A program made the translations under genes and the position numbers. Positions 1 through 64,000 of a DNA stretch of 64,000 bases are shown here, in pieces. The notes beneath the pieces are model-generated. The model made no database searches. It was not told the origin of the DNA and saw only the letters and a program-made list of their open reading frames with translations. The stretch covers positions 1 through 64,000 of the forward strand of contig DASRDP010000124.1 in NCBI GenBank assembly GCA_035652535.1. Direction: 5' to 3'. This DNA is from Chloroflexota bacterium (lineage in GTDB: Bacteria; Chloroflexota; UBA6077; SHYK01). Position 1 is the stretch's first letter, and each line of letters starts with the position of its first letter.

Positions 1-2
1 GG

Positions 3-353
3 GGCACGCAGCGGCTTCCAAGGCTGATCGGCCTGTCACGAGCCCTGGACCTCATGATCACCGGCGCCGCCATCGAGCCCCCGCAGGCGTTGGAGCTGGG
101 CATCGTGAATCGCCTGTATCCGGCCGAGCAGCTCATGGACGAAACGATGGCCTACGCCCGCAAGGTCGCCGAGGGACCAGCATTCGCCGTGGGCATGATC
201 AAGCTGACAGCCGTCCAGGGCATGGAGCTCCCCATGGATGGCGCCCTGCTCCTCGAGCGCGAAGCGCTGAAGCAGGTCTTCGCGAGCGCGGATGCGGAGG
301 AGGGGATGGCGGCGTTCCTGGAGAAGCGACAGCCCCAGTATCGCGGCGAGTGA
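3..353 (+). CDS. Enoyl-CoA hydratase/isomerase, C-terminal part (gene runs off the left edge)
   Basis: The reading frame is open from base 3 to the TGA at 351-353 and its beginning lies outside the window. The visible 116 residues match the C-terminal third of the crotonase family: an LIGLSRALDLMITG segment, then the ALELGIVNRLYP stretch typical of the trimerisation and acyl-binding part, ending in the usual EGMAAFLEKRQP(Q/V)Y-type tail. Family members hydrate or isomerise enoyl-CoA thioesters in the cytoplasm during beta-oxidation-like pathways. The catalytic glutamates lie upstream of the window, so the exact reaction cannot be told. Its stop overlaps the GTG of the next hydratase by 3 bases, which indicates one operon with the downstream CoA-ester genes. 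The family call is firm and the substrate unknown. Confidence 0.85.
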   Translation, partial: GTQRLPRLIGLSRALDLMITGAAIEPPQALELGIVNRLYPAEQLMDETMAYARKVAEGPAFAVGMIKLTAVQGMELPMDGALLLEREALKQVFASADAEEGMAAFLEKRQPQYRGE

Positions 354-1132
354 GCGGACCTTCCGTCATGGCCGAGCGGAGGATCGACACGAGCTTCGAC
401 GGGGTCGTCGGCCGCCTCACGCTGGCCCACCCGCCGGTCAATGTGTTCGATTTCTTGATGATTGCGCAGATCAAGGAATGGCTGGAGGGCATCCGCCACG
501 AGCAGCGCCTTTGCGCCATCGTCATCAGGGGATCGGGTCGTCATTTCTCCGCCGGCGTGGACATTCCTTCACATCTCCCAGACACCGTGCACGCGATGAT
601 CCGGGAGTTTCACAGCGTCTTTGAGCTGCTGGACGATCTCGCGGTCCCGACGATCGGGGTCGTCCACGGCCAGTGTCTGGGCGGCGCGTGCGAGTTGGTG
701 GGATATCTCGATTGCGTCGTCGCGACAGACGACGCCAGGTTTGGGCTCCCGGAGATCAAGCTGGGGGTCTATCCGCCAGCGGCCGCGGCGCTGTTTCCTG
801 ACCGTTTCGGACACCAGCGGGCGATGCGCCTGCTTCTCTCCGGCGAATCGATCGACGCCGTCGAAGCTCGCGACATGGGACTCGTGTCGCGCGTTGTCGT
901 GCCGGCTGACGTCGATGCCGCCGTGGACGAGGCCCTCGCGCCGCTTCGCGAGCGAAGCGCATCGTCCCTTCGCGCCGTGAAGCGCGCCACGATTCTCTCG
1001 CGCGGGAGTTTTCGCGGCCTCGTCGCGCCCTCGGAGCGGGTGTACCTCGATCAGCTCATGGCCACCCGGGATGCGGTCGAGGGGCTTCGGGCGTTCATGG
1101 AGAAGAGGCAGCCTATCTGGGAGCATCGATGA
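350..1132 (+). CDS. Enoyl-CoA hydratase family protein, resembling cyclohexadienoyl-CoA hydratase
   Basis: This 260-residue crotonase-fold protein starts at GTG 350, overlapping the previous stop; ATG 368 is the alternative. The oxyanion-hole segments are visible: FSAGVDIPSH near residues 66-75 and GQCLGGACELVGYLD near residues 107-121. The later FGLPEIKLGVYPPAAAALFP segment and the N-terminal HPPVNVFDF segment resemble, from memory, the dienoyl-CoA hydratases of anaerobic benzoyl-CoA degradation (Dch/BadK group) more than standard short-chain hydratases. It lies between another hydratase and a CoA-transferase and overlaps the latter by 4 bases, so it is probably part of the same CoA-ester degradation route. 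Crotonase membership is certain. The Dch-like assignment is an inference from motif resemblance, and ordinary enoyl-CoA hydratase remains possible. Confidence 0.8.
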   Translation: MSGPSVMAERRIDTSFDGVVGRLTLAHPPVNVFDFLMIAQIKEWLEGIRHEQRLCAIVIRGSGRHFSAGVDIPSHLPDTVHAMIREFHSVFELLDDLAVPTIGVVHGQCLGGACELVGYLDCVVATDDARFGLPEIKLGVYPPAAAALFPDRFGHQRAMRLLLSGESIDAVEARDMGLVSRVVVPADVDAAVDEALAPLRERSASSLRAVKRATILSRGSFRGLVAPSERVYLDQLMATRDAVEGLRAFMEKRQPIWEHR

Positions 1133-2043
1133 CGAAGCTGATGAGCATGGAGGAGGCCGTCGCCACGTTTGTCGCGGATGGCGCGAGCGTTCTGTTGGGC
1201 GCGGGCCTCGAGGGAATGATCCCGTTCGCGGCCGGCCACGAGATCATTCGACAGCGGCGGAAAAATCTCACGCTCCTGGCGCCCATCTCTGACATGCTGT
1301 TTGACCAGATGATCGGCGCGGGCTGCGCGGCGACGATCGGCGCAGCGTGGGTCGGAAACGTGAGCGCCGGGCTCGGTCATAATTTCCGCCGCGCGTGCGA
1401 GCGCGGCGTCCCGAGCCGTGTTGTCGTCCGCGATTACTCCAACTTCACGTTCGCGCTGGCCCTACAGGCGGCCGCGCAGGGCGTTCCGTTCTTGCCAACC
1501 CGAACGGTCCTCGGAAGCGACATCTTGCTGACCAATCCCGACCTGGTCGAGTTCACATCGCCCTTCACCGCCGAACGGCTCGTGGCCGTCCGGGCGCTCG
1601 CCCCCGACGTGGCGTTCGTCGCCGTGCAGCGGGCGGACGCCGATGGTGGCGCGCACTGTTGGGGCGCCCTCGGCGTGGCCGTTGAAGCGTGCGGATCGTG
1701 CCGACAACTCGTGCTGGTGGCGGAAGAGATCGTCGACCACGAGATCATCGCGAGCGATCCCAATCGGGTGCTGGCGCCGGCCTTTCGCGTCAGCGCGGTC
1801 GTGCACGAGCCCTTCGCCTGCCACCCGTCTCCGGTACAGGGCTGTTACGGAAGGGACCACGACTTCTACCATGATTACCATCGCGAGACGCGCACGGCCG
1901 ACGGCGCCGAACGCTGGCTGGCGCGTTGGGTCTACGGCGTCGGAGACCGCCGCGCGTATCTTGACCTCCTCGGCGCGGACCGGCAAACGGCGCTCCGGGT
2001 GCGCGGGCCACAACTCGCCGCTCCGGTCGACTACGGTGCATGA
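1129..2043 (+). CDS. CoA-transferase family I, subunit A (glutaconate CoA-transferase type)
   Basis: This 304-residue protein begins ATGAC inside the end of the preceding hydratase gene. Features of the GctA-type alpha subunit are visible: an N-terminal MSMEEAVATFVADGASVLLG start, the DMLFDQMIGAGCA stretch and a C-terminal half ending in a YHRETRT segment. The family forms A2B2 enzymes that move CoA from acetyl-CoA to dicarboxylic acids such as glutaconate. A relative, IpdAB, is instead a ring-opening hydrolase of steroid degradation. The catalytic Glu is supplied by subunit B, encoded next. Its position directly after two enoyl-CoA hydratases suggests activation of, or CoA recycling for, an acid handled by the same pathway. 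The paired-subunit call is firm; the substrate is not determined. Confidence 0.82.
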   Translation: MTKLMSMEEAVATFVADGASVLLGAGLEGMIPFAAGHEIIRQRRKNLTLLAPISDMLFDQMIGAGCAATIGAAWVGNVSAGLGHNFRRACERGVPSRVVVRDYSNFTFALALQAAAQGVPFLPTRTVLGSDILLTNPDLVEFTSPFTAERLVAVRALAPDVAFVAVQRADADGGAHCWGALGVAVEACGSCRQLVLVAEEIVDHEIIASDPNRVLAPAFRVSAVVHEPFACHPSPVQGCYGRDHDFYHDYHRETRTADGAERWLARWVYGVGDRRAYLDLLGADRQTALRVRGPQLAAPVDYGA

Positions 2044-2812
2044 TGTGACGCCCGCCGAGGTCATGGTGACGGCCGCTGCTCGGGAGATCCGAGATGGCGA
2101 CGTCGTGTTCGTCGGAATGCGCTTGCCCTTGCTCGCGTTTTGCGTGGCAAAGCGGCTGCATGCTCCACGCGCCGTCGGTCTCTTCGAAGCGGGGATCGTG
2201 CGTGACACACCCTCCCCCGCGCTGCTCTACACGATGTGCGATCCTCCCAATATCCAAAACGCGGCCGCGTGTCTGTCGACGGCGCACGTCATGAGCTTGC
2301 TTCAGCGGGGCGACGTCGACGTGGGATTCGTCGGTGGCGCGGAGGTCGACCGATATGGCAACCTCAATACGTCGTATGTTGGATCCTGGCGCGAGCCGTC
2401 GGTGCGCCTTCCCGGCAGCGGCGGGGCGGCCGACATCGCGTGCCTTTCCAAGCGCCTCGTAATTATGATGCCCCACGAGCGCCGCCGGCTTCGCACGCGC
2501 GTGGATTTCGTGACGTCGCCCGGATTCGGCGAGGGAGCCGGGTGGCGACAGCGGGTCGGGCTTCCTGGCGGCGGGCCGTCGGCGCTCATCACGACGCTTG
2601 GGCTCTTCCGATTCGACCGCGATTCCGGCGAGGCGATCTTGTGCTCCTACCACGCTGGGACGAGCCTCGCCGAGATCGAGCAGGCAACGGAGTGGCCGCT
2701 CCGGGTAGCGCGGGATCTGGCGCCAACGCCGGAGCCAAGCCGGCACGAGCTGGAAATTATTCGCGAATACGATCCGACGGGATTCTGGACGGGCACGAGG
2801 TCTCAGGTCTAA
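2036..2812 (+). CDS. CoA-transferase family I, subunit B (glutaconate CoA-transferase type)
   Basis: This protein has 258 residues if started at GTG 2036, which overlaps the end of the A-subunit gene. GTG 2045 is an equally possible start, and neither has a clear Shine-Dalgarno sequence. It closely follows the GctB pattern: GLFEAGIV around Glu51, the position of the catalytic glutamate that forms the enzyme-CoA thioester, then FVGGAEVDRYGNLNTS, then SGGAADIA, and MPHERRR leading into DFVTSPGFGEG and GLPGGGPSALIT. The catalytic Glu and the GctB-like central block argue for a true CoA-transferase rather than the hydrolytic IpdB relatives. With the preceding gene it forms the heteromeric enzyme. 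A 55-base gap follows before the ferredoxin-like gene. Confidence in family is high; acceptor and donor are unknown. Confidence 0.82.
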   Translation: MHDVTPAEVMVTAAAREIRDGDVVFVGMRLPLLAFCVAKRLHAPRAVGLFEAGIVRDTPSPALLYTMCDPPNIQNAAACLSTAHVMSLLQRGDVDVGFVGGAEVDRYGNLNTSYVGSWREPSVRLPGSGGAADIACLSKRLVIMMPHERRRLRTRVDFVTSPGFGEGAGWRQRVGLPGGGPSALITTLGLFRFDRDSGEAILCSYHAGTSLAEIEQATEWPLRVARDLAPTPEPSRHELEIIREYDPTGFWTGTRSQV

Positions 2813-2867
2813 TCCCGCGAGACGCGCAGACCGAAGGACTGCGCCGAACCTGAGACTGGAGGAGAGA

Positions 2868-3212
2868 ATGGCAAGACCAAAGGAGATCAAGACCTGTCTG
2901 GTCTGTACAAATGTCGATTGTGCGTCGCGGGGGTCCAAGGCCCTGTTGGATGCCTTCAAAGAGAAGCTCGAAGCCGCCGGTAGCGACATCGAGGTCAAAT
3001 CGTATCTCTGCTTTGGGGCCTGCCAAGACGGGCCGAACATCGTCTTGTATCCGGAGGGGACGTGGTACATGGGCGTCCAGATGAGCGATGTTGACGAAAT
3101 CGTGGCCCACATGCTGGGCGGTGAGCCGGTCACCCGCCTGACCGAGCGGGTCGATCCCGGCCTGCGCGACCTGATCCTCGAGATCCTCGAGTCGGGCATG
3201 ATCGACCTCTAG
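2868..3212 (+). CDS. Thioredoxin-like [2Fe-2S] ferredoxin (NuoE C-domain type)
   Basis: This 114-residue soluble protein begins with ATG after GGAGAG at the correct spacing. Four cysteines are placed as in thioredoxin-fold [2Fe-2S] ferredoxins: Cys10/Cys13 and Cys18 in CLVCTNVDC, and the later pair in YLCFGACQDGP. The remainder (IVLYPEGTWYMGV, then DVDEIVAHML) matches the C-terminal domain of NuoE/HoxE. In complex I and bidirectional hydrogenases this cluster (N1a) partners the NuoF subunit. A NuoF-like gene lies directly downstream with no NuoG in sight, so the pair probably forms a small NAD(H)-dependent diaphorase passing electrons to or from the acyl-CoA machinery. The C-terminal 35 residues are an extra helical tail. 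The family call is firm; the electron partner is inferred. Confidence 0.8.
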   Translation: MARPKEIKTCLVCTNVDCASRGSKALLDAFKEKLEAAGSDIEVKSYLCFGACQDGPNIVLYPEGTWYMGVQMSDVDEIVAHMLGGEPVTRLTERVDPGLRDLILEILESGMIDL

Positions 3213-3261
3213 GAGCAGCGCAAGAGGCCGCGGGCGAGTCGCGAGCGTGAAGGAGGGAACG

Positions 3262-4533
3262 TTGGAGCGCATCATACTGACGAAGGATCTGGCCTCTGGG
3301 CCTCAGACCTTCGACGAATATCGCGCCGAGGGTGGCTACGCGGCGCTCGAACGGGCCCTTGGAGGACCGCCGAAGGACGTCCTCGACGTGGTTACCGAGT
3401 CTCACCTTCGCGGGCGGGGGGGCGCGGGGTTTCCCACGGGTCAAAAGTGGTCCTTCGCGGCCGCGGAAGCCGCGGCACCCAAGTACGTCGTAGCCAACGG
3501 CGGCGAAGACGAGCCCGGCAGCCAGAAGGACCGCGTGGTGATGGAGAACGTCCCCCACAAGGTGCTGGAAGGCGTCATCCTCGCCGGGTATGCTATCGGC
3601 GCCAGCGAGGCCGTGCTCTACATCAACTCGCAGTACGCAGAGGCAACCGCGCAGCTCCAGGCGGCGATCCGCGCGGCGCAATCCGCCGGGTACCTAGGTG
3701 AGCGAATCAGAGGCACGACTTTTTCATTCTCGGTGCGCGTCCATCCGGCGCCGCAGGAGTATGTCGCGGGTGAGGACAGCGCATCGCTCGAGGTGATCGA
3801 GGGCCGCGCGCCGCTGCCTCGGGAAAAGCCACCCTTTCCGACGACCCGCGGCTTGCACGGCCAGCCGACGGTGGTCAACAACGTCGAAACGTTCGCATAC
3901 ATCCCAGCGATCGTCCGAAATGGAGCGCCGTGGTTCCGCAAGATCGGGACCGAGGACAATCCTGGTACGATGCTCTTCACACTGCCTGCCAACGTCCGGC
4001 GCCCTGGTGTCGTGGAGCTGCCAGTGGGGACTCCTCTTCGGGCGCTCATCGAGGAGCACGGCGGAGGGTTGACGAGTGGCAACCGCATCAAGGCGGTGCT
4101 GCCCGGCGGACCCTCCAGTGGCTTTATCGCCGGCGACGATCTCGACGTACCGATGGATCGGCAGCCCTTGATGGAGCGCGGCTCGTCCCTCGGTTGCGGC
4201 GTGCTGCGAATCGTCGAGGAAGGGGAATGCATCGTCGAGGTCGTCGATGAGATCGCTCAGTTCTTCGCTCGAGAATCCTGTGGGCAGTGTCCCACCTGCC
4301 AAATGGAGACGAGCACGCTGGCAAAGATCACGAGCCAGGTGCGGAGCGGCCAGGGAACACGAGCCCTTCTCGATCAGATTCCGAAGCTCGGGGCCTTCGC
4401 CAAGGGGAAGGGCTTCTGCAGCTTGATCTCCATGCCGATCCCGCCGCTCACGTCCGCGATGCGCCTATTCCCGGACGACTTCACGTTCCATCTCGAGCAC
4501 CACGCGTGTCCCAGCGGCTCGGCCGCGAGCTGA
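3262..4533 (+). CDS. NuoF-like NADH-binding flavoprotein (diaphorase subunit)
   Basis: TTG 3262 is chosen because AGGAGGG sits 4-5 bases upstream; GTG 3247 would place that motif inside the gene. The product has 423 residues. NADH/FMN site motifs are in order: GRGGAGFPTGQKWSF, then NGGEDEPGSQKDR (the NADE-SEPG-KDR motif of NuoF), then EYVAGEDSASL, and KPPFPTTRGL with the VVNNVET element. The C-terminal [4Fe-4S] site shows as ESCGQCPTCQMET plus a later Cys in KGFCSL. In complex I this subunit oxidises NADH and passes electrons through FMN to FeS clusters. Here it stands with only the NuoE-like protein and an ETF:quinone-oxidoreductase-type gene, which suggests a stand-alone NADH-linked module. 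Length is about that of NuoF. What it reduces is unknown. Confidence 0.83.
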   Translation: MERIILTKDLASGPQTFDEYRAEGGYAALERALGGPPKDVLDVVTESHLRGRGGAGFPTGQKWSFAAAEAAAPKYVVANGGEDEPGSQKDRVVMENVPHKVLEGVILAGYAIGASEAVLYINSQYAEATAQLQAAIRAAQSAGYLGERIRGTTFSFSVRVHPAPQEYVAGEDSASLEVIEGRAPLPREKPPFPTTRGLHGQPTVVNNVETFAYIPAIVRNGAPWFRKIGTEDNPGTMLFTLPANVRRPGVVELPVGTPLRALIEEHGGGLTSGNRIKAVLPGGPSSGFIAGDDLDVPMDRQPLMERGSSLGCGVLRIVEEGECIVEVVDEIAQFFARESCGQCPTCQMETSTLAKITSQVRSGQGTRALLDQIPKLGAFAKGKGFCSLISMPIPPLTSAMRLFPDDFTFHLEHHACPSGSAAS

Positions 4534-4578
4534 GGCGGATGGCGCGTCAGTCTCGGTAAACGAGTTTAGGAGTCGACC

Positions 4579-6669
4579 GTGCCAGCGACCGAGGTGGTAT
4601 ACGGGTTCATCCCCGGGTGGCTCATCCTTGCGCTCGCCATCGCCATAGGAGTGGGCCTGTTCCTGCGTGACGCCTACCGGCTCTTCCGTCTGATGCGGCT
4701 GGGCCGGTCGGAGCGACGCACCGATCAGCCCCTCCAACGAACGGTGGGCTGGGTCCTCAACGTCCTCGCCCAGGCGCGGCTCCTCTCGCGGACCTACCCA
4801 GGAGTCATGCACGCGCTCATCTTCTGGGGGTTCCTGGTCATCACGTTGAGCACCATCGAGATCTTCGGCCGCGGGCTGTGGAGCGGGTTTCGCCTCCCAT
4901 TCATCAGCGACACGGGCGCGTTCCTGTATCTCGTCGATACGTTTCAGCTGCTCGTGCTCGTCGGTATTGGCATGGCCCTCTACCGGCGGATCGCGGTGAA
5001 GCCGTGGTACCTGAACCTGAGCGGCGACGCCATCATCATTCTCAGTCTCATCAGCACCTTGATGATCACGGCGTTTCTCCAAGAGGGGTTCGCCATTGCC
5101 GCGGCGATGTGGCACCCCGAGCCAGCCTTCAATCGCGACCGGGCGTTCGTCGGAACGTTCCTCGCGCGATTCCTCGTCCGCGCGGGCTATGGCGCTGACC
5201 TGGCTGGCCATATCGCCTTTTGGTGGCTCCACGTCCTCACGCTGCTCGGCTTCCTCGCGTACCTCCCCCACTCAAAGCACCTGCACATCGTCACCGCGCC
5301 GTTCAACGTGTGGCTGCGACGGCTGTCGCCCAAGGGCCAGCTTCCCTATCAGAACGTCGAGGAGGCACTCGAGCACGACGAGCCGATCGGCGTCTCGGAG
5401 ATCAACCACCTGACCTGGAAGGATCTTCTGGACAGCTACACGTGCACCGAGTGCGGACGCTGTACGAGCGAGTGCCCCGCGAGCATCAGCGGCAAGCCGC
5501 TTTCGCCGAAGGACCTGATTCTCAATCTCCGTCATTACCTGCTCGAACGCGGACCGCAGCTCTTAGCGCGATCGACGGACGCACAGATTGCGACCACCAC
5601 TGCCCATGGCGAAGCGGAGCAGGCAACGCGTGTCCTGGTCGGCGACGTCATTACTGACGAAGTTCTGTGGGACTGCACCACGTGCCGGGCCTGCGTGGAC
5701 GCGTGCCCGGTGTTCATCGACCACGTCCCCAAGATCGTCGAGATGCGCCGGCACCTGGTCATGGGCGAGAGTCGGATCGGCAAGGACCTGCAGAGCCTGT
5801 TCGAAAACCTCGAGGCCACGGGCAATCCCTGGCGCTTTCCGCGAGCCAGGCGAGCCGATTGGGCCGCTGGGCTGGAGATCCCGACGATCGAGGAGGCACC
5901 GGACGCGCAGGTGCTGTACTGGGTCGGCTGCTTCGGCAGCTTCGATGACCGGAGCAAGAAGGTGGCCCAGGCCTTCTCGCGACTGATGCGGCGCGCTGGC
6001 GTCAGCTTCGCCATCCTGGGCAACCGCGAGAATTGCACCGGCGACCCGGCCCGTCGCGCTGGCAACGAGTACCTCTATCAGATGTTGGCTGCCGAAAACG
6101 TCGAAACGTTGAACGAGGCCACCGATGGGGGGAAGCGGACGATCGTCACGGCCTGCCCGCACTGCTTCAATACCATCTCAGACGAGTACCCGCAGTTCGG
6201 CGGCGCGTTTCGGGTCATGCACCACACACAGTTCCTGGCTCAACTGCTGGCTGAACGCAAGCTCAAGCCCGAGGTGGGCAAGCCCGCGGCCATCTCCTAC
6301 CATGATCCCTGTTACCTCGGGCGCTATCACGACACGTACGATGAACCGCGGCAGCTCTTGGAGGCGATTCCGGGCGTCACGCTGCGCGAGATCGCCCCGT
6401 GTCGCGAGAAGGCCATGTGCTGCGGCGCCGGCGGCGCTCATGCCTTCATGGAAGAGACCCGGGGCCGGCGCATCAACCACATTCGCCTCGAACAGGCGAT
6501 GGCCGTCGAGCCGGAGCGCATGGCGACGGCGTGTCCCTACTGTCTGATGATGTTCGAGGATGCAACGGGGGCCAAAGGGGTCGCGGATACGCTGCCCGTG
6601 CGCGACGTGGCCGAGCTCATTGAGGCGTCGCTCGGCCCGGCGGACGAGGAGCTCCCGGCCGCCGACTAG
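4579..6669 (+). CDS. Membrane-bound FeS oxidoreductase, ETF:(mena)quinone oxidoreductase type (HdrD-like)
   Basis: GTG 4579 has AGGAG 6 bases upstream. The 696-residue protein has an N-terminal membrane part (helices near 10-30, 77-95, 115-135, 150-170 and 210-235) with histidines in VMHALIFWGF and GHIAFWWLHVL suited to haem b. Two ferredoxin-type motifs follow: CTECGRCTSECP at about 288-299 and CTTCRACVDACP at about 365-376. Two CCG domains come last (CFGS near 450, ENCTGD, ACPHC near 526, DPCYLG near 576, MCCGAGG near 613, ACPYC near 651), which bind non-cubane clusters in heterodisulfide-reductase-like proteins. This architecture is that of proteins taking electrons from ETF to menaquinone in acyl-CoA-degrading anaerobes. 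EtfB/EtfA genes lie 1.2 kb downstream, which supports that role. A generic HdrD/glycolate-oxidase-like reductase is the alternative. Confidence 0.8.
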   Translation: MPATEVVYGFIPGWLILALAIAIGVGLFLRDAYRLFRLMRLGRSERRTDQPLQRTVGWVLNVLAQARLLSRTYPGVMHALIFWGFLVITLSTIEIFGRGLWSGFRLPFISDTGAFLYLVDTFQLLVLVGIGMALYRRIAVKPWYLNLSGDAIIILSLISTLMITAFLQEGFAIAAAMWHPEPAFNRDRAFVGTFLARFLVRAGYGADLAGHIAFWWLHVLTLLGFLAYLPHSKHLHIVTAPFNVWLRRLSPKGQLPYQNVEEALEHDEPIGVSEINHLTWKDLLDSYTCTECGRCTSECPASISGKPLSPKDLILNLRHYLLERGPQLLARSTDAQIATTTAHGEAEQATRVLVGDVITDEVLWDCTTCRACVDACPVFIDHVPKIVEMRRHLVMGESRIGKDLQSLFENLEATGNPWRFPRARRADWAAGLEIPTIEEAPDAQVLYWVGCFGSFDDRSKKVAQAFSRLMRRAGVSFAILGNRENCTGDPARRAGNEYLYQMLAAENVETLNEATDGGKRTIVTACPHCFNTISDEYPQFGGAFRVMHHTQFLAQLLAERKLKPEVGKPAAISYHDPCYLGRYHDTYDEPRQLLEAIPGVTLREIAPCREKAMCCGAGGAHAFMEETRGRRINHIRLEQAMAVEPERMATACPYCLMMFEDATGAKGVADTLPVRDVAELIEASLGPADEELPAAD

Positions 6670-6721
6670 TGGCCTCCTGTGCGATGGCGGGCTCGCGATG
6701 TCGCACTTTCTAGACGGCCTC

Positions 6722-6751
6722 TTGCATAGTGAAATATGATTCGGCTATATT
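6722..6751 (+). promoter_or_regulatory. Sigma-70-type promoter upstream of the di-iron protein gene
   Basis: TTGCAT (6722-6727) and TATATT (6746-6751) are separated by 18 bases. They sit in the AT-richer gap after the FeS oxidoreductase gene, about 47 bases before the GTG at 6798. This supports an internal transcription start for the di-iron, 64-residue-protein, ETF and FAH-hydrolase genes, and favours the downstream start codon over GTG 6729. It is a pattern match only. Confidence 0.5.
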
Positions 6752-6797
6752 GGGACGAGACCGGGTCGCCTCAATTCACGCGGCGAGGGAGCAGAAC

Positions 6798-7514
6798 GTG
6801 TTTACCGACAAGATCGAATTGAAAGACTTCGACAAGATGGACCAGGAGTACAAAGATCTCCTGGGCCGAATTTTGACCATCCAGGCGGATTGCGAAATCG
6901 GCGGACCCCATCTCTACGTCGAGCACATCCTCCCGAACGCGCCATCGAAGAGCATGCAGATCGTGGTCGCGCGAACTGCGGCCGAGGAGATCGACCACTT
7001 CCGCAAGATGGCGCGCCTGGCGGGTGAGATCGGGACGGACGTTTCCCACACCCTCAAGTGGTCGAACCAAAAGCGCTACGTCGAGGCGTTCCGAACGACC
7101 ATTACGACCTGGGAGGATTTCGCCGTCTTCGGTTTCCTCGTGGATCGGGTCGGAAAGTATCAGCTGGATGAGTTCATCGGGTGCTCCTATGCGCCTCTTG
7201 ACCGAGCGGTGCAAACGATGATCCCGGAGGAGCATGGCCACATCGAGTTCGGCACGAACATGACCGCCGAGCTGGCGGCCAAGGGCGGCGAGCAGAAAGA
7301 GCGCATCCAGAAGTCGGTGAACTACTGGTTCATCAAGGCGCTCGATATGTTCGGGAACTCGCAGTCGTATCGCTCCGAGCGGTTCCGCGAGTGGGGCATC
7401 AAGCGCCGCTCGAACGCGCAGGCGCGCGAGGAGTACATGGCCGAGGTGACGCCGCTCATCGCGGGGATGGGGCTGGAGGTTCCGGACCCGATGGAAGGCC
7501 GGCTCTACGTCTGA
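6798..7514 (+). CDS. Di-iron ferritin-like protein, PaaA/PaaC (phenylacetyl-CoA epoxidase) family
   Basis: GTG 6798 is preferred because AGGGAG precedes it at good spacing and a promoter match lies just upstream; the frame is open from GTG 6729. The product has 238 residues and is soluble and mostly helical. Putative di-iron ligands follow the four-helix pattern: Glu33, E64-x-x-H67 (in AAEEIDHF), an acidic residue on the third helix (Glu106 or Glu125), and E145-x-x-H148 (in PEEHGHIEFG). The 81-residue spacing between the two ExxH motifs is, as I recall, that of the PaaA catalytic subunit. Such proteins epoxidise or hydroxylate aromatic CoA thioesters with a reductase. It lies between the ETF-quinone oxidoreductase and ETF genes. 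No PaaB, PaaD or PaaE gene is present, so function is inferred; ferritin-like electron-transfer or dehydrogenase roles are possible. Confidence 0.65.
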   Translation: MFTDKIELKDFDKMDQEYKDLLGRILTIQADCEIGGPHLYVEHILPNAPSKSMQIVVARTAAEEIDHFRKMARLAGEIGTDVSHTLKWSNQKRYVEAFRTTITTWEDFAVFGFLVDRVGKYQLDEFIGCSYAPLDRAVQTMIPEEHGHIEFGTNMTAELAAKGGEQKERIQKSVNYWFIKALDMFGNSQSYRSERFREWGIKRRSNAQAREEYMAEVTPLIAGMGLEVPDPMEGRLYV

Positions 7515-7571
7515 TCCGCCCGCGAATTGTCGCGTCGTTGGCCACCACTGAGAGAGGATGAAGGAACCCGA

Positions 7572-7766
7572 ATGGTCGAAGCTGCGCCCATCACGTACAA
7601 GCTCGACGAGTATCTCAAAGACATCGTCCAGGCCGTCTATAGCGCGTGCGCGGTCGGGACTGCGCACGTAAAGGATGATCCGAAGGCCGTCGATCAGGCC
7701 CTCCAAGACTGTGAAGAGGTTCTCGGTACCGTGATGGAGGGCCACGTCGAGGAGTGGCTGGAGTAG
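7572..7766 (+). CDS. Small conserved-looking acidic protein of unknown function, between the di-iron protein and EtfB
   Basis: A 64-residue acidic, helical protein starting at ATG 7572, with GGATGAAGGA upstream. I do not recognise the family. It has two cysteines (in VYSACAVGTAHV and QDCEEVLG), no membrane segment and no signal peptide. It is placed 57 bases after the di-iron protein gene and about 100 bases before the EtfB start, in the same direction, so it is probably co-transcribed. Small proteins of this size often serve as effector or assembly subunits of di-iron monooxygenases (as PaaB or coupling proteins do), but no sequence motif here shows that; this is a positional guess. An upstream in-frame extension to 7527 is open but lacks a ribosome site. 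Confidence 0.6.
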   Translation: MVEAAPITYKLDEYLKDIVQAVYSACAVGTAHVKDDPKAVDQALQDCEEVLGTVMEGHVEEWLE

Positions 7767-7865
7767 CTCCTCCGCCCACCCCACTTGCTATGCGCGGCTC
7801 AGGCTGCGCCCCTTGAGGCCCGCCGCCGTACGGAAGGGCTCACTTCCTATCGACAGGAGTCGCCG

Positions 7866-8648
7866 TTGCACGTCGTCGTCTGTGGCAAGGTCATTCCCGA
7901 CAGTTCCGTCACGCTGCAGATCGATCCTGACACGAAGCGAATACAGCGGAAGGACCTCCCCCACGAGCTGGATCCCGCAGCGGCCAGCGCCGTTGAGGAG
8001 GCCCTGCGCCTCACTGAGGCGCACGGCGGCACCGTTACCTTCGTCACGATGGGCATCGCCGATGCGACAATCGGCATCCGGAGGGCGCTGGCCATGGGCG
8101 CTACGGCGGGCGTCCACCTGCACGACGAAGCATTCGCCGGCTCCGATACCATTGGAACCGCCAAGGCGCTTGCTGCTGCCATCAAACGACTCCCCGCGTT
8201 CGATCTCGTCATTTGCGGCACGGAGAGTAGCGATAGCTATTCGGGCATCGTGCCCGTCCAGCTCGCGCACTTCCTGGGCTTACCGCCCCTCACCTTCGCC
8301 AAACAGGTTTCCGTCGATGGCAGCACGGTGACCGTGCACCGCCAGAGCGAGACCGGGTACACGGTCGTGAAGGCCCAGCTTCCCGCCCTCGTGTCCGTGA
8401 CCAGCGGCATCAACGAGCCCCGGTATCCGCAGCTCAAAGGCATCATGGCGGCACGGAAGATCGAGATCCAGGCGTTTCGCGCGGGAGACCTTGGGCTGGG
8501 CCCATCCGACGTCGGGTCAAACGCCGCGCGGGAGCGCGTTCTCACCGTTGGCGCCCCGCCGGAGCGGGCCGCGGGGCGGGTCATCCAAGATGACGGCGAC
8601 GGCGGGAAGCAGATCGCGGACTTCCTCGCCTCCATCGGAGTCATCTAA
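7866..8648 (+). CDS. etfB: Electron transfer flavoprotein beta subunit
   Basis: Start TTG 7866 has AGGAG 6 bases upstream; the frame extends to 7785 without a ribosome site, and homology begins at HVVVCGKVIPDSS, typical of EtfB N-termini. The product is 260 residues, the normal length. Visible family segments are the HELDPAAASAVEEAL stretch, GTESSDSYSGIVPVQLAHFLG, and PALVSVTSGINEPRYP followed by GIMAARK, which form the AMP-binding domain and the recognition-loop region. EtfB and EtfA form the heterodimer that accepts electrons from acyl-CoA dehydrogenases and hands them to a quinone oxidoreductase. A fitting membrane partner is encoded at 4579-6669. No acyl-CoA dehydrogenase gene lies in the window. 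Whether the ETF is bifurcating cannot be judged from what I see. Confidence 0.92.
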   Translation: MHVVVCGKVIPDSSVTLQIDPDTKRIQRKDLPHELDPAAASAVEEALRLTEAHGGTVTFVTMGIADATIGIRRALAMGATAGVHLHDEAFAGSDTIGTAKALAAAIKRLPAFDLVICGTESSDSYSGIVPVQLAHFLGLPPLTFAKQVSVDGSTVTVHRQSETGYTVVKAQLPALVSVTSGINEPRYPQLKGIMAARKIEIQAFRAGDLGLGPSDVGSNAARERVLTVGAPPERAAGRVIQDDGDGGKQIADFLASIGVI

Positions 8649-8699
8649 TGGCGGGGCTCGTATCGGAAAGATTGATCGAGTCCAAAGAGGGTGCTGGAC

Positions 8700-9671
8700 G
8701 TGGCTGATCGCATCTGGGTATACGCGGAGATCGTGTCCGGGTCCGTCACCCCGACCACCCTCGAGCTATTGGCGAAAGCGTCCGAGCTGGGTGAGGCCGA
8801 GGCCGTCCTCCTCGGCGCGGCACCGGAAAACGCGGTCGAAACGTTAGGCGCCCACGGCGCGCAGGTCGTCTACCGCTGCGACGAACCGGTCTTCGACCAG
8901 TATCTGACGCTGCCGGCCGTTGAGGTGATGGCTACCCTCATTGCCGAGCATCAGCCACGGGTCATTCTGTTCGCGTCCAGCTATGCCGGACGCGATCTGG
9001 CGTCCGGGCTCTCGGCCCGCCTCGATTGCGGCGCCATCACCGACGTCGGAGATGTGCGTTTGACGCAAGACAGCGTCGAGGCAACGATCCCCGCGCTCGG
9101 CGGCTCGTATCAGACGACCAGTACCTTGGTCAATCAGGGGCCGAAGCTGCTCCTGGTTCGACCAAAGTCTTTTGAGGCGCGAAACACGGGCGGGACGGCC
9201 CGGGTCGTCGCCGTGCCTGCGCCGACGGACGGGTCCATCAAGCGCGTGCGCATCGAAGATCGCGTGACGGTTCCCGTGGAGGGGCCCCAGCTCGAAGGCG
9301 CACATGCCATCGTCGCCGGAGGGCGAGGGCTGAAATCCGCGGAGTCATTCCAGATGCTTCGGGAATTGGCCGATCTCCTCGGCGGGGCGGTGGGCGCAAC
9401 GCGAGCTGTTGTGGACGCCGCTTGGGTCCCGTATTCTATGCAGATCGGTCAAACGGGCAAGACGGTCAAGCCCGACGTGTACGTCGCGTGTGGTATCTCC
9501 GGCGCCATCCAGCATCTCGCGGGCATGAAGAGCTCCAAGTCCATCATTGCTGTCAATACGGACCCCGAGGCGCCAATCTTCAAGGTAGCGGACCTGGGTG
9601 TTGTGGGTGATGTCTTTCAGGTCGTGCCCCAGCTCATCGCGGAGATCAAGCGCCGCAAGGGGCTTGCCTGA
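8700..9671 (+). CDS. etfA: Electron transfer flavoprotein alpha subunit
   Basis: GTG 8700 is preferred (AGAGG 9 bases upstream); GTG 8691 in frame is the alternative. The product has 323 residues. The N-terminal domain starts RIWVYAEI. The C-terminal FAD-binding domain is clear: AIVAGGRGL, then [22 protein letters not shown], then [20 protein letters not shown], and [21 protein letters not shown]. These segments contact FAD in ETF. The gene follows etfB with a 51-base gap in the same direction. Its role is electron transfer from CoA-ester dehydrogenases to the quinone-linked FeS protein of the same cluster. Length and motif order are normal, with no missing key residue noted. Confidence 0.93.
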
Positions 9672-9710
9672 CCGAAATCTGGCGTCCACTCGTGGCGCGG
9701 GAGGTGCCGC

Positions 9711-10631
9711 ATGCGACTCGTCACATTCGATCACGGAGACGGACCGCGCCTCGGCGCCGTCGTCGAGTCGTCTGTCATCGATCTTCCACGCCTGGCCGAG
9801 TCAAGCGGCGGCCCGTCGTTGCCGCAATCGCTCCTCGGACTCATCCAGGCTGGTCCTTCAGCCTGGCAACGCGCGCGCGAGGTCGCCGATGGGGCTGCGG
9901 CGCGAAGCGATGTGCAGGGCGCTGCGTTCCCCCTCACCGATGTGAAGCTCCTGGCGCCGATTCCTCGACCCGCGAAAAACGTGTTCTGCCTGGGTGTGAA
10001 CTACCGGGCACACCTGGAGGAATCAAATCGAGCCGCCAATCGCCAGCTCGAGCCGACGGTTCCGGTCTTCTTCACCAAGGCCGTGACTGCAATTGTCGCC
10101 CCAGACGCCCCGATCCTCTTCGACGAGACGGTGACGACCAAGTACGACTGGGAGGCCGAGATGGGCGTGGTGATCGGAGTCGGGGGAAAGAACATCGACC
10201 AGTCGCAGGCCATGGAGCATGTCTTTGGCTACACGTGCTTCAACGACGTGTCGGCGCGCGACATTCAGCAGAGCCACGTGCAGTGGTTCAAGGGGAAGAG
10301 CCTCGATGGGACGTGTCCGTTCGGACCGTGGATCATTACGGCAGACGAGGTCAAGGACCCCCACAATCTCGACATTGAGTGCCGCGTCAACGGCATGGTC
10401 AAACAGCATTCGAACACGAGCCTGCTCATCAATGACATCCCGTCGATCATCTGCCATCTGTCTCGCGGGCTGACGCTCGAGCCTGGCGATCTGATCTCGA
10501 CCGGGACGCCCTCAGGTGTCGGCTACGCCCGAACCCCGCCCGAGTTTCTCAAACCGGGAGACGTGGTCGAGGTCGAGGTCCAGGGTGTGGGCGTGCTGCG
10601 CAATCCGGTCGTGGACGTGCGCGAGCTGTAG
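9711..10631 (+). CDS. Fumarylacetoacetate hydrolase (FAH) family protein
   Basis: ATG 9711 follows a GGGAGG ribosome site. The 306-residue protein has a short N-terminal domain (MRLVTFDH) and the FAH catalytic domain: NVFCLGVNYRAH, KYDWEAEMGVVIG with metal-binding acidic residues, FNDVSARDIQ, then KSLDGTCPFGPWI and the STGTPSGVGYAR loop near the end. Family members hydrolyse or isomerise beta-diketo or 2-oxo acids such as fumarylpyruvate, acylpyruvates and hydroxymuconates with Mg. At the end of the CoA-ester/di-iron cluster it may act on a ring-cleavage product, but the substrate cannot be read from the sequence. The opposite-strand chromate transporter genes end 50 bases downstream, marking the end of the plus-strand operon. 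Confidence 0.88.
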   Translation: MRLVTFDHGDGPRLGAVVESSVIDLPRLAESSGGPSLPQSLLGLIQAGPSAWQRAREVADGAAARSDVQGAAFPLTDVKLLAPIPRPAKNVFCLGVNYRAHLEESNRAANRQLEPTVPVFFTKAVTAIVAPDAPILFDETVTTKYDWEAEMGVVIGVGGKNIDQSQAMEHVFGYTCFNDVSARDIQQSHVQWFKGKSLDGTCPFGPWIITADEVKDPHNLDIECRVNGMVKQHSNTSLLINDIPSIICHLSRGLTLEPGDLISTGTPSGVGYARTPPEFLKPGDVVEVEVQGVGVLRNPVVDVREL

Positions 10632-10680
10632 GCCCCCCAAAGTCATCGCCTCTTGCGCTGTGGGGCAATCGCTGCCGACG

Positions 10681-11211
10681 TCAAGCCAGCGGGACGCCGA
10701 TGAGGTAGAGGGCGACGCCCGCCGCGGCGCCGCCGACCAGGAGCGGCAGAGCGTCGGATTTCGTGACCAGCAGGATTCCGAGGGCGACGGCAAGGATCAC
10801 CAGCGACGCGGGCTGGGCGGCCAGGGGAGCCGTGAACGAATAGCCCAGCGCAGCGAGGAGCCCAACGGACGACGCGCCGATCCCCCGAGTCAAGCCGGCC
10901 ACCCAGCGCCGGTGGGCGATGCGCCGATGCGCGTGAACGAGGCCGATAGCCAGAAATGGCGGAATCGAGAGGGCGACGATGCCCGCAATGGCGCCCGCCA
11001 GGCCGGCGAGGTAATAGCCAATCGTGATGACGAAGAGCCCGTTTGGGCCAGGCGTTATCCGCCCAATGGCGACGGCGGTGGCGAACGCGCCGTAGTCGAG
11101 CACGTTGCGCTGGACGATTAGCTCATCCTGGAGAATTGGGAGGGCCTGCAGTCCACCAGACGAGAGAAAGGACGCCTTGAGAAAGACGAGCAGGATCTCC
11201 GGGATCGTCAC
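10681..11211 (-). CDS. Chromate transporter family protein, second half-size subunit
   Basis: Reading begins at GTG 11211 inside the end of the upstream chromate transporter gene (GTGA overlap), giving 176 residues. The frame is open much further upstream, but homology begins at VTIPEILLVFLKASF. The FLSSGGLQALPILQDELI and AIGRITPGPNGLFVITIGYYLAG stretches are the ChrA-domain signature, followed by hydrophobic helices to the end. Short-chain chromate transporters are encoded as pairs of single-domain proteins that act together at the inner membrane. The adjacency and overlap with the next entry fit that arrangement. Chromate as the substrate is by family only; sulfate-like oxyanions are possible. 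Confidence 0.85.
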   Translation of the reverse strand: MTIPEILLVFLKASFLSSGGLQALPILQDELIVQRNVLDYGAFATAVAIGRITPGPNGLFVITIGYYLAGLAGAIAGIVALSIPPFLAIGLVHAHRRIAHRRWVAGLTRGIGASSVGLLAALGYSFTAPLAAQPASLVILAVALGILLVTKSDALPLLVGGAAAGVALYLIGVPLA

Positions 11212-11843
11212 GGCCCCACCTCCTCTTTCTCCGGGCGGAACAGAAACGCCCCGACGAGCCCGCCACCGACAATGACGAACACGACAGACAGGTGCACGAT
11301 CGCGGATGCGGCGAAGGCCGCGAGCGCGTAGAGCAGCATCAGCGCCATGGTGCGCCGCTCGCGACGTGGAAGGACGCCGATAGCATTGTCTGCGGCCAAC
11401 GCAAAAGTGAGCGCCGCCGTGACCGGGACGACGCCTTTGACTGCCGCGTTGCCGATCGGGTGCGTGGTGAACTGCGAGAAGCCAATCGTCAGGATGACGG
11501 TGATGGCCGACGCGGGCAGCATGAATCCGGCGGTGGCGGCGAGGGCGCCCAGCAAGCCGCCGAGGCGATAGCCCGTCATAACGGCAATGGCGATCAAGTT
11601 GATGCCGGGAACGAGCCGACTCAGCCCAAAGTCCAGCGCAAATTGCCCGGGAGTGATCCATCCTCGCCGGACCAGCTCTTGGTTCATGGTGTAGATCGTT
11701 CCCGACCCGCCGCCCCAGGACCGGGCGCTGATCTTGGCGAACGTGAGGAAGAGCGTGGCGACCGGGACGTCGCGGGCGAGGACGCCAATTTCGCCGGGCC
11801 GAAGACCCGCGTCCGCTGTCGTTTCCGCCAATGGGGGCTCCAT
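11208..11843 (-). CDS. Chromate transporter family protein, first half-size subunit
   Basis: The 211-residue membrane protein begins at ATG 11843 on the minus strand. The chromate transporter domain is visible: LFLTFAKISARSWGGGSGTIYTM, with LVPGINLIAIAVMTGYRLGG as the second conserved part, then several hydrophobic segments. It pairs with the downstream half-size protein whose start overlaps this stop by 4 bases. No Shine-Dalgarno sequence precedes the ATG. Instead a strong hairpin (11848-11882) sits immediately before it, so translation start or regulation may be unusual. A later start within the first 25 residues is also possible, because the conserved domain begins only near residue 30. 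Confidence 0.82.
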   Translation of the reverse strand: MEPPLAETTADAGLRPGEIGVLARDVPVATLFLTFAKISARSWGGGSGTIYTMNQELVRRGWITPGQFALDFGLSRLVPGINLIAIAVMTGYRLGGLLGALAATAGFMLPASAITVILTIGFSQFTTHPIGNAAVKGVVPVTAALTFALAADNAIGVLPRRERRTMALMLLYALAAFAASAIVHLSVVFVIVGGGLVGAFLFRPEKEEVGP

Positions 11844-11847
11844 GAGA

Positions 11848-11882
11848 GAAGGGCTTCCCGAAAATTCGGGGAGCCCTTCTTG
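11848..11882 (-). promoter_or_regulatory. Strong inverted repeat abutting the chromate transporter start codon
   Basis: The arms AGAAGGGCTTCCCGAA and CGGGGAGCCCTTCTT enclose a short AT loop. The hairpin lies between the zinc-ribbon gene end (11924) and the chromate transporter ATG (11843). It lacks a convincing T-run on the minus strand, so it may be a weak terminator for the zinc-ribbon gene or a structure that hides the start of the transporter mRNA. Its role is unproven. Confidence 0.45.
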
Positions 11883-11923
11883 CCGGGTGAAATAGCGGAC
11901 GCTCGCTTCGGGAGCGTCCTGGA

Positions 11924-12127
11924 CTAGCTTGACCTGGGCCTCGCGGCCGCTGCTTCTGGGGCCGCCAGCTCATCCCGGTCGCGTGCTGTCTTGGGGCGCC
12001 AGCGCTTCACGCCTACGCGACCAAGGCAGGCGAGACAGATTCGGCCCTCCATCTCCTGAATGAGCTGGTAGCTGCCGCAGATCGAGCAGCGCTGGAGGCC
12101 AGGCTTTCGCCTGCGCTTCTTCGCCAT
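11924..12127 (-). CDS. Small zinc-ribbon protein of unknown function
   Basis: A basic 67-residue protein starting at ATG 12127. Two CxxC knuckles are present: Cys14/Cys17 in CSICGSYQ and Cys33/Cys36 in CLACLGRVG, separated by a turn, as in zinc ribbons of small nucleic-acid-binding proteins. The N-terminus is very basic (MAKKRRRKPG) and the C-terminus is an Ala/Pro/Arg-rich tail, consistent with RNA or DNA binding. I do not recognise a named family. It stands alone between the chromate transporter pair and an MtrA-like gene, all on the minus strand. Confidence 0.65.
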   Translation of the reverse strand: MAKKRRRKPGLQRCSICGSYQLIQEMEGRICLACLGRVGVKRWRPKTARDRDELAAPEAAAARPRSS

Positions 12128-12235
12128 TGGCGTCTCCAGTGGCCCGCTCGTGGCTTATGGCATTCTAGCACAGCGGCCGGCTGGCATCGGCGGTTCTGCC
12201 GCGGTGGTGTTGCGGATAATTGCCAACTGGCAACC

Positions 12236-13114
12236 TCAGGGGAGCGGGTCGTCCTGTCGGTATGTGCGCCCCTCGCGAAGGGCGATCTCCGCCTTGGCCA
12301 GCTCCCGGCCGAGATACGCGGCGTGGTCGAGTCGCGATAGCAGACCCCACTCGATGAGCGCTCCGCAGAGCGATTCGGCGTCAGGGCCGACGACCCGGTG
12401 CCCAAGGCTCCCATCCGGCAGATAGTGCTCGACGAAGATCGTTCCGGATGGCGCGTCGGCGAGGATGACGAAGAATCCCAGCGGATCGTGCTCTTTGAGC
12501 CGGAACGGGGTGTGGGGCACTCGTATGGGCTCGGGCAACGGGGCCGCAACCCGTCTCTCGAAGGGTCCGCGCTTCTCTGCCCGGCACTGCTCGACGGCCG
12601 CTGCGATGGATGCGAGGTCCTCCACGCCGGAAAGGTCCCGCAGTGTCACCTGCTCGCGCAGCGCGGCCACCTGGTCGACGGTGAGGTTTCGCAGGCGCGC
12701 GCGTCGGCTCCGGGCTCCTATGATCTTCCCGTCGTCCTCGATCCCATGAGCAAAAAGGGAGCGAAGGGCCTGAGCCTGGTACGGACCGCGGCGCTCTTGC
12801 CCGCAGACGATCAGCCAACGGATTCGCGGGCGCTCGAGGAGGGTCGCGGCCATCCGATCGATGCCGATGTTCTCCGTCTCGAGGGGGCCGATCAGGGCCG
12901 CGTGCGGCCCGATGGGCGAGCCAACGAGCTTTGCGAACAGCTCCGCACTGGAGAGGGTGCAGATTGCGACCGAGCTGTCCTGCGAACCGGAATACAACCC
13001 TACGTCGCTCACGCGGAAGAATCCGATCCGTAGCGTTCCGATCGCGATAGGCGGCGGATCCGCGGGGCGCTCGGGTTCATCCCCTATACACGATGGGCGT
13101 GCGCGAGCAGGCAC
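12236..13114 (-). CDS. MtrA-like (tetrahydromethanopterin S-methyltransferase subunit A family) protein with C-terminal extension
   Basis: The 292-residue soluble protein contains the MtrA-family core: VAICTLSSAELFAKLVG, the IGPLETENIGIDRM motif, IRWLIVCGQERRGPYQAQALRSL, a GIIGAR-like segment and LTVDQVAALREQV leading into EDLASI. The last ~100 residues (VPHTPFRLKEHDPLGFFVIL through to GRTYR) look like the DUF4346 domain often fused to it in bacteria and archaea. In methanogens MtrA carries the corrinoid of the methyl-CoM transferase complex, but here no other Mtr subunit is present and there is no membrane anchor. Its job in bacteria is unknown; a link to C1 or cofactor metabolism is only a guess. 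The predicted start overlaps the end of the upstream transporter gene by 31 bases; a later start near residue 27 is possible. Confidence 0.78.
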   Translation of the reverse strand: MPARARPSCIGDEPERPADPPPIAIGTLRIGFFRVSDVGLYSGSQDSSVAICTLSSAELFAKLVGSPIGPHAALIGPLETENIGIDRMAATLLERPRIRWLIVCGQERRGPYQAQALRSLFAHGIEDDGKIIGARSRRARLRNLTVDQVAALREQVTLRDLSGVEDLASIAAAVEQCRAEKRGPFERRVAAPLPEPIRVPHTPFRLKEHDPLGFFVILADAPSGTIFVEHYLPDGSLGHRVVGPDAESLCGALIEWGLLSRLDHAAYLGRELAKAEIALREGRTYRQDDPLP

Positions 13115-14016
13115 GGAAAGTTCGGGTCCCCGCGTTCGAGCTGCACGGTCGCGTGCTCGATGCCGAAGTCATCGCGAAGCTCGCGACAAACGCGCGAGAG
13201 CAGCGCGTCGAATGGCGGGTCCTGCGCCGTGACGAGGTGCGCCGTCAGCGCGATCTCGGTCGTACTCATTGCCCAAATGTGCAGATCGTGCACGTCGGTC
13301 ACGTGAGGAAGCCCGAGGAGGTAGATGCGGACCTCTCCTGTGTTTACGCGGAGAGGGACCGCGTCGAGGAGCAGGTTCCCCGCGTCACGAACGAGCCCCC
13401 ACGCGCTCCAGAGGATGACGGCGGAAATCGCGAGGCTCGCGATCGGATCGAGTTGGACCCAGCCGGTCAAGATGATCACGATGCCGGCGGCGACAACGCC
13501 GAGCGAGACCGCCGCGTCCGCGGCCATGTGGAGGAAAGCGCCCCGCACGTTGAGATCGGAGGTCCCGCCCCGACGGAACATCAGCGCGACCAGCGCGTTG
13601 AGCCCGGCGGCCGCGGCAGCGCCGAAAATCATCGTCGACCCCTCGACGGCGGATGGCGCGACCAGGCGTTGAACGGCCTCCCACGACACGATGGCCGTCA
13701 CGACGAAGATCGTGATGGCGTTGATGAGGGCCGCGACGATCGACATTCGGCGCCAACCATACGTGCGATTGAGCGACGATCGCCTGCGCCCAAGAGCGAT
13801 CGCCGCCCACGCGAGGATGAGCGCTAACACATCGCTCAGGTTGTGCCCCGCGTCGGCGATCAATGCCAGCGAGCTGGAGAACACCCCGAGCACGACTTGA
13901 CAGACCACAATGCCCACGTTGAGGCCTATCCCCACGGCAAACAGACGATCGTAGCTCGCAACGCCCGTGGATCTGCTCACCTCCCGGGCGGCGTGCGAAT
14001 GGCTATGGGCGGACAA
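13084..14016 (-). CDS. Cation diffusion facilitator (CzcD-like) metal efflux protein
   Basis: The frame is open from ATG 14163, but homology starts near the His-rich SAHSHSHAAREV segment, so TTG 14016 is proposed (310 residues). CDF features are clear: six hydrophobic segments, the LIADAGHNLSDVLALILAW metal-site helix 2, HMAADAAVSLGVV (HxxxD site) in helix 5, and a C-terminal cytoplasmic domain with VHDLHIWAMSTTEIALTAHL. The family exports Zn, Co, Cd or Fe in exchange for protons; the HxxxD/DxxxD-type sites suggest Zn. It follows another CDF-related transporter gene on the same strand and precedes the MtrA-like gene with a slight overlap. The family is certain; the metal is not. Confidence 0.85.
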   Translation of the reverse strand: MSAHSHSHAAREVSRSTGVASYDRLFAVGIGLNVGIVVCQVVLGVFSSSLALIADAGHNLSDVLALILAWAAIALGRRRSSLNRTYGWRRMSIVAALINAITIFVVTAIVSWEAVQRLVAPSAVEGSTMIFGAAAAAGLNALVALMFRRGGTSDLNVRGAFLHMAADAAVSLGVVAAGIVIILTGWVQLDPIASLAISAVILWSAWGLVRDAGNLLLDAVPLRVNTGEVRIYLLGLPHVTDVHDLHIWAMSTTEIALTAHLVTAQDPPFDALLSRVCRELRDDFGIEHATVQLERGDPNFPCLLAHAHRV

Positions 14017-14184
14017 CGGATCGTCTCGGCTGGCGTCTTGTGCTCGACATTGCGCGCTTCCTACACCTGACGCGCGGAATCCGCACGCCAGTTGCGACCA
14101 CACCGGTATCGTATCGGCGAGGGCCCCCTCGTCGCAATGGCGAATTTCTACCGCTGGGCCCATAGCGTCCGCGGCGAGCGGACG

Positions 14185-15027
14185 CTAGACGAGGCCGGGA
14201 CAGGCGGGGCAACAGTGTGCCACGCAAATCGCATGCGCGTCGAATCCGTGGTCGGCTCCGCTGACCTGGGCGCTGCTCCACGCTTCGTGGCCTTCTCGCG
14301 CCGCGATTCCCGCCACCAGGAGTCCGGCGAGGGGGTCCATCCACCACACACCGAAGAAATCGTTTGCGATCAGGCCGATGAGTACGGCGACGGCGAGATA
14401 AAAGCAGACCTGGGTCTGGGCAGCATCTGCGCGCAGAACGGACGAGTCGAGATTCGCCGCGACCCCTCGCTTGACGTGCGCCAAGGCCGGCATGACGACC
14501 AGCGAAAGCGCCACGATGGCGAGCCCTGCCGCGCTACGGTCGGGTGCGCTCTGCGCGAGGATGTCGCGCACGGCTTCGACGGCGACGTACGCGGCAATGG
14601 CCCACAGGCTCACTCCAACGAGTCGCGTTGCGCGCCGCTCGAGCGCCTCGTCGGCTGCGCCGTCGGTCCGATGCGCCATTCGCCACACCACCACGAGCGC
14701 GCTGCTGACCTCGACGACCGCGTCCAACCCGTACCCCACGAGGGCGATGGAGTGTGCCAGGATGCCGCTCACTGTCGCGACTGTGGCCTCAAGCGTGTTC
14801 CACCCGATCGTCGCGCCGGTGAGTACCCATGCCCACCGGCGCGCGCGCCTTTGCCGCTGGCTGGATTCCGCGCGGCAGTCGCAGCAGCCCTCACACGGCG
14901 AGCAGTCTCGATCACACCTCTTTCGTTGCGCGTCTGCGCGCGTGTGTTTTTCGTTCACGTGGTTGCCCCAGGTCGAGGCAATTCCCTCACCTTTGCCTGC
15001 GGATCGCGAACGCTTGGCGTGATCCAT
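14185..15027 (-). CDS. Cation-efflux-like membrane protein with cysteine-rich N-terminus
   Basis: The 280-residue protein starts at ATG 15027 with GAGG about 7 bases upstream; GTG 14958 is a possible later start. After a cytoplasmic head containing CDRDCSPCEGCCDC, it has five to six hydrophobic segments with ALVGYGLDAVVEVSSALVVVWRM, which corresponds to the first metal site of the CDF fold (D-x-x-x-E here), and SSVLRADAAQTQVC with FFGVWWMDPLAGLLVAGIAA, the equivalents of helices 5 and 6. It lacks the usual C-terminal CDF domain and ends in HCCPACPGLV. Both ends being cysteine-rich suggests soft-metal sensing or delivery. It probably works beside the CzcD-like protein encoded next. The substrate metal is not known. 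Confidence 0.72.
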   Translation of the reverse strand: MDHAKRSRSAGKGEGIASTWGNHVNEKHTRADAQRKRCDRDCSPCEGCCDCRAESSQRQRRARRWAWVLTGATIGWNTLEATVATVSGILAHSIALVGYGLDAVVEVSSALVVVWRMAHRTDGAADEALERRATRLVGVSLWAIAAYVAVEAVRDILAQSAPDRSAAGLAIVALSLVVMPALAHVKRGVAANLDSSVLRADAAQTQVCFYLAVAVLIGLIANDFFGVWWMDPLAGLLVAGIAAREGHEAWSSAQVSGADHGFDAHAICVAHCCPACPGLV

Positions 15028-15134
15028 CGGTCCTCGCCATCACGTGATTGCAGTGTACGGAATTTCGTCATCCGTTCGCTTAGCGGTGCCCAGGGCCTGT
15101 CCCGTTGGCGGGCGAATCCGCGGGAGGGTAACGA

Positions 15135-15164
15135 TTGTGTAACGCCCCGGACCTGTGCTACGCT
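15135..15164 (+). promoter_or_regulatory. Possible extended -10 promoter before the ParA-like gene
   Basis: TTGTGT (15135-15140) and TACGCT (15159-15164) preceded by TGC form an extended -10 arrangement with an 18-base spacer, about 75 bases before the ATG at 15242. It is a weak match and is reported only because no other promoter is seen in the gap. Confidence 0.3.
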
Positions 15165-15241
15165 TGCCGCGTCGTGAGAGCGTCGCCGTCCCGCTCTTGC
15201 GGACGCGACGAGCATCGGAACGATTGCGGCGGAGGAACGAA

Positions 15242-16057
15242 ATGGAGAATGCAGACGCGGTGGGCGGACAGCCGGCTGGTCGGGTGTATACCGTGTTCGG
15301 CCCGCGCGGCGGCTCCGGCAAGACCATGCTCGCTGTCAACCTCGCCGTGGCCCTTGCCAAGCTCCATCCCGAGCAGGTCGGTCTTCTCGACCTCTCGCTG
15401 ACCTTTGGACACTGTGCGCTGGTGCTCAACGCGGCGCCAAGGACGAGCGTGGCCGCGGCATCTGTCGATAGCCTCTCGCGCCTCGACCGGGCTGGCCTCG
15501 GCCACTATCTCTCTGACCACTCCAGTGGCCTCAAGCTGATGGTCGGCGCGAACCGCGCCGAAGAAGGTGACGTGGTGACCGGCGAGCACGTGAGCGCGGC
15601 GATTCGGCTCCTGCGGCAGGCATTTCCCATTTCGTTCATCGACACCTCGTCGTCGTTCACCGATCCCACCATCTCCGCCCTCGAGAACGCTGACAAGATC
15701 ATTCTGGTCTGCACGCCCGAGCTATCGACCCTTCGCGATATCCGTGAGTGCCAGAGAATTCTCTCCGAGGTCATTCACGTTCCGAGCGAACGCCTGATGT
15801 ACCTGATGAACAATCCATACCCGTTCAAGCCCCTCGCCATGGAGCAGTTCGTGCAGACGCTCGAACAGTCCATCGACATCGAGATCCCGTACGGGAACGA
15901 CGTGCCGGCCAAAGCGGCCATGCGCGGCGAGGCCTTCGTTCAAACCCAGGCGGGTTCGGCAGTGGCGAAAGCCGTCGACAAGCTGGCGCGAACCATCGAG
16001 GCGGAAATCTTTCCGCCCGCGGTGCCCGAGCGGCGCGGGCTCTTCGGCCGCCGCTGA
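15242..16057 (+). CDS. ParA/MinD-family ATPase (CpaE-like)
   Basis: ATG 15242 has GGAGGA 5 bases upstream; the frame is open to 15155 but without a ribosome site. The 271-residue protein has a deviant Walker A, GPRGGSGKT (residues 20-28), where the usual signature lysine is replaced by Arg22. It also has a Walker A'-like DLSLTFG and the FIDTSSSFTDPT stretch. The segment IILVCTPELSTLRDIRECQRIL is typical of CpaE/TadZ-type ATPases that localise pilus or secretion machinery. No receiver domain or pilus genes are found beside it, so its cargo is unknown. It is a single gene facing gyrA. ParA-like plasmid partition is unlikely, since no ParB or parS is present. Confidence 0.75.
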   Translation: MENADAVGGQPAGRVYTVFGPRGGSGKTMLAVNLAVALAKLHPEQVGLLDLSLTFGHCALVLNAAPRTSVAAASVDSLSRLDRAGLGHYLSDHSSGLKLMVGANRAEEGDVVTGEHVSAAIRLLRQAFPISFIDTSSSFTDPTISALENADKIILVCTPELSTLRDIRECQRILSEVIHVPSERLMYLMNNPYPFKPLAMEQFVQTLEQSIDIEIPYGNDVPAKAAMRGEAFVQTQAGSAVAKAVDKLARTIEAEIFPPAVPERRGLFGRR

Positions 16058-16111
16058 TCCGCGGGCTCTCGCCGCGACCGCCGGCGGCCAAGGTCACTCT
16101 CGCCGCCGCAC

Positions 16112-18610
16112 CTACGCTCCCTGATTGGGCCCGTTGGCGCGAGCGCGCCGGCCCGGACGCTCCGTAGCGCTCGGATCCGTGTCTCCATTTCCGTGGCCGT
16201 TCAGCAGGGCGACGCAGGCGACCCGATCACCTGCCTTGAGGCTCATGAGGGCGACGCCCTGGGCGGACCGCCCCTGGATGCTGATGCTGGACACTGGCGT
16301 GCGGAGCACGATGCCCGAGGCGGACGTCACCATGGCTTCCTCGGTTCCGCGAACGACGCGAGCTGTGGCGATCGGCCCGCTCTTCTCGGAGACTTTCAAG
16401 GCCATGACCCCCGCCACACCGCGGTTGTGCGTCGGGTACTGGGTCAAGGGCGTGCGCTTGGCGTGGCCCGCTGCAGTGACGACGAGGAGCTGCCCGTTTG
16501 GCACCACGATGTCCATGGCGCAGACCCGATCTCCCTCGCCCAATTTCATCGAGCGCACGCCGCCCGCGCCTCGCGATCGCGCGGGCACCACTCCCTCCCG
16601 GAAGCGCGCGGCCTGACCCTGCTCCGTGACGAGAATGATCTCGGCTCCCTGGCTGATGTGCTGGACCCAGCCCAGCTCATCACCGGGTTCGAGGTCCATG
16701 GCGATGAGCCCACTCGAGCGGACGGCGCCGAACTCATCGATGGCGACCTTCTTGATCTCGCCGAGGCTGGTCGCCATCAGCAGATACTGGTTTCCGTCAA
16801 AGTCCGCGGTGCTGATCACCGCCGTGACCATCTCTCTTGGATCGATATTGATCAGGTTGATGATGGGCACGCCCTTGGCGTTTCGATCGAACTCCGGGAT
16901 CTGATGGGCTTTGAGCTGGAATACCCGCCCGCGATCCGTGAAGAACAGAATGTTGTCATGCGTGTGGGCGACGACCATGTGTCGGGGGGCGTCCTCGTCG
17001 CGGAGCATCATGCCGCGAATGCCGCGCCCGCCCCGACGTTGGGCTCGATACGTGTCTGGTGGCAATCGCTTCACGTACCCACGATTGCTCACCGTCACGA
17101 GGGTCTCAACGTTCGCGATCATGTCTTCCAGCGTGATGTTGGCGCTATCGTCCAGCGAGATTCGAGAGCGGCGCGCGTCGCCGAAGCGCTTCTTCAGGTC
17201 GAGCAGCTCTTCTCGAACCAGCGCGAGGATCTTGTCCGGGTGCGCAAGCAGATCCTCTAAATAGGCAATCCGTTGCTGGAGCTGAGCCAGCTCGTCCAGG
17301 ATCTCCTGGCGCTCGAGGGCCGCCAGGCGGCGGAGCTGCATGTCGAGCACGGCCTTGCCCTGAACCTCGGAGAGCCGGTAGCGCGTCATTAAGGTCTGCA
17401 GGGCCGCGTCCGCCGAGGGGCTCTGCCGAATCGTCCGAATCACCGCGTCGAGGTGGTCGAGGGCGATTTTGAGCCCTTCCAAGATGTGCGCGCGCGCCCG
17501 GGCGCGATCCAGCTCGTACTGGGTTCGTCGCGTCAGGACGGTGTGACGGTGCTCGAGGAAAAGCGAGAGCAGCCGTTTGAAATTGAGAACGCGCGGCTCG
17601 CCGTCCACGATGGCCAGCATGTTGATGCCATACGCGGACTGCAGGGCCGTGTGCTTATAGAGCTGCGCGAGGACTGTTTGCGGGCGGGCATCGCGCTTGA
17701 TCTCGATGACCAGGCGCATCCCCTGTCGATCCGATTCGTCGCGCATGTCGGCGATGCCGTCGATCTTGCGGTCGTGGACCAGTTCCGCGATGCGCTCCTG
17801 GAGCGCGGCCTTGTTGACCTGATAGGGGAGCTCGGTGACCACAATCTGCCACCGACCGCTTCGCGGCTCCTCCACGGTCGCCTTGGCCCGAATGACCACG
17901 CGCCCATGTCCGGTCGCGTACGCGGCGCGCAAGTCTTCTCTCCCGACGAGGATACCTCCTGTCGGGAAGTCCGGGCCGGGCACGATGCGCAGCAGATCCT
18001 CGATCGTTGCATTCGGGTTGTCGATAAGGAGGACCATCGCATCGACGACTTCGCTGAGATTGTGGGGTGGAATCGTCGTCGCCATGCCGACCGCGATGCC
18101 CGCGGATCCGTTGCAGATTAGGTTCGGAAAGCGGCTTGGGAGCACCACTGGCTCCTGGCGCGTGTTCTCGTAGTTCGGCTGCCAATCGACTGTGTCCTGG
18201 TCGATGTCGGCAAGCATCTCCATGGCGATGGGGGTGAGCCGCGCTTCGGTGTATCGCATCGCCGCGGGCGGGTCATTGTCGATCGAGCCGAAGTTGCCCT
18301 GCCCGTCGACGAGCGGGTATCGCATGTTGAAGTCTTGCGCCATTCGGACGAGGGTCGGATAAATAACGGCTTCCCCGTGCGGATGGTAGTTGCCGGAGGT
18401 ATCGCCGCAGATCTTCGCGCACTTGCGATGGGAGCGGTTGGGAGCCAGGTTAAGATCGTGCATCGCCACCAGGACGCGACGTTGAGACGGCTTGAGCCCG
18501 TCGCGCACGTCTGGCAGCGCGCGCGCGATGATGACGCTCATCGCGTAGTCGAGATACGAGCTTCGCATCTCCTCTTCGATCTTCACTGGTCGGACGTTCC
18601 CTGGCTCCAT
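16112..18610 (-). CDS. gyrA: DNA gyrase subunit A
   Basis: The 832-residue protein starts at ATG 18610 with GAGGAG upstream. The breakage-reunion domain is complete: SYLDYAMSVIIARALPDVRDG, catalytic Tyr120 in AAMRYTEARL, and the C-terminal beta-pinwheel with the GyrA box RRGGRGI. Function is ATP-dependent negative supercoiling with GyrB, which is not in the window. In the quinolone-determining region the sequence is HPHGEAVIYPT: Ala81 stands where E. coli has Ser83 and Pro85 where it has Asp87. The GyrA box argues for gyrase and against ParC. The C-terminal tail (about 25 residues, Arg/Gly/Asn-rich) is disordered. The gene converges with the ParA-like gene 54 bases away. Confidence 0.96.
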   Translation of the reverse strand: MEPGNVRPVKIEEEMRSSYLDYAMSVIIARALPDVRDGLKPSQRRVLVAMHDLNLAPNRSHRKCAKICGDTSGNYHPHGEAVIYPTLVRMAQDFNMRYPLVDGQGNFGSIDNDPPAAMRYTEARLTPIAMEMLADIDQDTVDWQPNYENTRQEPVVLPSRFPNLICNGSAGIAVGMATTIPPHNLSEVVDAMVLLIDNPNATIEDLLRIVPGPDFPTGGILVGREDLRAAYATGHGRVVIRAKATVEEPRSGRWQIVVTELPYQVNKAALQERIAELVHDRKIDGIADMRDESDRQGMRLVIEIKRDARPQTVLAQLYKHTALQSAYGINMLAIVDGEPRVLNFKRLLSLFLEHRHTVLTRRTQYELDRARARAHILEGLKIALDHLDAVIRTIRQSPSADAALQTLMTRYRLSEVQGKAVLDMQLRRLAALERQEILDELAQLQQRIAYLEDLLAHPDKILALVREELLDLKKRFGDARRSRISLDDSANITLEDMIANVETLVTVSNRGYVKRLPPDTYRAQRRGGRGIRGMMLRDEDAPRHMVVAHTHDNILFFTDRGRVFQLKAHQIPEFDRNAKGVPIINLINIDPREMVTAVISTADFDGNQYLLMATSLGEIKKVAIDEFGAVRSSGLIAMDLEPGDELGWVQHISQGAEIILVTEQGQAARFREGVVPARSRGAGGVRSMKLGEGDRVCAMDIVVPNGQLLVVTAAGHAKRTPLTQYPTHNRGVAGVMALKVSEKSGPIATARVVRGTEEAMVTSASGIVLRTPVSSISIQGRSAQGVALMSLKAGDRVACVALLNGHGNGDTDPSATERPGRRARANGPNQGA

Positions 18611-18765
18611 GAACAGGCTCCTCTAAAGCATGCAGCGGCGCGCTCTGTGCTCTGACCGATTGCGCCCTGAGGGACGACACACTCCGTCGCACGGGCACGA
18701 AGGTAGCGAACAATTTTACGCCATATTCGCGCTGGATCGACCGAGGGCTCCGGGCCGTGATGCCT

Positions 18766-18794
18766 TTGACACGCGCGCATCGGGTTGGTATCCT
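18766..18794 (+). promoter_or_regulatory. Vegetative promoter of the hrcA heat-shock operon
   Basis: TTGACA (18766-18771) and TATCCT (18789-18794) are separated by exactly 17 bases. Transcription would begin near 18801, right at the first arm of the CIRCE element, which is the classic placement for HrcA repression. Confidence 0.75.
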
Positions 18795-18798
18795 GTGG

Positions 18799-18825
18799 TT
18801 AGCACTGTAACGGTGAGAGTGCTAA
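18799..18825 (+). promoter_or_regulatory. CIRCE operator (HrcA binding site)
   Basis: The inverted repeat TTAGCACTG - 9 bases - GAGTGCTAA differs from the consensus TTAGCACTC-N9-GAGTGCTAA at one position. It lies between the -10 box and the hrcA start codon, which follows immediately at 18826. HrcA bound here would block transcription of hrcA-grpE-dnaK-dnaJ at normal temperature. Confidence 0.95.
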
Positions 18826-19872
18826 TTGTCTGAAGCAGCGACAGAAGAGACGCTCAGCCCGCGGCGCGGCCAGATTCTCAAGCTCGTCGTCGAAGAGTAC
18901 GTCTCGACGGCTCAACCGGTATCGTCGGACGCGCTGGTCCGGAAATATGTGCCGCGCGTGTCATCCGCGACGGTCCGAAATGAGTTGGCCGCCCTGGAGG
19001 GGTACGGGTACCTGTATCACCCGCATACGTCCTCCGGCCGCGTCCCGTCCGACAGGGGCTATCGCTACTACGTCGAGTCGCTCATGGGCGGTGCGCGTCT
19101 CGGCGAGATGGAAGCGCGGATGATCTCGCATCAGTTCCACCAGATTGAGCTGAACGTGGACGAGTGGCTTCGACTGGCGGGAGCCGTCCTGTCGAGCCAC
19201 GTGCGGAATCCGGTCATGATCTGGCCGCCAGTCTCGCGAACCAGCATCGTTCGGCACATTGATTTCGTTCCCATCGGCGTGGGCTTGGTGCTCCTCGTCG
19301 TCGTGCTGCAATCGGGAATGGTGCGCCAGCAGGTTTTGCGCTTTCCGGACGACGATACGCCCGAATCGCTTTCGGACCTCGCGAGGGAGTGGAACGCCGT
19401 GTACGTGGGCAGGTCCAGCGCGGAGATCCGACGTGTTGAGCCGCCGCACGAGCATCAACAGCTGCGCCGTTCCATCATCGCTCTGCTCGACGAGGCTGAC
19501 CGCGAGTTCATCGCCCGGAGCGGCGATGTGTACATCTCCGGCATCAGCTACATGGCGGCGCAGCCGGAATTCGAGACGCGCGATCAGTTCCGACCCGTTG
19601 TGGAGGCCCTGGAGCACCACGCGTTCTTGCCATCGCTGATGGAGCCGCTCCTCCAGTCGGATGGGGTCTACGTGGCTATCGGTCAGGAGCAGCCCATCGA
19701 ACCGCTGCGCGATTGCGCGATCATTCTTGCAACGTATGGTCGCCAGGGGGACATGCTGGGTGTCGTGGGCGTGATCGGCCCAACGCGGCTTCCGTACTGG
19801 CGAACCGTTCCGATGGTTACGTACACGGCCGGCATGCTCGACCAGCTTCTCGCATCGACGTTTCTTTCATAA
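18826..19872 (+). CDS. hrcA: Heat-inducible transcription repressor HrcA
   Basis: TTG 18826 directly follows the CIRCE arm, giving 348 residues. An N-terminal winged helix (LSPRRGQILKLVVEEYVSTAQPVSS, then VSSATVRNELAALEGYGYLYHPHTSSGRVPSDRGYRYYV) is the HrcA hallmark. The GAF-like core and the C-terminal VVGVIGPTRLPY-type motif complete the protein. It represses the downstream chaperone genes through CIRCE and is itself kept active by GroE in other bacteria. The start lacks a strong Shine-Dalgarno (GTGAGAG lies within CIRCE), so operator and translation start overlap, which may add a second level of control. It is the first gene of the operon; grpE follows after 77 bases. Confidence 0.95.
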   Translation: MSEAATEETLSPRRGQILKLVVEEYVSTAQPVSSDALVRKYVPRVSSATVRNELAALEGYGYLYHPHTSSGRVPSDRGYRYYVESLMGGARLGEMEARMISHQFHQIELNVDEWLRLAGAVLSSHVRNPVMIWPPVSRTSIVRHIDFVPIGVGLVLLVVVLQSGMVRQQVLRFPDDDTPESLSDLAREWNAVYVGRSSAEIRRVEPPHEHQQLRRSIIALLDEADREFIARSGDVYISGISYMAAQPEFETRDQFRPVVEALEHHAFLPSLMEPLLQSDGVYVAIGQEQPIEPLRDCAIILATYGRQGDMLGVVGVIGPTRLPYWRTVPMVTYTAGMLDQLLASTFLS

Positions 19873-19949
19873 CGATCGAGCAATCCGGCGAGGCCTCGAC
19901 TCGAGGCAGCAAACATCCCCAGCATTCGGTGCTCTCGGAAGAGGGGTTC

Positions 19950-20534
19950 ATGGAACCAGCAAATCGACACGACGAACAGACCGAGCCTCAGGCCGAAACG
20001 CCTGAATCGGAGGCGGTCCGTCAGGAGGGGCAGGACGAGGTGCAGTCCCTGACCGTCCAGCTCCAGAACGCTCAGGCGCTGGCGGAAGAGAACCTGAAAG
20101 GGTGGCAGCGAAGCCAGGCGGACTTCGTGAACTACCGTCGGCGGACAGAGCAGGAAAAGAGCGAGCTCGTCAAGTTCGCGGAGTCTGGCCTGATCCTCGA
20201 CCTGCTCCCCGTCCTCGATGATCTGGAGCGGGCTCTCGCCGGGCTTCCTCAGGAGCTTCGCGGGCTCACGTGGATCGACGGTATTCTCTTGATCGAGCGG
20301 AAGTTCCGCTCGATCCTCGAAGCGCATGGCGTGACGCCGATTGAGGCATCGGGCAAGGAGTTCGATCCGCACGAACACGAGGCGGTGCTGCGCGACGGCG
20401 AACCCGGCGAGGCGACCGTGGTGACGGCCGAGCTGCAGCGCGGTTACCGGCTCCACGACCGAGTGCTTCGACCGTCGCTCGTCAAGGTCGGCCGTCCTTC
20501 TGAATCGGAGCCAAAGACGGAGAACCAGTCATGA
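19950..20534 (+). CDS. grpE: Nucleotide exchange factor GrpE
   Basis: ATG 19950 follows AGAGGGG. The 194-residue protein has a long acidic, Gln/Glu-rich N-terminus forming the coiled coil (VQSLTVQLQNAQALAEE), then GrpE signatures: RSQADFVNYRRRTEQEK, LLPVLDDLERAL, and the C-terminal beta domain with GVTPIEASGKEFDPHEHEAV and VTAELQRGYRLHDRVLRPSLVKV. It releases ADP from DnaK, whose gene follows 43 bases later. Length is normal. It lies in the CIRCE-controlled operon. Confidence 0.96.
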   Translation: MEPANRHDEQTEPQAETPESEAVRQEGQDEVQSLTVQLQNAQALAEENLKGWQRSQADFVNYRRRTEQEKSELVKFAESGLILDLLPVLDDLERALAGLPQELRGLTWIDGILLIERKFRSILEAHGVTPIEASGKEFDPHEHEAVLRDGEPGEATVVTAELQRGYRLHDRVLRPSLVKVGRPSESEPKTENQS

Positions 20535-20577
20535 CCGCAGTTCGTCGCCCCGCATCCTGCACGTTTTGGAGTAACGC

Positions 20578-22458
<1,881 letters not shown>

Positions 22459-22472
22459 CGCAGAAGCAGGAG

Positions 22473-23630
22473 ATGGCCAGGAGCAAGCGCGACTACTACG
22501 AGGTGCTGGGCGTTCCACGCTCCGCATCGGAAGATGACATTCGCCGGGCCTTTCGGAAGCTCGCATTCGAATACCATCCGGACCGGAATTCGAGCTCGGA
22601 TGCGGCTGATCGGTTCAAGGAGATCAGCGAAGCGTACGAGGTCCTTCAAGATTCACAGAAGCGGCAATCGTACGATCGGTTTGGTCACGCCGGCGTCGAT
22701 TCATCCTTCAATGGCGGGTTCGCCGGCGGCTTCGCCGACTTCGGTTTCGAGGACATTTTCGACACGTTCTTCGGCCGGAGCTCGGCGGGTCGTCGTCCTC
22801 GTGCGCAGCGCGGCGCGGATCTTCGCACTGACGTGAGCATCTCCTTCGAAGACGCCGTCTTTGGGACGAAGCGGGATCTGGAAATCCAAAAGCTCGAGAC
22901 GTGCAGCGCGTGCGCGGGCTCGGGGCTCGAAGCGGGAACCAAACCGGAGCGGTGCGCTCGCTGCGATGGAACCGGAGAGGTTCGCCGATCTCATCAGTCG
23001 ATCTTCGGACAGTTCGTCAACGTCAGCGTGTGCGACCGATGCGGTGGCGAGGGTCAGGTCATTAAGACGCCCTGCAGCGCGTGTCGCGGGAGCGGTCGCG
23101 TTGAGGTCGCGAAGCACATCGAGCTGACGATTCCCGCCGGAATCGACGACGGGACGCAGATTCGGCTCACCGGCGAGGGAGAGCCGCCGGATCGGCGACG
23201 TGGGGGTCGCGTTCCGGGCGATCTGTACGTCACCGTGCACGCGCCATCGCAGCAGTCGCTGGAGTGGGAGGGCTACACTCTCGTGCTTCGGCGCCAAAAC
23301 CACGACCTGGTGCTGGACATACCGGTCAACGTGGCGGATGCGACGCTGGGCGCGAGCTACACCCTCCCCGGGCTGGATGGCCCGGTTGAGATCAACGTCC
23401 CTGCGGGAACCCAGTATGGAAAGGTTTTCCGAATTAAGGGAAAGGGTGTCCCCCACCTCCGCGAGAACCGCCGCGGGGATCTTCAGGTCCGCGTGCACGT
23501 CATGGTTCCGACCGACCTCACCCGAGAGCAGAAAGATCTGTTCAAAAAGCTCGGCGAGACATTCCATAAGACGAACAATGCGAACGCGAAGAGCCTCTTC
23601 GACAAAGTGAAAGAGGCGTTTGGAGTCTAG
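22473..23630 (+). CDS. dnaJ: Chaperone protein DnaJ (type I Hsp40)
   Basis: ATG 22473 gives 385 residues; the frame is open from TTG 22455, and neither start has ideal ribosome-site spacing (GCAGGAG directly abuts the ATG). The J domain shows [22 protein letters not shown] (first part) and the HPD tripeptide in EYHPDRN. A Gly/Phe-rich linker follows ([18 protein letters not shown]), and then four zinc-binding repeats: [24 protein letters not shown] and CSACRGSG. The C-terminal beta-sandwich with the [13 protein letters not shown] and [17 protein letters not shown] stretches completes a canonical type I DnaJ. It stimulates DnaK ATPase. Confidence 0.96.
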
Positions 23631-23636
23631 CCGAGC

Positions 23637-24563
23637 GTGAGCTGGCTCGAAATCGCGGTGGCGGCCGACGACGAGGCGGTCGAGGCTGTCGCCGAAGTCC
23701 TTCGCCAGCACGGTCACGGAATCGCGATCGAAGAGCCGTTCGTTCAGCCACGGATCGACGAGAGCCCGGAGCGCGACTTCTCGCGTCGACCGACGGTCAA
23801 GACCTACATCCCGGATGATGCGGCGGCGCCGGCTTTGCAGCGGACCATCGAAGAGGCGCTCTGGCACCTCGGGCAGATCCGCCAGGTTGAGCCGCTTCCC
23901 GTTCGACGGCTGGCGGAGGAGGACTGGGCACACGCATGGAAAGCGTATTTCCCGGTCTTGCGTATTGGGAAGCGAACAGTCGTCGTGCCGGCCTGGCGCC
24001 GCCACCGCAGGGCCCCCGGCGAGATCACCGTCCGCCTCGATCCGGGCCTGGCCTTTGGAACCGGCATGCACCCGACGACTCGGCTCTGCCTCATCCTTGC
24101 CGAGGATACCGTCGGGACGAAGACGCGCGTCCTTGACGTGGGGTGTGGCTCCGGGATCCTTTCCATCGCGGCGGCGCGCCTGGGCGCTCCGTCGGTGACG
24201 GCCATCGACGTGGATCCGGTCGCCGTGGGCGCCTCGCGCGCGACTGTTCGCCTCAATCGACTGTCGCGCCGCATCCGTGTTCTCGAGGGCGCGCCGTCGG
24301 ATCTGCTCAGCAGACGCGGCGCCGCCGGCTCGTTCGACGTCGTGCTGGCCAACATTACGGCCCGGGTCAACAGCAGCCTCGCGTCCGCGTATGCCGCGCT
24401 CCTGTCGCCAGGCGGCAGCCTGATTGCATCCGGGATACTCGCGGAGGCGCAGTCGATGGTCAGCGGTGCGTTCGCCGATGTCGGGTTCTCCGTGCACGAC
24501 GTGCGCAAGGACGGCGACTGGGTTGCCATCTTGGCTCGCGCTCCCGACGGTGCGCGGCGATAG
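23637..24563 (+). CDS. prmA: Ribosomal protein L11 methyltransferase
   Basis: GTG 23637 starts 6 bases after dnaJ, giving 308 residues. The N-terminal substrate-recognition domain (MSWLEIAVAADDEAVEAVAEVL) is followed by the ARLDPGLAFGTG-like motif (LDPGLAFGTGMHPTT), the class I SAM-binding motif LDVGCGSGILSIAAARLGA, the DVDPVAVGASRATVRLN acidic-loop region, and the NPPF-like motif as VLANITARVN, which are diagnostic of PrmA. It trimethylates ribosomal protein L11. Its place directly after dnaJ is common in several phyla. Length is normal. Confidence 0.93.
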   Translation: MSWLEIAVAADDEAVEAVAEVLRQHGHGIAIEEPFVQPRIDESPERDFSRRPTVKTYIPDDAAAPALQRTIEEALWHLGQIRQVEPLPVRRLAEEDWAHAWKAYFPVLRIGKRTVVVPAWRRHRRAPGEITVRLDPGLAFGTGMHPTTRLCLILAEDTVGTKTRVLDVGCGSGILSIAAARLGAPSVTAIDVDPVAVGASRATVRLNRLSRRIRVLEGAPSDLLSRRGAAGSFDVVLANITARVNSSLASAYAALLSPGGSLIASGILAEAQSMVSGAFADVGFSVHDVRKDGDWVAILARAPDGARR

Positions 24564-24574
24564 GGCGGTCGATC

Positions 24575-25354
24575 GTGACCTCGGTAGTGACGCTCACGAC
24601 GGATTTCGGCGTCGAGGACGCGTACGTCGCGGCGATGAAGGGCGTCCTCCTCACGCGCTGCCCGGAGGCGCGACTGGTCGATCTCTGCCACGCGGTTCCG
24701 CCGCAAGACATTCGCGCGGGTGCGCTGCGACTCGCGGCGGCCGCGCCGTACTTCCCCGCGGGCACCGTGCACCTCGTCGTGGTCGACCCGGGGGTCGGCA
24801 GCGCGCGCCGCGCGATCGCCGTCTCCGCCCACTCGCACTTCTTCGTCGGGCCGGATAATGGCGTGCTGAGTCTGGCTGCCGACTCTGGGAGCCCCGCCTG
24901 GCGAGCCGTGGAGCTGACGAACCGGGCGTACTGGCAGCCGATCGTGAGCACCACCTTTCACGGGCGCGACGTCTTCGCCCCGGTCGCCGCGCATCTCGCG
25001 TGCGGCGGACAGATCGATGATCTCGGCCCGTGGCTGGATGAAATCGAGCAGCTCCAGCTTCCCCGTGTCACGGGTGGCGTTGATGAGATCCGGGGAGTAG
25101 TCCTCGACGTCGATCGCTTCGGAAACCTCGTAACGAACATTCGATCTGCGGATCTGGGCGAGCGACCGATTCGGGACGTAACCGCCGGCTCCGCCCAGAT
25201 CATGGGCCTCAGCGACCGATACGACCCGGCCGCCCGACTCGTCGCACTCTTCAACAGCGATGGCTGGCTCGAGGTTGCGGCTCCGGGCGGCAGCGCCGCG
25301 CGGCACCTCAGGCTGGGAGTGGGTGCGCCCGTGCGCGTGCGATTCGCGGTGTGA
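24575..25354 (+). CDS. SAM hydroxide adenosyltransferase (DUF62 family)
   Basis: GTG 24575, 11 bases after prmA, gives 259 residues. DUF62 landmarks are present: VVTLTTDFGVEDAYVAAMKGV, DLCHAVPPQDIRAGALRL, VHLVVVDPGVGSARR, FFVGPDNGVLS, TTFHGRDVFAPVAA and the GVVLDVDRFGNLVTNI C-terminal barrel segment. Characterised members hydrolyse SAM to adenosine and methionine with water as nucleophile, related to fluorinase and chlorinase; the D-H-R triad cannot be verified by eye in full. It overlaps the following membrane-protein gene by 4 bases. Its role here may be SAM homeostasis, which is inference. Confidence 0.87.
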   Translation: MTSVVTLTTDFGVEDAYVAAMKGVLLTRCPEARLVDLCHAVPPQDIRAGALRLAAAAPYFPAGTVHLVVVDPGVGSARRAIAVSAHSHFFVGPDNGVLSLAADSGSPAWRAVELTNRAYWQPIVSTTFHGRDVFAPVAAHLACGGQIDDLGPWLDEIEQLQLPRVTGGVDEIRGVVLDVDRFGNLVTNIRSADLGERPIRDVTAGSAQIMGLSDRYDPAARLVALFNSDGWLEVAAPGGSAARHLRLGVGAPVRVRFAV

Positions 25355-27984
25355 GTTCGCGCCCCGTTCGCGTACCGGGGGGAATCGCGCGAATCGTCGC
25401 TTGGTCCTGCCGTTCGGAGGACTCGACCGCGGTCATCGCCGCGCTGGCCGTCGCGCTGGGTATTGTCGCCCTCTCGTACGGACCCGGCCTCGCCCGAGGA
25501 GGAGTTCTCCTTCCCGCCGACATGCTGGACGCGTTTGCGCCGTGGTCGGCTGCATCGTCTATCGAACGGCCCCGAAATCCGCTGCTCGGCGATGAGATTC
25601 AGCAGATGTACCCCTGGCGCGCCTTTGCTCACGAAGAGCTCGCGCAGGGACGGTTTCCCTTCTGGAACCCGTATTCGGGCGGGGGCGTGCCCCTCTTCGC
25701 CAACGGACAGTCGGCGCTCCTCTATCCGCTGAATCTTGGCACAGCATGGCTGAGCCCCGAGATCGGGGCCACGGTCGTCCAGCTGGCGAAACCGCCCATC
25801 GCGGCGGTGGGTAGCGCCCTCTTCTTACGCGCGCTTGCGGCGCGACCCGCTGCATGCGTCCTCGCCGCGGTGGCGTGGGCGTTCTCCGGACCGATGGTTA
25901 CCTGGCTCGGCTGGCCTCACACCAACGCGCTGGCGCTGGTCCCATTCCTCTTTTGGTCCGCGACACATTGGCTACGAATGCCGTCCATTCGTTGGTGGGC
26001 GATAACCGCGGGTCTCGTGGCGATTCAGTTTTTCGGAGGGCACCCGGAGACGACGGTCCATACGCTCCTCCTGCTCGCCACGTACGTGTTCGTATGGCGA
26101 TGGCAGGTTGCGCCACCCGGGAACGGCACGGAGCCTCGCCGAGGCGCCCTCGCGTCTCATGCGCGCGCGCTGGGCGGGCTCGCGGTGTCCGTCGTCGTTG
26201 GCGCGGGCGTCGCGGCGGTTCAGGTGGCGCCTCTGGTGGCCTCGATCGCCGACAGCGTCACAGCCTTCGAGCGTGGGAGTCGCGCCCTGTCCCGGGTCGT
26301 ACTCGATCCCGAAACGGCGGTCACGTGGGTGGTGCCGAGGTTCTTTGGGACCCCGCTGAGCGCGTCGTTCGGTCCGCTCAACTACCTGAACTACAACGAG
26401 ACGCTCGGCTACGTGGGCGTCGGCGTGATTGCGCTGGCTCTCCTTTCCGCCCTGCGGCCGAGACGACCCGGTTGGCCGGGGCTCGCCCTCGTCGCCGTGC
26501 TCGCCCTCGGTCTCGCCTACGGCGTGCCCGGGATCACCGAGATTCGGCGTCTCCCTCTTCTCGCCTTCGCTGCTAACACGCGGTTCATCCACCTGGCGGC
26601 GTTCGCGTTGGCGTGTCTGGGCGGCCTGGGACTCGATCAGTGTCTCCGCGAGCCGCGGCGGGCGGAAGTCGCTGCGGGAGGACTGGCGCTCGTAGCCTTC
26701 GGCTGCGTCCTGCTCACCTTCGCCCCCTGGCTGTTGGCGCCGAGCAGCGCCGCCGCGCTTCCCCTTTCGAGCGCCGAGGCGGAGGGGCTCCGCGTGCGGG
26801 AGCTGTGGAAGGCTGGTACGCTGGCGCTGTTGTGGTCTGCCGCGCTGGCGGCCGTTGCTATTGCAGTGAGGCGCACGGGGTGGCAATCGCGTCTCGCGAT
26901 GCTCGCACGGGGCCGCGGGGCGATGCAGTGGCCGTGGGCCGGCCGAACATGGCTTGGTCGGCACGCGCCCGAGGCCGCGACGGCGATGGTCACGCTGGTG
27001 CTGGCGGTGGATCTCATGCTCTTCGGCTCGCGCTACAACCCCGTGACGTCGGTGGATTTCCTTCGGCGCGTCCCGTCGCCCATCGCATTCCTCCAGGACA
27101 CCGACGCGCAGGGCAGAGTCGTGGGGCTCGCGGAGACGCTGCTTCCCAACACAAGCGTGCTGTTTCATCTCCACGACTTTCGCGTCTACGAACCCGTGGC
27201 CGATCGCCATCTGCTGACCTACTTCGAGAAGATGGATGCGTCATTGCGGTCCGACATTCGGTCGCGGTTCTATCTTTTTCTGTGGAGACCGAGCGCGGCC
27301 ATGATGCGCGCGGCGGGCATTCGCTGGATCCTCGTGCCCGATGGAGACAACCGAGTCGCGACGCCCCGAGAACTGGCAAACGAGGGGTTGATTCTCCGCT
27401 TTTCGGGGGATGGCACGCGAGTCTGGGAGAATCCCAGAGCCAGCCCCCGGGCGTACGTGGCTGACCACGTCGTCGCGGCACATGACGAAGAGGCGGCGCT
27501 CGACTGGCTTGCTGATTTGTCGGACGACTCATCGTCCCGCGCTGTCGTCGTGGCGTCGGACCTCCCGATCACCGCGTGCGACGTGAAGGGTTCGTGCGAT
27601 CCTGCGAACGGGCAAGGCACCGATGCCGCCCGCGTCCTGGAGGCTCGCTATCTCCCCGGCCGCATCGACCTGCGGGTGGATGCGCCGCGGGGCGGGGTGG
27701 CCGTGATCGACGACGTACTGTATCCAGGGTGGAGCGCAACGGTCGACGGGGTCGAAGCTCCAATCCTTCGCACGAATTACCTCTTCATGGGTGTCGCCGT
27801 TTCGCCGGGCCAGCACTTGGTCGAGCTGCGATATCTCCCGCCGCACTTTCGCCTCGGCGTTGCTGTCTCCATCGCGAGTCTCTTCATCCTGATCGCGACG
27901 ATCGCGGTAACGATTGTGCGCGGGCGATCGACGGTCCGAGGGTCACCGCTCGCCGGGCGAAGTCCGGTCGACGACGTGCGGTAG
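25351..27984 (+). CDS. Large YfhO-family membrane protein (possible lipid-linked glycosyltransferase)
   Basis: The 877-residue protein starts GTG 25351 within the end of the DUF62 gene. About a dozen hydrophobic segments cover residues 28-560, beginning AVIAALAVALGIVALSYGPG. An early loop has DEIQQMYPWRAFAHEELAQGRFPFWNPY, the motif of the YfhO/GT-C-like family, in which acidic residues sit in the first outside loop. The C-terminal third (about 600-850) is an extracellular beta-rich domain containing YPGWSATVDGVEAPI, the same block as in YfhO, followed by a last membrane helix. The family is linked to glycosylation of teichoic acids or lipoproteins in Firmicutes; in this organism the acceptor is unknown. 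Confidence 0.8.
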   Translation: MSSRPVRVPGGIARIVAWSCRSEDSTAVIAALAVALGIVALSYGPGLARGGVLLPADMLDAFAPWSAASSIERPRNPLLGDEIQQMYPWRAFAHEELAQGRFPFWNPYSGGGVPLFANGQSALLYPLNLGTAWLSPEIGATVVQLAKPPIAAVGSALFLRALAARPAACVLAAVAWAFSGPMVTWLGWPHTNALALVPFLFWSATHWLRMPSIRWWAITAGLVAIQFFGGHPETTVHTLLLLATYVFVWRWQVAPPGNGTEPRRGALASHARALGGLAVSVVVGAGVAAVQVAPLVASIADSVTAFERGSRALSRVVLDPETAVTWVVPRFFGTPLSASFGPLNYLNYNETLGYVGVGVIALALLSALRPRRPGWPGLALVAVLALGLAYGVPGITEIRRLPLLAFAANTRFIHLAAFALACLGGLGLDQCLREPRRAEVAAGGLALVAFGCVLLTFAPWLLAPSSAAALPLSSAEAEGLRVRELWKAGTLALLWSAALAAVAIAVRRTGWQSRLAMLARGRGAMQWPWAGRTWLGRHAPEAATAMVTLVLAVDLMLFGSRYNPVTSVDFLRRVPSPIAFLQDTDAQGRVVGLAETLLPNTSVLFHLHDFRVYEPVADRHLLTYFEKMDASLRSDIRSRFYLFLWRPSAAMMRAAGIRWILVPDGDNRVATPRELANEGLILRFSGDGTRVWENPRASPRAYVADHVVAAHDEEAALDWLADLSDDSSSRAVVVASDLPITACDVKGSCDPANGQGTDAARVLEARYLPGRIDLRVDAPRGGVAVIDDVLYPGWSATVDGVEAPILRTNYLFMGVAVSPGQHLVELRYLPPHFRLGVAVSIASLFILIATIAVTIVRGRSTVRGSPLAGRSPVDDVR

Positions 27985-28028
27985 AATCCGGGCCAAGACC
28001 AGACAGGCGCTGGGACGTTTTCTTGACC

Positions 28029-29441
28029 ATGCAAACCGCTTCCGAGTCTCCGTCCGCCCCGGAGCACAGCACGCGTCGCATCCGAACCGCCGCCGTGACA
28101 ACGCTGGGGTGCCGGCTGAACCAGGCGGAAAGCTACCAGGTCCTGGTGCAGCTTGCGGAGTGCGGCGTCAACGTCGTGCCGTTTGGCGAGCCCGCCGATC
28201 TGACCATCGTCAACACGTGCACGGTGACCCACGTGGCGGACCAGCAGGGTCGGCAGCTCCTTCGGCGCGCACGGCGGGCAAGTCCAGATGGGCTCGTTGT
28301 CGCCATGGGATGCTACGCCCAGATCGCACCGAACGAGGTCCGACGGGTCGAAGGGGTGGACGTCGTGATCGCGTCGGGGAAGTCGGGTCTCGTTCCCCAG
28401 CTCCGCGCTCTGGGGCTGGCCATCGGCGGTGCAACGTCCGATGAGCAAGAGGCGTCCTGGCGCTCGGGACCCGACGTCCTGCCGGCGACGCGCGTGCGGC
28501 ACTTTGTCAAGGTGCAGGACGGGTGCGACGATTACTGCACCTACTGCATCGTTCCGTTTGCGCGCGGCCATGCCGTGAGCCTCTCCCCGGACGAAATCGT
28601 GGCGGAGGTCCAGGAGCTCGAGGATCGAGGGTGTCGGGAGGTGGTCCTCACCGGTGTCCAGATCGGCGCCTTCGGTCGCGACCGATACGCGCAGCGCGGC
28701 CAGCCCCTCCCGCCCCCCGGCGAGCCGCTTGCGGGCCTGGTTCGCCGGATCCTGCGGGAAACCACGATCGCGCGCGTGCGCATCTCGTCGATCCAACCTC
28801 AGGACTGGCCACCGGACTTCCTGGAGCTGTTCGGCGATCCCCGGTTGTGCCCCCATCTGCATCTGCCCCTGCAGTCGGGGTGCGACGCCGTCCTCAAGCG
28901 CATGGGGCGCCGGTACTCCACGTCCGACTTCGCACGCTTCGTTGAACGCATCCGTGCGCGGGTGCCGGACGTGGCGATCACCGCGGACCTCATTGCGGGA
29001 TTTCCCGGCGAGACGGATGCGGACCACCGTGCGAGCGTGGGGTTCGTACGCGCCATGGAGTTCGCGGATGCGCACGTTTTCCGGTTCTCTGCGCGACGCG
29101 GGACCGCTGCGAGCAGAATGCGGGACCAAGTGGGGATGGACGTCCGGAAGGCGCGAAGCGAGGAGCTGCGTGCCGTCAGCGCGAACAACGCCGAGCGCTT
29201 TCGCCGGCGCTTTCTCGGCACGGCGCGCCGCGTGCTGGTCGAAGAGGAGCTGACCGTCGACGCAGCGTGCTCGAACGGGCGCCGACGGTGGAGCGGGCTC
29301 ACCGACAACTATCTTCGGGTAGAGATCGAGTCGCCGGGCGACTTCCTCGGAAGAGAGCTGCCGGTCCGCCTCCGCGACCTGTCGCGAGCGGGGTTCGTCG
29401 GCGAGGTGGCGACCGACGAGGAGGACGTAGCCCATGGCTGA
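28029..29441 (+). CDS. mtaB: tRNA (t6A37) methylthiotransferase
   Basis: ATG 28029 is chosen because homology begins shortly after it; the ribosome site is poor and the frame is open much further upstream. The 470-residue protein has the N-terminal MTTase domain with three cluster cysteines (TLGCRLNQ, NTCTV, MGCYAQ), the radical-SAM motif CDDYCTYC with FARGHAVS, the LTGVQIGAFGRD stretch and HLHLPLQSGCDAVLKRMGRRY. A C-terminal TRAM-like domain follows. The LNQAES and VTH signatures place it in the MtaB/YqeV group, which converts t6A37 to ms2t6A37 in tRNAs reading ANN codons, rather than MiaB or RimO. It overlaps the HIT gene by 8 bases. Confidence 0.88.
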   Translation: MQTASESPSAPEHSTRRIRTAAVTTLGCRLNQAESYQVLVQLAECGVNVVPFGEPADLTIVNTCTVTHVADQQGRQLLRRARRASPDGLVVAMGCYAQIAPNEVRRVEGVDVVIASGKSGLVPQLRALGLAIGGATSDEQEASWRSGPDVLPATRVRHFVKVQDGCDDYCTYCIVPFARGHAVSLSPDEIVAEVQELEDRGCREVVLTGVQIGAFGRDRYAQRGQPLPPPGEPLAGLVRRILRETTIARVRISSIQPQDWPPDFLELFGDPRLCPHLHLPLQSGCDAVLKRMGRRYSTSDFARFVERIRARVPDVAITADLIAGFPGETDADHRASVGFVRAMEFADAHVFRFSARRGTAASRMRDQVGMDVRKARSEELRAVSANNAERFRRRFLGTARRVLVEEELTVDAACSNGRRRWSGLTDNYLRVEIESPGDFLGRELPVRLRDLSRAGFVGEVATDEEDVAHG

Positions 29442-29787
29442 CGAGTCGAGCTGCCTATTCTGCCGAATCGTCCGCGGTGAGATTCCGGCGACGGTCGTAT
29501 TCCGCGAAAATGGTGTCACCGCGTTTCGCGACATCGCACCCCAGGCGCCGACGCACATCCTGGTGGTGCCGGACCGGCACATCTCGGGGGCGGCGGCCAT
29601 CACGCCTGCCGACGACGCGCTCGTCGGAATGGTGATCCGCGCCGCAGCCGAGATCGCGCGGCGGGAGGGCATCGAGTCGCGAGGGTACCGGTTGGTCGTG
29701 AATCAGGGCCGGGACGCGGGGCAGTCGGTCGACCATCTCCACGTACACCTATTGGGCGGCCGCCCTCTGCCGACGCCGCTCGTCTGA
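29434..29787 (+). CDS. HIT family (histidine triad) nucleotide-binding protein
   Basis: The 117-residue protein starts at ATG 29434 inside the end of mtaB. It is HINT-like: CLFCRIVRGEIPATVVF at the start (with C-x-x-C), FRDIAPQAPTHILVVPDRH in the middle and the catalytic VDHLHVHLLGGR with the H-x-H-x-H-x-x triad. Family members hydrolyse adenosine phosphoramidates and related acyl-AMPs. The neighbour is a tRNA-modification gene; no functional link is needed. Length and motifs are normal. Confidence 0.93.
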   Translation: MADESSCLFCRIVRGEIPATVVFRENGVTAFRDIAPQAPTHILVVPDRHISGAAAITPADDALVGMVIRAAAEIARREGIESRGYRLVVNQGRDAGQSVDHLHVHLLGGRPLPTPLV

Positions 29788-29794
29788 TCGCTTG

Positions 29795-29803
29795 TGCTAG
29801 CAT
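29795..29803 (+). promoter_or_regulatory. Possible extended -10 promoter before sucC
   Basis: TGC-TAGCAT forms an extended -10 about 47 bases before the GTG of sucC, in a short AT-richer gap. No -35 match is seen, so this is tentative. Confidence 0.3.
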
Positions 29804-29849
29804 TATCAGCGCTCCCCCTTGCGCGGCACTTGTATGGAAGAGGTGTGGT

Positions 29850-31034
29850 GTGAAGCTCTACGAATTCCAGGCGAAGGAGATATTTGCCCGCTACGGCATC
29901 CCAATTCCCGAGGGGGAGGCGGCATCCGATCCGGACAGCGCGCGGGCGATCGCGTCGCGACTCGGCGGTCGCGTCGTGGTCAAAGCTCAAGTCCACGTGG
30001 GCGGGCGAGGCAAAGCCGGCGGCATCAAGCTCGCCGACACGCCAGCCGACGCCCGCACGTTGGCCGCCGGAATGCTCGGACAGCCGCTCAAGGGACTCGT
30101 CGTTCGGCACGTCCTCGTCGAGCGCGCGCTCGACATCGCCGCCGAGTACTACCTTTCGGCAACCATTGATCGGATGAGCAAGCGGGTCATCATGATGGCC
30201 AGCGCGATGGGTGGCGTTGACATCGAAGAGGTCGCGGCTAGCCATCCGGACAAGATCGTTAAGCTCGTCGTCGACCCCGCCTATGGGCCTCTCGACTTTC
30301 AGATCCGCGACCTCATTACGGAAGCGGGGTTTGCGCTGCCGGCGGCCCGAGCCATCGGAGGCGTCGCCCACGCCCTCTACGAGCTCATGCTGCGGTGCGA
30401 TGCGTCGCTGGTCGAGATCAATCCACTAGTGGTGACGGGCACAGGCGAGGTGATCGCCGCGGATGCCAAGTTCGACGTGGACGACAACGCCCTGTATCGA
30501 CAGAAAGATCTGGTGCAGTATCGCGAGGAGACCGAGGAAGATCCCATCGAGGCCGAGGCGCACCGTCGCGGCGTGACGTACGTTCGGCTGAGCGGAGACA
30601 TCGGGATCATTGGGAACGGGGCCGGACTGGTCATGACGACTCTCGATCTCGTGACTCGCGAGGGCGGGCGTCCGGCAAATTTCCTCGACATCGGTGGCGG
30701 CGCCCAGGCTGAGAGCGTGCGCACCGCTATCGAGATTCTGCTGATGGACCCCAACGTGAAAGGAATCCTCTTCAACATCTTCGGAGGAATTACGCGCGGT
30801 GACGAGGTCGCGAAGGGCATTCTCGCGGGAACGGAGAGCCTGGACATTCGCGTGCCCGTCGTGGTGCGGATGGCAGGGACCCGCTCCGCGGAAGGTCGCG
30901 CGCTGCTCCAGGGGACGAACCTCGTGGCCGCCGCCGGACCGATCGAGGCGGCCAGGAAGATCATCGAGCTCGCGCGAGCGCAGCCAGCGGCCGCTCGGTC
31001 CGGTCCGGAATCGACGAGCGGGGAGCTGGGCTAA
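29850..31034 (+). CDS. sucC: Succinyl-CoA synthetase beta subunit
   Basis: GTG 29850 with GAAGAGG upstream gives 394 residues. ATP-grasp landmarks are [40 protein letters not shown] (nucleotide-binding loop) and [20 protein letters not shown] (metal-binding acidic residues). The C-terminal CoA-ligase domain shows [28 protein letters not shown] and [19 protein letters not shown]. The enzyme interconverts succinyl-CoA and succinate with formation of ATP or GTP in the TCA cycle. sucD follows directly with 1 base between stop and start. Confidence 0.96.
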
Positions 31035-31035
31035 A

Positions 31036-31917
31036 ATGGGAATTCTCGTCGGACCCGATTCACGCGTCCTCGTGCAGGGCGTGACCGGACGAGAGGGCGC
31101 GTTTCACACAGCGCAGATGGTCGTCTACGGCACCAAGGTGGTCGCCGGCGTCACGCCGGGAAAGGCGGGGACCGAAGTCACCGGCGTGCCCGTGTTCGAT
31201 ACTGTCCGGGACGCCACGCAGCGCACCGGCGCGAATGTGTCGATCATCTTCGTTCCGCCGCCATTCGCGGCCGACGCGATCTGCGAGGCCGCGGATTCCC
31301 ACGTGCCCCTGGTGATCTGCATCACTGAGGGACTCCCGACGCTCGACGTCGTGAAGGCCGTGCGGTTCGCGTCCGAGCGTGGAGTTCGCATCATTGGTCC
31401 GAATTGCCCGGGCGTTATGACGCCCGGGTCGGCGAAGGTCGGCATCATGCCGGCAGACGTGTTCCGGGAAGGCCACATTGGCGTCGTCTCCCGGAGCGGG
31501 ACGTTAACCTACGAGGTCGTGAATCTCATCACCGAGGCTGGACACGGCGTCTCCACCTGCGTCGGGATCGGCGGCGATCCCATCATCGGGACGACGTTCG
31601 TGGATGTTCTGGACCTCTTCCGCGATGATCCGCAGACCCGCGGCGTTGTGCTGATTGGAGAAATTGGCGGGTCGGACGAGGAGATGGCGGCCGATCTCAT
31701 CGGGCGCGGGTATCCCAAGCCGACCGTCGCCTTCATCTCCGGGCGATCCGCTCCACCCGGCAAGCGCATGGGCCACGCTGGTGCGATCATCTCGGGCAAC
31801 ACGGGGACGCCTGAGAGCAAGCTTCAGGCGTTTCGGCGGGCCGGTGTGTACGTCGGCGATACACTCGACGACGTCGTGAGCCATCTGATCGGGCTCTTGG
31901 CCGAACGGAGCGCCTGA
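31036..31917 (+). CDS. sucD: Succinyl-CoA synthetase alpha subunit
   Basis: ATG 31036, 1 base after the sucC stop, gives 293 residues. The Rossmann CoA-binding domain begins [18 protein letters not shown]. Then come [47 protein letters not shown] (with the phosphohistidine in GHAGAII) and the [13 protein letters not shown] loop. It is the catalytic partner of SucC. Its stop shares bases with the valS start (TGATG), so translation is probably coupled even though valS is functionally unrelated. Confidence 0.96.
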
Positions 31918-34631
31918 TGGCGACTCGGCTCCCCATGGCCAAGGCGTACGACCCGAAAGAGGTCGAGAGCCGATGGTACGAGCGATGGCTCGAAGGCGGC
32001 TACTTCGCGCCGGATCCTGACCCGTCCAAGCCCACGTTCTGCATCATCATGCCCCCGCCAAACGTGACGGGTGAGCTCCACCTTGGCCACGCCCTTACGG
32101 CCGCTATCCAGGACCTCCTGACCCGCTGGCACCGCATGCGCGGCGACGCGACGTTATGGCTCCCAGGCCGCGATCATGCAGGAATCGCCGGCCAGCTCGT
32201 GGTGGAGCGCGAATTGGCTGCCGAGGGCAAGAGCCGACACGATCTTGGGCGCGACGCGTTCATCGAACGCATGTGGGCGTGGATGAACCGCTATGGCGCC
32301 GCCATTGGCCAGCAGCACCGCCGTCTGGGGGTGTCCGTCGACTGGGGGCGCGAGCGGTTCACCATGGAGCCGGGCCCCTCGCGCGCTGTCCGCACCGCGT
32401 TCGTCCGCCTGTACGATGAGGGACTCATCTACAGGGGCGCCCGGATTACGAACTGGTGCCCGCGGTGCTCGACGGCGCTCTCAGACCTCGAAGTCGTGCA
32501 CGAGGAGGAGCCGGGCATCCTCACCTACGTCCGATATCCCCTCGTTCCTGTCGAGGGGGAGACGGAGAGGCGATACATCGAGATCGCCACGACGAGGCCC
32601 GAAACCATCCTTGCCGATACGGGAATCGCCGTGCATCCTGAGGATGATCGGCTCGCCGAACTGGTCGGGCGAACGGCCCTGGTGCCATCTGTCGATCGCC
32701 CCATCCCGATCGTCGCAGACGAGGTGGTGGAGCGCGAGTTTGGCACGGGCGCGGTCAAAGTGACGCCCGGCCATGACCCGACCGACTTCGAGATCGGACA
32801 GCGGCATTCGCTCCCCACCGTCCTCGTGATCGGCGCGGACGGACGAATGAATGCACAGGCGGGGCCGCGATATGAAGGCATGCTCGCCAATGAGGCGCGG
32901 CGCGCATTCGTGGACGAATTGCGCGCGCTTGGAGCCTTGGTGAAAGAGGAACCACATCCGCACCAGGTCGGTCATTGCGATCGCTGCAAGACTGTCGTCG
33001 AGCCGCTGGTCACCGAACAATGGTACGTCCGCATCGAGCCCCTCGCGGCCGCCGCCCTCCAATCGGTGCGAGCGGGGGAGATCGACATCATCCCCGATCG
33101 CTTCACCAAGGTCTACTTCAACTGGCTCGAGCACATTCGCGACTGGTGCATCTCCCGCCAGCTCTGGTGGGGCCACCGGATCCCCGTTTGGACCTGCGGC
33201 AATGGCCACGTCTTCGCGTCCGTGGAGGATCCGGACGGCTGCCGCGAGTGCGGGTCAACCGAGCTCACTCAGGACCCGGACGTACTGGACACCTGGTTCT
33301 CGTCGGCGCTCTGGCCCTTTTCGACCCTGGGATGGCCGGACGACACGGACGACTTTCGCCGGTTCTACCCGACCACGGTAATGGAGACGGGGTACGACAT
33401 CCTCTTCTTCTGGGTCGCTCGCATGATCATGATGGGGCTCAAGATGACGGGCCGGGTGCCGTTCAGGACCGTCTACTTGCACGGGCTCATCCGTGTGGGA
33501 CGCGAGAAGATGAGCAAGGTGAAGGGCAACGTCCTCAATCCGCTAGAGCTGATCGATGCGTACGGGACCGATGCACTTCGCCTGTCGTTGGTCAGCGGTA
33601 CGACGCCAGGCAACGACACCAACATCTCCACCGAGCGGCTCGAGACGAGTCGGAACTTCGTGAACAAGCTCTGGAACGCGGGGCGCTTCCTTCAGTCGGC
33701 GGCGGCGAGATGGACGCCCCGCGATCTGCGCTCGCCGCTCGAACGAGCGCCAGGAGCGCCATTCGAGGCCGATCGCTGGATCGTGAGCCGCGCCAACGAG
33801 GTGACCGCCCACGTGACGCGCCTGCTGGAAGAATTCCAGATCGGGGAAGCCGTGCGGACGGTGCACGATTTCCTGTGGGGCGAGTTTTGCGACTGGTACC
33901 TCGAGATCGCCAAGATCGAGCTCCGTATCGCGGAATCGGACGAGGAGCGCGACGCGATCCGGACGAACCTCGTCTGGGTGTTCGAGCACACGCTGCGCCT
34001 GCTGCATCCGATGTCGCCCTTCGTGACCGAAGAGCTGTGGCAAACGTTGGTGCACGGCAACGCTCACGACTCAACGCAACGCGCGAACGCATCGGTTCCG
34101 CCGTCCGTCATGATCGCCCCGTGGCCCGCCGCGGGAGGCCGAGACCTTGAGGCGGAAGCACGGGTCGAAGCCATCATCGCCTTGGCTCGCGGTATTCGAA
34201 ACCTCCGCGCCGAATACCACGTTGACGCTTCCCGGTGGGCCGCCGCCGTGCTCGTTGCCGAGCAGGACGTCGATTTCTTCGAGCGCTCGGCCGCGATCAT
34301 CGGCGAATTGCCCGGCGTTCGGCTGCGGCCGATCACCGTGGTAGACCGCGTGGCCACGCTGCCGGAACACGCCGCCTCCATCGTGGCCGGCGGCGCAACC
34401 ATTTACGTCCCCCTGGCCGGCATCGTCGACGTCGATCGCGAGCGCGCGCGTCTCGAACGGGAGCGTGATGATGTGCAGCGCGAGATCGAGCGCGCCGAAA
34501 CGCTTCTGGGCCGCCCTGGGTTCGTCGATCGCGCACCTGCGGAGGTGGTGACGCGCGAACGCGAAAAGTCAGCGACATTGCGCGACCGACTCGCGAAGCT
34601 CGAGAGCCTGCTGGAGCAGCTTCGCGCCTGA
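31917..34631 (+). CDS. valS: Valyl-tRNA synthetase
   Basis: The 904-residue class Ia synthetase starts at ATG 31917 (ATG 31935 is also possible). KVESRWYERWLE-like start, MPPPNVTGELHLGHAL with the HIGH equivalent HLGH, NWCPRCSTALSDLEV, the editing-domain segment TTRPETILADTGIAVHPED, the GTGAVKVTPGHDPTDFE loop, and KMSKVKGNVLNP as the KMSKS motif are all present. The anticodon-binding domain and the C-terminal coiled-coil arm (DRERARLERERDDVQREIERA) are complete. ValS charges tRNA-Val and clears Thr mischarging through its CP1 domain. Confidence 0.97.
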   Translation: MATRLPMAKAYDPKEVESRWYERWLEGGYFAPDPDPSKPTFCIIMPPPNVTGELHLGHALTAAIQDLLTRWHRMRGDATLWLPGRDHAGIAGQLVVERELAAEGKSRHDLGRDAFIERMWAWMNRYGAAIGQQHRRLGVSVDWGRERFTMEPGPSRAVRTAFVRLYDEGLIYRGARITNWCPRCSTALSDLEVVHEEEPGILTYVRYPLVPVEGETERRYIEIATTRPETILADTGIAVHPEDDRLAELVGRTALVPSVDRPIPIVADEVVEREFGTGAVKVTPGHDPTDFEIGQRHSLPTVLVIGADGRMNAQAGPRYEGMLANEARRAFVDELRALGALVKEEPHPHQVGHCDRCKTVVEPLVTEQWYVRIEPLAAAALQSVRAGEIDIIPDRFTKVYFNWLEHIRDWCISRQLWWGHRIPVWTCGNGHVFASVEDPDGCRECGSTELTQDPDVLDTWFSSALWPFSTLGWPDDTDDFRRFYPTTVMETGYDILFFWVARMIMMGLKMTGRVPFRTVYLHGLIRVGREKMSKVKGNVLNPLELIDAYGTDALRLSLVSGTTPGNDTNISTERLETSRNFVNKLWNAGRFLQSAAARWTPRDLRSPLERAPGAPFEADRWIVSRANEVTAHVTRLLEEFQIGEAVRTVHDFLWGEFCDWYLEIAKIELRIAESDEERDAIRTNLVWVFEHTLRLLHPMSPFVTEELWQTLVHGNAHDSTQRANASVPPSVMIAPWPAAGGRDLEAEARVEAIIALARGIRNLRAEYHVDASRWAAAVLVAEQDVDFFERSAAIIGELPGVRLRPITVVDRVATLPEHAASIVAGGATIYVPLAGIVDVDRERARLERERDDVQREIERAETLLGRPGFVDRAPAEVVTREREKSATLRDRLAKLESLLEQLRA

Positions 34632-34863
34632 CAGCCACCGCGGAAGCTTTTCGTCGCGTGCGTGGCGACGCGTGGCGCGCTTCGCGTGTTTCTGGCCGCG
34701 AACCGAGATCGCCGTACCCGAAATCTCCACCGTAACGTCCAACACACGGACGGTAACGAAGCGTTTACGGTGCGCCACGCCCCTATCTACCGCTGCCCCC
34801 GATAGTTCTCATCGGCAAGACCTATCGATTCCTATCCAGTTGGGAAAGATAACGGAGGTGTCG

Positions 34864-35313
34864 ATGATGATCACCCAGCTCATTAAGCTGCGCGACGGCG
34901 GCGAGCTTGCAGATCCCCAAAGAGTGTTGGCGGCGGAGCGTGCCCGACTTCTCTCGGAAGCGGCGGCGCTCGCGGGGCGCGAGCGAACGTTCGGTGAAGC
35001 GACGCGTAGTGGCGCGACGGGTGGCAGTGACGGGTCCGGGTCCCATGCTGCCGACATCGCCACGGAGATCTTCGAACAGGAGCTTGCCGAGTTCCTCGGC
35101 CGAAACGTTCGCCTTCACCTGAACGAGGTGAACGACGCCCTCGAACGGATCGAGCAGGGCATCTATGGATTGTGCGAGGAGTGCCGCGCGCCCATCGATC
35201 CGGAGCGGCTGGGTGCGCTTCCGTGGGCGCGACGCTGCATGCCGTGTCAGGCGGAGAAGGAAAAGCCGTCGCGCCGCCGTGTGGCGCCGCATCGGCTTGC
35301 AGCCGCGGCGTAG
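34864..35313 (+). CDS. DksA/TraR-type zinc-finger protein
   Basis: ATG 34864 has ACGGAGG 5 bases upstream; the next codon is a second ATG. The 149-residue protein has an N-terminal helical hairpin region (LADPQRVLAAERARLLSEAAAL), the RNVRLHLNEVNDALERIEQGIYGLCEE stretch and a four-cysteine zinc finger (CEEC and CMPC), as in DksA/TraR family proteins. Such proteins bind the secondary channel of RNA polymerase and respond to ppGpp. The acidic tip of DksA (Asp-x-x-Asp-Ala) is not evident, so this may be a DksA-like variant and not DksA itself. The 232 bases between valS and this gene hold no recognisable element. Confidence 0.8.
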   Translation: MMITQLIKLRDGGELADPQRVLAAERARLLSEAAALAGRERTFGEATRSGATGGSDGSGSHAADIATEIFEQELAEFLGRNVRLHLNEVNDALERIEQGIYGLCEECRAPIDPERLGALPWARRCMPCQAEKEKPSRRRVAPHRLAAAA

Positions 35314-35436
35314 GTCGTCGTTCGCGCTCCGGATTACAAGTGAGTCGCGATCGCTGGCGTACGCCCGCCCTCGAGTCAGAACGGGTTGGGCGCGGGCTAT
35401 ACTGGTGCGAAGCCGCGTCGACACCGGAGGCTCGTC

Positions 35437-35997
35437 ATGCTGCCGCTGATACCCAGGAACTTGTGGGGGTGGGTGGAGGAAAATCGTGACGCCTTCCAGC
35501 CGCCGGTCGGGAACAAGGTTGTCTGGCAGGATTCCCAGTTTACGGCGATGGTGGTGCGCGGGCCGAACGCCCGTCGCGACTTTCACATCGATCCGTTCGA
35601 TGAGATCTTCTATCAACTGCGCGGGGACATCGTGGTGGAGTACCTCGACGAGCACGGAACGCGCCAGAATGCCATCGTGCACGAAGGCGACCTGTTCCTG
35701 GTGCCTGCCCGAGTTCCCCACGCGCCGCACCGGCCGGCGGAAACGTGGGGGCTGGTCATCGAGATCAAGCGGTCGCCCGATCAGATGGAGTCGCTCTTGT
35801 GGATCTGCGATCTGTGCGGCGCACGACTCCACCAGGTCGACTTGTACGTCGCGGACATCGAGACAGAGCTGAAGGCCGCGATCGAACGGTTCAACCGCGA
35901 CGTGCACCTCAGAACGTGCCGGGTGTGCGGCCACGTGCAGCCCGAAACAGTCAGGCCGATCGATGCCCCGGCCCCCGATGCGGTCCGTGCCGGCTAG
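35437..35997 (+). CDS. 3-hydroxyanthranilate 3,4-dioxygenase
   Basis: ATG 35437 with CCGGAGG upstream gives 186 residues, the length of bacterial HAAO. Cupin iron ligands fall at His50, Glu56 and His95, almost the positions known for the Cupriavidus enzyme (51, 57, 95). Arg47 and Arg99 also match substrate-binding arginines. The C-terminal rubredoxin-like domain with CDLCG and CRVCGH (two CxxC) holds the second iron site. The enzyme opens the ring of 3-hydroxyanthranilate toward quinolinate in tryptophan degradation or NAD synthesis. No kynurenine pathway gene lies beside it, so its pathway partners must be elsewhere, or it serves another aromatic route. Confidence 0.88.
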   Translation: MLPLIPRNLWGWVEENRDAFQPPVGNKVVWQDSQFTAMVVRGPNARRDFHIDPFDEIFYQLRGDIVVEYLDEHGTRQNAIVHEGDLFLVPARVPHAPHRPAETWGLVIEIKRSPDQMESLLWICDLCGARLHQVDLYVADIETELKAAIERFNRDVHLRTCRVCGHVQPETVRPIDAPAPDAVRAG

Positions 35998-36039
35998 AGC
36001 GAGGCGCCCATCCTGGTACCCACAGACCGACCGTATTCC

Positions 36040-36876
36040 GTGCAGGGATTGAGCCGTTCGAAAGCCGGACGGACATTCGTCGCCAGCCGGTCGTGGAGGC
36101 GCGTTGATGGGGGCGGAGGCCCGCTCAGGGCGACCGTGCACGCCTGGCGCATCGTATTACCAGCAATGTTCGTGGCGCTGTGGCTCGGCTTCGCGCTCCT
36201 GCCGGAGACGCATATCGTGTTGCGTGTCCCGGCCGCCATTGTTCTCGCGGGGTTCGTTGGAATCGGCGCACAGCTCGGCCTTGGCGGAGCGACCAGCGAG
36301 CATCCGCTTCGTTTGACCACCGCCTGGGTGAATCCGGCGGGCAGCGTCCTTGCCATCGTCGGTTGGCTTTCCGTGGTCGGGGAACGATCATGGGCCATCG
36401 GACCGATAGCCGCGGCGGGTGTCGTGGGCACAGTTTGCCTGCAGGCCGTGGAGATGGGCGGGACCGGGCCGATTCGGTCGGCGGCGCACGTCGTGAACAT
36501 CGGCGCGGGATTTGCCGTGGCCTTTGCCGGCTACACGCTTGCGGCTCGGGCGTCGGCCCACGTAGCGCCGGCGATCGTCTTCGTCCTGAGCGCCGCGATT
36601 ACCCTCGTGGTCCTCCGGGATCAGCCGGCCGTGGGGAGGCAGGCGTGCATTCTGGCGCTGGTTTCCGCGCTGGCCACGGTCGAGCTTTGGTGGGTCCTCC
36701 ACGCATCGCCCGTTCCGCCTCTGGTCTTCTCCGCAGTGCTCGTTCTCGGTCTGTACGCGACGTCGGGCTTGTGCCACGCCATTCTGGACGAGGCGCCCGT
36801 CCACGCATATGTGGAAATCGGGGTCGTGACGCTCGTATCGCTGGGCGTGGTGTTGATCGCCGGTGCGCGCGCCTGA
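36040..36876 (+). CDS. Integral membrane protein of unknown function
   Basis: The 278-residue protein has about eight hydrophobic segments (from IVLPAMFVALWLGFALLP to VVTLVSLGVVLIAG), short loops and no recognisable catalytic motif or signal peptide. The start is uncertain: GTG 36040 gives a basic 40-residue head, and GTG 36136 would start just before the first helix. I do not recognise a family. It stands between the dioxygenase and the TPR gene on the same strand, with no overlap to either. Confidence 0.6.
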   Translation: MQGLSRSKAGRTFVASRSWRRVDGGGGPLRATVHAWRIVLPAMFVALWLGFALLPETHIVLRVPAAIVLAGFVGIGAQLGLGGATSEHPLRLTTAWVNPAGSVLAIVGWLSVVGERSWAIGPIAAAGVVGTVCLQAVEMGGTGPIRSAAHVVNIGAGFAVAFAGYTLAARASAHVAPAIVFVLSAAITLVVLRDQPAVGRQACILALVSALATVELWWVLHASPVPPLVFSAVLVLGLYATSGLCHAILDEAPVHAYVEIGVVTLVSLGVVLIAGARA

Positions 36877-36907
36877 GCGCGCACGACAGCCAAATGTCGA
36901 ACACCGG

Positions 36908-36916
36908 TGGTAGAAT
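36908..36916 (+). promoter_or_regulatory. Extended -10 promoter candidate upstream of the TPR gene
   Basis: TGG-TAGAAT (36908-36916) lies 36 bases before the ATG at 36952, where AAGAAGGA provides the ribosome site. There is no clear -35 element. Confidence 0.4.
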
Positions 36917-36951
36917 TTTCGTGACTTCAGCCAGAAAGAAGGAACCGCAGT

Positions 36952-37782
36952 ATGGCTATGCTCGAATCCGAAGAGCGGGCCCGCATCAAACGCGTCAAGG
37001 CTGAGCAAGCTGTCAATCTCGCTATGCAGAGCCGGTGGACCGAGGCCGCCGAGCTGAACCGCCAGATCATCGATGCGTATCCCAAGGACGTGGAGGCGCA
37101 CAATCGGCTGGGCAAAGCCCTCATGGAGCTCCAGAAGTACGACGAGGCGCGTGAGGTCTACAATCACGCCCTCAGACTCGACCCGACAAACGGAATCGCC
37201 CACAAAAACCTCCTGCGCCTCGAGAAGCTCATGGAGGAGTCCGTTGCACCGGGGGCCCCATCCGCTCCCGTTGATCCGAGCCTCTTCATCGCGGAGACCG
37301 GCCGCACCACGACGACGGCTCTCGTGCAACTGGCAGCGCCCGAAGTCCTGGCGAAGATGGATTCCGGTGATCCCGTCGATCTTCGGGTCGAGGGAAACAC
37401 CGTGCTGGCGGTCAGCAAGTCCGGCGACGTGCTGGGTAAGATCGAGCCAAAGCTTCGCCAGCGGCTCATCCGCCTATTCACCATGGGCAATGAATACGCG
37501 GCGGTGGTAACGGCCGTCGACGAAGGCTCGCTCAAGATCATCATTCGGGAGACGCATCGCGACCCATCGATGGGAAATCGACCATCGTTCCCGACCACGG
37601 GAGAGGCCTTCCGCGGCTACGTTCGGGACACGCTCCTGCGCTACGAGCTGGATGAGGAAGAAGAGGAAGAGGAAGAGATCGAGGAAGCGGAGCCGGATCG
37701 TGAGCCCGAGATGGTGGCGCACGACGTGTCGTTGGACGACGTTCGTGACCTCGCGCCCGACGAGGAGGAAGAAGAGCCGTAA
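36952..37782 (+). CDS. Tetratricopeptide repeat protein with acidic C-terminus
   Basis: ATG 36952 gives 276 residues. Residues 17-85 hold about two TPR units (AMQSRWTEAAELNRQIIDAYP and AHNRLGKALMELQKYDEAREVYNHAL). The middle part (GDPVDLRVEGNTVLAVSKSG to KIIIRETHRDP) is a beta-rich domain I do not recognise. The C-terminus is very acidic, with a run of glutamates (DEEEEEEEEIEEAEPD) suited to binding basic proteins or ribosomes. There is no signal peptide or membrane segment, so it is cytoplasmic. A scaffold role is inferred from the repeats only. It ends 25 bases before a strong hairpin. Confidence 0.65.
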   Translation: MAMLESEERARIKRVKAEQAVNLAMQSRWTEAAELNRQIIDAYPKDVEAHNRLGKALMELQKYDEAREVYNHALRLDPTNGIAHKNLLRLEKLMEESVAPGAPSAPVDPSLFIAETGRTTTTALVQLAAPEVLAKMDSGDPVDLRVEGNTVLAVSKSGDVLGKIEPKLRQRLIRLFTMGNEYAAVVTAVDEGSLKIIIRETHRDPSMGNRPSFPTTGEAFRGYVRDTLLRYELDEEEEEEEEIEEAEPDREPEMVAHDVSLDDVRDLAPDEEEEEP

Positions 37783-37807
37783 TCTGTGCGCGTGGCCGCA
37801 AGACACG

Positions 37808-37837
37808 GGGAGCGTTCCGCAGCCGCGGAACGCTCCC
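37808..37837. terminator. Perfect 13-bp hairpin between convergent genes
   Basis: GGGAGCGTTCCGC, loop AGCC, then GCGGAACGCTCCC. It lies between the 3' end of the TPR gene on the plus strand and the 3' end of tRNA-Gly on the minus strand. No T-run follows, but position and stem strength make it a likely bidirectional terminator or RNA 3'-end protector. Confidence 0.6.
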
Positions 37838-37846
37838 ATGAAATTC

Positions 37847-37921
37847 TGGAGCGGTCGACGGGATTCGAACCCGCACTATCCAGCTTGGGAAGCTGGCGTG
37901 TTGCCGTTACACCACGACCGC
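37847..37921 (-). tRNA. tRNA-Gly (anticodon CCC)
   Basis: Read on the minus strand, the acceptor GCGGTCG pairs with CGACCGC. The D arm carries GGTGTAACGG, the anticodon stem CCAGC/GCTGG encloses the loop TTCCCAA (anticodon CCC, reading GGG), and the T arm is GCGGGTTCGAATCCCGT. The discriminator is T and CCA is encoded. Every stem pairs, so this is a functional tRNA gene, standing alone. Confidence 0.95.
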
Positions 37922-38020
37922 GCGCTCGACAATTATAGGAGCGCCCGCTCGCTCACGCCAGCGACTACACTGTCGCCCCCCGTGGGCGCGACATCGACAC
38001 AACGGGGCCGCCTCGTGGCC

Positions 38021-38647
38021 TTACGGCATGACCAGGCGCTGCCCGACGCTCAGGGTGGCCCCGTCCGACAGATTGTTGATGGACTGAATGTCCTTCGGGT
38101 TGGTGTGGTTTTTCTGAGCGATGGTCCACAAGCTGTCGCCGGCCGATACCGTGTAGGTGGGCTCGATGGGCTTCGCGGTAAACCGAATCGTGCTCGTGGG
38201 CGCTGGCTGAGGCGCGGCGTTGCCCGGACCGACCGCGGCGACTGGCTGGTGCTCGACCACCACATTGGGCGCCCCGGCCTGGGGCTGCGAGCCTTGCGTC
38301 GTCGAGAGTTGTGGCGAGGTCGAGGCCAGCATCATCCGGACGGCTGCGAGCACGAATACGAGGGCGACGATGACGCCCGCGAAGAGCGCGGTCGGAAGCC
38401 ATTGCTTGATCACGGAGGTTCGTCGTCGGCGGCGTCCGTAGGCGCCCGGGTGCGCTTCCGGCGTGGGCGACGACCGACGCGGCCAGTGGAGAAGCTGGTT
38501 CCCTTCAGCCTGGCGCACGACCATCGGAGACCGCTGCCCAAGACGCTGCTTCGCAGAGTCGAGCGGGATGACCTTCGCATCGTAGGCGGAGCGTCCTGAG
38601 ACTGCGCGCCTGAGACCGCGATCCGATGGTCCGTACGTGGTTCCCAT
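38021..38647 (-). CDS. LysM-domain membrane-anchored protein
   Basis: The 208-residue protein has a basic cytoplasmic head (up to RRRRRTSVIK), one membrane helix (WLPTALFAGVIVALVFVLAAV, about residues 83-103), a Pro/Ala/Gln linker, and a C-terminal LysM domain (YTVSAGDSLWTIAQKNH, NNLSDGATLSVGQRLVMP). The LysM domain binds peptidoglycan, so the protein is probably a single-pass envelope protein with its LysM facing the wall. It precedes a gap and the tRNA gene; the kinase gene lies upstream on the same strand. The function beyond wall binding is not readable. Confidence 0.78.
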   Translation of the reverse strand: MGTTYGPSDRGLRRAVSGRSAYDAKVIPLDSAKQRLGQRSPMVVRQAEGNQLLHWPRRSSPTPEAHPGAYGRRRRRTSVIKQWLPTALFAGVIVALVFVLAAVRMMLASTSPQLSTTQGSQPQAGAPNVVVEHQPVAAVGPGNAAPQPAPTSTIRFTAKPIEPTYTVSAGDSLWTIAQKNHTNPKDIQSINNLSDGATLSVGQRLVMP

Positions 38648-38706
38648 TCAGCACCGTGCAGTAAATGTTACGAGCCGACATTATCGCACGGTGGCACGCG
38701 ATCCCG

Positions 38707-40392
38707 CTACGTGCGGGTGAGCCGCTTGATCTCCTCCAGCTTTTGGATGGCCTCTTCCCAGTTTCCTGCGGCTGCAAGCTTGGCGACTTCGGCGTTGAGG
38801 GTCGTGACGGTCGACTGATGGCGCGCCAGCGTGAGTCTCTCTTCCACCCCGGCGAGGCCCGGCTCCAGCTTCAGCACCTCTTCCCAAAGCGCCACCGCGT
38901 CTGCCCAGCGCTCCTGGGCCATCGCCGTTTCCGCTTGGTCGCGGAGGCTGGCGACACGGGAAGCCGGTGCCACGGCTGTCATTTGTGGGTGTAGCTTGGC
39001 CTTGATGTCGGCCAGCAGCGCAGGAACGTCGCGGAAATTTGGATCGACGGCGCTGATCTCTTCGAGGATGTGGTTCGCCCAACGGATGTCGTCCGACTGA
39101 ATCTTGCTCTGGGCGAGAGCGTAGAGCTGATCGAGGCGGACCTGCCTGCGGCGCTCGGCTTCCTGCTCGGCCATCATTCGATTCACTTCATCGAGCCTGG
39201 CGCGGGCGTTCATGTCGTTCGGCGACGTGCGAAGCAGCTGTTGCAGCATGGCGGCCGCTTCCATCAATCGTCCACTGTCCACAGCCGCGGCCACTTCGTT
39301 CATGATGTTCTTCACCTCGATGGCCACGGAGGTGCTGCTGCGTCCGTACTTCAGCTCGTTGCTCGCTGAAGCGAGGATGGCGCTGACGTCGCGATAGTTG
39401 GCGTCGCGCGCGAGGATCTGCGCCGCGAGGGAGACAGCGCCCCGCCAGTCCCTGGAGCGTGTGAGCCCGAGCAATGCTTGATACATCGTGTCGAGATCCA
39501 GCGGTGGCGATGTGACCGATCCCTGCGACGACGAGGTGTCCCCGATCGTTGCGGGCATCAGGATCGTCGATGCCATCGAGCGCTCGTCGACGGCGATGGC
39601 CGCCACCAGGGCGTCGTAGAGGTCCCCGCCCTTCTGGTATCGCTCGTCGGGCGTTTTGGCGAGCGCCCGTTGCACGACGCGGTCGATGTCGATGGACACG
39701 CTCTCGTTAACGTCGCGGACTGACGGCACCGGAAGCGTTGCGTGCATGGAGAGGGTCGCGACCGCACTGTCGCCCTTGAAGGGTACGCGCCCGCCCAGCA
39801 TCTCGAAGAGGACGACGCCGAGGGAGTAGAGGTCGCTGCGCCCGTCCACTTCATGCCCGAGGGCCTGTTCGGGCGACATGTATTGGGGGGTTCCGATGAC
39901 GCCGCGCGTAAGGGAGCTGTCATCGTCCGCCAGCCGCACGATGCCGAAATCCGATAGCACGATCCGGTTATCCTCGGTGAACAGGATGTTCGCCGGCTTG
40001 ATGTCCCGGTGGACGATCCCTTTGCTGTGGGCGTAGTCGAGCGCCGACCCGACCGCCTTCACGACATCCACGGCGAGCGAGTAGGGGACGGGCTTGCCCA
40101 GGCGGTTCTTGAGGGTGTTGCCGGCTACGTACTCCATGACTAGATACGCGCGCCCCTCGTGCTCCCCGTAGTCGTACACGGCGACAATGTTGGGGTGGTT
40201 CAATCGAGCGACGGCGAGCGCTTCGCGCTTGAAGCGGCGCAGAGCGCGCTCATCGCGAATGAACTCCGGGTGCAGCACCTTGATGGCAACGTATCGGTTC
40301 AGCGTCGGCTGGAGGGCACGGTAAACGGTGGCGAACCCGCCCTTGCCGAGCTCCTTGGTGAGTCGGTATTGGCCAAGCGTCTGACCGATCAA
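38707..40392 (-). CDS. Serine/threonine protein kinase (PknB-like) with C-terminal helical repeat region
   Basis: The 561-residue protein is intact from MIGQTLGQYRLTKELGKGGFATVYRA. The kinase domain (about 1-270) has the VAIKVL lysine, the catalytic loop HRDIKPANIL, DFGIVRL, and the activation segment RGVIGTPQYMSPEQ. The rest (about 320-561) is alpha-helical and TPR-like (WRGAVSLAAQILARDANYRDV, WADAVALWEEVLKLEPGLAGV), probably a protein-interaction region. No transmembrane segment or PASTA repeat is seen, so it is cytoplasmic, unlike PknB. The substrate is unknown. It lies 120 bases downstream of the Crp-like gene and may be co-transcribed. Confidence 0.92.
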   Translation of the reverse strand: MIGQTLGQYRLTKELGKGGFATVYRALQPTLNRYVAIKVLHPEFIRDERALRRFKREALAVARLNHPNIVAVYDYGEHEGRAYLVMEYVAGNTLKNRLGKPVPYSLAVDVVKAVGSALDYAHSKGIVHRDIKPANILFTEDNRIVLSDFGIVRLADDDSSLTRGVIGTPQYMSPEQALGHEVDGRSDLYSLGVVLFEMLGGRVPFKGDSAVATLSMHATLPVPSVRDVNESVSIDIDRVVQRALAKTPDERYQKGGDLYDALVAAIAVDERSMASTILMPATIGDTSSSQGSVTSPPLDLDTMYQALLGLTRSRDWRGAVSLAAQILARDANYRDVSAILASASNELKYGRSSTSVAIEVKNIMNEVAAAVDSGRLMEAAAMLQQLLRTSPNDMNARARLDEVNRMMAEQEAERRRQVRLDQLYALAQSKIQSDDIRWANHILEEISAVDPNFRDVPALLADIKAKLHPQMTAVAPASRVASLRDQAETAMAQERWADAVALWEEVLKLEPGLAGVEERLTLARHQSTVTTLNAEVAKLAAAGNWEEAIQKLEEIKRLTRT

Positions 40393-40512
40393 CGGGATTC
40401 CTCTGCGGATAGCTGGCGACCTGCGACGCGGGACCGGCCGTTAGTATCGCGGAACGGGTGCCCGGGCCACCAGTGACGCAGCACACTGCGCGCCAGCATT
40501 TCTGGGTGACGC

Positions 40513-41193
40513 CTAATAGATTCGGCGCTGCAGCTCGTCAGGTCGACGAATGACGATGCGCTGCCGATCGACATCGATGATTCCGCGAGATCGGTATGAG
40601 CGGAGGTGCTTATTCACGCTCTCGCGCGTTGCGCCAACCATGTTCGCCAGCTCGGCCTGGGTGAGCCGCAACCCGATCACCGTGCCGTCTGCGCGGGTTG
40701 CGCCGTAGGCGTCGGCCAGCTCGAGGAGCTTCTTGGCCAGCCTGCCAGGCACGTCGAGGAAGACCGCGTCTTCCACGAACTCGTCCGTTTCGCGCAGGCG
40801 CCGGGCGAGCACGCGCAGCATGTCGATGGCGACGTTTGGATTGGCGCGAATGACTCGCAGGAATTCGTCGCGATGAAGCACGATCGTGTCGGTGGGCTCA
40901 GTCGCAACGATAGTCGCGGACCGCGGCTGTCCGTCAATGAGCGAGAGCTCTCCGAAGAAGTCGCCGACGTCGAGCACGCCGAGGAGCGCCTCATCGCCGG
41001 TATCCGAAGGCAAGACGATTTTGACTTGCCCCTCGACGATCAGGTACATGCTCGTACCCGGGTCCCCTTTGTGAAAGATGACCTCGCCTCGCCGAAACGA
41101 TCGCTTTTGGGCACCGCTCTCGAGGAGCCGAGCCGTTTCGGGTGGCAGGCCGGCGAAGAGCGGAAGCCGCTGAAGCGCCCCGCCTGCCATCAT
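40513..41193 (-). CDS. Crp/Fnr-family transcription regulator
   Basis: Starting at ATG 41193 (a second ATG follows), 226 residues. The N-terminal cyclic-nucleotide-binding domain shows LPLFAGLPPETARLLE, FHKGDPGTSMYLIVEGQV, FGELSLIDGQPRSATIVA and the long dimerisation helix. The C-terminal winged helix has LTQAELANMVGATRESVNKHL as recognition region. No Fe-S cysteines are seen, so it is Crp-like and not Fnr-like. PRSAT near the cAMP-binding Arg/Ser fits nucleotide binding but the ligand cannot be fixed. It starts 4 bases after the leuB stop, inside the branched-chain operon, an unusual position. Confidence 0.88.
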   Translation of the reverse strand: MMAGGALQRLPLFAGLPPETARLLESGAQKRSFRRGEVIFHKGDPGTSMYLIVEGQVKIVLPSDTGDEALLGVLDVGDFFGELSLIDGQPRSATIVATEPTDTIVLHRDEFLRVIRANPNVAIDMLRVLARRLRETDEFVEDAVFLDVPGRLAKKLLELADAYGATRADGTVIGLRLTQAELANMVGATRESVNKHLRSYRSRGIIDVDRQRIVIRRPDELQRRIY

Positions 41194-41197
41194 GAGC

Positions 41198-42352
41198 TCA
41201 GCTCCGCGCCGGGGCCGCGCTCGGCCGCGGGGCCCTCTTCGACGCGTCTCCGGCGTGGTGAATGGTCGCGATCCGGTCGATGACCGCGTCGGCCATCTCT
41301 GTGGTGCCGATTGCCCGTGCGCCAGGCTGCGCAATGTCTGCCGTTCGCAGGCCGTCCGCGAGGGCGCCTTCCACGGCCTGCTCAACGGCGCTGGCTTCGG
41401 TCTCGAGTCCAAGCGAGTGGCGAAGCAACAGGGCCGCGCTCAGAATCGCCGCTAGTGGGTTTGCGAGCCCCTTTCCTGCGATGTCGGGCGCTGTGCCATG
41501 AATCGGCTCGTACAGACCGAGCCGACCGGCACCGAGACTGGCCGAGGGCAGCATTCCCATCGAACCCCCGATCACTGCCGCTTCGTCGGTGAGGATATCG
41601 CCAAATGTATTCTCTGTCACGATCACGTCGAATTCGTCGGGACGCACCACGAGCCGCATCGCGCACGTATCGACGAGGAGGTGATCGACGTGGACGTCCG
41701 GGTATTCTGAGGCAAGCCGCGTCGCCACTTGTCGCCAGAGGCGGCCCGTCGCCATCACGTTCGCCTTGTCCACCGACGTGAGCTTGCGTCTTCGGCCGCG
41801 GGCCAGATCGAAGCCGACCCGGAGCACGCGCTCGATCTCGGCTTCGGAATAGGCGCACGTATCCACCGCGCGCCGTCCGGTGGGCGCATCCCAGACCCGC
41901 TTGGGTTTTCCGAAGTAAAGGCCGCCCGTCAGCTCGCGAACGACGAGGATATCCACCGCGCTCAGGTCTGCTTTCAGTGGCGACGCCGAGGCGAGTGGGG
42001 AGTAGACCCGAACGGGGCGCAGATTGGCGAAGAGCCCCAGCCCTTTCCGAATCGCCAGCAGCCCGTCTTCGGGTCGCACTGGGGCATTCGGGTTGTCCCA
42101 TTTGGGTCCGCCGACAGCGCCGAAGAGAACGGCCGAGCTGCGCTTGGCGCGCCGGAGGCTTTCCGGAAGGAGCGCCACGCCGTGCTGGTCGATGCAACAG
42201 CCGCCGACGGGTTCATAGCTGAAGTCCAATCGGTGGCCGAAGAGCTGCGCGACCGTGCGCAGGACGCGCTCGGCCTCGGCGGTGACTTCGGGGCCGATGC
42301 CGTCGCCGCCAAGGACGGAAATTCGCGCGGTCGCCGCTCGCTGCGCCGTCAT
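41198..42352 (-). CDS. leuB: 3-isopropylmalate dehydrogenase
   Basis: The 384-residue protein begins at ATG 42352, overlapping the leuD stop (ATGA). Family motifs are [31 protein letters not shown], the [11 protein letters not shown] catalytic arginine region, [47 protein letters not shown], and [19 protein letters not shown]-type closing segments. It oxidises and decarboxylates 3-isopropylmalate with NAD in leucine synthesis. The C-terminal ~35 residues form a Pro/Ala-rich tail that is longer than usual. Confidence 0.95.
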
Positions 42353-42972
42353 CGGGCACCCGCGGCGGGGAAGCCATTGAGGTAGGGGAGCCGCGACGCG
42401 ACTTGCCGCACCTTATCGGCGTTTGACGCGAGGACCGCCGTCGAGTCCCAATATCCCTGCGTCAACGCCACGCGAACGGTCTCGGGCAGACCGATGGGCG
42501 CTGTTTTCCCCGATGCCGTCAGGGTCCGCTGTTCGAGATCGATGGCGATTTCGACTGTCGGGTCCTCTCCCACCAGGTCCATCAGGCGCTGAACGTCGGC
42601 CGGCGCGGCGGTCACAACCGGAAGCCCGATGGCAAGGCTGTTGCCGGCGAAGATCTCCGCGAACGATTCGCCAACGATCGCGCGAATGCCCCAGCGTAGC
42701 AGCGCCTGCGGAGCGTGCTCGCGCGATGATCCGCAGCCGAAGTTGGCGTTTACGAGCAGGATCGATGCGCCGCGGTACCGAGGGTCGTTGAAGGGGTGTT
42801 GCCGGGCGTTGCCCGTTTCATCAAACCGCTCGTCGATGAATGGATATTCGCCCATGCGCTCGAACGTCACTTCCTTGAGGTAACGCGCGGGGACGATACG
42901 GTCTGTATCGATATCGTTGCCGCGGACGGCGACGCCGGTGCCCGTGATCCTGACGATCCGCCTGCTTTCCAT
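42349..42972 (-). CDS. leuD: 3-isopropylmalate dehydratase small subunit
   Basis: Translation begins at ATG 42972, overlapping the leuC stop by ATGA. The 207 residues show [49 protein letters not shown] (the swivelling-domain signature), and [21 protein letters not shown]. With LeuC it isomerises 2-isopropylmalate to 3-isopropylmalate. The frame is open upstream to 43338 inside leuC, which is not used. The overlapping starts on both sides indicate coupled translation of leuC-leuD-leuB. Confidence 0.95.
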
Positions 42973-44369
42973 CAGAGCAGCTCCCGCACGTCGGCGATGT
43001 GCCCGCTGACGGCAGCAGCGGCGACCATCGCTGGGCTCATGAGGATCGTCCGGCCGGTTGCGCTCCCCTGCCGGCCGATGAAGTTGCGGTTTGACGACGA
43101 CGCGCAGATCTCGCGTCCGTTGAGGCGGTCGGGATTCATCGCAAGACACATCGAGCATCCCGCCTCCCGCCACTCGAAGCCCGCCTCGCGAAAGACCTCG
43201 TCGAGCCCTTCTTCCTCCGCCTGGCGCTTCACGGCGTACGAGCCGGGGACGACGATCGCCCGCACCTTGGCGTGAACGTGGCGGCCCTTGGCGACGCGCG
43301 CCGCCGCGCGCAAGTCCGAGAGACGCGAGTTGGTGCACGACCCGACGAAGGCGACGTCGATCGGGATCTCCTGGACGGGTGAACCCGGGGTGAAGCCCGT
43401 GTGCTGATAGGCGCGCAGGGCCGTCCCGGCGTCCGACGTCTCCTCGGGGCGCGGGAGCCGCCCGGAGACGGCGACGCTCTGGCCGGGATTGATGCCCCAG
43501 GTCACAGTGGGCTCGATGTCCGCAGCGGCCAGCGTTACCACGTCGTCGTAACGCGCGTCGGGGCCCGACGCGACCGATCGCCAGTACGTTACAGCCCGGT
43601 CGAATGCGTCCCCGGCCGGCGCGAACGGGCGGCCCCGCAGGTACGAGAAGGTCGTGTCATCGGGATTGACATATCCGACCAGCGCCCCGCCCTCGATGCT
43701 CATGTTGCAGACCGTGAGGCGCTCGTCCATCGCCATGGCGTCGAGCGTGCTTCCACCATATTCGTACGCGTACCCGACGCCGCCGGCCACGCCGAGGGCG
43801 TGAATGATGTTGAGAATGACGTCCTTGGCGTAGACGCCCTCCGCGAGCTTGCCCTCGACGTTGATCCTCCTCACCTTGAGCTTGTCCATAGCCAGTGTCT
43901 GCGTGGCGAGGACGTCTTTGACTTGCGTCGTGCCGATGGCCATGGCGACGGTTCCGAAGGCGCCGTGCGTCGCGGTGTGGCTGTCGCCGCACACGAGCGT
44001 CATGCCCGGCTGGGTGAGGCCGAGCTGCGGCCCGATCACGTGGACGATGCCCTGGCGCTCGCTTTCGAGACCGTAGAACTCGATCCCGTAGTCATGCGTC
44101 GCGGCCTCGATCACCTGCATCATCTCTTCGGCTTGCGGATCGAGGAACGGCCGCGCCCGCACGTCGGTCGGAACGATATGATCGGCCGTCGCAAACGTAC
44201 GTTCCGGGAATGCCACGTTGAGCCCTTGCTCGCGCATCATGGCGAATGCCTGCGGGCTCGTGACCTCGTGAACGAGGTGGAGGCCGATAAAGAGCTGCGT
44301 CTTTCCCGTCGGCAAGATATCGACAGTATGCGACTCCCAGACTTTGTCGTAGAGCGTGTTTTGACTCAC
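42972..44369 (-). CDS. leuC: 3-isopropylmalate dehydratase large subunit
   Basis: GTG 44369 has AAGGAGT a few bases upstream, giving 465 residues beginning [14 protein letters not shown]. Aconitase-family landmarks are [44 protein letters not shown] and [13 protein letters not shown]. These supply the three cysteines of the [4Fe-4S] cluster. The protein is the catalytic subunit with LeuD. It follows leuA by 13 bases on the same strand and precedes leuD directly. Length is normal for the bacterial LeuC. Confidence 0.95.
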
Positions 44370-44382
44370 CGATACTCCTTGT

Positions 44383-45930
44383 TCAGACTCCGACGCCAGT
44401 TTCGACGCGCGCCGGCACGTTCTGGGGGGCCGCGGCGGCCTTGTTGAGCGCGTTGAGGTACGCTTTGGCGGACGCCACGATGATGTCCGGGTCCGCGCCG
44501 CGTCCGTGAAACGTGCGCCCACCCGACTCGATACGCACGGAGACTTCGCCCAGCGCATCGATCCCGCTCGTCACGGAATGGACGGAGTATTCCGCCAGCC
44601 GGACGGGAAGATCCACGATTCGGGCGATGGCACGGTAGCATGCGTCGACCGGCCCGGTCCCGGTGGCCACTTCCAGATGCTCCTCACCGTTCGGCAACCG
44701 AAGCTCGACCGTTGCCGTGGGCACGGCCGGGTATCCGCACGAGACCTGGAGCCGCAAGACCTGATACAGCTCGGGTACCGCGATCATCTCGTCCGCGAGG
44801 ATTGCTTCCAGGTCCTTGCTGGTAATCTCCTTCTTCTTGTCCGCGATCGCCTTCAGTCGAGCGATCGCTCGGTTCAGCTCCTCATCGCTGAGCTGGTAGC
44901 CCAGGTCCTCGAAGTGCTTGCGCAGCGCGGCGCGACCGGAGTGCTTGCCCAGAACGAAGGTGCTATCGAGCAACCCGACGGCGCGCGGGTCCATGATCTC
45001 GTACGTGGAACGGTCCTTGATCAAACCGTCGGTGTGAATCCCTGACTCGTGAGCGAAGGCATTCGAGCCGACCACCGCTTTGTTGGGCTGCACCACGATC
45101 TGAGTCAGGTTCGAGACCAGGCGGCTGGTCTTGTAGATCTGGTTCGTGTCGATACGGGTCTCGACGTGATAGACGTCGGCCCGCGTTTTTGTCGCCATGA
45201 CGATCTCTTCCAGCGCGGCGTTGCCGGCTCGCTCGCCGATGCCATTGATCGTGCATTCGACCTGCCGTGCGCCCGCCTGAACGGCAGCCAGGGAGTTGGC
45301 GACCGCCATACCCAGATCGTCGTGGCAGTGGACAGAGATCACCGCTTTGTCCGCGTTCGGCACGCGCTCCCGGATCGCGGTGATCAGCCGCCCGAATTCC
45401 GCGGGCGTCGTATAGCCCACCGTGTCTGCGATGTTGATGGTCGTCGCGCCCGCATCGATCACGGCCTCCAGCATGCGGAAGAGGTACTCGACGTCGGAGC
45501 GCGTCGCATCCATGGGCGAGAACTCGACGTCCGAGAGGTACTTCTTTGCGCGCTTCACCATGGCCACGGCGTGATCGAGCGCCTGCTCGCGCGTCATGCG
45601 GAACTGCTTCTGGAGATGGATGTCCGACGTCGAGATGAAGGTGTGCAGACGAACGTTCTCACCCGCGGAGAGGGACTCCCAGGCGACGTCGATATCCTCC
45701 GGTTTGCAGCGCGCGAGGCCCGCGATCACCGGTCCCTTGACCTGCTTGGCGATGCGCTCGACAGCGGCAGCGTCGTCCGGGGACGCGATAGGGAAGCCAG
45801 CCTCGACGATGTCCACGCCGAGATCCGCAAGCTGGAGCGCGACTTCCAGCTTCTCGTCGGATGTAAGGGACGCGCCGGGCGACTGCTCGCCATCGCGCAG
45901 CGTGGTGTCGAAGATATACAGACGGTCCAT
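44383..45930 (-). CDS. leuA: 2-isopropylmalate synthase
   Basis: The 515-residue protein has the TIM-barrel catalytic domain ([62 protein letters not shown] with His metal ligands, [25 protein letters not shown]) and the C-terminal LeuA allosteric domain ([14 protein letters not shown] to [22 protein letters not shown]) that mediates leucine feedback. It condenses acetyl-CoA and 2-oxoisovalerate, committing carbon to leucine. The presence of the complete regulatory domain means feedback inhibition is likely, besides T-box control of the whole operon. Confidence 0.95.
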
Positions 45931-46032
45931 ATCTGCCTCCCTCGTTCCCCTTCGCCTAGCGAGGGGTTGCCCGCGCAGGGGACACGATCGCCCCCGCGCC
46001 TCGAGCGACTACGCTATTCTGGGCTGGCGCGG

Positions 46033-47034
46033 TCAATGGTCTCCCTTCTTGAGCCAGGTCATCATGGAGCGAAGCTGGCTCCCCACGGCCTCGATGGGAT
46101 GGCGGGCCTCCATCGCCCGCCGAGCATGGAAATTTGGCCGTCCGGCCTGGTTCTCCAGGATCCAGGTGCGCGCAAAGGTGCCATCTTGAATGTCGTGGAG
46201 CAGCTTGCGCATCGTCGCCTTGACGTGTTCGTCCACGATCTGCGGGCCCGCGTAGTAGTCGCCGAACTCCGCAGTATCCGAGATCGAGTACCGCATGCGC
46301 GCGAGCCCGCCTTCATAGATGAGGTCGATGATCAGCTTCAGCTCGTGGCAGCATTCGAAGTACGCGACCTCCGGCTGATAGCCGGCTTCGACCAGCGTCT
46401 CGTAGCCAGCCTTGATCAGCGCGCTCAGCCCGCCGCACAGGACGGCCTGCTCTCCGAAGTTGTCGGTCTCGGTCTCCTCGGCGAAGGTCGTCTCCAGCAC
46501 GCCAGCGCGGGTCGCGCCGAGCCCCTTGGCGTACGCCAGCGCGTTCTCTTTCGCCTTGCCGGTCGCGTCTTGGTGGACGGCGATGAGCGCCGGTACGCCG
46601 GCGCCCGACTGGAACGTGCTGCGGACGAGGTGGCCCGGCCCCTTTGGCGCGATCATGGTGACGTCGACGTCGGGGGGCGGCACGACCTGGTGGTGGTGGA
46701 TGTTGAAGCCATGCGCGAACATCAGCATGTTGCCGGCGCGGAGTCCAGGCTTGATGCACTCCTCGTAGAGGGACCGCTGGGTCGTGTCCGGGACGACGAT
46801 CATCATCACGTCGGCCTCGGCCGCCGCCTGATCCACCGGCGCCACGCGGAGCCCGTCGCCCTCGGCCACCGCCCAAGACTTACTGCCCTTGTACAGGCCG
46901 ACGACCACGTCGCATCCACTTTCACGCAGATTCAGCGCGTGGGCGTGCCCCTGGCTGCCGTATCCAAGGACCGCGATCTTCTTTCCGTCGAGGTAGGAAA
47001 GGTCGGCATCTGTGTCGTAGTAGATGTTCGCCAT
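46033..47034 (-). CDS. ilvC: Ketol-acid reductoisomerase
   Basis: ATG 47034 gives 333 residues (class I, short form). N-terminal [19 protein letters not shown] leads into the Rossmann motif [18 protein letters not shown]. The cofactor-specificity loop is GLYKGSKSW, with Tyr where Arg is common, though the serines and Lys still fit NADPH. The catalytic domain shows [30 protein letters not shown] and [21 protein letters not shown]. It reduces and isomerises acetolactate to dihydroxyisovalerate. The gene follows ilvN and precedes leuA across 102 bases that hold no gene. Confidence 0.95.
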
Positions 47035-47101
47035 CGAACTTCGTCCTTTCACAAGTCGCGGGGAGGGAGGTGGCTGGCCACGCTCGCTCCCCGCGCGTTC
47101 T

Positions 47102-47623
47102 TCACGCCCACGCAGGTACCTCGCGCGGCGTCGCCGTCTCCTTGCCGCTGCTGCCACGCACCATGGCCACGACGCCGGTCCGGACCAGCTCCTTAATGCC
47201 GAAGCCCTTCAGCAGACCGACGAGGGAGTCGATCTTCTCCGGATCTCCGGTGACCTCGATCATCACCGAACCCAGCGCCACGTCGACGATGCGCGCGCGG
47301 TAGATGTCCACGAGCTGCATGATCTCGGCCCGAGTCGTCGGCTTGCTGGTGACCTTGATGAGCGCCAGCTCGCGCACGACGGGCTGATCCTCCGAGAGGT
47401 CCGAGACCTTCCGGACCTCGACGACCTTGTAGAGCTGCTTCACGACCTGCTCGACCGCCGTCCTGGATCCATCCACGACGATGGTGAGCCGCATCATGTC
47501 CTGGACGTCGGTCTGGCCGATGGTCAGCGACTCAATGACGAAGCCCCGGGAGCGAAAGAGGCTGATGACCCGATTGAACGTGAACGGGTTGTTGTCCATT
47601 GTCGCCACGAGTGTGTGTTTCAA
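47102..47623 (-). CDS. ilvN: Acetolactate synthase small (regulatory) subunit
   Basis: The 173-residue protein begins at ATG 47623: [27 protein letters not shown]. This is the ACT domain of the acetolactate synthase regulatory subunit. The second domain continues ([34 protein letters not shown]). It confers valine feedback inhibition and boosts the activity of IlvB. The first 92 bases of this gene are also read in another frame as the C-terminal end of ilvB. This overlap is long, but the ilvN start is supported by the normal ACT N-terminus. Confidence 0.94.
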
Positions 47624-49289
47624 AGGGGATCACCTCCGCGAGTGCCGTCCCGGGCACCACCATGGGGAACACGTTTTCCGCTGGGTCGATGAGGAATTCG
47701 ATGAGGGCCGGTCCCGGCTGGTCCATCGCCCACTTGACGGCCTGCGCCACGCCCGCGGGGTCCTCGACCTGGCGGGCCGGAATGCTGTACGCGTCCGCCA
47801 GCTTGAGGAAGTCCACCGAGTCGGACAGGTCGACCTCGACGTAGTTCCCCTTGTAGAAGAGCTCCTGCCACTGCCGGACCATGCCCAGGTAGTGGTTGTT
47901 GAAGAGGGCGATCTTGAGGTCGAGGCGGTGCTTCTTCACAACCGCCAGCTCCTGGCTGGTCATCTGGAAGCCGCCGTCTCCGGCGCAGCACCAGACCGTT
48001 TCGTCTGGCCGCGCGTACTTCACGCCGATGGCGGCCGGGAGGGAGTACCCCATGGTGCCCAGGCCGCCCGATGAGATGTGCGTATTCGTGCCCAGGAACC
48101 CGAACTCCTGCGCCGCGAACATTTGGTGCTGGCCCACGTCCGTGGTGACGATGGCGCGTCCGCCCGTCGCCCGCCACAGCTCGCGGAGCACGTGCCGATG
48201 CGATAGCCGGCCGTCTTTCGGCGGCTCGGGGATGGGAAATTGCTGCCGAAGGTGGTCGATGTGTTCGATCCATGGCGCTCGGTCGACGCACTCTCCGATC
48301 TCCTCGAGCACCGCGCGCAGCGCTTTCTTGCAGTCCGCGACAATGGGCACATCCGCCCGGACGTTCTTGCCGATCTCCGCCGGGTCGATATCCATGTGGA
48401 TGATTTTGGCGTGCGGGGCGAAGGCCGAGTACTTGCCCATGGCGCGGTCGTCAAAGCGGATCCCCACACCGATGATGAGGTCTGCCTGATCGACCGCGTG
48501 GCACGCGTACGCCGTGCCGTGCATGCCCATCATGCCGAGATAGAGCGGGTGGTCCGCCGGAAAGTTGCTGAGCCCGAGGAGCGTGTTCACGACCGGGATG
48601 TTGGTCGTGTTCGCCAACTCCAGCAGCTCGTCCCACGCGCGCGAGATGATCACGCCGTGCCCGGCGATGATGACTGGCCGATGCGCATCCTCGATCAGGC
48701 GCGCCGCCTTGCGGACCTGCACCATATTCGGCTGCGTCGTGGGGTTATAGCCGGGCATGGAGACGCGGGTGGGATAGGCGAACTCGGCTTCTTTTTGGAG
48801 CACATCCTTTGGCACGTCAACCAGGACCGGACCCGGGCGGCCAGTGCGGGCGAGGTGAAACGCCTCCTTCATCACGCGTGGGAGATCGTGGATGTCGCGC
48901 ACGAGGAAGTTGTGCTTCGTCACCGGGATGGAGATGCCCGTGATGTCGGCTTCCTGGAACGCGTCGGAGCCGATGGCGGCCGTGGCCACGTTGGCGGTGA
49001 TGGCCACGACGGGCGCGGAGTCCATCATGGCCGTGGCAAGGCCGACGACGAGGTTGATCGCCCCCGGTCCGGACGTTGCCATGCACACGCCGACATCGCC
49101 GCTCGCGCGACCGTAGCCGTCGGCCATGTGGGCGGCGCCCTGCTCGTGGCGCACGAGGACGTGATCGATGGGGTAGTTGGGCAGCACGTCGTAGAGGGGC
49201 ATGATGGCCCCGCCTGGGAGCCCGAATACTGTCCGGACGCCCTCGGCCACGAGACTCTCGCAGACCATTTGCGACCCGTTCAACTTCAT
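47532..49289 (-). CDS. ilvB: Acetolactate synthase large (catalytic) subunit
   Basis: ATG 49289 with AAAGGA upstream gives 585 residues. ThDP-enzyme landmarks are FGLPGGAIMPLYDVL, RHEQGAAHMADGYGRASG (catalytic Glu in RHEQ), ATSGPGAINLVVG, VLVDVPKDVL, LGLSNFPADHPLYLGMMG, GDGGFQMTSQELAV with the metal-binding NNHYLGMVRQWQELFY, and FVVEP-like closing [20 protein letters not shown]. The normal end of the family is about there. A further 28 residues run into the start of ilvN in a different frame. FAD-domain and ThDP-domain residues appear intact. The gene lies behind the T-box leader and is the first gene of the operon. Confidence 0.95.
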   Translation of the reverse strand: MKLNGSQMVCESLVAEGVRTVFGLPGGAIMPLYDVLPNYPIDHVLVRHEQGAAHMADGYGRASGDVGVCMATSGPGAINLVVGLATAMMDSAPVVAITANVATAAIGSDAFQEADITGISIPVTKHNFLVRDIHDLPRVMKEAFHLARTGRPGPVLVDVPKDVLQKEAEFAYPTRVSMPGYNPTTQPNMVQVRKAARLIEDAHRPVIIAGHGVIISRAWDELLELANTTNIPVVNTLLGLSNFPADHPLYLGMMGMHGTAYACHAVDQADLIIGVGIRFDDRAMGKYSAFAPHAKIIHMDIDPAEIGKNVRADVPIVADCKKALRAVLEEIGECVDRAPWIEHIDHLRQQFPIPEPPKDGRLSHRHVLRELWRATGGRAIVTTDVGQHQMFAAQEFGFLGTNTHISSGGLGTMGYSLPAAIGVKYARPDETVWCCAGDGGFQMTSQELAVVKKHRLDLKIALFNNHYLGMVRQWQELFYKGNYVEVDLSDSVDFLKLADAYSIPARQVEDPAGVAQAVKWAMDQPGPALIEFLIDPAENVFPMVVPGTALAEVIPFETHTRGDNGQQPVHVQSGHQPLSLPGLRH

Positions 49290-49322
49290 GGTTCCCGTCC
49301 TTTCCCTGTGTGCCGGTGGAAT

Positions 49323-49356
49323 AAAAAAGCTCTCATCCCCCTGTCGGGACGAGAGC
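49323..49356 (-). terminator. Intrinsic terminator within the T-box leader
   Basis: Reading the minus strand, GCTCTCGTCCC pairs with GGGGATGAGAGC across a GACA loop, followed by six T. It is the attenuator arm competing with the antiterminator formed by the GGGTGGTACCGCG element. Confidence 0.9.
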
Positions 49357-49585
49357 TGACCTCGCGGTACCACCCAACTTCTCCGATCGAATCGGAGCGC
49401 TCGACGGCAGGATAACGGCTGCCATCCCGGCGAGAACTACGGCCCGTCAGGGCTTCGCGCTCGCGGCTCCAGGGCGAGTTCTGCGATGGTGGGTCGCCGG
49501 CTTTTCAGCTCACGCCGGCTCTCTGGAGACCCAGCCGCGTCGCGTACTACTCCCTATCACGGCCTGGTCGCGGATATAGAACTGT
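49323..49585 (-). promoter_or_regulatory. T-box leader (tRNA-Leu responsive) of the ilv-leu operon
   Basis: On the minus strand the T-box core GGGTGGTACCGCG lies at 49375-49363. It is followed by a terminator hairpin with a run of T (49356-49323). Stem I includes GGGAGTAGTACGCG at the 5' side (about 49555) and CCAGAGAGCCGG / GCTGAAAAGCCGGC as the distal loop motifs. The specifier, in the conserved GAA-NNN context, reads CTC (49478-49476), a leucine codon decoded by tRNA-Leu(GAG). Uncharged tRNA-Leu would favour the antiterminator and allow ilvB and the following genes to be read. The CUC reading matches the classical ilv-leu T-box of Bacillus. Confidence 0.93.
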
Positions 49586-49591
49586 TGCGCG

Positions 49592-49621
49592 AGTGTAGCA
49601 TGGCTGAAGAGGAGGCGTCAA
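49592..49621 (-). promoter_or_regulatory. Promoter of the ilv-leu T-box transcript
   Basis: Reading the minus strand, TTGACG (49621-49616) and TACACT (49597-49592) are separated by 18 bases, with a TGC extension before the -10. Transcription would begin near 49585, just upstream of stem I of the T-box. Confidence 0.72.
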
Positions 49622-49926
49622 ACACGCCCGTCCGGTCGGTTTAAGTTTTGAGGCAACACGACACGCCACGTCACGCGGGGGTTATGACGCGGCAGTGTGG
49701 GAGTCCGAGAGGTCCGGGCGACGATGGAGCCGATGTGGCGAAGCTGTCCATCGATGAGTTCGTGCGTCTTGAGGAGACGAAGCCGTGTCGCGAGGACATT
49801 TGTGGGAAGGTTCACCAGAAGCCAGGGACCGAACCGCTGTTGCTGTTGGGCGATGACACGCTCGACGGCGTAGCTGTCCTCCCCGGGGTTCACGCTGAAG
49901 GTCGCTGAGATCTTCCAAGCCGCCAA
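49618..49926 (-). CDS. Small open frame of unknown function, possibly a gene remnant
   Basis: A 102-residue frame starting at TTG 49926, with GC-rich third positions that look coding and a sequence (ISATFSVNPGEDSYAVERV, RFGPWLLVNLPTNVLATRL) I do not recognise. It has no ribosome site. Its stop lies at the -35 of the T-box promoter. It occupies the gap between the restriction-modification island and the branched-chain operon, so it may be a remnant of a gene truncated when the island entered. It could also be a chance frame; the opposite strand carries a weaker 86-residue frame over the same stretch. Confidence 0.3.
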   Translation of the reverse strand: MAAWKISATFSVNPGEDSYAVERVIAQQQQRFGPWLLVNLPTNVLATRLRLLKTHELIDGQLRHIGSIVARTSRTPTLPRHNPRVTWRVVLPQNLNRPDGRV

Positions 49927-49986
49927 GGACTGACGACCCGGCCACTTGCTCCACGTCCGCTTTCGCGGTGACCCCGGTCTTGGGCC

Positions 49987-50991
49987 TCAGATCGTTCCTC
50001 GTTCGAGCCTACTAACCAGACCTGGCATTCCATGCTCGCGCAGTATTTCGAAGAAATATGTGAGCGAATGCAGGTCGCTCTTCAGTGAGAAATGCATGTC
50101 GAGCTCGGCGCCACGATAGTTGCGGGCGAATGCTCTGACACGGAGCGCGTAGGCCCGCTCGAAGAGGTTGCGTCTGAGCAACTCGTCCGCCCTTCTGGCA
50201 GACAAGACGTACCACTTAGCTTCCCGGATTCGCGGGGTGAAACTATTGACAGCGGTCTCGAACCCGAAATCCGCCGGCGACGACGTAATGCGCTCGACTA
50301 TTTGGTCCTCGACTGCTCGAACGCCGCGCAGCCGCGGTGATTCGCGAACGAGTACGCAAAGATCCACAACGCTGTCGGGGATCAGGGCTCCTACGTCTGA
50401 TCCAGCGAGGCCGGGCACGTCGACAATTACGAAAATGTACGGAAGATGCTCGCTTTCCTGCTTCTGCAAGGCGGCGTGGATCTTGTACGTAGCAAGGGCA
50501 AAACAGTCTTCGGGATCGAGCCCTACCAGCTCCTTGGCGCGGCGAAACATCGATCCGTGGAATTTGATATTTATTCGGAACACTTGCCGCCCGCTCCCGT
50601 TGAACACGAGGTAGTCGGTGTCGCCGCGTGCTCCTCGGTCGTCTCGAAGCTCAAGATCCGCAGATCCAGCGTGCACACGGTAAAGATCTTCGAACACGCG
50701 CTCAGCGAGGTTGCCTATCACGAGTTGGCCGAGGGAGTCTCTTGCGCGGCGCACCGATGATTGCGTTTCCGGAGGAGGCGCTCCCGCCAACTCAATAAGG
50801 GGGTCGCTCGACTCGACCAGCCGTTGAACGAACGACCTTGTCGTTTGCGCCAGTCGCGCTGCATCCGCTGTACTGATCGACCCATTCATCGCCCTCACGA
50901 CGGGGCCTACGGCCTGGAGCGGTCGCGGGGGCGCTGACTCAGGAAAAACTAGCATGAGCAGGCTATTAAGGTCTGCAAGAGTGGCGATCAT
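49987..50991 (-). CDS. Putative restriction endonuclease partnered with the minus-strand methyltransferase
   Basis: The 334-residue protein starts at ATG 50991 in an ATGA overlap with the methyltransferase stop. I do not recognise a named family. The central part (about 95-150) looks like a PD-(D/E)xK nuclease core: [13 protein letters not shown], then [13 protein letters not shown] (Asp124/Asp126) and [10 protein letters not shown], where I-N-I-K143 would be the (D/E)xK strand with Asn in place of the acidic residue. The N-terminal 90 residues may be a DNA-binding helical part ([24 protein letters not shown] resembles a helix-turn-helix). GC content is lower than neighbours. The pairing with the methyltransferase is the strongest argument for restriction; the fold is inferred. 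Confidence 0.55.
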
Positions 50992-51938
50992 TCAAGAATG
51001 AGATGGAGTTGCCCGTTAAAACGAGTCATCGAGGACGCGAGGTAGTCCCCGCGCAACTCGAACGCAAGCCACCTCCGCGTTAGATCTTCCGCAACCGACC
51101 CGGTCATGTTGCTGCCGGCGAAAGGGTCCACCACGACATCCGTTGGGTCAGTTAACAGCTGAATGAAAAACTCAGGCAACGCGCGAGGAAACCGAGCTGG
51201 ATGTGGCCGAAATCCCGCTGCGGCACACGCGCGAATGTAGCTGGAATTACTCTCGTTGTTCCCCCGTGCGATCAAATTTGACGGAATAGATCCTCCGCGG
51301 TCGCGTCCAAACTTCGGCGTGATCACGTGCCCGCTGGGGCGGGTCTTCGCCCGATAGCCTCGTCTGATCAAGCGCTGCATGTCGCCGCTGTACTCAACCA
51401 AAACGTTTCTGTTATCCGCCTTTGGCCATTCGCTCTTACTTAACCACCAGATGTATTCGACCGAGTCCTTAACCCTCTGGCGGCGCACATTTACCCATTC
51501 CGCCGGACTTGGCAGTTTTGCAGGGTTGAACCAAAAACACTCCTGCGCAAGTTGGAAATTCAATTCCTCGCACAGCATCAAGAGCAGCTTGAAATGATAA
51601 AGAGAGCGGGTCGGCGAGCCTGGGTTGTAGCTGCCGCCGATGTTCAGAACGAAGCTGCCATCGTCTTTCAGCACCCGGTGGATCTGCTCCGCAAACGGTC
51701 GGAACCAGCGCACGTAGTCCTGCTTGTCGACGTTTCCATACTCTTTTTTGAAATGCAGCGCGTACGGCGGGGAGGTCACGACAAGATTCACGCATTCGTC
51801 GGGAAGCATTCTGAGTAGCGCCACGGAGTCTCCCAAATAGGCGGCGCCCAATTGGGTCTCGTATTCAGGGGTCACTCCGTGTAAGAGGCGAGAGACGTGG
51901 GCTCGCTTATCGGAGTAGTTGTCAGCCGTTGACGCCAC
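50988..51938 (-). CDS. DNA methyltransferase, beta class, probably N4-cytosine
   Basis: GTG 51938 gives 316 residues. The catalytic motif IV is [11 protein letters not shown] (S56-P-P-Y59), the SPPY form typical of N4-cytosine methyltransferases, with motif [14 protein letters not shown] at about 268-280. The order IV...I is that of the beta class. The target-recognition region lies between (about 130-235). The gene starts 175 bases from a second methyltransferase gene transcribed in the opposite direction. The AT-richer sequence and codon use differ from the GC-rich neighbours, suggesting transfer. The base modified is inferred from the SPPY motif and could be adenine. Confidence 0.85.
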
Positions 51939-52113
51939 GCCGTGTCGCCCACCCTAGAAGACGTCTCGGAGCGCATTGTATCCCGCTGAGTTCCCAATGG
52001 TATCCCATGGGAGTCAGTTGTGCCGTCGGATGGGTAGGGCACGGGCAAATGATGTCGAATTCGGGTCGTCGACTCTCCCGCGGGACACGCCCTGCCGGCC
52101 GTAGAATGGCGGC
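51939..52113. promoter_or_regulatory. Shared divergent promoter region between two methyltransferase genes
   Basis: The 175-base gap has a direct repeat GTATCCC at 51978-51984 and 52000-52006, exactly 22 bases apart (two helical turns). A perfect palindrome TCCCATGGGA (52003-52012) overlaps the second copy. TAGAAT at 52102-52107 sits 7 bases before the ATG of the plus-strand gene, as expected for a leaderless transcript. No controller (C) gene is visible. These may be operator sites for feedback by a methyltransferase; this is inference. Confidence 0.45.
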
Positions 52114-53049
52114 ATGCAGAACGAGGACGTGCAGTCGGTCGTTGCGGAGCCGCAGTTATCCTTTCCCGTCGCTTCTGAGAATACGAATGGCCACGGGCCC
52201 CCTTTCGCGCCCGCTGGGTTGCCCCCGGTTACGGAGCACAGGCTTCTGCTCGGAGACGCACGCGATCTCAGCTTCCTCGCCGATGAATCGGTGCACCTCG
52301 TCATAACAAGTCCCCCGTACTTCAATCTGAAGAAATACCATCCAGGTAACCCGGCACAGCTAGGAGATTTCGAGGACTACGATCGTTTTTTGGACGAGCT
52401 TGACCGCGCGTGGCAGGAATGCGCGAGGGTCCTGGTCCCTGGGGGCCGAATTTGCTGCGTCGTCGGGGCTGTCAACGTGGCTCGGCGAAGGGGAGGTCGC
52501 CATTTCGTCCTTCCCCTACCTTCTGACATTCAGGTCCGGAGTCGTCGCTTAGGGCTCGATAATCTCACGCCGATCATCTGGCTGAAGGTGTCCAACATTA
52601 AGCTCGAAGCGTCGAGAAGCTCGCGGTTCCTTGGTAAGCCGAACCTCCCAAACGGTGTCATCAAGAACGATTTTGAGACGATCGTTATGCTGAGAAAGCC
52701 CGGTGGCTACCGGAAGCCCACGCCGGACATGGAGCGGCTGTCGCGGATCGAAAACGACGATTATTTCAGGTGGTTCACGCCGGTCTGGACGGACGTGACT
52801 GGCGCGAGCACGCAGCGGCATCCTGCTCCGTTTCCGCTAGAGATCCCGAAGCGTCTTGTGCGGATGTTCAGTTTTGTCGGAGATACGGTCCTGGATCCCT
52901 TTATGGGGACCGGCACGACGAGCGTCGCAGCAGCGTTGCTCGGTCGTAATTCCGTCGGGGTTGAGGTTGAGCCGGCTTACCACCACATGGCGGTTGACAG
53001 GTTTGCCGAATCGGCGGGATACGGTAGCGTCTTGGTGACTGAGCCGTGA
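52114..53049 (+). CDS. DNA methyltransferase, beta class, probably N4-cytosine
   Basis: ATG 52114 begins a 311-residue protein with no ribosome site but a -10-like TAGAAT 7 bases upstream. Motif IV is LVITSPPYFNLKKY (SPPY at 66-69) and motif I is TVLDPFMGTGTTS (Asp261), followed by the GVEVEP motif. The central block (about 140-215) is the target-recognition part. It is unlike the minus-strand methyltransferase outside the motifs, so it is not a recent duplicate. Its stop overlaps the start of the nuclease-like gene (GTGA). The pairing suggests a second methyltransferase of one system or a second complete system. Confidence 0.85.
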   Translation: MQNEDVQSVVAEPQLSFPVASENTNGHGPPFAPAGLPPVTEHRLLLGDARDLSFLADESVHLVITSPPYFNLKKYHPGNPAQLGDFEDYDRFLDELDRAWQECARVLVPGGRICCVVGAVNVARRRGGRHFVLPLPSDIQVRSRRLGLDNLTPIIWLKVSNIKLEASRSSRFLGKPNLPNGVIKNDFETIVMLRKPGGYRKPTPDMERLSRIENDDYFRWFTPVWTDVTGASTQRHPAPFPLEIPKRLVRMFSFVGDTVLDPFMGTGTTSVAAALLGRNSVGVEVEPAYHHMAVDRFAESAGYGSVLVTEP

Positions 53050-53783
53050 AGCTGGACGGCAACGGCGAAGTCCCCGAATCTGACACGCTTGACGATTCTG
53101 AATTGGCCCAGGACATCGAGGAGGCCGTCGAGCCCGAGGCGATCGCGCCCGCGGCTGTCCCGTCGCTCACCTTGCAGGACGCGCTCGCCGATTTCGTTGG
53201 TCGAAAGGCCCAAGCCTCGAACCGGATGCTGGCCATTCAGCAACTGGTCGCGAAGACATTGTTCGAAAGGGGCCTGCACATCGGCGACTTTGTTCTCGAG
53301 CAGTCCGTGCCGGGAAAACATCGGACGAAGAAGTGGGACGTGGTCTATTCATACCGAGGCCGAATCCATCTCGCCGTGTCGTGCAAGTCGATCATGGCGA
53401 ACGTCGCCGGCACGGTGCCGAATCGAATCGACGATGCGATCGGTGAGTGTGCCAATATCCATGCCTATGATCCGGGGATTGTTCTCGGGTATTTCTTCGT
53501 GATGGACAAAGCTGGTGGTATGCGGATCAACCGCGATCTGAACCTGCCATGGTATGAGTCGTTCGGCCGAAGCCTCGCCAGCCTTTCCGGCCGACGATCG
53601 CAGCACAACTCGCATGATCTCTTCGAGGCCGCCACGTTGCTCCTCGCCGACTTCTCCGTGCGCCCGTTCGGCGTCGAGTTCTACCCCCGCACCCTCTCCT
53701 GGGACGACTTCTTCGATACCCTCATCGACCACGTCAGGGACCGGAACCCCACGTTGCGCAACCGCCTCGACGCCCCGGCGTGA
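53046..53783 (+). CDS. Putative XhoI/PaeR7I-like restriction endonuclease with altered active site
   Basis: GTG 53046 (GTGA overlap) gives 245 residues. After an acidic head, the core reads KKWDVV (Asp98), then LAVSCKS (Lys114), then a VPNRIDDAIGECANIHAY stretch. This recalls the XhoI/PaeR7I-type nucleases, whose core is KKWDLVV, IEFKS and NNRTEEAIG. In the usual (D/E)xK the acidic residue is Glu; here Ser112 takes that place, so metal binding would depend on Asp98 and Asp129/Asp130. The resemblance is by eye and may be a remote relation. The last ~60 residues become GC-rich in codon use, like the host genes. The call is nuclease-like, not proven active. Confidence 0.6.
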   Translation: MKLDGNGEVPESDTLDDSELAQDIEEAVEPEAIAPAAVPSLTLQDALADFVGRKAQASNRMLAIQQLVAKTLFERGLHIGDFVLEQSVPGKHRTKKWDVVYSYRGRIHLAVSCKSIMANVAGTVPNRIDDAIGECANIHAYDPGIVLGYFFVMDKAGGMRINRDLNLPWYESFGRSLASLSGRRSQHNSHDLFEAATLLLADFSVRPFGVEFYPRTLSWDDFFDTLIDHVRDRNPTLRNRLDAPA

Positions 53784-54529
53784 GCCCCATGGCCGCGACC
53801 TACTCTGAGGAGCGCGATGGCCCCGCGCTCCTTCAACAGATCGATGCTCTCCCGTGGGATCGGATCGCGTCGGACCTCGACACGTTCGGCGCTGCGCCCA
53901 TCCCGCCGCTTCTCGATTCCGCGCAATGCATGCAGCTCATCGCCCTCTTTGGCGACGATGCCCGGTTCCGCAAACGCATCGACATGGGCCAGCACGCGTA
54001 TGGCGAAGGGGAATACAAGTACTTCACGTATCCGCTGCCGCCCCTCGTCCAGGCGCTGCGCGTCGGCCTCTACCGCCACCTCGCCCCCATTGGAAACCGC
54101 TGGGCGACCGCGTTGGGCACCCCGACTCGGTATGCGGATTCCCTGGCAGACTTCCTCGACCTCTGTGCAAGCGCCGGGCAAACGAAGCCGACTCCCCTCA
54201 TGCTGCACTACGGGCCCGGGGGCTACAACTGCCTGCACCAGGACCTCTACGGCGCCGTGGCCTTCCCGCTTCAGGTCGTGTTCGCCCTCAGCGATCCGGG
54301 CCGTGACTACACCGGCGGCGACGTCCTGCTCGTGGAGCAGCGGCCGCGCGCCCAGTCACGCGGCGATTCGTATGTCCTCGCACGTGGCGCTGGGCTCGTC
54401 TTCACGACGCGCTACCGCCCCGTGGCCGGGCGCCGGGGCTCGTATCGCGTGAACGTGCGGCATGGCGTGAGCCGAATTCGCACCGGCGAGCGCTTCACGC
54501 TCGGCATCATCTTCCACGACGCGGCGTAA
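53780..54529 (+). CDS. 2OG-Fe(II) oxygenase family protein (COG3826-like)
   Basis: GTG 53780 overlaps the nuclease stop (GTGA), giving 249 residues; ATG 53789 is equally plausible. The double-stranded beta-helix shows the Fe ligands His152-x-Asp154 in CLHQDLYGAVAFPLQV, and the distal His and 2OG-binding Arg in RVNVRHGVSRIRTGERFTLGIIFHD. The GEYKYFTYPLPPLVQALR stretch marks the group of uncharacterised prolyl-hydroxylase-like dioxygenases found widely in GC-rich bacteria. The substrate is unknown. Codon use is that of the host, unlike the preceding methyltransferase, so this may be an old neighbour and not part of the island. Confidence 0.8.
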   Translation: MSPMAATYSEERDGPALLQQIDALPWDRIASDLDTFGAAPIPPLLDSAQCMQLIALFGDDARFRKRIDMGQHAYGEGEYKYFTYPLPPLVQALRVGLYRHLAPIGNRWATALGTPTRYADSLADFLDLCASAGQTKPTPLMLHYGPGGYNCLHQDLYGAVAFPLQVVFALSDPGRDYTGGDVLLVEQRPRAQSRGDSYVLARGAGLVFTTRYRPVAGRRGSYRVNVRHGVSRIRTGERFTLGIIFHDAA

Positions 54530-54621
54530 TCCCTCTCATTTCTGGCAGGTGACGAATCGTCGGCGGTCTGTCGCCTCTGCCTGTACAATTCGCCCACGTT
54601 GACCGTTATTCTGGAGGATCT

Positions 54622-55416
54622 GTGCGTCTCGACTTCCTGCTCCCGGTCGCGCTCGGCGCAATGTCGATGCTGTCGTCGGCCGTTTTGGGCGACCCGAATG
54701 TTTCTGCGTCCCGACCTCCCGCGCAACATGCGGGAACACAGATGGCGCCGGCAACCGCCGCGGCGCCGGGCCCGAGCGCGACCAACAGTCGAGGCTCGGA
54801 CGCCGATCTCACGGCGGCGACCAGCGCGCCCATCAAGCGGGCGGTTGGGAACTTTGCCCTGGACGTGCCGTTTCGCACCCAGAAAGATGGCGCCCGATTC
54901 CAGGGGGCCAATTGCGGGCCGGCGTCGCTGGCCATGGTCCTGGAGGCGTTCGGGATGGGCCAGACCAACTCGGACCTTCGGTGGCTTGCGCAGCTCTATC
55001 ACGGCAACCCTGGCCGCGGGGGCGGCACCGCCCTCGAAGATCTCGCCGCCGTCGGCCGCGATTTCGGCCTCGACCCGATCGGCCCCTACGACGGCGACGA
55101 CTTCGCGCAGTGGACGATCGGCGACATCGAGGACCAGCTTCGCCAGGAGCATCCGGTGATCGCCCTCGTGAAGTACCGCCTGCTGCCGGATCATCTCGAC
55201 TCGCCAATCGGCTACGACCACTACGTCGTGCTCTTCGGGGTCGAGGGCGATCAGTTCCTCTATCACGACCCGGCCTATGAGTCGGCCGCGGACGGCGCGG
55301 ATCACTGGATTAGCGCGGCGCAGCTCAACGTGGCCATGGGCGTCGCGTCGATTCCCCATCAGGCCGTCGCCTTCGCCCCGGGGGCCTTTCAGGCGCTGCG
55401 CGCGAAGGGCCTCTAG
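54622..55416 (+). CDS. Secreted C39-family cysteine peptidase-like protein
   Basis: GTG 54622 with GGAGGA upstream gives 264 residues. A signal peptide covers about residues 1-22 (LLPVALGAMSMLSSAVLG). A Pro/Ala/Thr-rich linker is followed by the C39-like papain fold: GANCGPASLAMVLEAFGM with catalytic Cys (about 98), YDHYVVLFGVEGDQF with catalytic His (about 200), and YHDPAYES with Asp. The product is probably exported and cleaves peptides or acts on the cell surface. It stands alone with no bacteriocin transporter, so it is not a leader peptidase. The catalytic triad is complete. Confidence 0.82.
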   Translation: MRLDFLLPVALGAMSMLSSAVLGDPNVSASRPPAQHAGTQMAPATAAAPGPSATNSRGSDADLTAATSAPIKRAVGNFALDVPFRTQKDGARFQGANCGPASLAMVLEAFGMGQTNSDLRWLAQLYHGNPGRGGGTALEDLAAVGRDFGLDPIGPYDGDDFAQWTIGDIEDQLRQEHPVIALVKYRLLPDHLDSPIGYDHYVVLFGVEGDQFLYHDPAYESAADGADHWISAAQLNVAMGVASIPHQAVAFAPGAFQALRAKGL

Positions 55417-55454
55417 CGTTTTGGCCCGCGCGTCCGTCAGGGAGGCTCGACCCG

Positions 55455-57194
55455 CTACTTCCACGGCGCCGCGATCCACGACGCGTACGCCTCACGCTGG
55501 CGAACTGTCGGGCGCGCAATCTTTTTAAGGGTGAATCGCGTCGCTGGCGCTGTGCCGAGAACGATTGGGACCTCGATGAGCTGGTCGCCGTGAAACGCGG
55601 CGACGGTTGCGGTGTCCCCCGGCCGGTAGTCGCGGAGACGGTCCGCGAGGCTCGCGTCGTCGACGCGGAAGCCGTCCACGGCGAGGATCTCGTCCCCGGC
55701 CGAAAGCTCGCTCTCCCAGGCCGGCCCGCTAGAAGGAATGGCCGCGATCTTCAGCCGACCAGACTCCGTTCGCGTGCGGATCCCGAGCCACGCCTCCGGC
55801 GCATTCGCGTCCCGCTTGGTTTCGATCTCAATGCCGACGGAGCGGAGCGCGGGCGCCAGATCCAGCTCCTCACGTCCGCGCACGTACCGGTCGAAGAAGG
55901 CGGACCAATCCCCGCCGGCTACTTCCCGCACCAGGGCTTGGTAAGCGTCTTCCGGCACACCCCGGTCGGGCATCCCGTATCGTTCCCAGAGGAGCCGCAT
56001 CAGGTCGTCGAGACTCCGAGCGCCGCTTGTGCGCTCGCGAATCTCCAGGTCCAGCAGGAGGCTCACCAGCGCACCCTTCAGGTAGTACGAGACGGATGAG
56101 TTCGCCGAATGCTCGTCGGGACGGTAGTACTTGATCCACGCGTCGAAGCTGGCTTCTTCGAGGCTCTGAAGCGCACGGCCCGGCGTCTCGGCCAGGTCGC
56201 GCATCTGGTCGGCCAGGATCTCGAGGTACCGTTCAGGGGTGATGAGCCCGGCTCTTCGGAGGGTCAAGGAGCTGTAGTACTCGGTGATTCCCTCCATCGC
56301 CCACAAGAGACGGGTGTAGTTCTCGATCCCGTAGTCATAGGCGCCGCCATTCCACATCGGATGAATGCGCTTGACATTCCAGGTGTGGAAGTGCTCGTGC
56401 GCGAGGAGGCTGAGCACACGCTCGTACGTCCGGCCCGGCCGAAATGAGAAGCGAGGAACCATGTTGGCCGAGGAATTGCGGTGCTCGAGTCCGCCGCGGC
56501 CGCCGCTGGTTGCCATGAGGATGAACAGGTAGTCCCGATACGGTACCCCGCCGAAGATCGCCGCCTCGGTCTCGACGATGCGGGTGAGATCGGCCAGCAG
56601 GCGCGCGGGGTCGAGATTCGATCGGCCCCACGTCGCGACGCAGTGGGGAGCGCCGCAGGCCTGGAACTCCAGTACTGGGTCCGGTCCCACGTGGACCGGA
56701 CAATCGACCAGCTCGTCGTAGTCTGAAGCCAGGAACACGGTGCCAGCGCGGTCGGCGCGCGCCAGCCCGGTCGCAACAGTCCAGCCCATGGGCGCACGCA
56801 CCGTCAGCAGCAACGGCTCGCGGGCGCGCGCAGGCGTGTATGGGAGAAGATTGGCGGGGTTGAAGAAGGCGTGGGTCGCGTCGAGATGACTCGTTCGAAC
56901 CGTGAGGTCGTTGGCATACACGTCGTACGAAACCGCCACGGTCGGCGCGCCCTCGCATTCGATCCGCCAGGAGTCTTTCCGGGTCTTCGTCCACCGCAGG
57001 GGATTGCCACCCGCTTCCGCGCGAAACCCCTGCACGTGACGGGCGAACTCGCGGACCATGTACGAGCCGGGCGTCCAAACGGGGAAACGCAGTTCGACGG
57101 CATCGCCAGGCCCGTCGATTTCCACGCTCACGTTGAGCAGATGCGTCGCGGGGCGCGGCATGGCGACCGTGTATCGGATGGTTGGCGTGGGCAT
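55455..57194 (-). CDS. M61 family glycyl aminopeptidase-like metalloprotease with PDZ domain
   Basis: The 579-residue protein from ATG 57194 has an N-terminal beta domain (TIRYTVAMPRPATHLLNVSVEI), the catalytic domain with the zinc motif LLAHEHFHTWNVKRI (HExxH near residue 265) and the downstream Glu in LWAMEGITEYYSS, and a C-terminal PDZ domain (APAWESELSAGDEILAVDGFRV-like). No signal peptide is evident, as in Sphingomonas glycyl aminopeptidase. Family members remove N-terminal glycine or alanine. It faces the C39-like gene tail to tail. Confidence 0.87.
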   Translation of the reverse strand: MPTPTIRYTVAMPRPATHLLNVSVEIDGPGDAVELRFPVWTPGSYMVREFARHVQGFRAEAGGNPLRWTKTRKDSWRIECEGAPTVAVSYDVYANDLTVRTSHLDATHAFFNPANLLPYTPARAREPLLLTVRAPMGWTVATGLARADRAGTVFLASDYDELVDCPVHVGPDPVLEFQACGAPHCVATWGRSNLDPARLLADLTRIVETEAAIFGGVPYRDYLFILMATSGGRGGLEHRNSSANMVPRFSFRPGRTYERVLSLLAHEHFHTWNVKRIHPMWNGGAYDYGIENYTRLLWAMEGITEYYSSLTLRRAGLITPERYLEILADQMRDLAETPGRALQSLEEASFDAWIKYYRPDEHSANSSVSYYLKGALVSLLLDLEIRERTSGARSLDDLMRLLWERYGMPDRGVPEDAYQALVREVAGGDWSAFFDRYVRGREELDLAPALRSVGIEIETKRDANAPEAWLGIRTRTESGRLKIAAIPSSGPAWESELSAGDEILAVDGFRVDDASLADRLRDYRPGDTATVAAFHGDQLIEVPIVLGTAPATRFTLKKIARPTVRQREAYASWIAAPWK

Positions 57195-57265
57195 GCATCT
57201 CCCCCGTCCGGGCGCGAACGCGCCGCACGGACGGTTGTTTGTCTTATCTGTGGCGCGCCCGTCGC

Positions 57266-57350
57266 CCGTCGACGAGCTCAGGGCGATCGAGTTTCCGTGC
57301 TCCGGGCGAACGGGTTCCCCGCCCGCGCGTGGTGAGCCGGTCGAACCACG
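57266..57350. repeat. REP-like extragenic palindromic element
   Basis: Two similar half-sites, GTCGACGAGCTCAGGGCGAT and CGTGGTGAGCCGGTCGAACC, occur in inverted orientation around a GC-rich centre with CGGGCGAACGGGTT. The (T)CGAC-AGCTCAGGGCGA core is the type seen in many GC-rich genomes as REP elements. It lies between the M61 gene and the VOC gene; a partial copy is at 60048-60078. Confidence 0.5.
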
Positions 57351-57368
57351 GCGCGCTGCCAGACGTGC

Positions 57369-57740
57369 TTACGTCGTTGCGCTCGGGGCCATGACCTCGA
57401 GGCCGTGGCCGTTGGGGTCGGTGAAGTAAAACCCGCGCCGCCCGTCGTGGTTGTATACCTCGCCATTGCTGTCGCGCGTAGAGCTGCCATACGGAATGGA
57501 CGCTTGCTCCAGCCGCTGTCGAATTGCCGCGAACTCGTCCGCCGCCACCATGAAGGCGTAGTGATGGGCCTCGGGAACGTCTGACGTCTCGAAGTTGAGC
57601 GTGAGGGAGCCGGTGACGGCGACGGGGGCGAAGTCGCGCCGCGGACCCGCGTACCTCACACCGAACACGTGCGCGTACCACTCGGCCGTGGCGACCTTGT
57701 CCCGTGCAGGAATGCTGAGGTGATCCAGGACGATGGTCAT
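57369..57740 (-). CDS. VOC (glyoxalase/dioxygenase) superfamily protein
   Basis: ATG 57740 has GGGAGG upstream, giving 123 residues. The beta-alpha-beta-beta-beta repeats show MTIVLDHLSIPARDKVATAEWYAHVFG at the start and the HHYAFMVAADEF and GFYFTDPNGHGLEVMAP segments. Metal-site candidates are His7, His80-region HHYAF and Glu in LEVM. VOC proteins are glyoxalases, dioxygenases or resistance proteins; the substrate is not readable. It follows the bicupin gene by 25 bases on the same strand, so it is probably co-expressed. Confidence 0.82.
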   Translation of the reverse strand: MTIVLDHLSIPARDKVATAEWYAHVFGVRYAGPRRDFAPVAVTGSLTLNFETSDVPEAHHYAFMVAADEFAAIRQRLEQASIPYGSSTRDSNGEVYNHDGRRGFYFTDPNGHGLEVMAPSATT

Positions 57741-57765
57741 CTGATCCTCCCTCTGCCCGTCGTGG

Positions 57766-58893
57766 CTACGATTTCTGTGTGCAGAAGGGGTGGTGCGCCC
57801 CCATCTGGCATGTGACGCCGACCCGCGCCAGAGCTGCCTCGAAGTCCCGGTGGATCGCCGGGTCCTCGTCCTCCCACTCGATCTGGTCCCCGCCCTCTTT
57901 GGTGCTGACGTACACGTACTGCTTGCCGCCCAGTTTGGGCTTGTCCGTCCCCCAGCCGATGGCCAGGAACAGGACCGGCTCCGGGCTCGTGTTGAAGTGC
58001 TGGTGAAACCACATCTCCGGCGGGACGAACATGCTGCCCGGGCCCCAGTCAATGCGCTGCACGGGCTGGTTCTCCAGCCACATGAGGGAGTACCCGGTCC
58101 CCTTCAGGATGAGGACGTGGATGCCCGGCCCGTGGCGATGCGCCTTCTTATACGTGCCCACGGCCCATCCCGAGCTATGCGAGCGAACGGTGCTGTTCAC
58201 CATCGCGAACGCCGTGCCGAACCCGCCGATCGCGCGGTTCCAGGTGGGCCCGCCGTCGGCGTGGGTTCGGCGAACGCTCGCCTCCATGACGTCCGATACG
58301 AAGTTCGTGGGCCAGCCGCCCCGCGCCCGGATCTGCGGCGCCTCCTTGAAATAGCCCTCCTCACCGTTGAAGCGATCGGTGAAGACGAACGGGTTGTTGA
58401 ATACGAAGTCGAGGTTCTTGAACGTATCGATGACACGCGGCGCCGCGGTCATCGCGATGTAGCGCGCCGGCTCGGAACCCGACACGTTGTGGTGCTGGTA
58501 CCACGCGTTGGGCGGAATGGCAAAGTAGCTGCCTTTGTGCCACTCGAAGGTCTGCTTTTTCTGATCGTCGATCCAGACCGTGGTCGCGCCTTGACCGCTG
58601 AGAATGAACACGGTCTCTTCGTAGATGTGCTTGATCGGCTGCAGAGACTGCCTTGGCGGAATCTCGCACACGTACGTATCGTTGAATCCCCCAGTGCCGT
58701 CCAGGTTGATGAACACGCCGGATCCACCCCGGGCTGGCCACGGCGTCAACTCGACGGTGTAGACGTTGTCCACGGCCAGGCCGTGAATCGTTGGGATTCC
58801 CTGGGATTCCTTCCATTCCTCGTAGGGCGACTTCCAGGCGCGGGCCTCGCGGGCCGACTCGCGAACGGATTCCTCGATTGCTGTCTGCGCCAT
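57766..58893 (-). CDS. Bicupin protein, gentisate/salicylate dioxygenase-like
   Basis: ATG 58893 gives 375 residues. Two cupin domains are present: the first with HIYEETVFILSGQGATTVW and PNAWYQHHNVSG, the second with KAHRHGPGIHVLILKGTGYSLMW and PPEMWFHQHFNTSPEPVLFL. The His ligand pattern (HRHGPGxH) in the second domain suits a non-haem Fe(II) centre. The first lacks the full His-His-Glu pattern and may be structural. A mono- or dioxygenase of an aromatic acid is likely. It is divergent from the next bicupin gene, with a shared 123-base intergenic region. Confidence 0.75.
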   Translation of the reverse strand: MAQTAIEESVRESAREARAWKSPYEEWKESQGIPTIHGLAVDNVYTVELTPWPARGGSGVFINLDGTGGFNDTYVCEIPPRQSLQPIKHIYEETVFILSGQGATTVWIDDQKKQTFEWHKGSYFAIPPNAWYQHHNVSGSEPARYIAMTAAPRVIDTFKNLDFVFNNPFVFTDRFNGEEGYFKEAPQIRARGGWPTNFVSDVMEASVRRTHADGGPTWNRAIGGFGTAFAMVNSTVRSHSSGWAVGTYKKAHRHGPGIHVLILKGTGYSLMWLENQPVQRIDWGPGSMFVPPEMWFHQHFNTSPEPVLFLAIGWGTDKPKLGGKQYVYVSTKEGGDQIEWEDEDPAIHRDFEAALARVGVTCQMGAHHPFCTQKS

Positions 58894-58960
58894 CGAATCA
58901 AACTCCCTTCCCGATCGTCGCGCTAATAGTACTACGGCCTTCCGGACTTCGGGACGTCGA

Positions 58961-58989
58961 TTGACGCTGTTTCGCACGGCGGATAGACT
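58961..58989 (+). promoter_or_regulatory. Promoter of the plus-strand bicupin gene
   Basis: TTGACG (58961-58966) and TAGACT (58984-58989) are separated by 17 bases. Transcription would start near 58996, about 20 bases before ATG 59017, which is preceded by GGAAGGAG. Confidence 0.7.
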
Positions 58990-59016
58990 GGCTGCAGCCT
59001 AGGGAAGGAGACGAGC

Positions 59017-60021
59017 ATGGAGACGATCCAGGAATTGGACGCCTGGCTTGCGGAGCGGCATTTAAACGGCCACTGGCGTGGGATGGGCGAGCGCGCCGAG
59101 TTCAAGCCCTACCTCTGGAAGTGGTCCGAGATCTACGAGGGGCTGATGGCGGCCACCCGGATCGTTCCGATGGACCAGACGGGCCGTCGCACAATCCAGC
59201 TTCGTAATCCGAGCATGGGCGACCGGATGAGCAATACGATCCACATGTCGATCCAGTGTGTCATGCCTGGCGAGGTTGCCGAGGCTCACCGACACACGGC
59301 GGCCGCGGTCCGCTTCGTGATTCAGGGCTCGCCGGACGCGGCCACCGTCGTCAACGGTGAACCGCTCCCCATGGAGGAGGGCGATTTCATCACGACGCCG
59401 AGCTGGTGCTGGCACGACCACTACAACCATAGCGACCATCCGATCATGTGGCTGGACGGCCTCGACATCCGGCTCACCGCGATGGGGAAGCTCTTGGGCG
59501 AGGGGTTCCCGAAGCCCACGCAAGACATCCTGCGACCGATCGGCTACTCGGCCTCCACGCTGGGGCACGTGAAGCCTTCATGGGCCAAGGCTGAGGAGCA
59601 GCCGCCGGCGTTTCGGTACTCCTGGAAGGATACGCAAGCGACGCTCGACGCCCTTCGGGAGAGCGAGACCGATGGAGATCCATTCGACGGCCTACAGCTC
59701 ACGTACACGAACCCGATGACCGGCGGTCCGACGCTGCCGACGTTCGCCTGCGAGCTGCAGCTTCTCCCCCCCAACCTGAAGACGAAGGCGCACAGGCACA
59801 TCAGCACGACCATCTATCAGGTGTTCCGAGGGTCCGGCGTCACCGTCGTCGACGGGGAAGTGCTCGAGTGGACCAAGGGCGACATCTTCGTCGTGCCGCC
59901 GTGGACGGGCCATTACCACGAGAATCGATCGAGCGAGGACGCGGTCCTGTATTCCATGGACGACTGGCCCGCGCTCAAGGCGCTCGGCCTCTATCGCGAG
60001 GAAGAGGTCGCGGCGTCGTAG
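59017..60021 (+). CDS. Bicupin protein, gentisate 1,2-dioxygenase-like
   Basis: ATG 59017 gives 334 residues. The first cupin has EAHRHTAAAVRFVIQGSPDAATVV and WCWHDHYNHSDHPIMWLDG, the His-x-His and later His arrangement of gentisate 1,2-dioxygenase. The second cupin shows LKTKAHRHISTTIYQVFRGSGVTVV and the PPWTGHYHENRSSEDAVLYSM motif. Gentisate dioxygenases open the ring between C1 and C2 of 2,5-dihydroxybenzoate with Fe(II). The typical length of about 340-350 residues fits. The exact aromatic substrate (gentisate, salicylate or 1-hydroxy-2-naphthoate) cannot be distinguished. Confidence 0.8.
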   Translation: METIQELDAWLAERHLNGHWRGMGERAEFKPYLWKWSEIYEGLMAATRIVPMDQTGRRTIQLRNPSMGDRMSNTIHMSIQCVMPGEVAEAHRHTAAAVRFVIQGSPDAATVVNGEPLPMEEGDFITTPSWCWHDHYNHSDHPIMWLDGLDIRLTAMGKLLGEGFPKPTQDILRPIGYSASTLGHVKPSWAKAEEQPPAFRYSWKDTQATLDALRESETDGDPFDGLQLTYTNPMTGGPTLPTFACELQLLPPNLKTKAHRHISTTIYQVFRGSGVTVVDGEVLEWTKGDIFVVPPWTGHYHENRSSEDAVLYSMDDWPALKALGLYREEEVAAS

Positions 60022-60047
60022 TGCGACGCGTGAGACAATTCTGGGCA

Positions 60048-60078
60048 AGTTCGCCATTGGGCTTGTCGAAGCAGGTCG
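60048..60078. repeat. Partial REP-like half-site
   Basis: AGTTCGCCATTGGGCTTGTC and the bases after it resemble the GTTCGCCCTGAGCTTGTCGA half of common REP elements and the arms at 57266-57350. It lies between the bicupin and flavin-reductase genes. It may be a degraded copy. Confidence 0.35.
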
Positions 60079-60141
60079 CAACGTTCGAGAGGCCGGGTGT
60101 GGCCGGTCGATTCGTATCCCAATAGCGCTACGGAGGAGACG

Positions 60142-60621
60142 TTGGACGAGGCCGCGAAAAAACAAGCGCTCCGAATGATCCCCTACGGGCTGTTCGTTCT
60201 GACGGCAAAGAACGGCGACGATGTCGCGTCGGCTACGGTCAACTGGGTCACCCAGACGTCGTTCAAGCCGCCCCTGGTGGCCGTGGGGATCAAGCTCGAC
60301 ACGCATCCGTACGCAACGGTTCGGGCCGCCGGCCACTTCGCCATCAACGTGCTCAGCGCAAGCCAGAAGGATGTGGCCCAGGAATTCTTCATGACCGTCC
60401 ACCCGGAGGGAAACCGGCTCGGGTCCGTCACGATCCGGCCGGGAGCGACAGGCGCGCCGATCATCAACGAGGTGCCCGCTTACTGGGAATGCCGGCTCGT
60501 GGACGTCGTGGAGCAGGGCGATCACCACCTTTTCATCGGAGAGGTCGTGGAGGCCGGAGTCCACGAGAACCCCGCTCCACCTCTCTTGATGCGCGATACT
60601 GGGTGGAACTACGGCGGCTAA
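60142..60621 (+). CDS. Flavin reductase-like FMN-binding protein
   Basis: TTG 60142 is chosen with GGAGGA 5 bases upstream; the frame is open from 60097. The 159 residues begin MIPYGLFVLTAKNGDDVASATVNW after a short head. The FMN-binding family shows TVNWVTQTSFKPPLVAVGI and AINVLSASQKDVAQEFF. Such proteins reduce flavin for a partner oxygenase or serve as flavin-carrying oxidoreductases. A monooxygenase partner is not encoded beside it. The preceding gene is a bicupin dioxygenase and the next an ABC binding protein, all on the plus strand. Confidence 0.82.
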   Translation: MDEAAKKQALRMIPYGLFVLTAKNGDDVASATVNWVTQTSFKPPLVAVGIKLDTHPYATVRAAGHFAINVLSASQKDVAQEFFMTVHPEGNRLGSVTIRPGATGAPIINEVPAYWECRLVDVVEQGDHHLFIGEVVEAGVHENPAPPLLMRDTGWNYGG

Positions 60622-60659
60622 GGGCGTACGGGGCCTGATGTTCCACGTGGAGGTGGGCG

Positions 60660-62390
60660 ATGAACGTCAGAACTTCGGCGTTTGGCCTGGCGCTCCTCCT
60701 CTTGGCCGGGGCGTGCGCAGCGGCTCCGACAAGCGGACCGGTACCCGGTGCAAATCAGGCGCCCAAGCCCGCCCCGACGAAGACTCTGGTGGTGGTGGAC
60801 CGGCACGAGCCGATCGACCTTGCGCCGAAGATCCTCGCCCAGGGCGGGTCTTGGCGGACCAAGCGCCTCTTCAACGCGGACCTCGCCCTGGTGGATGCCT
60901 CCGGCACCACGCAGCCCTACCTCGCGGAAGCGCTCCCGCAGCTCAATACCGATAGCTGGCGCGTTTTTCCCGACGGACGCATGGAGACAACCTACCGATT
61001 GCGTCCCAATCTCACCTGGCAGGACGGCGAGCCCCTCACCGCCGCCGACTTCGTGTTCGCCTGGCGGGTCTATACCACGGTTGAAGGGCCATTCTCCTCC
61101 ACCCCGCAGGACAAGATGGACTCGGTTGAAGCCATGGACCCCCGCACGCTCCTGATCCGCTGGAGCGCGCCGTATCCTGACGCGGCGACGATGACCGATC
61201 GCACCCTCGACCCGCTTCCGCAGCACATCCTTGCGGGCCCATACGCCACGTTTCAGCAGGACGCGTCCACGCGGGACGCCTTTCTCAACAACTCGTTCTG
61301 GACAAACGACTACATCGGGGCCGGACCTTTCAAGCTCACGGCCTGGCAGCACGGCATCGAGCTGGATGGCGCCGCTTTTGACGGCCACGCACTCGGGCGC
61401 CCGAAGATCGATCGGATCATCGAACGCATCATGGATGACGAAAACGCCATCATGGCCAACGTACTGACGGGCGATATCCAGTACGCGGCGCGGACGACGT
61501 TGCGATTCAACCACGGGCAGACCCTCAGGACGCAGTGGGAGAGCGCCGGCAAGGGCAAGGTCTTTCTGGACCCAACGGCCCCCCTGTTCAACCAGGTGCA
61601 GTTTCGACCGGAGTACCTCAAGATGCCCGCGCTCGCGGATGTACGGGTGCGAAGGGCGCTGATGTACGGCATCGACAAGCCTGCCATCATCGAGGCGCTC
61701 TACGACGGCGCAAGCTCCGTCGCCGACACGTTCGTGTCGCGGCAGATTTCTTACTACGGCGACGTCGAGGCCGCGATCACGAAATACCCCTATGACCCGC
61801 GGCGCGTCGAGCAGGGCATGAACGAGGCCGGATTCACCAAAGATCGGGACGGCTATTTCGCCGACGCGTCAGGCCAGCGGTTCCGTCTCGACTTCCAGGT
61901 CCTCAACAGCGTCGATTACGAGCGCGTTGGCCAGGTCATGACGGACTCGTGGAACAGAGCCGGGATCGACGTGCAGCTCACCGTTCTGCCGAACGAGCAG
62001 GTGCGGGTCAACGAGGTGCGCAACACGTTTCCGGGCATCAACATGCCCGGCTCCGGCGATAGCACGGAGCGGGCAATGATGGAGAACTTCATCAGCAGCC
62101 AGATCGGCACGCCGGCGAACCGGTGGAGCGGCAGCAACCGGGGTGGATGGTCGAACGCCGCGTATAACGCAGACTACGACGCATACAACTCCACGCTCGA
62201 TCCGGCCGACCGCCGTCGGGCGGTGGCGGACGCGATGCGAATCCTCAGCGAGGAAGCCCCGGCGTTTCCGCTCTATTACAACATCTACGTCTTGGCGGCC
62301 GAAGCCGATCTCAAGGGGCCGGAGCAGACCGGCGCTCCCGCGACGACCGATTACTGGAACGTCCACGAGTGGCACTGGGTTGAGTCGTAG
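60660..62390 (+). CDS. Peptide/opine-type ABC transporter substrate-binding lipoprotein
   Basis: ATG 60660 gives 576 residues. The N-terminus has a hydrophobic segment and lipobox LAGAC with Cys19, so the mature protein is lipid-anchored. The rest is SBP_bac_5 family: YRLRPNLTWQDGEPLTAADFVFAW, DVRVRRALMYGIDKPAIIEALY and a closing PAFPLYYNIYVLAAEADLKG. The family binds oligopeptides, nickel or other ligands such as aromatic derivatives. No permease or ATPase gene follows, so the transport partners are elsewhere or lost. The ligand may be linked to the catabolic genes beside it, by position only. Confidence 0.86.
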   Translation: MNVRTSAFGLALLLLAGACAAAPTSGPVPGANQAPKPAPTKTLVVVDRHEPIDLAPKILAQGGSWRTKRLFNADLALVDASGTTQPYLAEALPQLNTDSWRVFPDGRMETTYRLRPNLTWQDGEPLTAADFVFAWRVYTTVEGPFSSTPQDKMDSVEAMDPRTLLIRWSAPYPDAATMTDRTLDPLPQHILAGPYATFQQDASTRDAFLNNSFWTNDYIGAGPFKLTAWQHGIELDGAAFDGHALGRPKIDRIIERIMDDENAIMANVLTGDIQYAARTTLRFNHGQTLRTQWESAGKGKVFLDPTAPLFNQVQFRPEYLKMPALADVRVRRALMYGIDKPAIIEALYDGASSVADTFVSRQISYYGDVEAAITKYPYDPRRVEQGMNEAGFTKDRDGYFADASGQRFRLDFQVLNSVDYERVGQVMTDSWNRAGIDVQLTVLPNEQVRVNEVRNTFPGINMPGSGDSTERAMMENFISSQIGTPANRWSGSNRGGWSNAAYNADYDAYNSTLDPADRRRAVADAMRILSEEAPAFPLYYNIYVLAAEADLKGPEQTGAPATTDYWNVHEWHWVES

Positions 62391-62399
62391 GACGATGTG

Positions 62400-62821
62400 A
62401 TGCTTGGATACATCACCGACCGAGTGCTCCGGGTGGGTTAGCCCTCCGCGACCTACCAGAGCCCGAGGTCGGACCGCAGGACGTCCTCGTGAATGTCCAC
62501 GCATACGCGGTCAATCGCGGTGAGATCAGCCTGCTCCAGCAGCGGCCGGATGGCTGGCGGCCGGGTCGGGATGTGGCTGGGATTGTTGCCGTCGCGGCGG
62601 CCGACGGCGGCGGACCGAAGGTGGGGACGCGGGTCGTCGGGATCGCCGATGGAGGCGGGTGGAGCCGTCGCGTTGCCGTGCCCGTGTACCGCGTCGGTCG
62701 ACTTCCCGACGCCGTGTCGTACTCGGACGCCGCCGACTGGCGGGACACGGTCGCGGCGATCGACGTGCTCTCCCAGCACGCGACGACGGGGAACGTCGTC
62801 CTGGTCGTCGCCGGCGGGTGA
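62400..62821 (+). pseudogene. Degraded MDR-family (zinc-type) dehydrogenase/quinone oxidoreductase
   Basis: ATG 62400 begins MLGYITD, then hits a stop at 62439-62441. A shift of one base after GAC (62418-62420) restores the frame (SAPGGLALRDLPEPEVGPQD...). The N-terminal GroES-like part continues to VSYSDAAD (about 62736), where it jumps directly to a C-terminal segment DWRDTVAAIDVLSQHATTGN and VVLVVAGG, losing roughly 170 residues including the Rossmann domain. A one-base deletion plus a large internal deletion make it a pseudogene. It follows the ABC binding-protein gene by 9 bases. The intact ancestor would be an MDR reductase of the quinone-oxidoreductase type. Confidence 0.75.
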
Positions 62822-62859
62822 TCGTCGTGCCGCGGGAATGCAGGGCTCCGCACCGTGCG

Positions 62860-62865
62860 TATAAT
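62860..62865 (+). promoter_or_regulatory. Consensus -10 box upstream of the PPOX-like gene
   Basis: A perfect TATAAT stands 50 bases before the ATG at 62916. There is no clear -35, so it is given as a candidate only. Confidence 0.4.
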
Positions 62866-62915
62866 CGGCGGAAGGCGTAAATCACGCAAAAGGGTTTGTG
62901 GAGGAATGTGCGCGC

Positions 62916-63338
62916 ATGATCGACCTGTCGAAATTTGAAGAAGCGGTGAATCACGCGCTGGAGGATGGCAACCCCTGCCTTCTCGCGACGGCCGACAGCT
63001 CGGGCCAGCCGGACATCGCCTTCAAGGGCAGCATGATGGTGTTCGATAAGGACCACCTTGCATGGTGGGAGCGCAGCCTGGCCGAGCAGATCGAGCAGGT
63101 TGCCCAGAATCCCAAGATCGTGGTCTTGTATCGAAGCACGTCCCGCGGAATGCTCCTCCGCTTTTACGGCCAGGCCACGATCCACCGCGAGGGCGCGATG
63201 CGTGAACAGATCATGGGGCGGACGATCCCCGTTGAATTGGAGAAGGACCCGGAGCGAAAGGGCTTCGGCGTCCTCGTCCGCGTGGATCGCGTCCGCCTCG
63301 CCGGCAAGACGCTCCAGGAGCGCGACGGCGCGAGCTGA
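62916..63338 (+). CDS. Pyridoxamine 5'-phosphate oxidase-like (split-barrel) flavoprotein
   Basis: ATG 62916 has GGAGG 11 bases upstream; GTG 62898 is an in-frame alternative. The 140 residues include MIDLSKFEEAVNHALEDGNPCLLATAD at the start and GQPDIAFKGSMMVFDKDHLAWWERS, the beta-barrel of the PPOX family, with NPKIVVLYR and GFGVLVRVDRVRL later. Such proteins bind FMN, F420 or haem. The residue set here does not show the PdxH active site, so it is a general split-barrel flavoprotein. It is the second gene of the final catabolic set. Confidence 0.75.
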   Translation: MIDLSKFEEAVNHALEDGNPCLLATADSSGQPDIAFKGSMMVFDKDHLAWWERSLAEQIEQVAQNPKIVVLYRSTSRGMLLRFYGQATIHREGAMREQIMGRTIPVELEKDPERKGFGVLVRVDRVRLAGKTLQERDGAS

Positions 63339-63425
63339 GTCGACCGCTCTCGCGAGACTCCACGCTCTCGAGTCAGGCTCGCGCGCGACGAGCAGCGAGA
63401 CGGCATGGTTGTCGCGCCGCTTGCG

Positions 63426-63454
63426 TTGACGCGTTTTCCGAGCAGGTCTATACT
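63426..63454 (+). promoter_or_regulatory. Promoter of the hydratase-aldolase gene
   Basis: TTGACG (63426-63431) and TATACT (63449-63454) are separated by exactly 17 bases. Transcription would start near 63461, 46 bases before the GTG at 63507. This is one of the best consensus matches in the window. Confidence 0.7.
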
Positions 63455-63506
63455 CGCGGCAAGCGCCGCGTGAACGCGCGCGAATCGAGAGAGGAGGCGA
63501 CGCGCC

Positions 63507-64000
63507 GTGTACACACCGGAAGACCTCCACGGTCTGAACGCCATGATCCCCGCATGCGCGAAGGACGTGGAGATAGGGCTTGACTCAGACGACACCGTCG
63601 ACGTCGACAACCTCACGGAGTGTGTGGACAAGCTGATCCGCGACGGCATCAACGTCGTATCGGCGATGGGGAGCTACGGTGAGTTCCACACCCTGACCGA
63701 GAACGAGTTCAAGACGATGACCAAGGCGACGCTCGACGCCGTGAACAAGCGGGTGCCCGTGTTCATCGGCGTGACGAGCCTCAATAGCCGCGAAGTCGTT
63801 CGCAAGGCGAAGATCGCGCGCGACCTCGGGGCGGAAGGAATCTTCACCGGTGTTCCCTTTTACTACCCGCCCACGGTGGACAACGCCATCCAGTTCTACC
63901 ACGACCTAGCGGACTACTTTCCGAATCTCTCGATCCAGATCTACCACAATCCTCCGTTGCACAACATCCACATCCCCGTCTCCGCGTTTCCGAAGATCAC
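63507..64000 (+). CDS. DHDPS/NAL superfamily aldolase, hydratase-aldolase subgroup (incomplete at right edge)
   Basis: GTG 63507 with GAGGAGG 8 bases upstream; the frame is open to the window end (164 residues seen). The start MIPACAKDVEIGLDSDDTVDV, followed by VDKLIRDGINVVSAMGSYGE, matches the DHDPS fold with the GxxGE motif. REVVRKAKIARDLGAEGIFTGVP and a Tyr in IYHNPP, the Schiff-base-assisting tyrosine position, follow. The DTVDVD start and the REV(I/V)R-DLGA block recall trans-o-hydroxybenzylidenepyruvate hydratase-aldolase of naphthalene and related aromatic degradation more than DapA. The catalytic Lys lies beyond the edge. The subgroup is inferred by eye. Confidence 0.7.
   Translation, partial: MYTPEDLHGLNAMIPACAKDVEIGLDSDDTVDVDNLTECVDKLIRDGINVVSAMGSYGEFHTLTENEFKTMTKATLDAVNKRVPVFIGVTSLNSREVVRKAKIARDLGAEGIFTGVPFYYPPTVDNAIQFYHDLADYFPNLSIQIYHNPPLHNIHIPVSAFPKI

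What the first reader, a model, noticed from the sequence alone, without database searches (positions are those of the whole stretch)
49323..49621. Leu-specifier T-box governing an eight-gene ilv-leu-crp run
A full T-box leader with promoter, CTC specifier, antiterminator and terminator precedes ilvB. All genes to leuB and a Crp-family gene are tightly spaced on one strand. The specifier makes tRNA-Leu charging the signal for the whole branched-chain pathway, as in Bacillus.
Basis: seen in the sequence. Interest (0 to 1): 0.5.

Follow-up and report, generated by a model that had tools for sequence, protein, structure and literature searches.

The report
Leucine-tRNA switch before ilv-leu operon
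A textbook RNA switch that senses uncharged leucine tRNA sits in front of a cluster of leucine and valine biosynthesis genes, an arrangement long known from Bacillus and here found in what looks like a Chloroflexota bacterium.

Summary
On the minus strand, 49342-49569 is a complete T-box leader (RF00230, 105.8 bits, E 2.4e-22) between a promoter-like site and a 12-pair terminator with a U-run. The specifier is CUC (49476-49478): the same reading rule gives the cognate codon for 15 of 20 tested downstream genes in this and related genomes and contradicts none; GAACUC is invariant in 12 aligned Leu leaders; the genome has tRNA-Leu(GAG) with A73, matching the UGGU bulge. ilvB-ilvN-ilvC-leuA-leuC-leuD-leuB-crp follow on one strand, junctions -92 to +102 nt. 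'Whole branched-chain pathway' is overstated: ilvD and the ilvE-like gene lie elsewhere without a detected T-box, and citramalate synthase has its own Ile T-box. crp follows leuB in 3 of 8 loci where this could be seen, all in one family. It is a new member of a known kind. The unusual point lies outside the window: 12 of 27 Leu T-boxes examined in the class carry a second T-box sequence and hairpin after a single Stem I, against 0 of 91 others. The window's leader is single.

The parts
49592..49621 (-). promoter-like site TTGACG-N18-TACACT with TG before the -10
   Evidence: 9 of 12 consensus matches, not above chance by itself
49342..49569 (-). T-box leader RNA (RF00230), full length of the model
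   Evidence: 105.8 bits, E 2.4e-22
49545..49548 (-). AGUA of the Stem I specifier-loop S-turn (role of the motif recalled)
   Evidence: alignment, coordinates, invariant in 12 aligned leaders
49520..49524 (-). AGAGA, first T-loop of the Stem I apex
   Evidence: consensus named in PMC7583486 (passage)
49503..49507 (-). UGAAA (UGxRA), second T-loop of the Stem I apex
   Evidence: consensus named in PMC7583486 (passage)
49476..49478 (-). specifier codon CUC (Leu), followed by G
49413..49418 (-). CCGUUA, F-box-like motif in the stem II region (assignment from the Rfam alignment and a recalled motif)
49381..49397 (-). stem III hairpin CUCCGAUUCGAUCGGAG
49346..49377 (-). antiterminator with the T-box sequence GGGUGGUACCGCG; bulge UGGU at 49369-49372
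49323..49357 (-). intrinsic terminator, 12 pairs and a U-run, overlapping the antiterminator
47532..49289 (-). ilvB, acetolactate synthase large subunit
   Evidence: TIGR00118 733.8 bits; start
47102..47623 (-). ilvN, acetolactate synthase small subunit, overlaps ilvB by 92 nt
   Evidence: TIGR00119 172.9 bits; start TTG with GGAGGTGAT upstream
46033..47034 (-). ilvC, ketol-acid reductoisomerase
   Evidence: TIGR00465 451.1 bits for the longer ORF; ATG start chosen
44383..45930 (-). leuA, 2-isopropylmalate synthase
   Evidence: TIGR00973 736.4 bits
42972..44369 (-). leuC, isopropylmalate dehydratase large subunit
   Evidence: TIGR00170 611.3 bits for the longer ORF; GTG start chosen
42349..42972 (-). 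leuD, isopropylmalate dehydratase small subunit
   Evidence: NF002458 188.8 bits for the longer ORF, TIGR00171 115 bits just under its cut-off of 116.25; ATG start chosen
41198..42352 (-). leuB, 3-isopropylmalate dehydrogenase, 4-nt overlap with leuD
   Evidence: TIGR00169 461.3 bits
40513..41193 (-). Crp/Fnr-family regulator, 4 nt after leuB
   Evidence: PF00027 and PF13545 in the longer ORF; below the cut-off of every NCBIfam Crp-type model; ATG start chosen

Best explanation
This is a canonical transcription-attenuating T-box leader specific for tRNA-Leu(GAG), heading an ilvB-ilvN-ilvC-leuA-leuC-leuD-leuB operon to which a Crp-family gene is attached. Inferred mechanism: RNA polymerase starts just downstream of 49592. 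Stem I reads the anticodon of tRNA-Leu(GAG) with CUC and docks the tRNA elbow with its paired T-loops. When the tRNA is uncharged, its ACCA end pairs with UGGU and holds the antiterminator, so transcription continues into ilvB. When it is charged, or absent, the more stable terminator forms and transcription stops at about 49323. Shown by computation: family membership, specifier, cognate tRNA gene, competing hairpins, gene order. Inferred: tRNA binding, termination, the extent of the transcript, and any role of the Crp protein.
For: RF00230 at E 2.4e-22. The offset rule (codon, one base, four bases, then NGAGC/T) gives the codon matching the downstream gene for trpS x3, thrS x3, trpE, trpD, trpB-like, ileS, cimA, valS, aspS, metX and leuS (specifiers; genes). 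GAACUC is invariant in 12 aligned Leu leaders, of the 16 Leu leaders that I count in the order (15 read, one by eye). tRNA-Leu(GAG) with A73 and encoded CCA on C115. Terminator -23.4 against antiterminator -13.4 kcal/mol, switching with leader length. 13 of the 58 T-box matches in the order's 16 genomes read CUC with ilvB directly downstream.
Against: No expression or binding data. The promoter is not better than chance by consensus. The base read after the specifier is G, where A is commonest (A 50, G 40, C 24, no reading 4, of 118). Simple MFE folding does not model pseudoknots or the tRNA. Operon ends are not defined. The offset rule was set after looking at the window and some relatives.
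Confidence: 0.94

Rival explanations
1. The specifier is in another register (UCG Ser, ACU Thr or GAA Glu) and the leader senses another tRNA.
For: The Rfam alignment has a one-base deletion beside the specifier, so the register is not fixed by that alignment alone.
Against: The rule calibrated on aminoacyl-tRNA synthetase and biosynthesis genes puts CUC there; a T-box before leuS (G015:C9) has the same GAACUCG; the downstream genes make leucine.
Confidence: 0.02
2. The leader also, or instead, regulates translation of ilvB.
For: Translational T-boxes exist (PMC7583486, section 5). In the MFE fold of the 296-nt leader parts of the ilvB Shine-Dalgarno region pair with the leader's 5' end (49566-49579), with pairing probabilities above 0.8 for several G residues.
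Against: A 12-pair terminator with a U-run overlaps the antiterminator and ends about 16 nt before the Shine-Dalgarno region. The pairing is with the leader's 5' end, not with the antiterminator, and was found in a single unconstrained fold without a control.
Confidence: 0.04
3. The T-box controls only the seven biosynthesis genes; crp, the kinase and the LysM gene are transcribed separately or by readthrough.
For: crp follows leuB in 3 of the 8 ilvB-type Leu loci in which leuB lay inside the fetched stretch, all 3 in one family, with 225 nt between the leuB and crp ORFs in G013. Kinase and LysM genes did not follow crp in those two relatives within the 1.8 and 3.8 kb fetched beyond it.
Against: crp starts 4 nt after the leuB stop in the window. 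No promoter-like site was found between leuB and crp; the only other minus-strand hit is inside leuB at 41620.
Confidence: 0.35

Closest known systems
Bacillus subtilis ilvBNC-leuABCD operon T-box (tRNA-Leu, CUC specifier)
   Same: Single Leu T-box before ilvB, ilvBNC then leu genes in one run (passage of PMC12452182). The CUC specifier paper of Marta et al. 1996 was seen only as a reference-list entry in PMC2494555.
   Different: Gene order leuA-leuC-leuD-leuB here; a Crp-family gene follows; B. subtilis adds CodY control, and no CodY search was made here; GC-rich host, inferred Chloroflexota.
Dehalococcoides T-boxes (Chloroflexi)
   Same: T-boxes in the same inferred phylum (PMC2494555 passage).
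   Different: The three per genome named there for two Dehalococcoides are for ileS, trpE and a trpB-like gene, none for ilv-leu.
Fully tandem T-boxes of Bacillota ilv and leu operons
   Same: Control of ilvB by T-boxes (PMC12452182 passages).
   Different: The window has one complete T-box; its relatives repeat only the T-box sequence and hairpin at the 3' end.

Membership tests
T-box leader (RF00230) | covariance-model match above the gathering score | tested here: met
   105.8 against 93 bits, model 1-219
T-box leader (RF00230) | Stem I with specifier loop and a codon cognate to the downstream gene | tested here: met
   CUC before leu genes; register calibrated
T-box leader (RF00230) | apical T-loops AGAGA and UGxRA | tested here: met
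   AGAGA 49520-49524 and UGAAA 49503-49507; consensus from PMC7583486 (passage)
T-box leader (RF00230) | T-box bulge UGGN complementary to the tRNA NCCA end | tested here: met
   UGGU, and tRNA-Leu(GAG) ending A-CCA
T-box leader (RF00230) | mutually exclusive antiterminator and terminator | tested here: met
   folds of two leader lengths; prediction only
T-box leader (RF00230) | readthrough on binding uncharged tRNA | not testable with these tools
   needs in vitro transcription
T-box-controlled ilv-leu operon | ilv and leu genes directly downstream on the same strand | tested here: met
T-box-controlled ilv-leu operon | single transcript through the last gene | not testable with these tools
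   no transcript data; only weak terminator-like sites inside coding sequence
Tandem or partly tandem T-box | second T-box sequence before the first gene | tested here: not met
   one T-box motif in the window leader and the 420 nt after it

The most novel reading that the evidence does not exclude
In this bacterial class the Leu T-box, and only the Leu T-box, repeatedly carries two discriminator modules (stem III-like part, antiterminator, terminator) fed by one Stem I, always before ilvB or ilvD. The window's single-module leader is a reduced state, with relatives of its own family (G012, G014) showing a second module whose hairpin has lost its U-run. If so, one tRNA-reading stem can serve two successive switches, and the duplicated platform acts as a leak-tightening second gate on branched-chain synthesis that lineages gain or lose.
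Probability: 0.35. Interest if true: 0.5.

Novelty: new member of a known kind. Interest (0 to 1): 0.2.

Why it matters
The window itself adds a well-supported member to a well-understood class. It shows that the Bacillus-type Leu control of ilv-leu also exists, by sequence, in an apparently Chloroflexota lineage; in the survey passages that I read the T-boxes named for that phylum are for ileS and trp genes in two Dehalococcoides genomes (PMC2494555), and a second survey names the phylum without the genes in the passages shown (PMC3766115). The split is also informative: a Leu T-box on the common and leucine branch, an Ile T-box on citramalate synthase. The partly tandem leaders in relatives give natural pairs for testing how partly tandem T-boxes work, which a review calls unknown (PMC7583486 passage).

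Tried and rejected
Crp autoregulation of the ilv promoter: no CRP-like palindrome at the promoter (8 matches with up to 2 mismatches in the window against 15.5 expected; the nearest is 49801-49816) and no inverted repeat overlapping it in 49570-49760. Not supported.

A hidden second T-box module in the window: rejected, one motif in the leader and the 420 nt after it.

A wider Leu T-box survey in named genomes: of 80 ilvB loci returned, 7 were scanned with Rfam and 1 (L134, a Chloroflexi MAG) had a T-box above the gathering score before ilvB. A scan of 39 of the 80 for the exact motif within 700 nt upstream found it in L134 and L177 only. The collection may leave out the window's nearest relatives, as the tool says.

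Literature: the two large T-box surveys that I recall (Vitreschak 2008; Gutierrez-Preciado 2009) are not held, so I cannot say whether the partly tandem Leu leaders are already in print.

Limits of my scripts. The first specifier regex read nothing for two of 58 leaders and a chance codon for L070; the loose version misassigned several. The version left 4 of 118 unread. I read those by eye: Leu (G028:C62, G010:C60), Ile (G002:C416) and Tyr-like (G019:C295:13406). It also read UCG for G020:C15, which by eye precedes a thrS-like gene. The counts '27 Leu, 91 other' include the eye readings. One Leu leader (G010:C60) and one other (G025:C412) have under 250 nt of sequence after them, so a second module could not be ruled out there. 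One search's script dropped ORFs that ran off a stretch, so it missed ilvB behind G007:C82, found later. The terminator finder returns the best hairpin in any stretch and has no shuffled control.

On the required re-check I mended: the class total (129 matches, 11 not fetched), the crp count (3 of 8), the gene behind G007:C82, and the statement on Shine-Dalgarno pairing, for which I raised the translational rival from 0.03 to 0.04.

Full report
What is there. The leader lies on the minus strand. Rfam's T-box model matches 49342-49569 over its full length with 105.8 bits and E 2.4e-22. The finding's coordinates, 49323-49621, are the end of the terminator tail and the start of the -35 hexamer. 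The expected parts are present: AGUA, AGAGA and UGAAA of Stem I, the specifier loop, an F-box-like CCGUUA, stem III, the T-box sequence GGGUGGUACCGCG and a 12-pair terminator followed by a U-run. Folding the leader up to 49342 gives the antiterminator; adding the next 20 bases gives the terminator in its place (hairpins alone -13.4 and -23.4 kcal/mol). The promoter-like site and the number of terminator-like sites are not above chance as such; position is what speaks for them.

The specifier. The Rfam alignment has a deletion next to the specifier, so I calibrated the register. In most of the 58 T-box matches in the 16 genomes of the order a codon can be read one base plus four bases before an NGAGC/T motif (two gave no reading and one a chance reading). 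I set this rule after looking at the window and a few relatives. I then named the first gene behind 20 of these leaders with NCBIfam. In 15 of 20 the codon matches the gene's amino acid: UGG with trpS three times, trpE, trpD and a trpB-like gene; ACC with thrS three times; AUC with ileS and citramalate synthase; GUC with valS; GAC with aspS; AUG with metX; CUC with leuS. Three more (AUC before a second ilvB) fit a branched-chain amino acid but are not specific; of these, the AUC before L070 is read by eye. Two were uninformative (L037, a dehydratase-like match below its cut-off; L047, no match). None disagreed. The rule reads CUC in the window, and GAACUC is invariant in the 12 Leu leaders that I aligned.

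The tRNA. Of 47 tRNA matches in the genome, two genes are tRNA-Leu(GAG). The one on C115 ends in A-CCA, which pairs with the UGGU bulge. The other is on a 4.9-kb contig and has no encoded CCA; with 4.56% contamination reported for the assembly it may be foreign.

The genes. ilvB, ilvN, ilvC, leuA, leuC, leuD, leuB and a Crp-family gene follow on the minus strand. With starts chosen by homology and Shine-Dalgarno sequence the junctions are: ilvB/ilvN overlap 92 nt, then gaps of 67, 102 and 13 nt, overlaps of 1 and 4 nt, and a gap of 4 nt before crp. A Ser/Thr kinase gene (120 nt further), a LysM gene (59 nt further) and a tRNA-Gly gene follow on the same strand. On this strand the terminator scan found only two weak sites, inside leuB and crp, so the transcript's end is unknown.

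What the operon leaves out. The genome's ilvD is on C117 and the one aminotransferase class IV match on C103; the genome's three T-boxes at E<=0.001 are on other contigs. Citramalate synthase (TIGR00977, 730.9 bits) has its own AUC T-box on C93, and tryptophanyl-tRNA synthetase a UGG T-box on C58. So the Leu T-box governs the common ilvBNC steps and the leucine branch, not the whole pathway; isoleucine has its own switch. I did not search for threonine deaminase.

Relatives. 13 of the 58 T-box matches in the order read CUC with ilvB directly downstream. In 8 of these 13 the fetched stretch reached leuB; crp follows leuB in 3 of the 8 (window, G012, G013), all in the window's family. G014, the other family member with the operon, lacks it there. 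The kinase was matched in no relative within the stretches fetched. A weak Crp-like match (39% over 113 residues) lies more than 2 kb after leuB in G007. I infer that crp is a recent addition to the operon.

The unusual point. The class search listed 129 T-box matches in 29 genomes; I examined 118 and left out 11 lower-scoring ones (about 56 bits or less). A second T-box sequence within the leader or 420 nt after it occurs in 12 of 27 Leu leaders and 0 of 91 others (Fisher 2e-9, ignoring relatedness; two of the 27, one of them tandem, assigned by eye). All 12 lie before ilvB (10) or ilvD (2). The two copies are 76-188 nt apart, 126 nt or less in 9 of 12. That leaves no room for a second Stem I in those nine; in the other three (155, 156 and 188 nt) there might be room, but the T-box model reported one match per leader. 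The script found a hairpin after each second copy (no shuffled control). In G012 and G014 it lacks a U-run, in G006 the run is weak, and in G007:C82 the hairpin is weak; in G007:C126, G015, G018 and others it is strong. The window, G013 and G001-G003 have one copy. Fully and partly tandem T-boxes are known as a class with unknown mode of action (PMC7583486, passages). PMC12452182 (passages) reports enrichment of tandem riboswitches on branched-chain genes exclusively in Bacillota. I found no description of this Leu-restricted pattern in the searches, but the two main surveys are not held.

Verdict. The finding is right in its main point and is ordinary in kind: a new member of the Leu T-box-controlled ilv-leu operons. 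The part about the whole pathway is overstated and the inclusion of crp is plausible but unproven.

Noticed in passing
L044, L072, L059, L042, L033, L053, L062, L065, L234, L278, L285, L262 (relatives): Leu T-box leaders before ilvB or ilvD with a second T-box sequence and hairpin 76-188 nt after the first and no second T-box match; absent from the 91 non-Leu T-boxes examined.
   Followed up: partly
window 49987-54529: Restriction-modification-like cluster just upstream of the operon: two Type II-like DNA methyltransferases (50988-51938 minus, 52114-53049 plus), a weak restriction-enzyme match (53046-53783 plus, E 0.0014), an unmatched 334-aa ORF (49987-50991 minus) and an Oxygenase-NA family protein (53780-54529 plus).
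   Followed up: partly
window 47532-47623: ilvN starts inside ilvB with a 92-nt overlap and a good Shine-Dalgarno sequence; the same 92-nt overlap appears in G014 and G009, and G013 has none.
   Followed up: partly
L134:8649-9068: A named Chloroflexi MAG has a 420-nt T-box match before ilvB that by eye spans a degraded first module and an intact second one.
   Followed up: no
L035 (G000:C93): Citramalate synthase under an Ile (AUC) T-box in the window's own genome.
   Followed up: partly
L131 and L133: Two tRNA-Leu(GAG) genes in the assembly; the one on short contig C148 lacks an encoded CCA and may be contamination.
   Followed up: no
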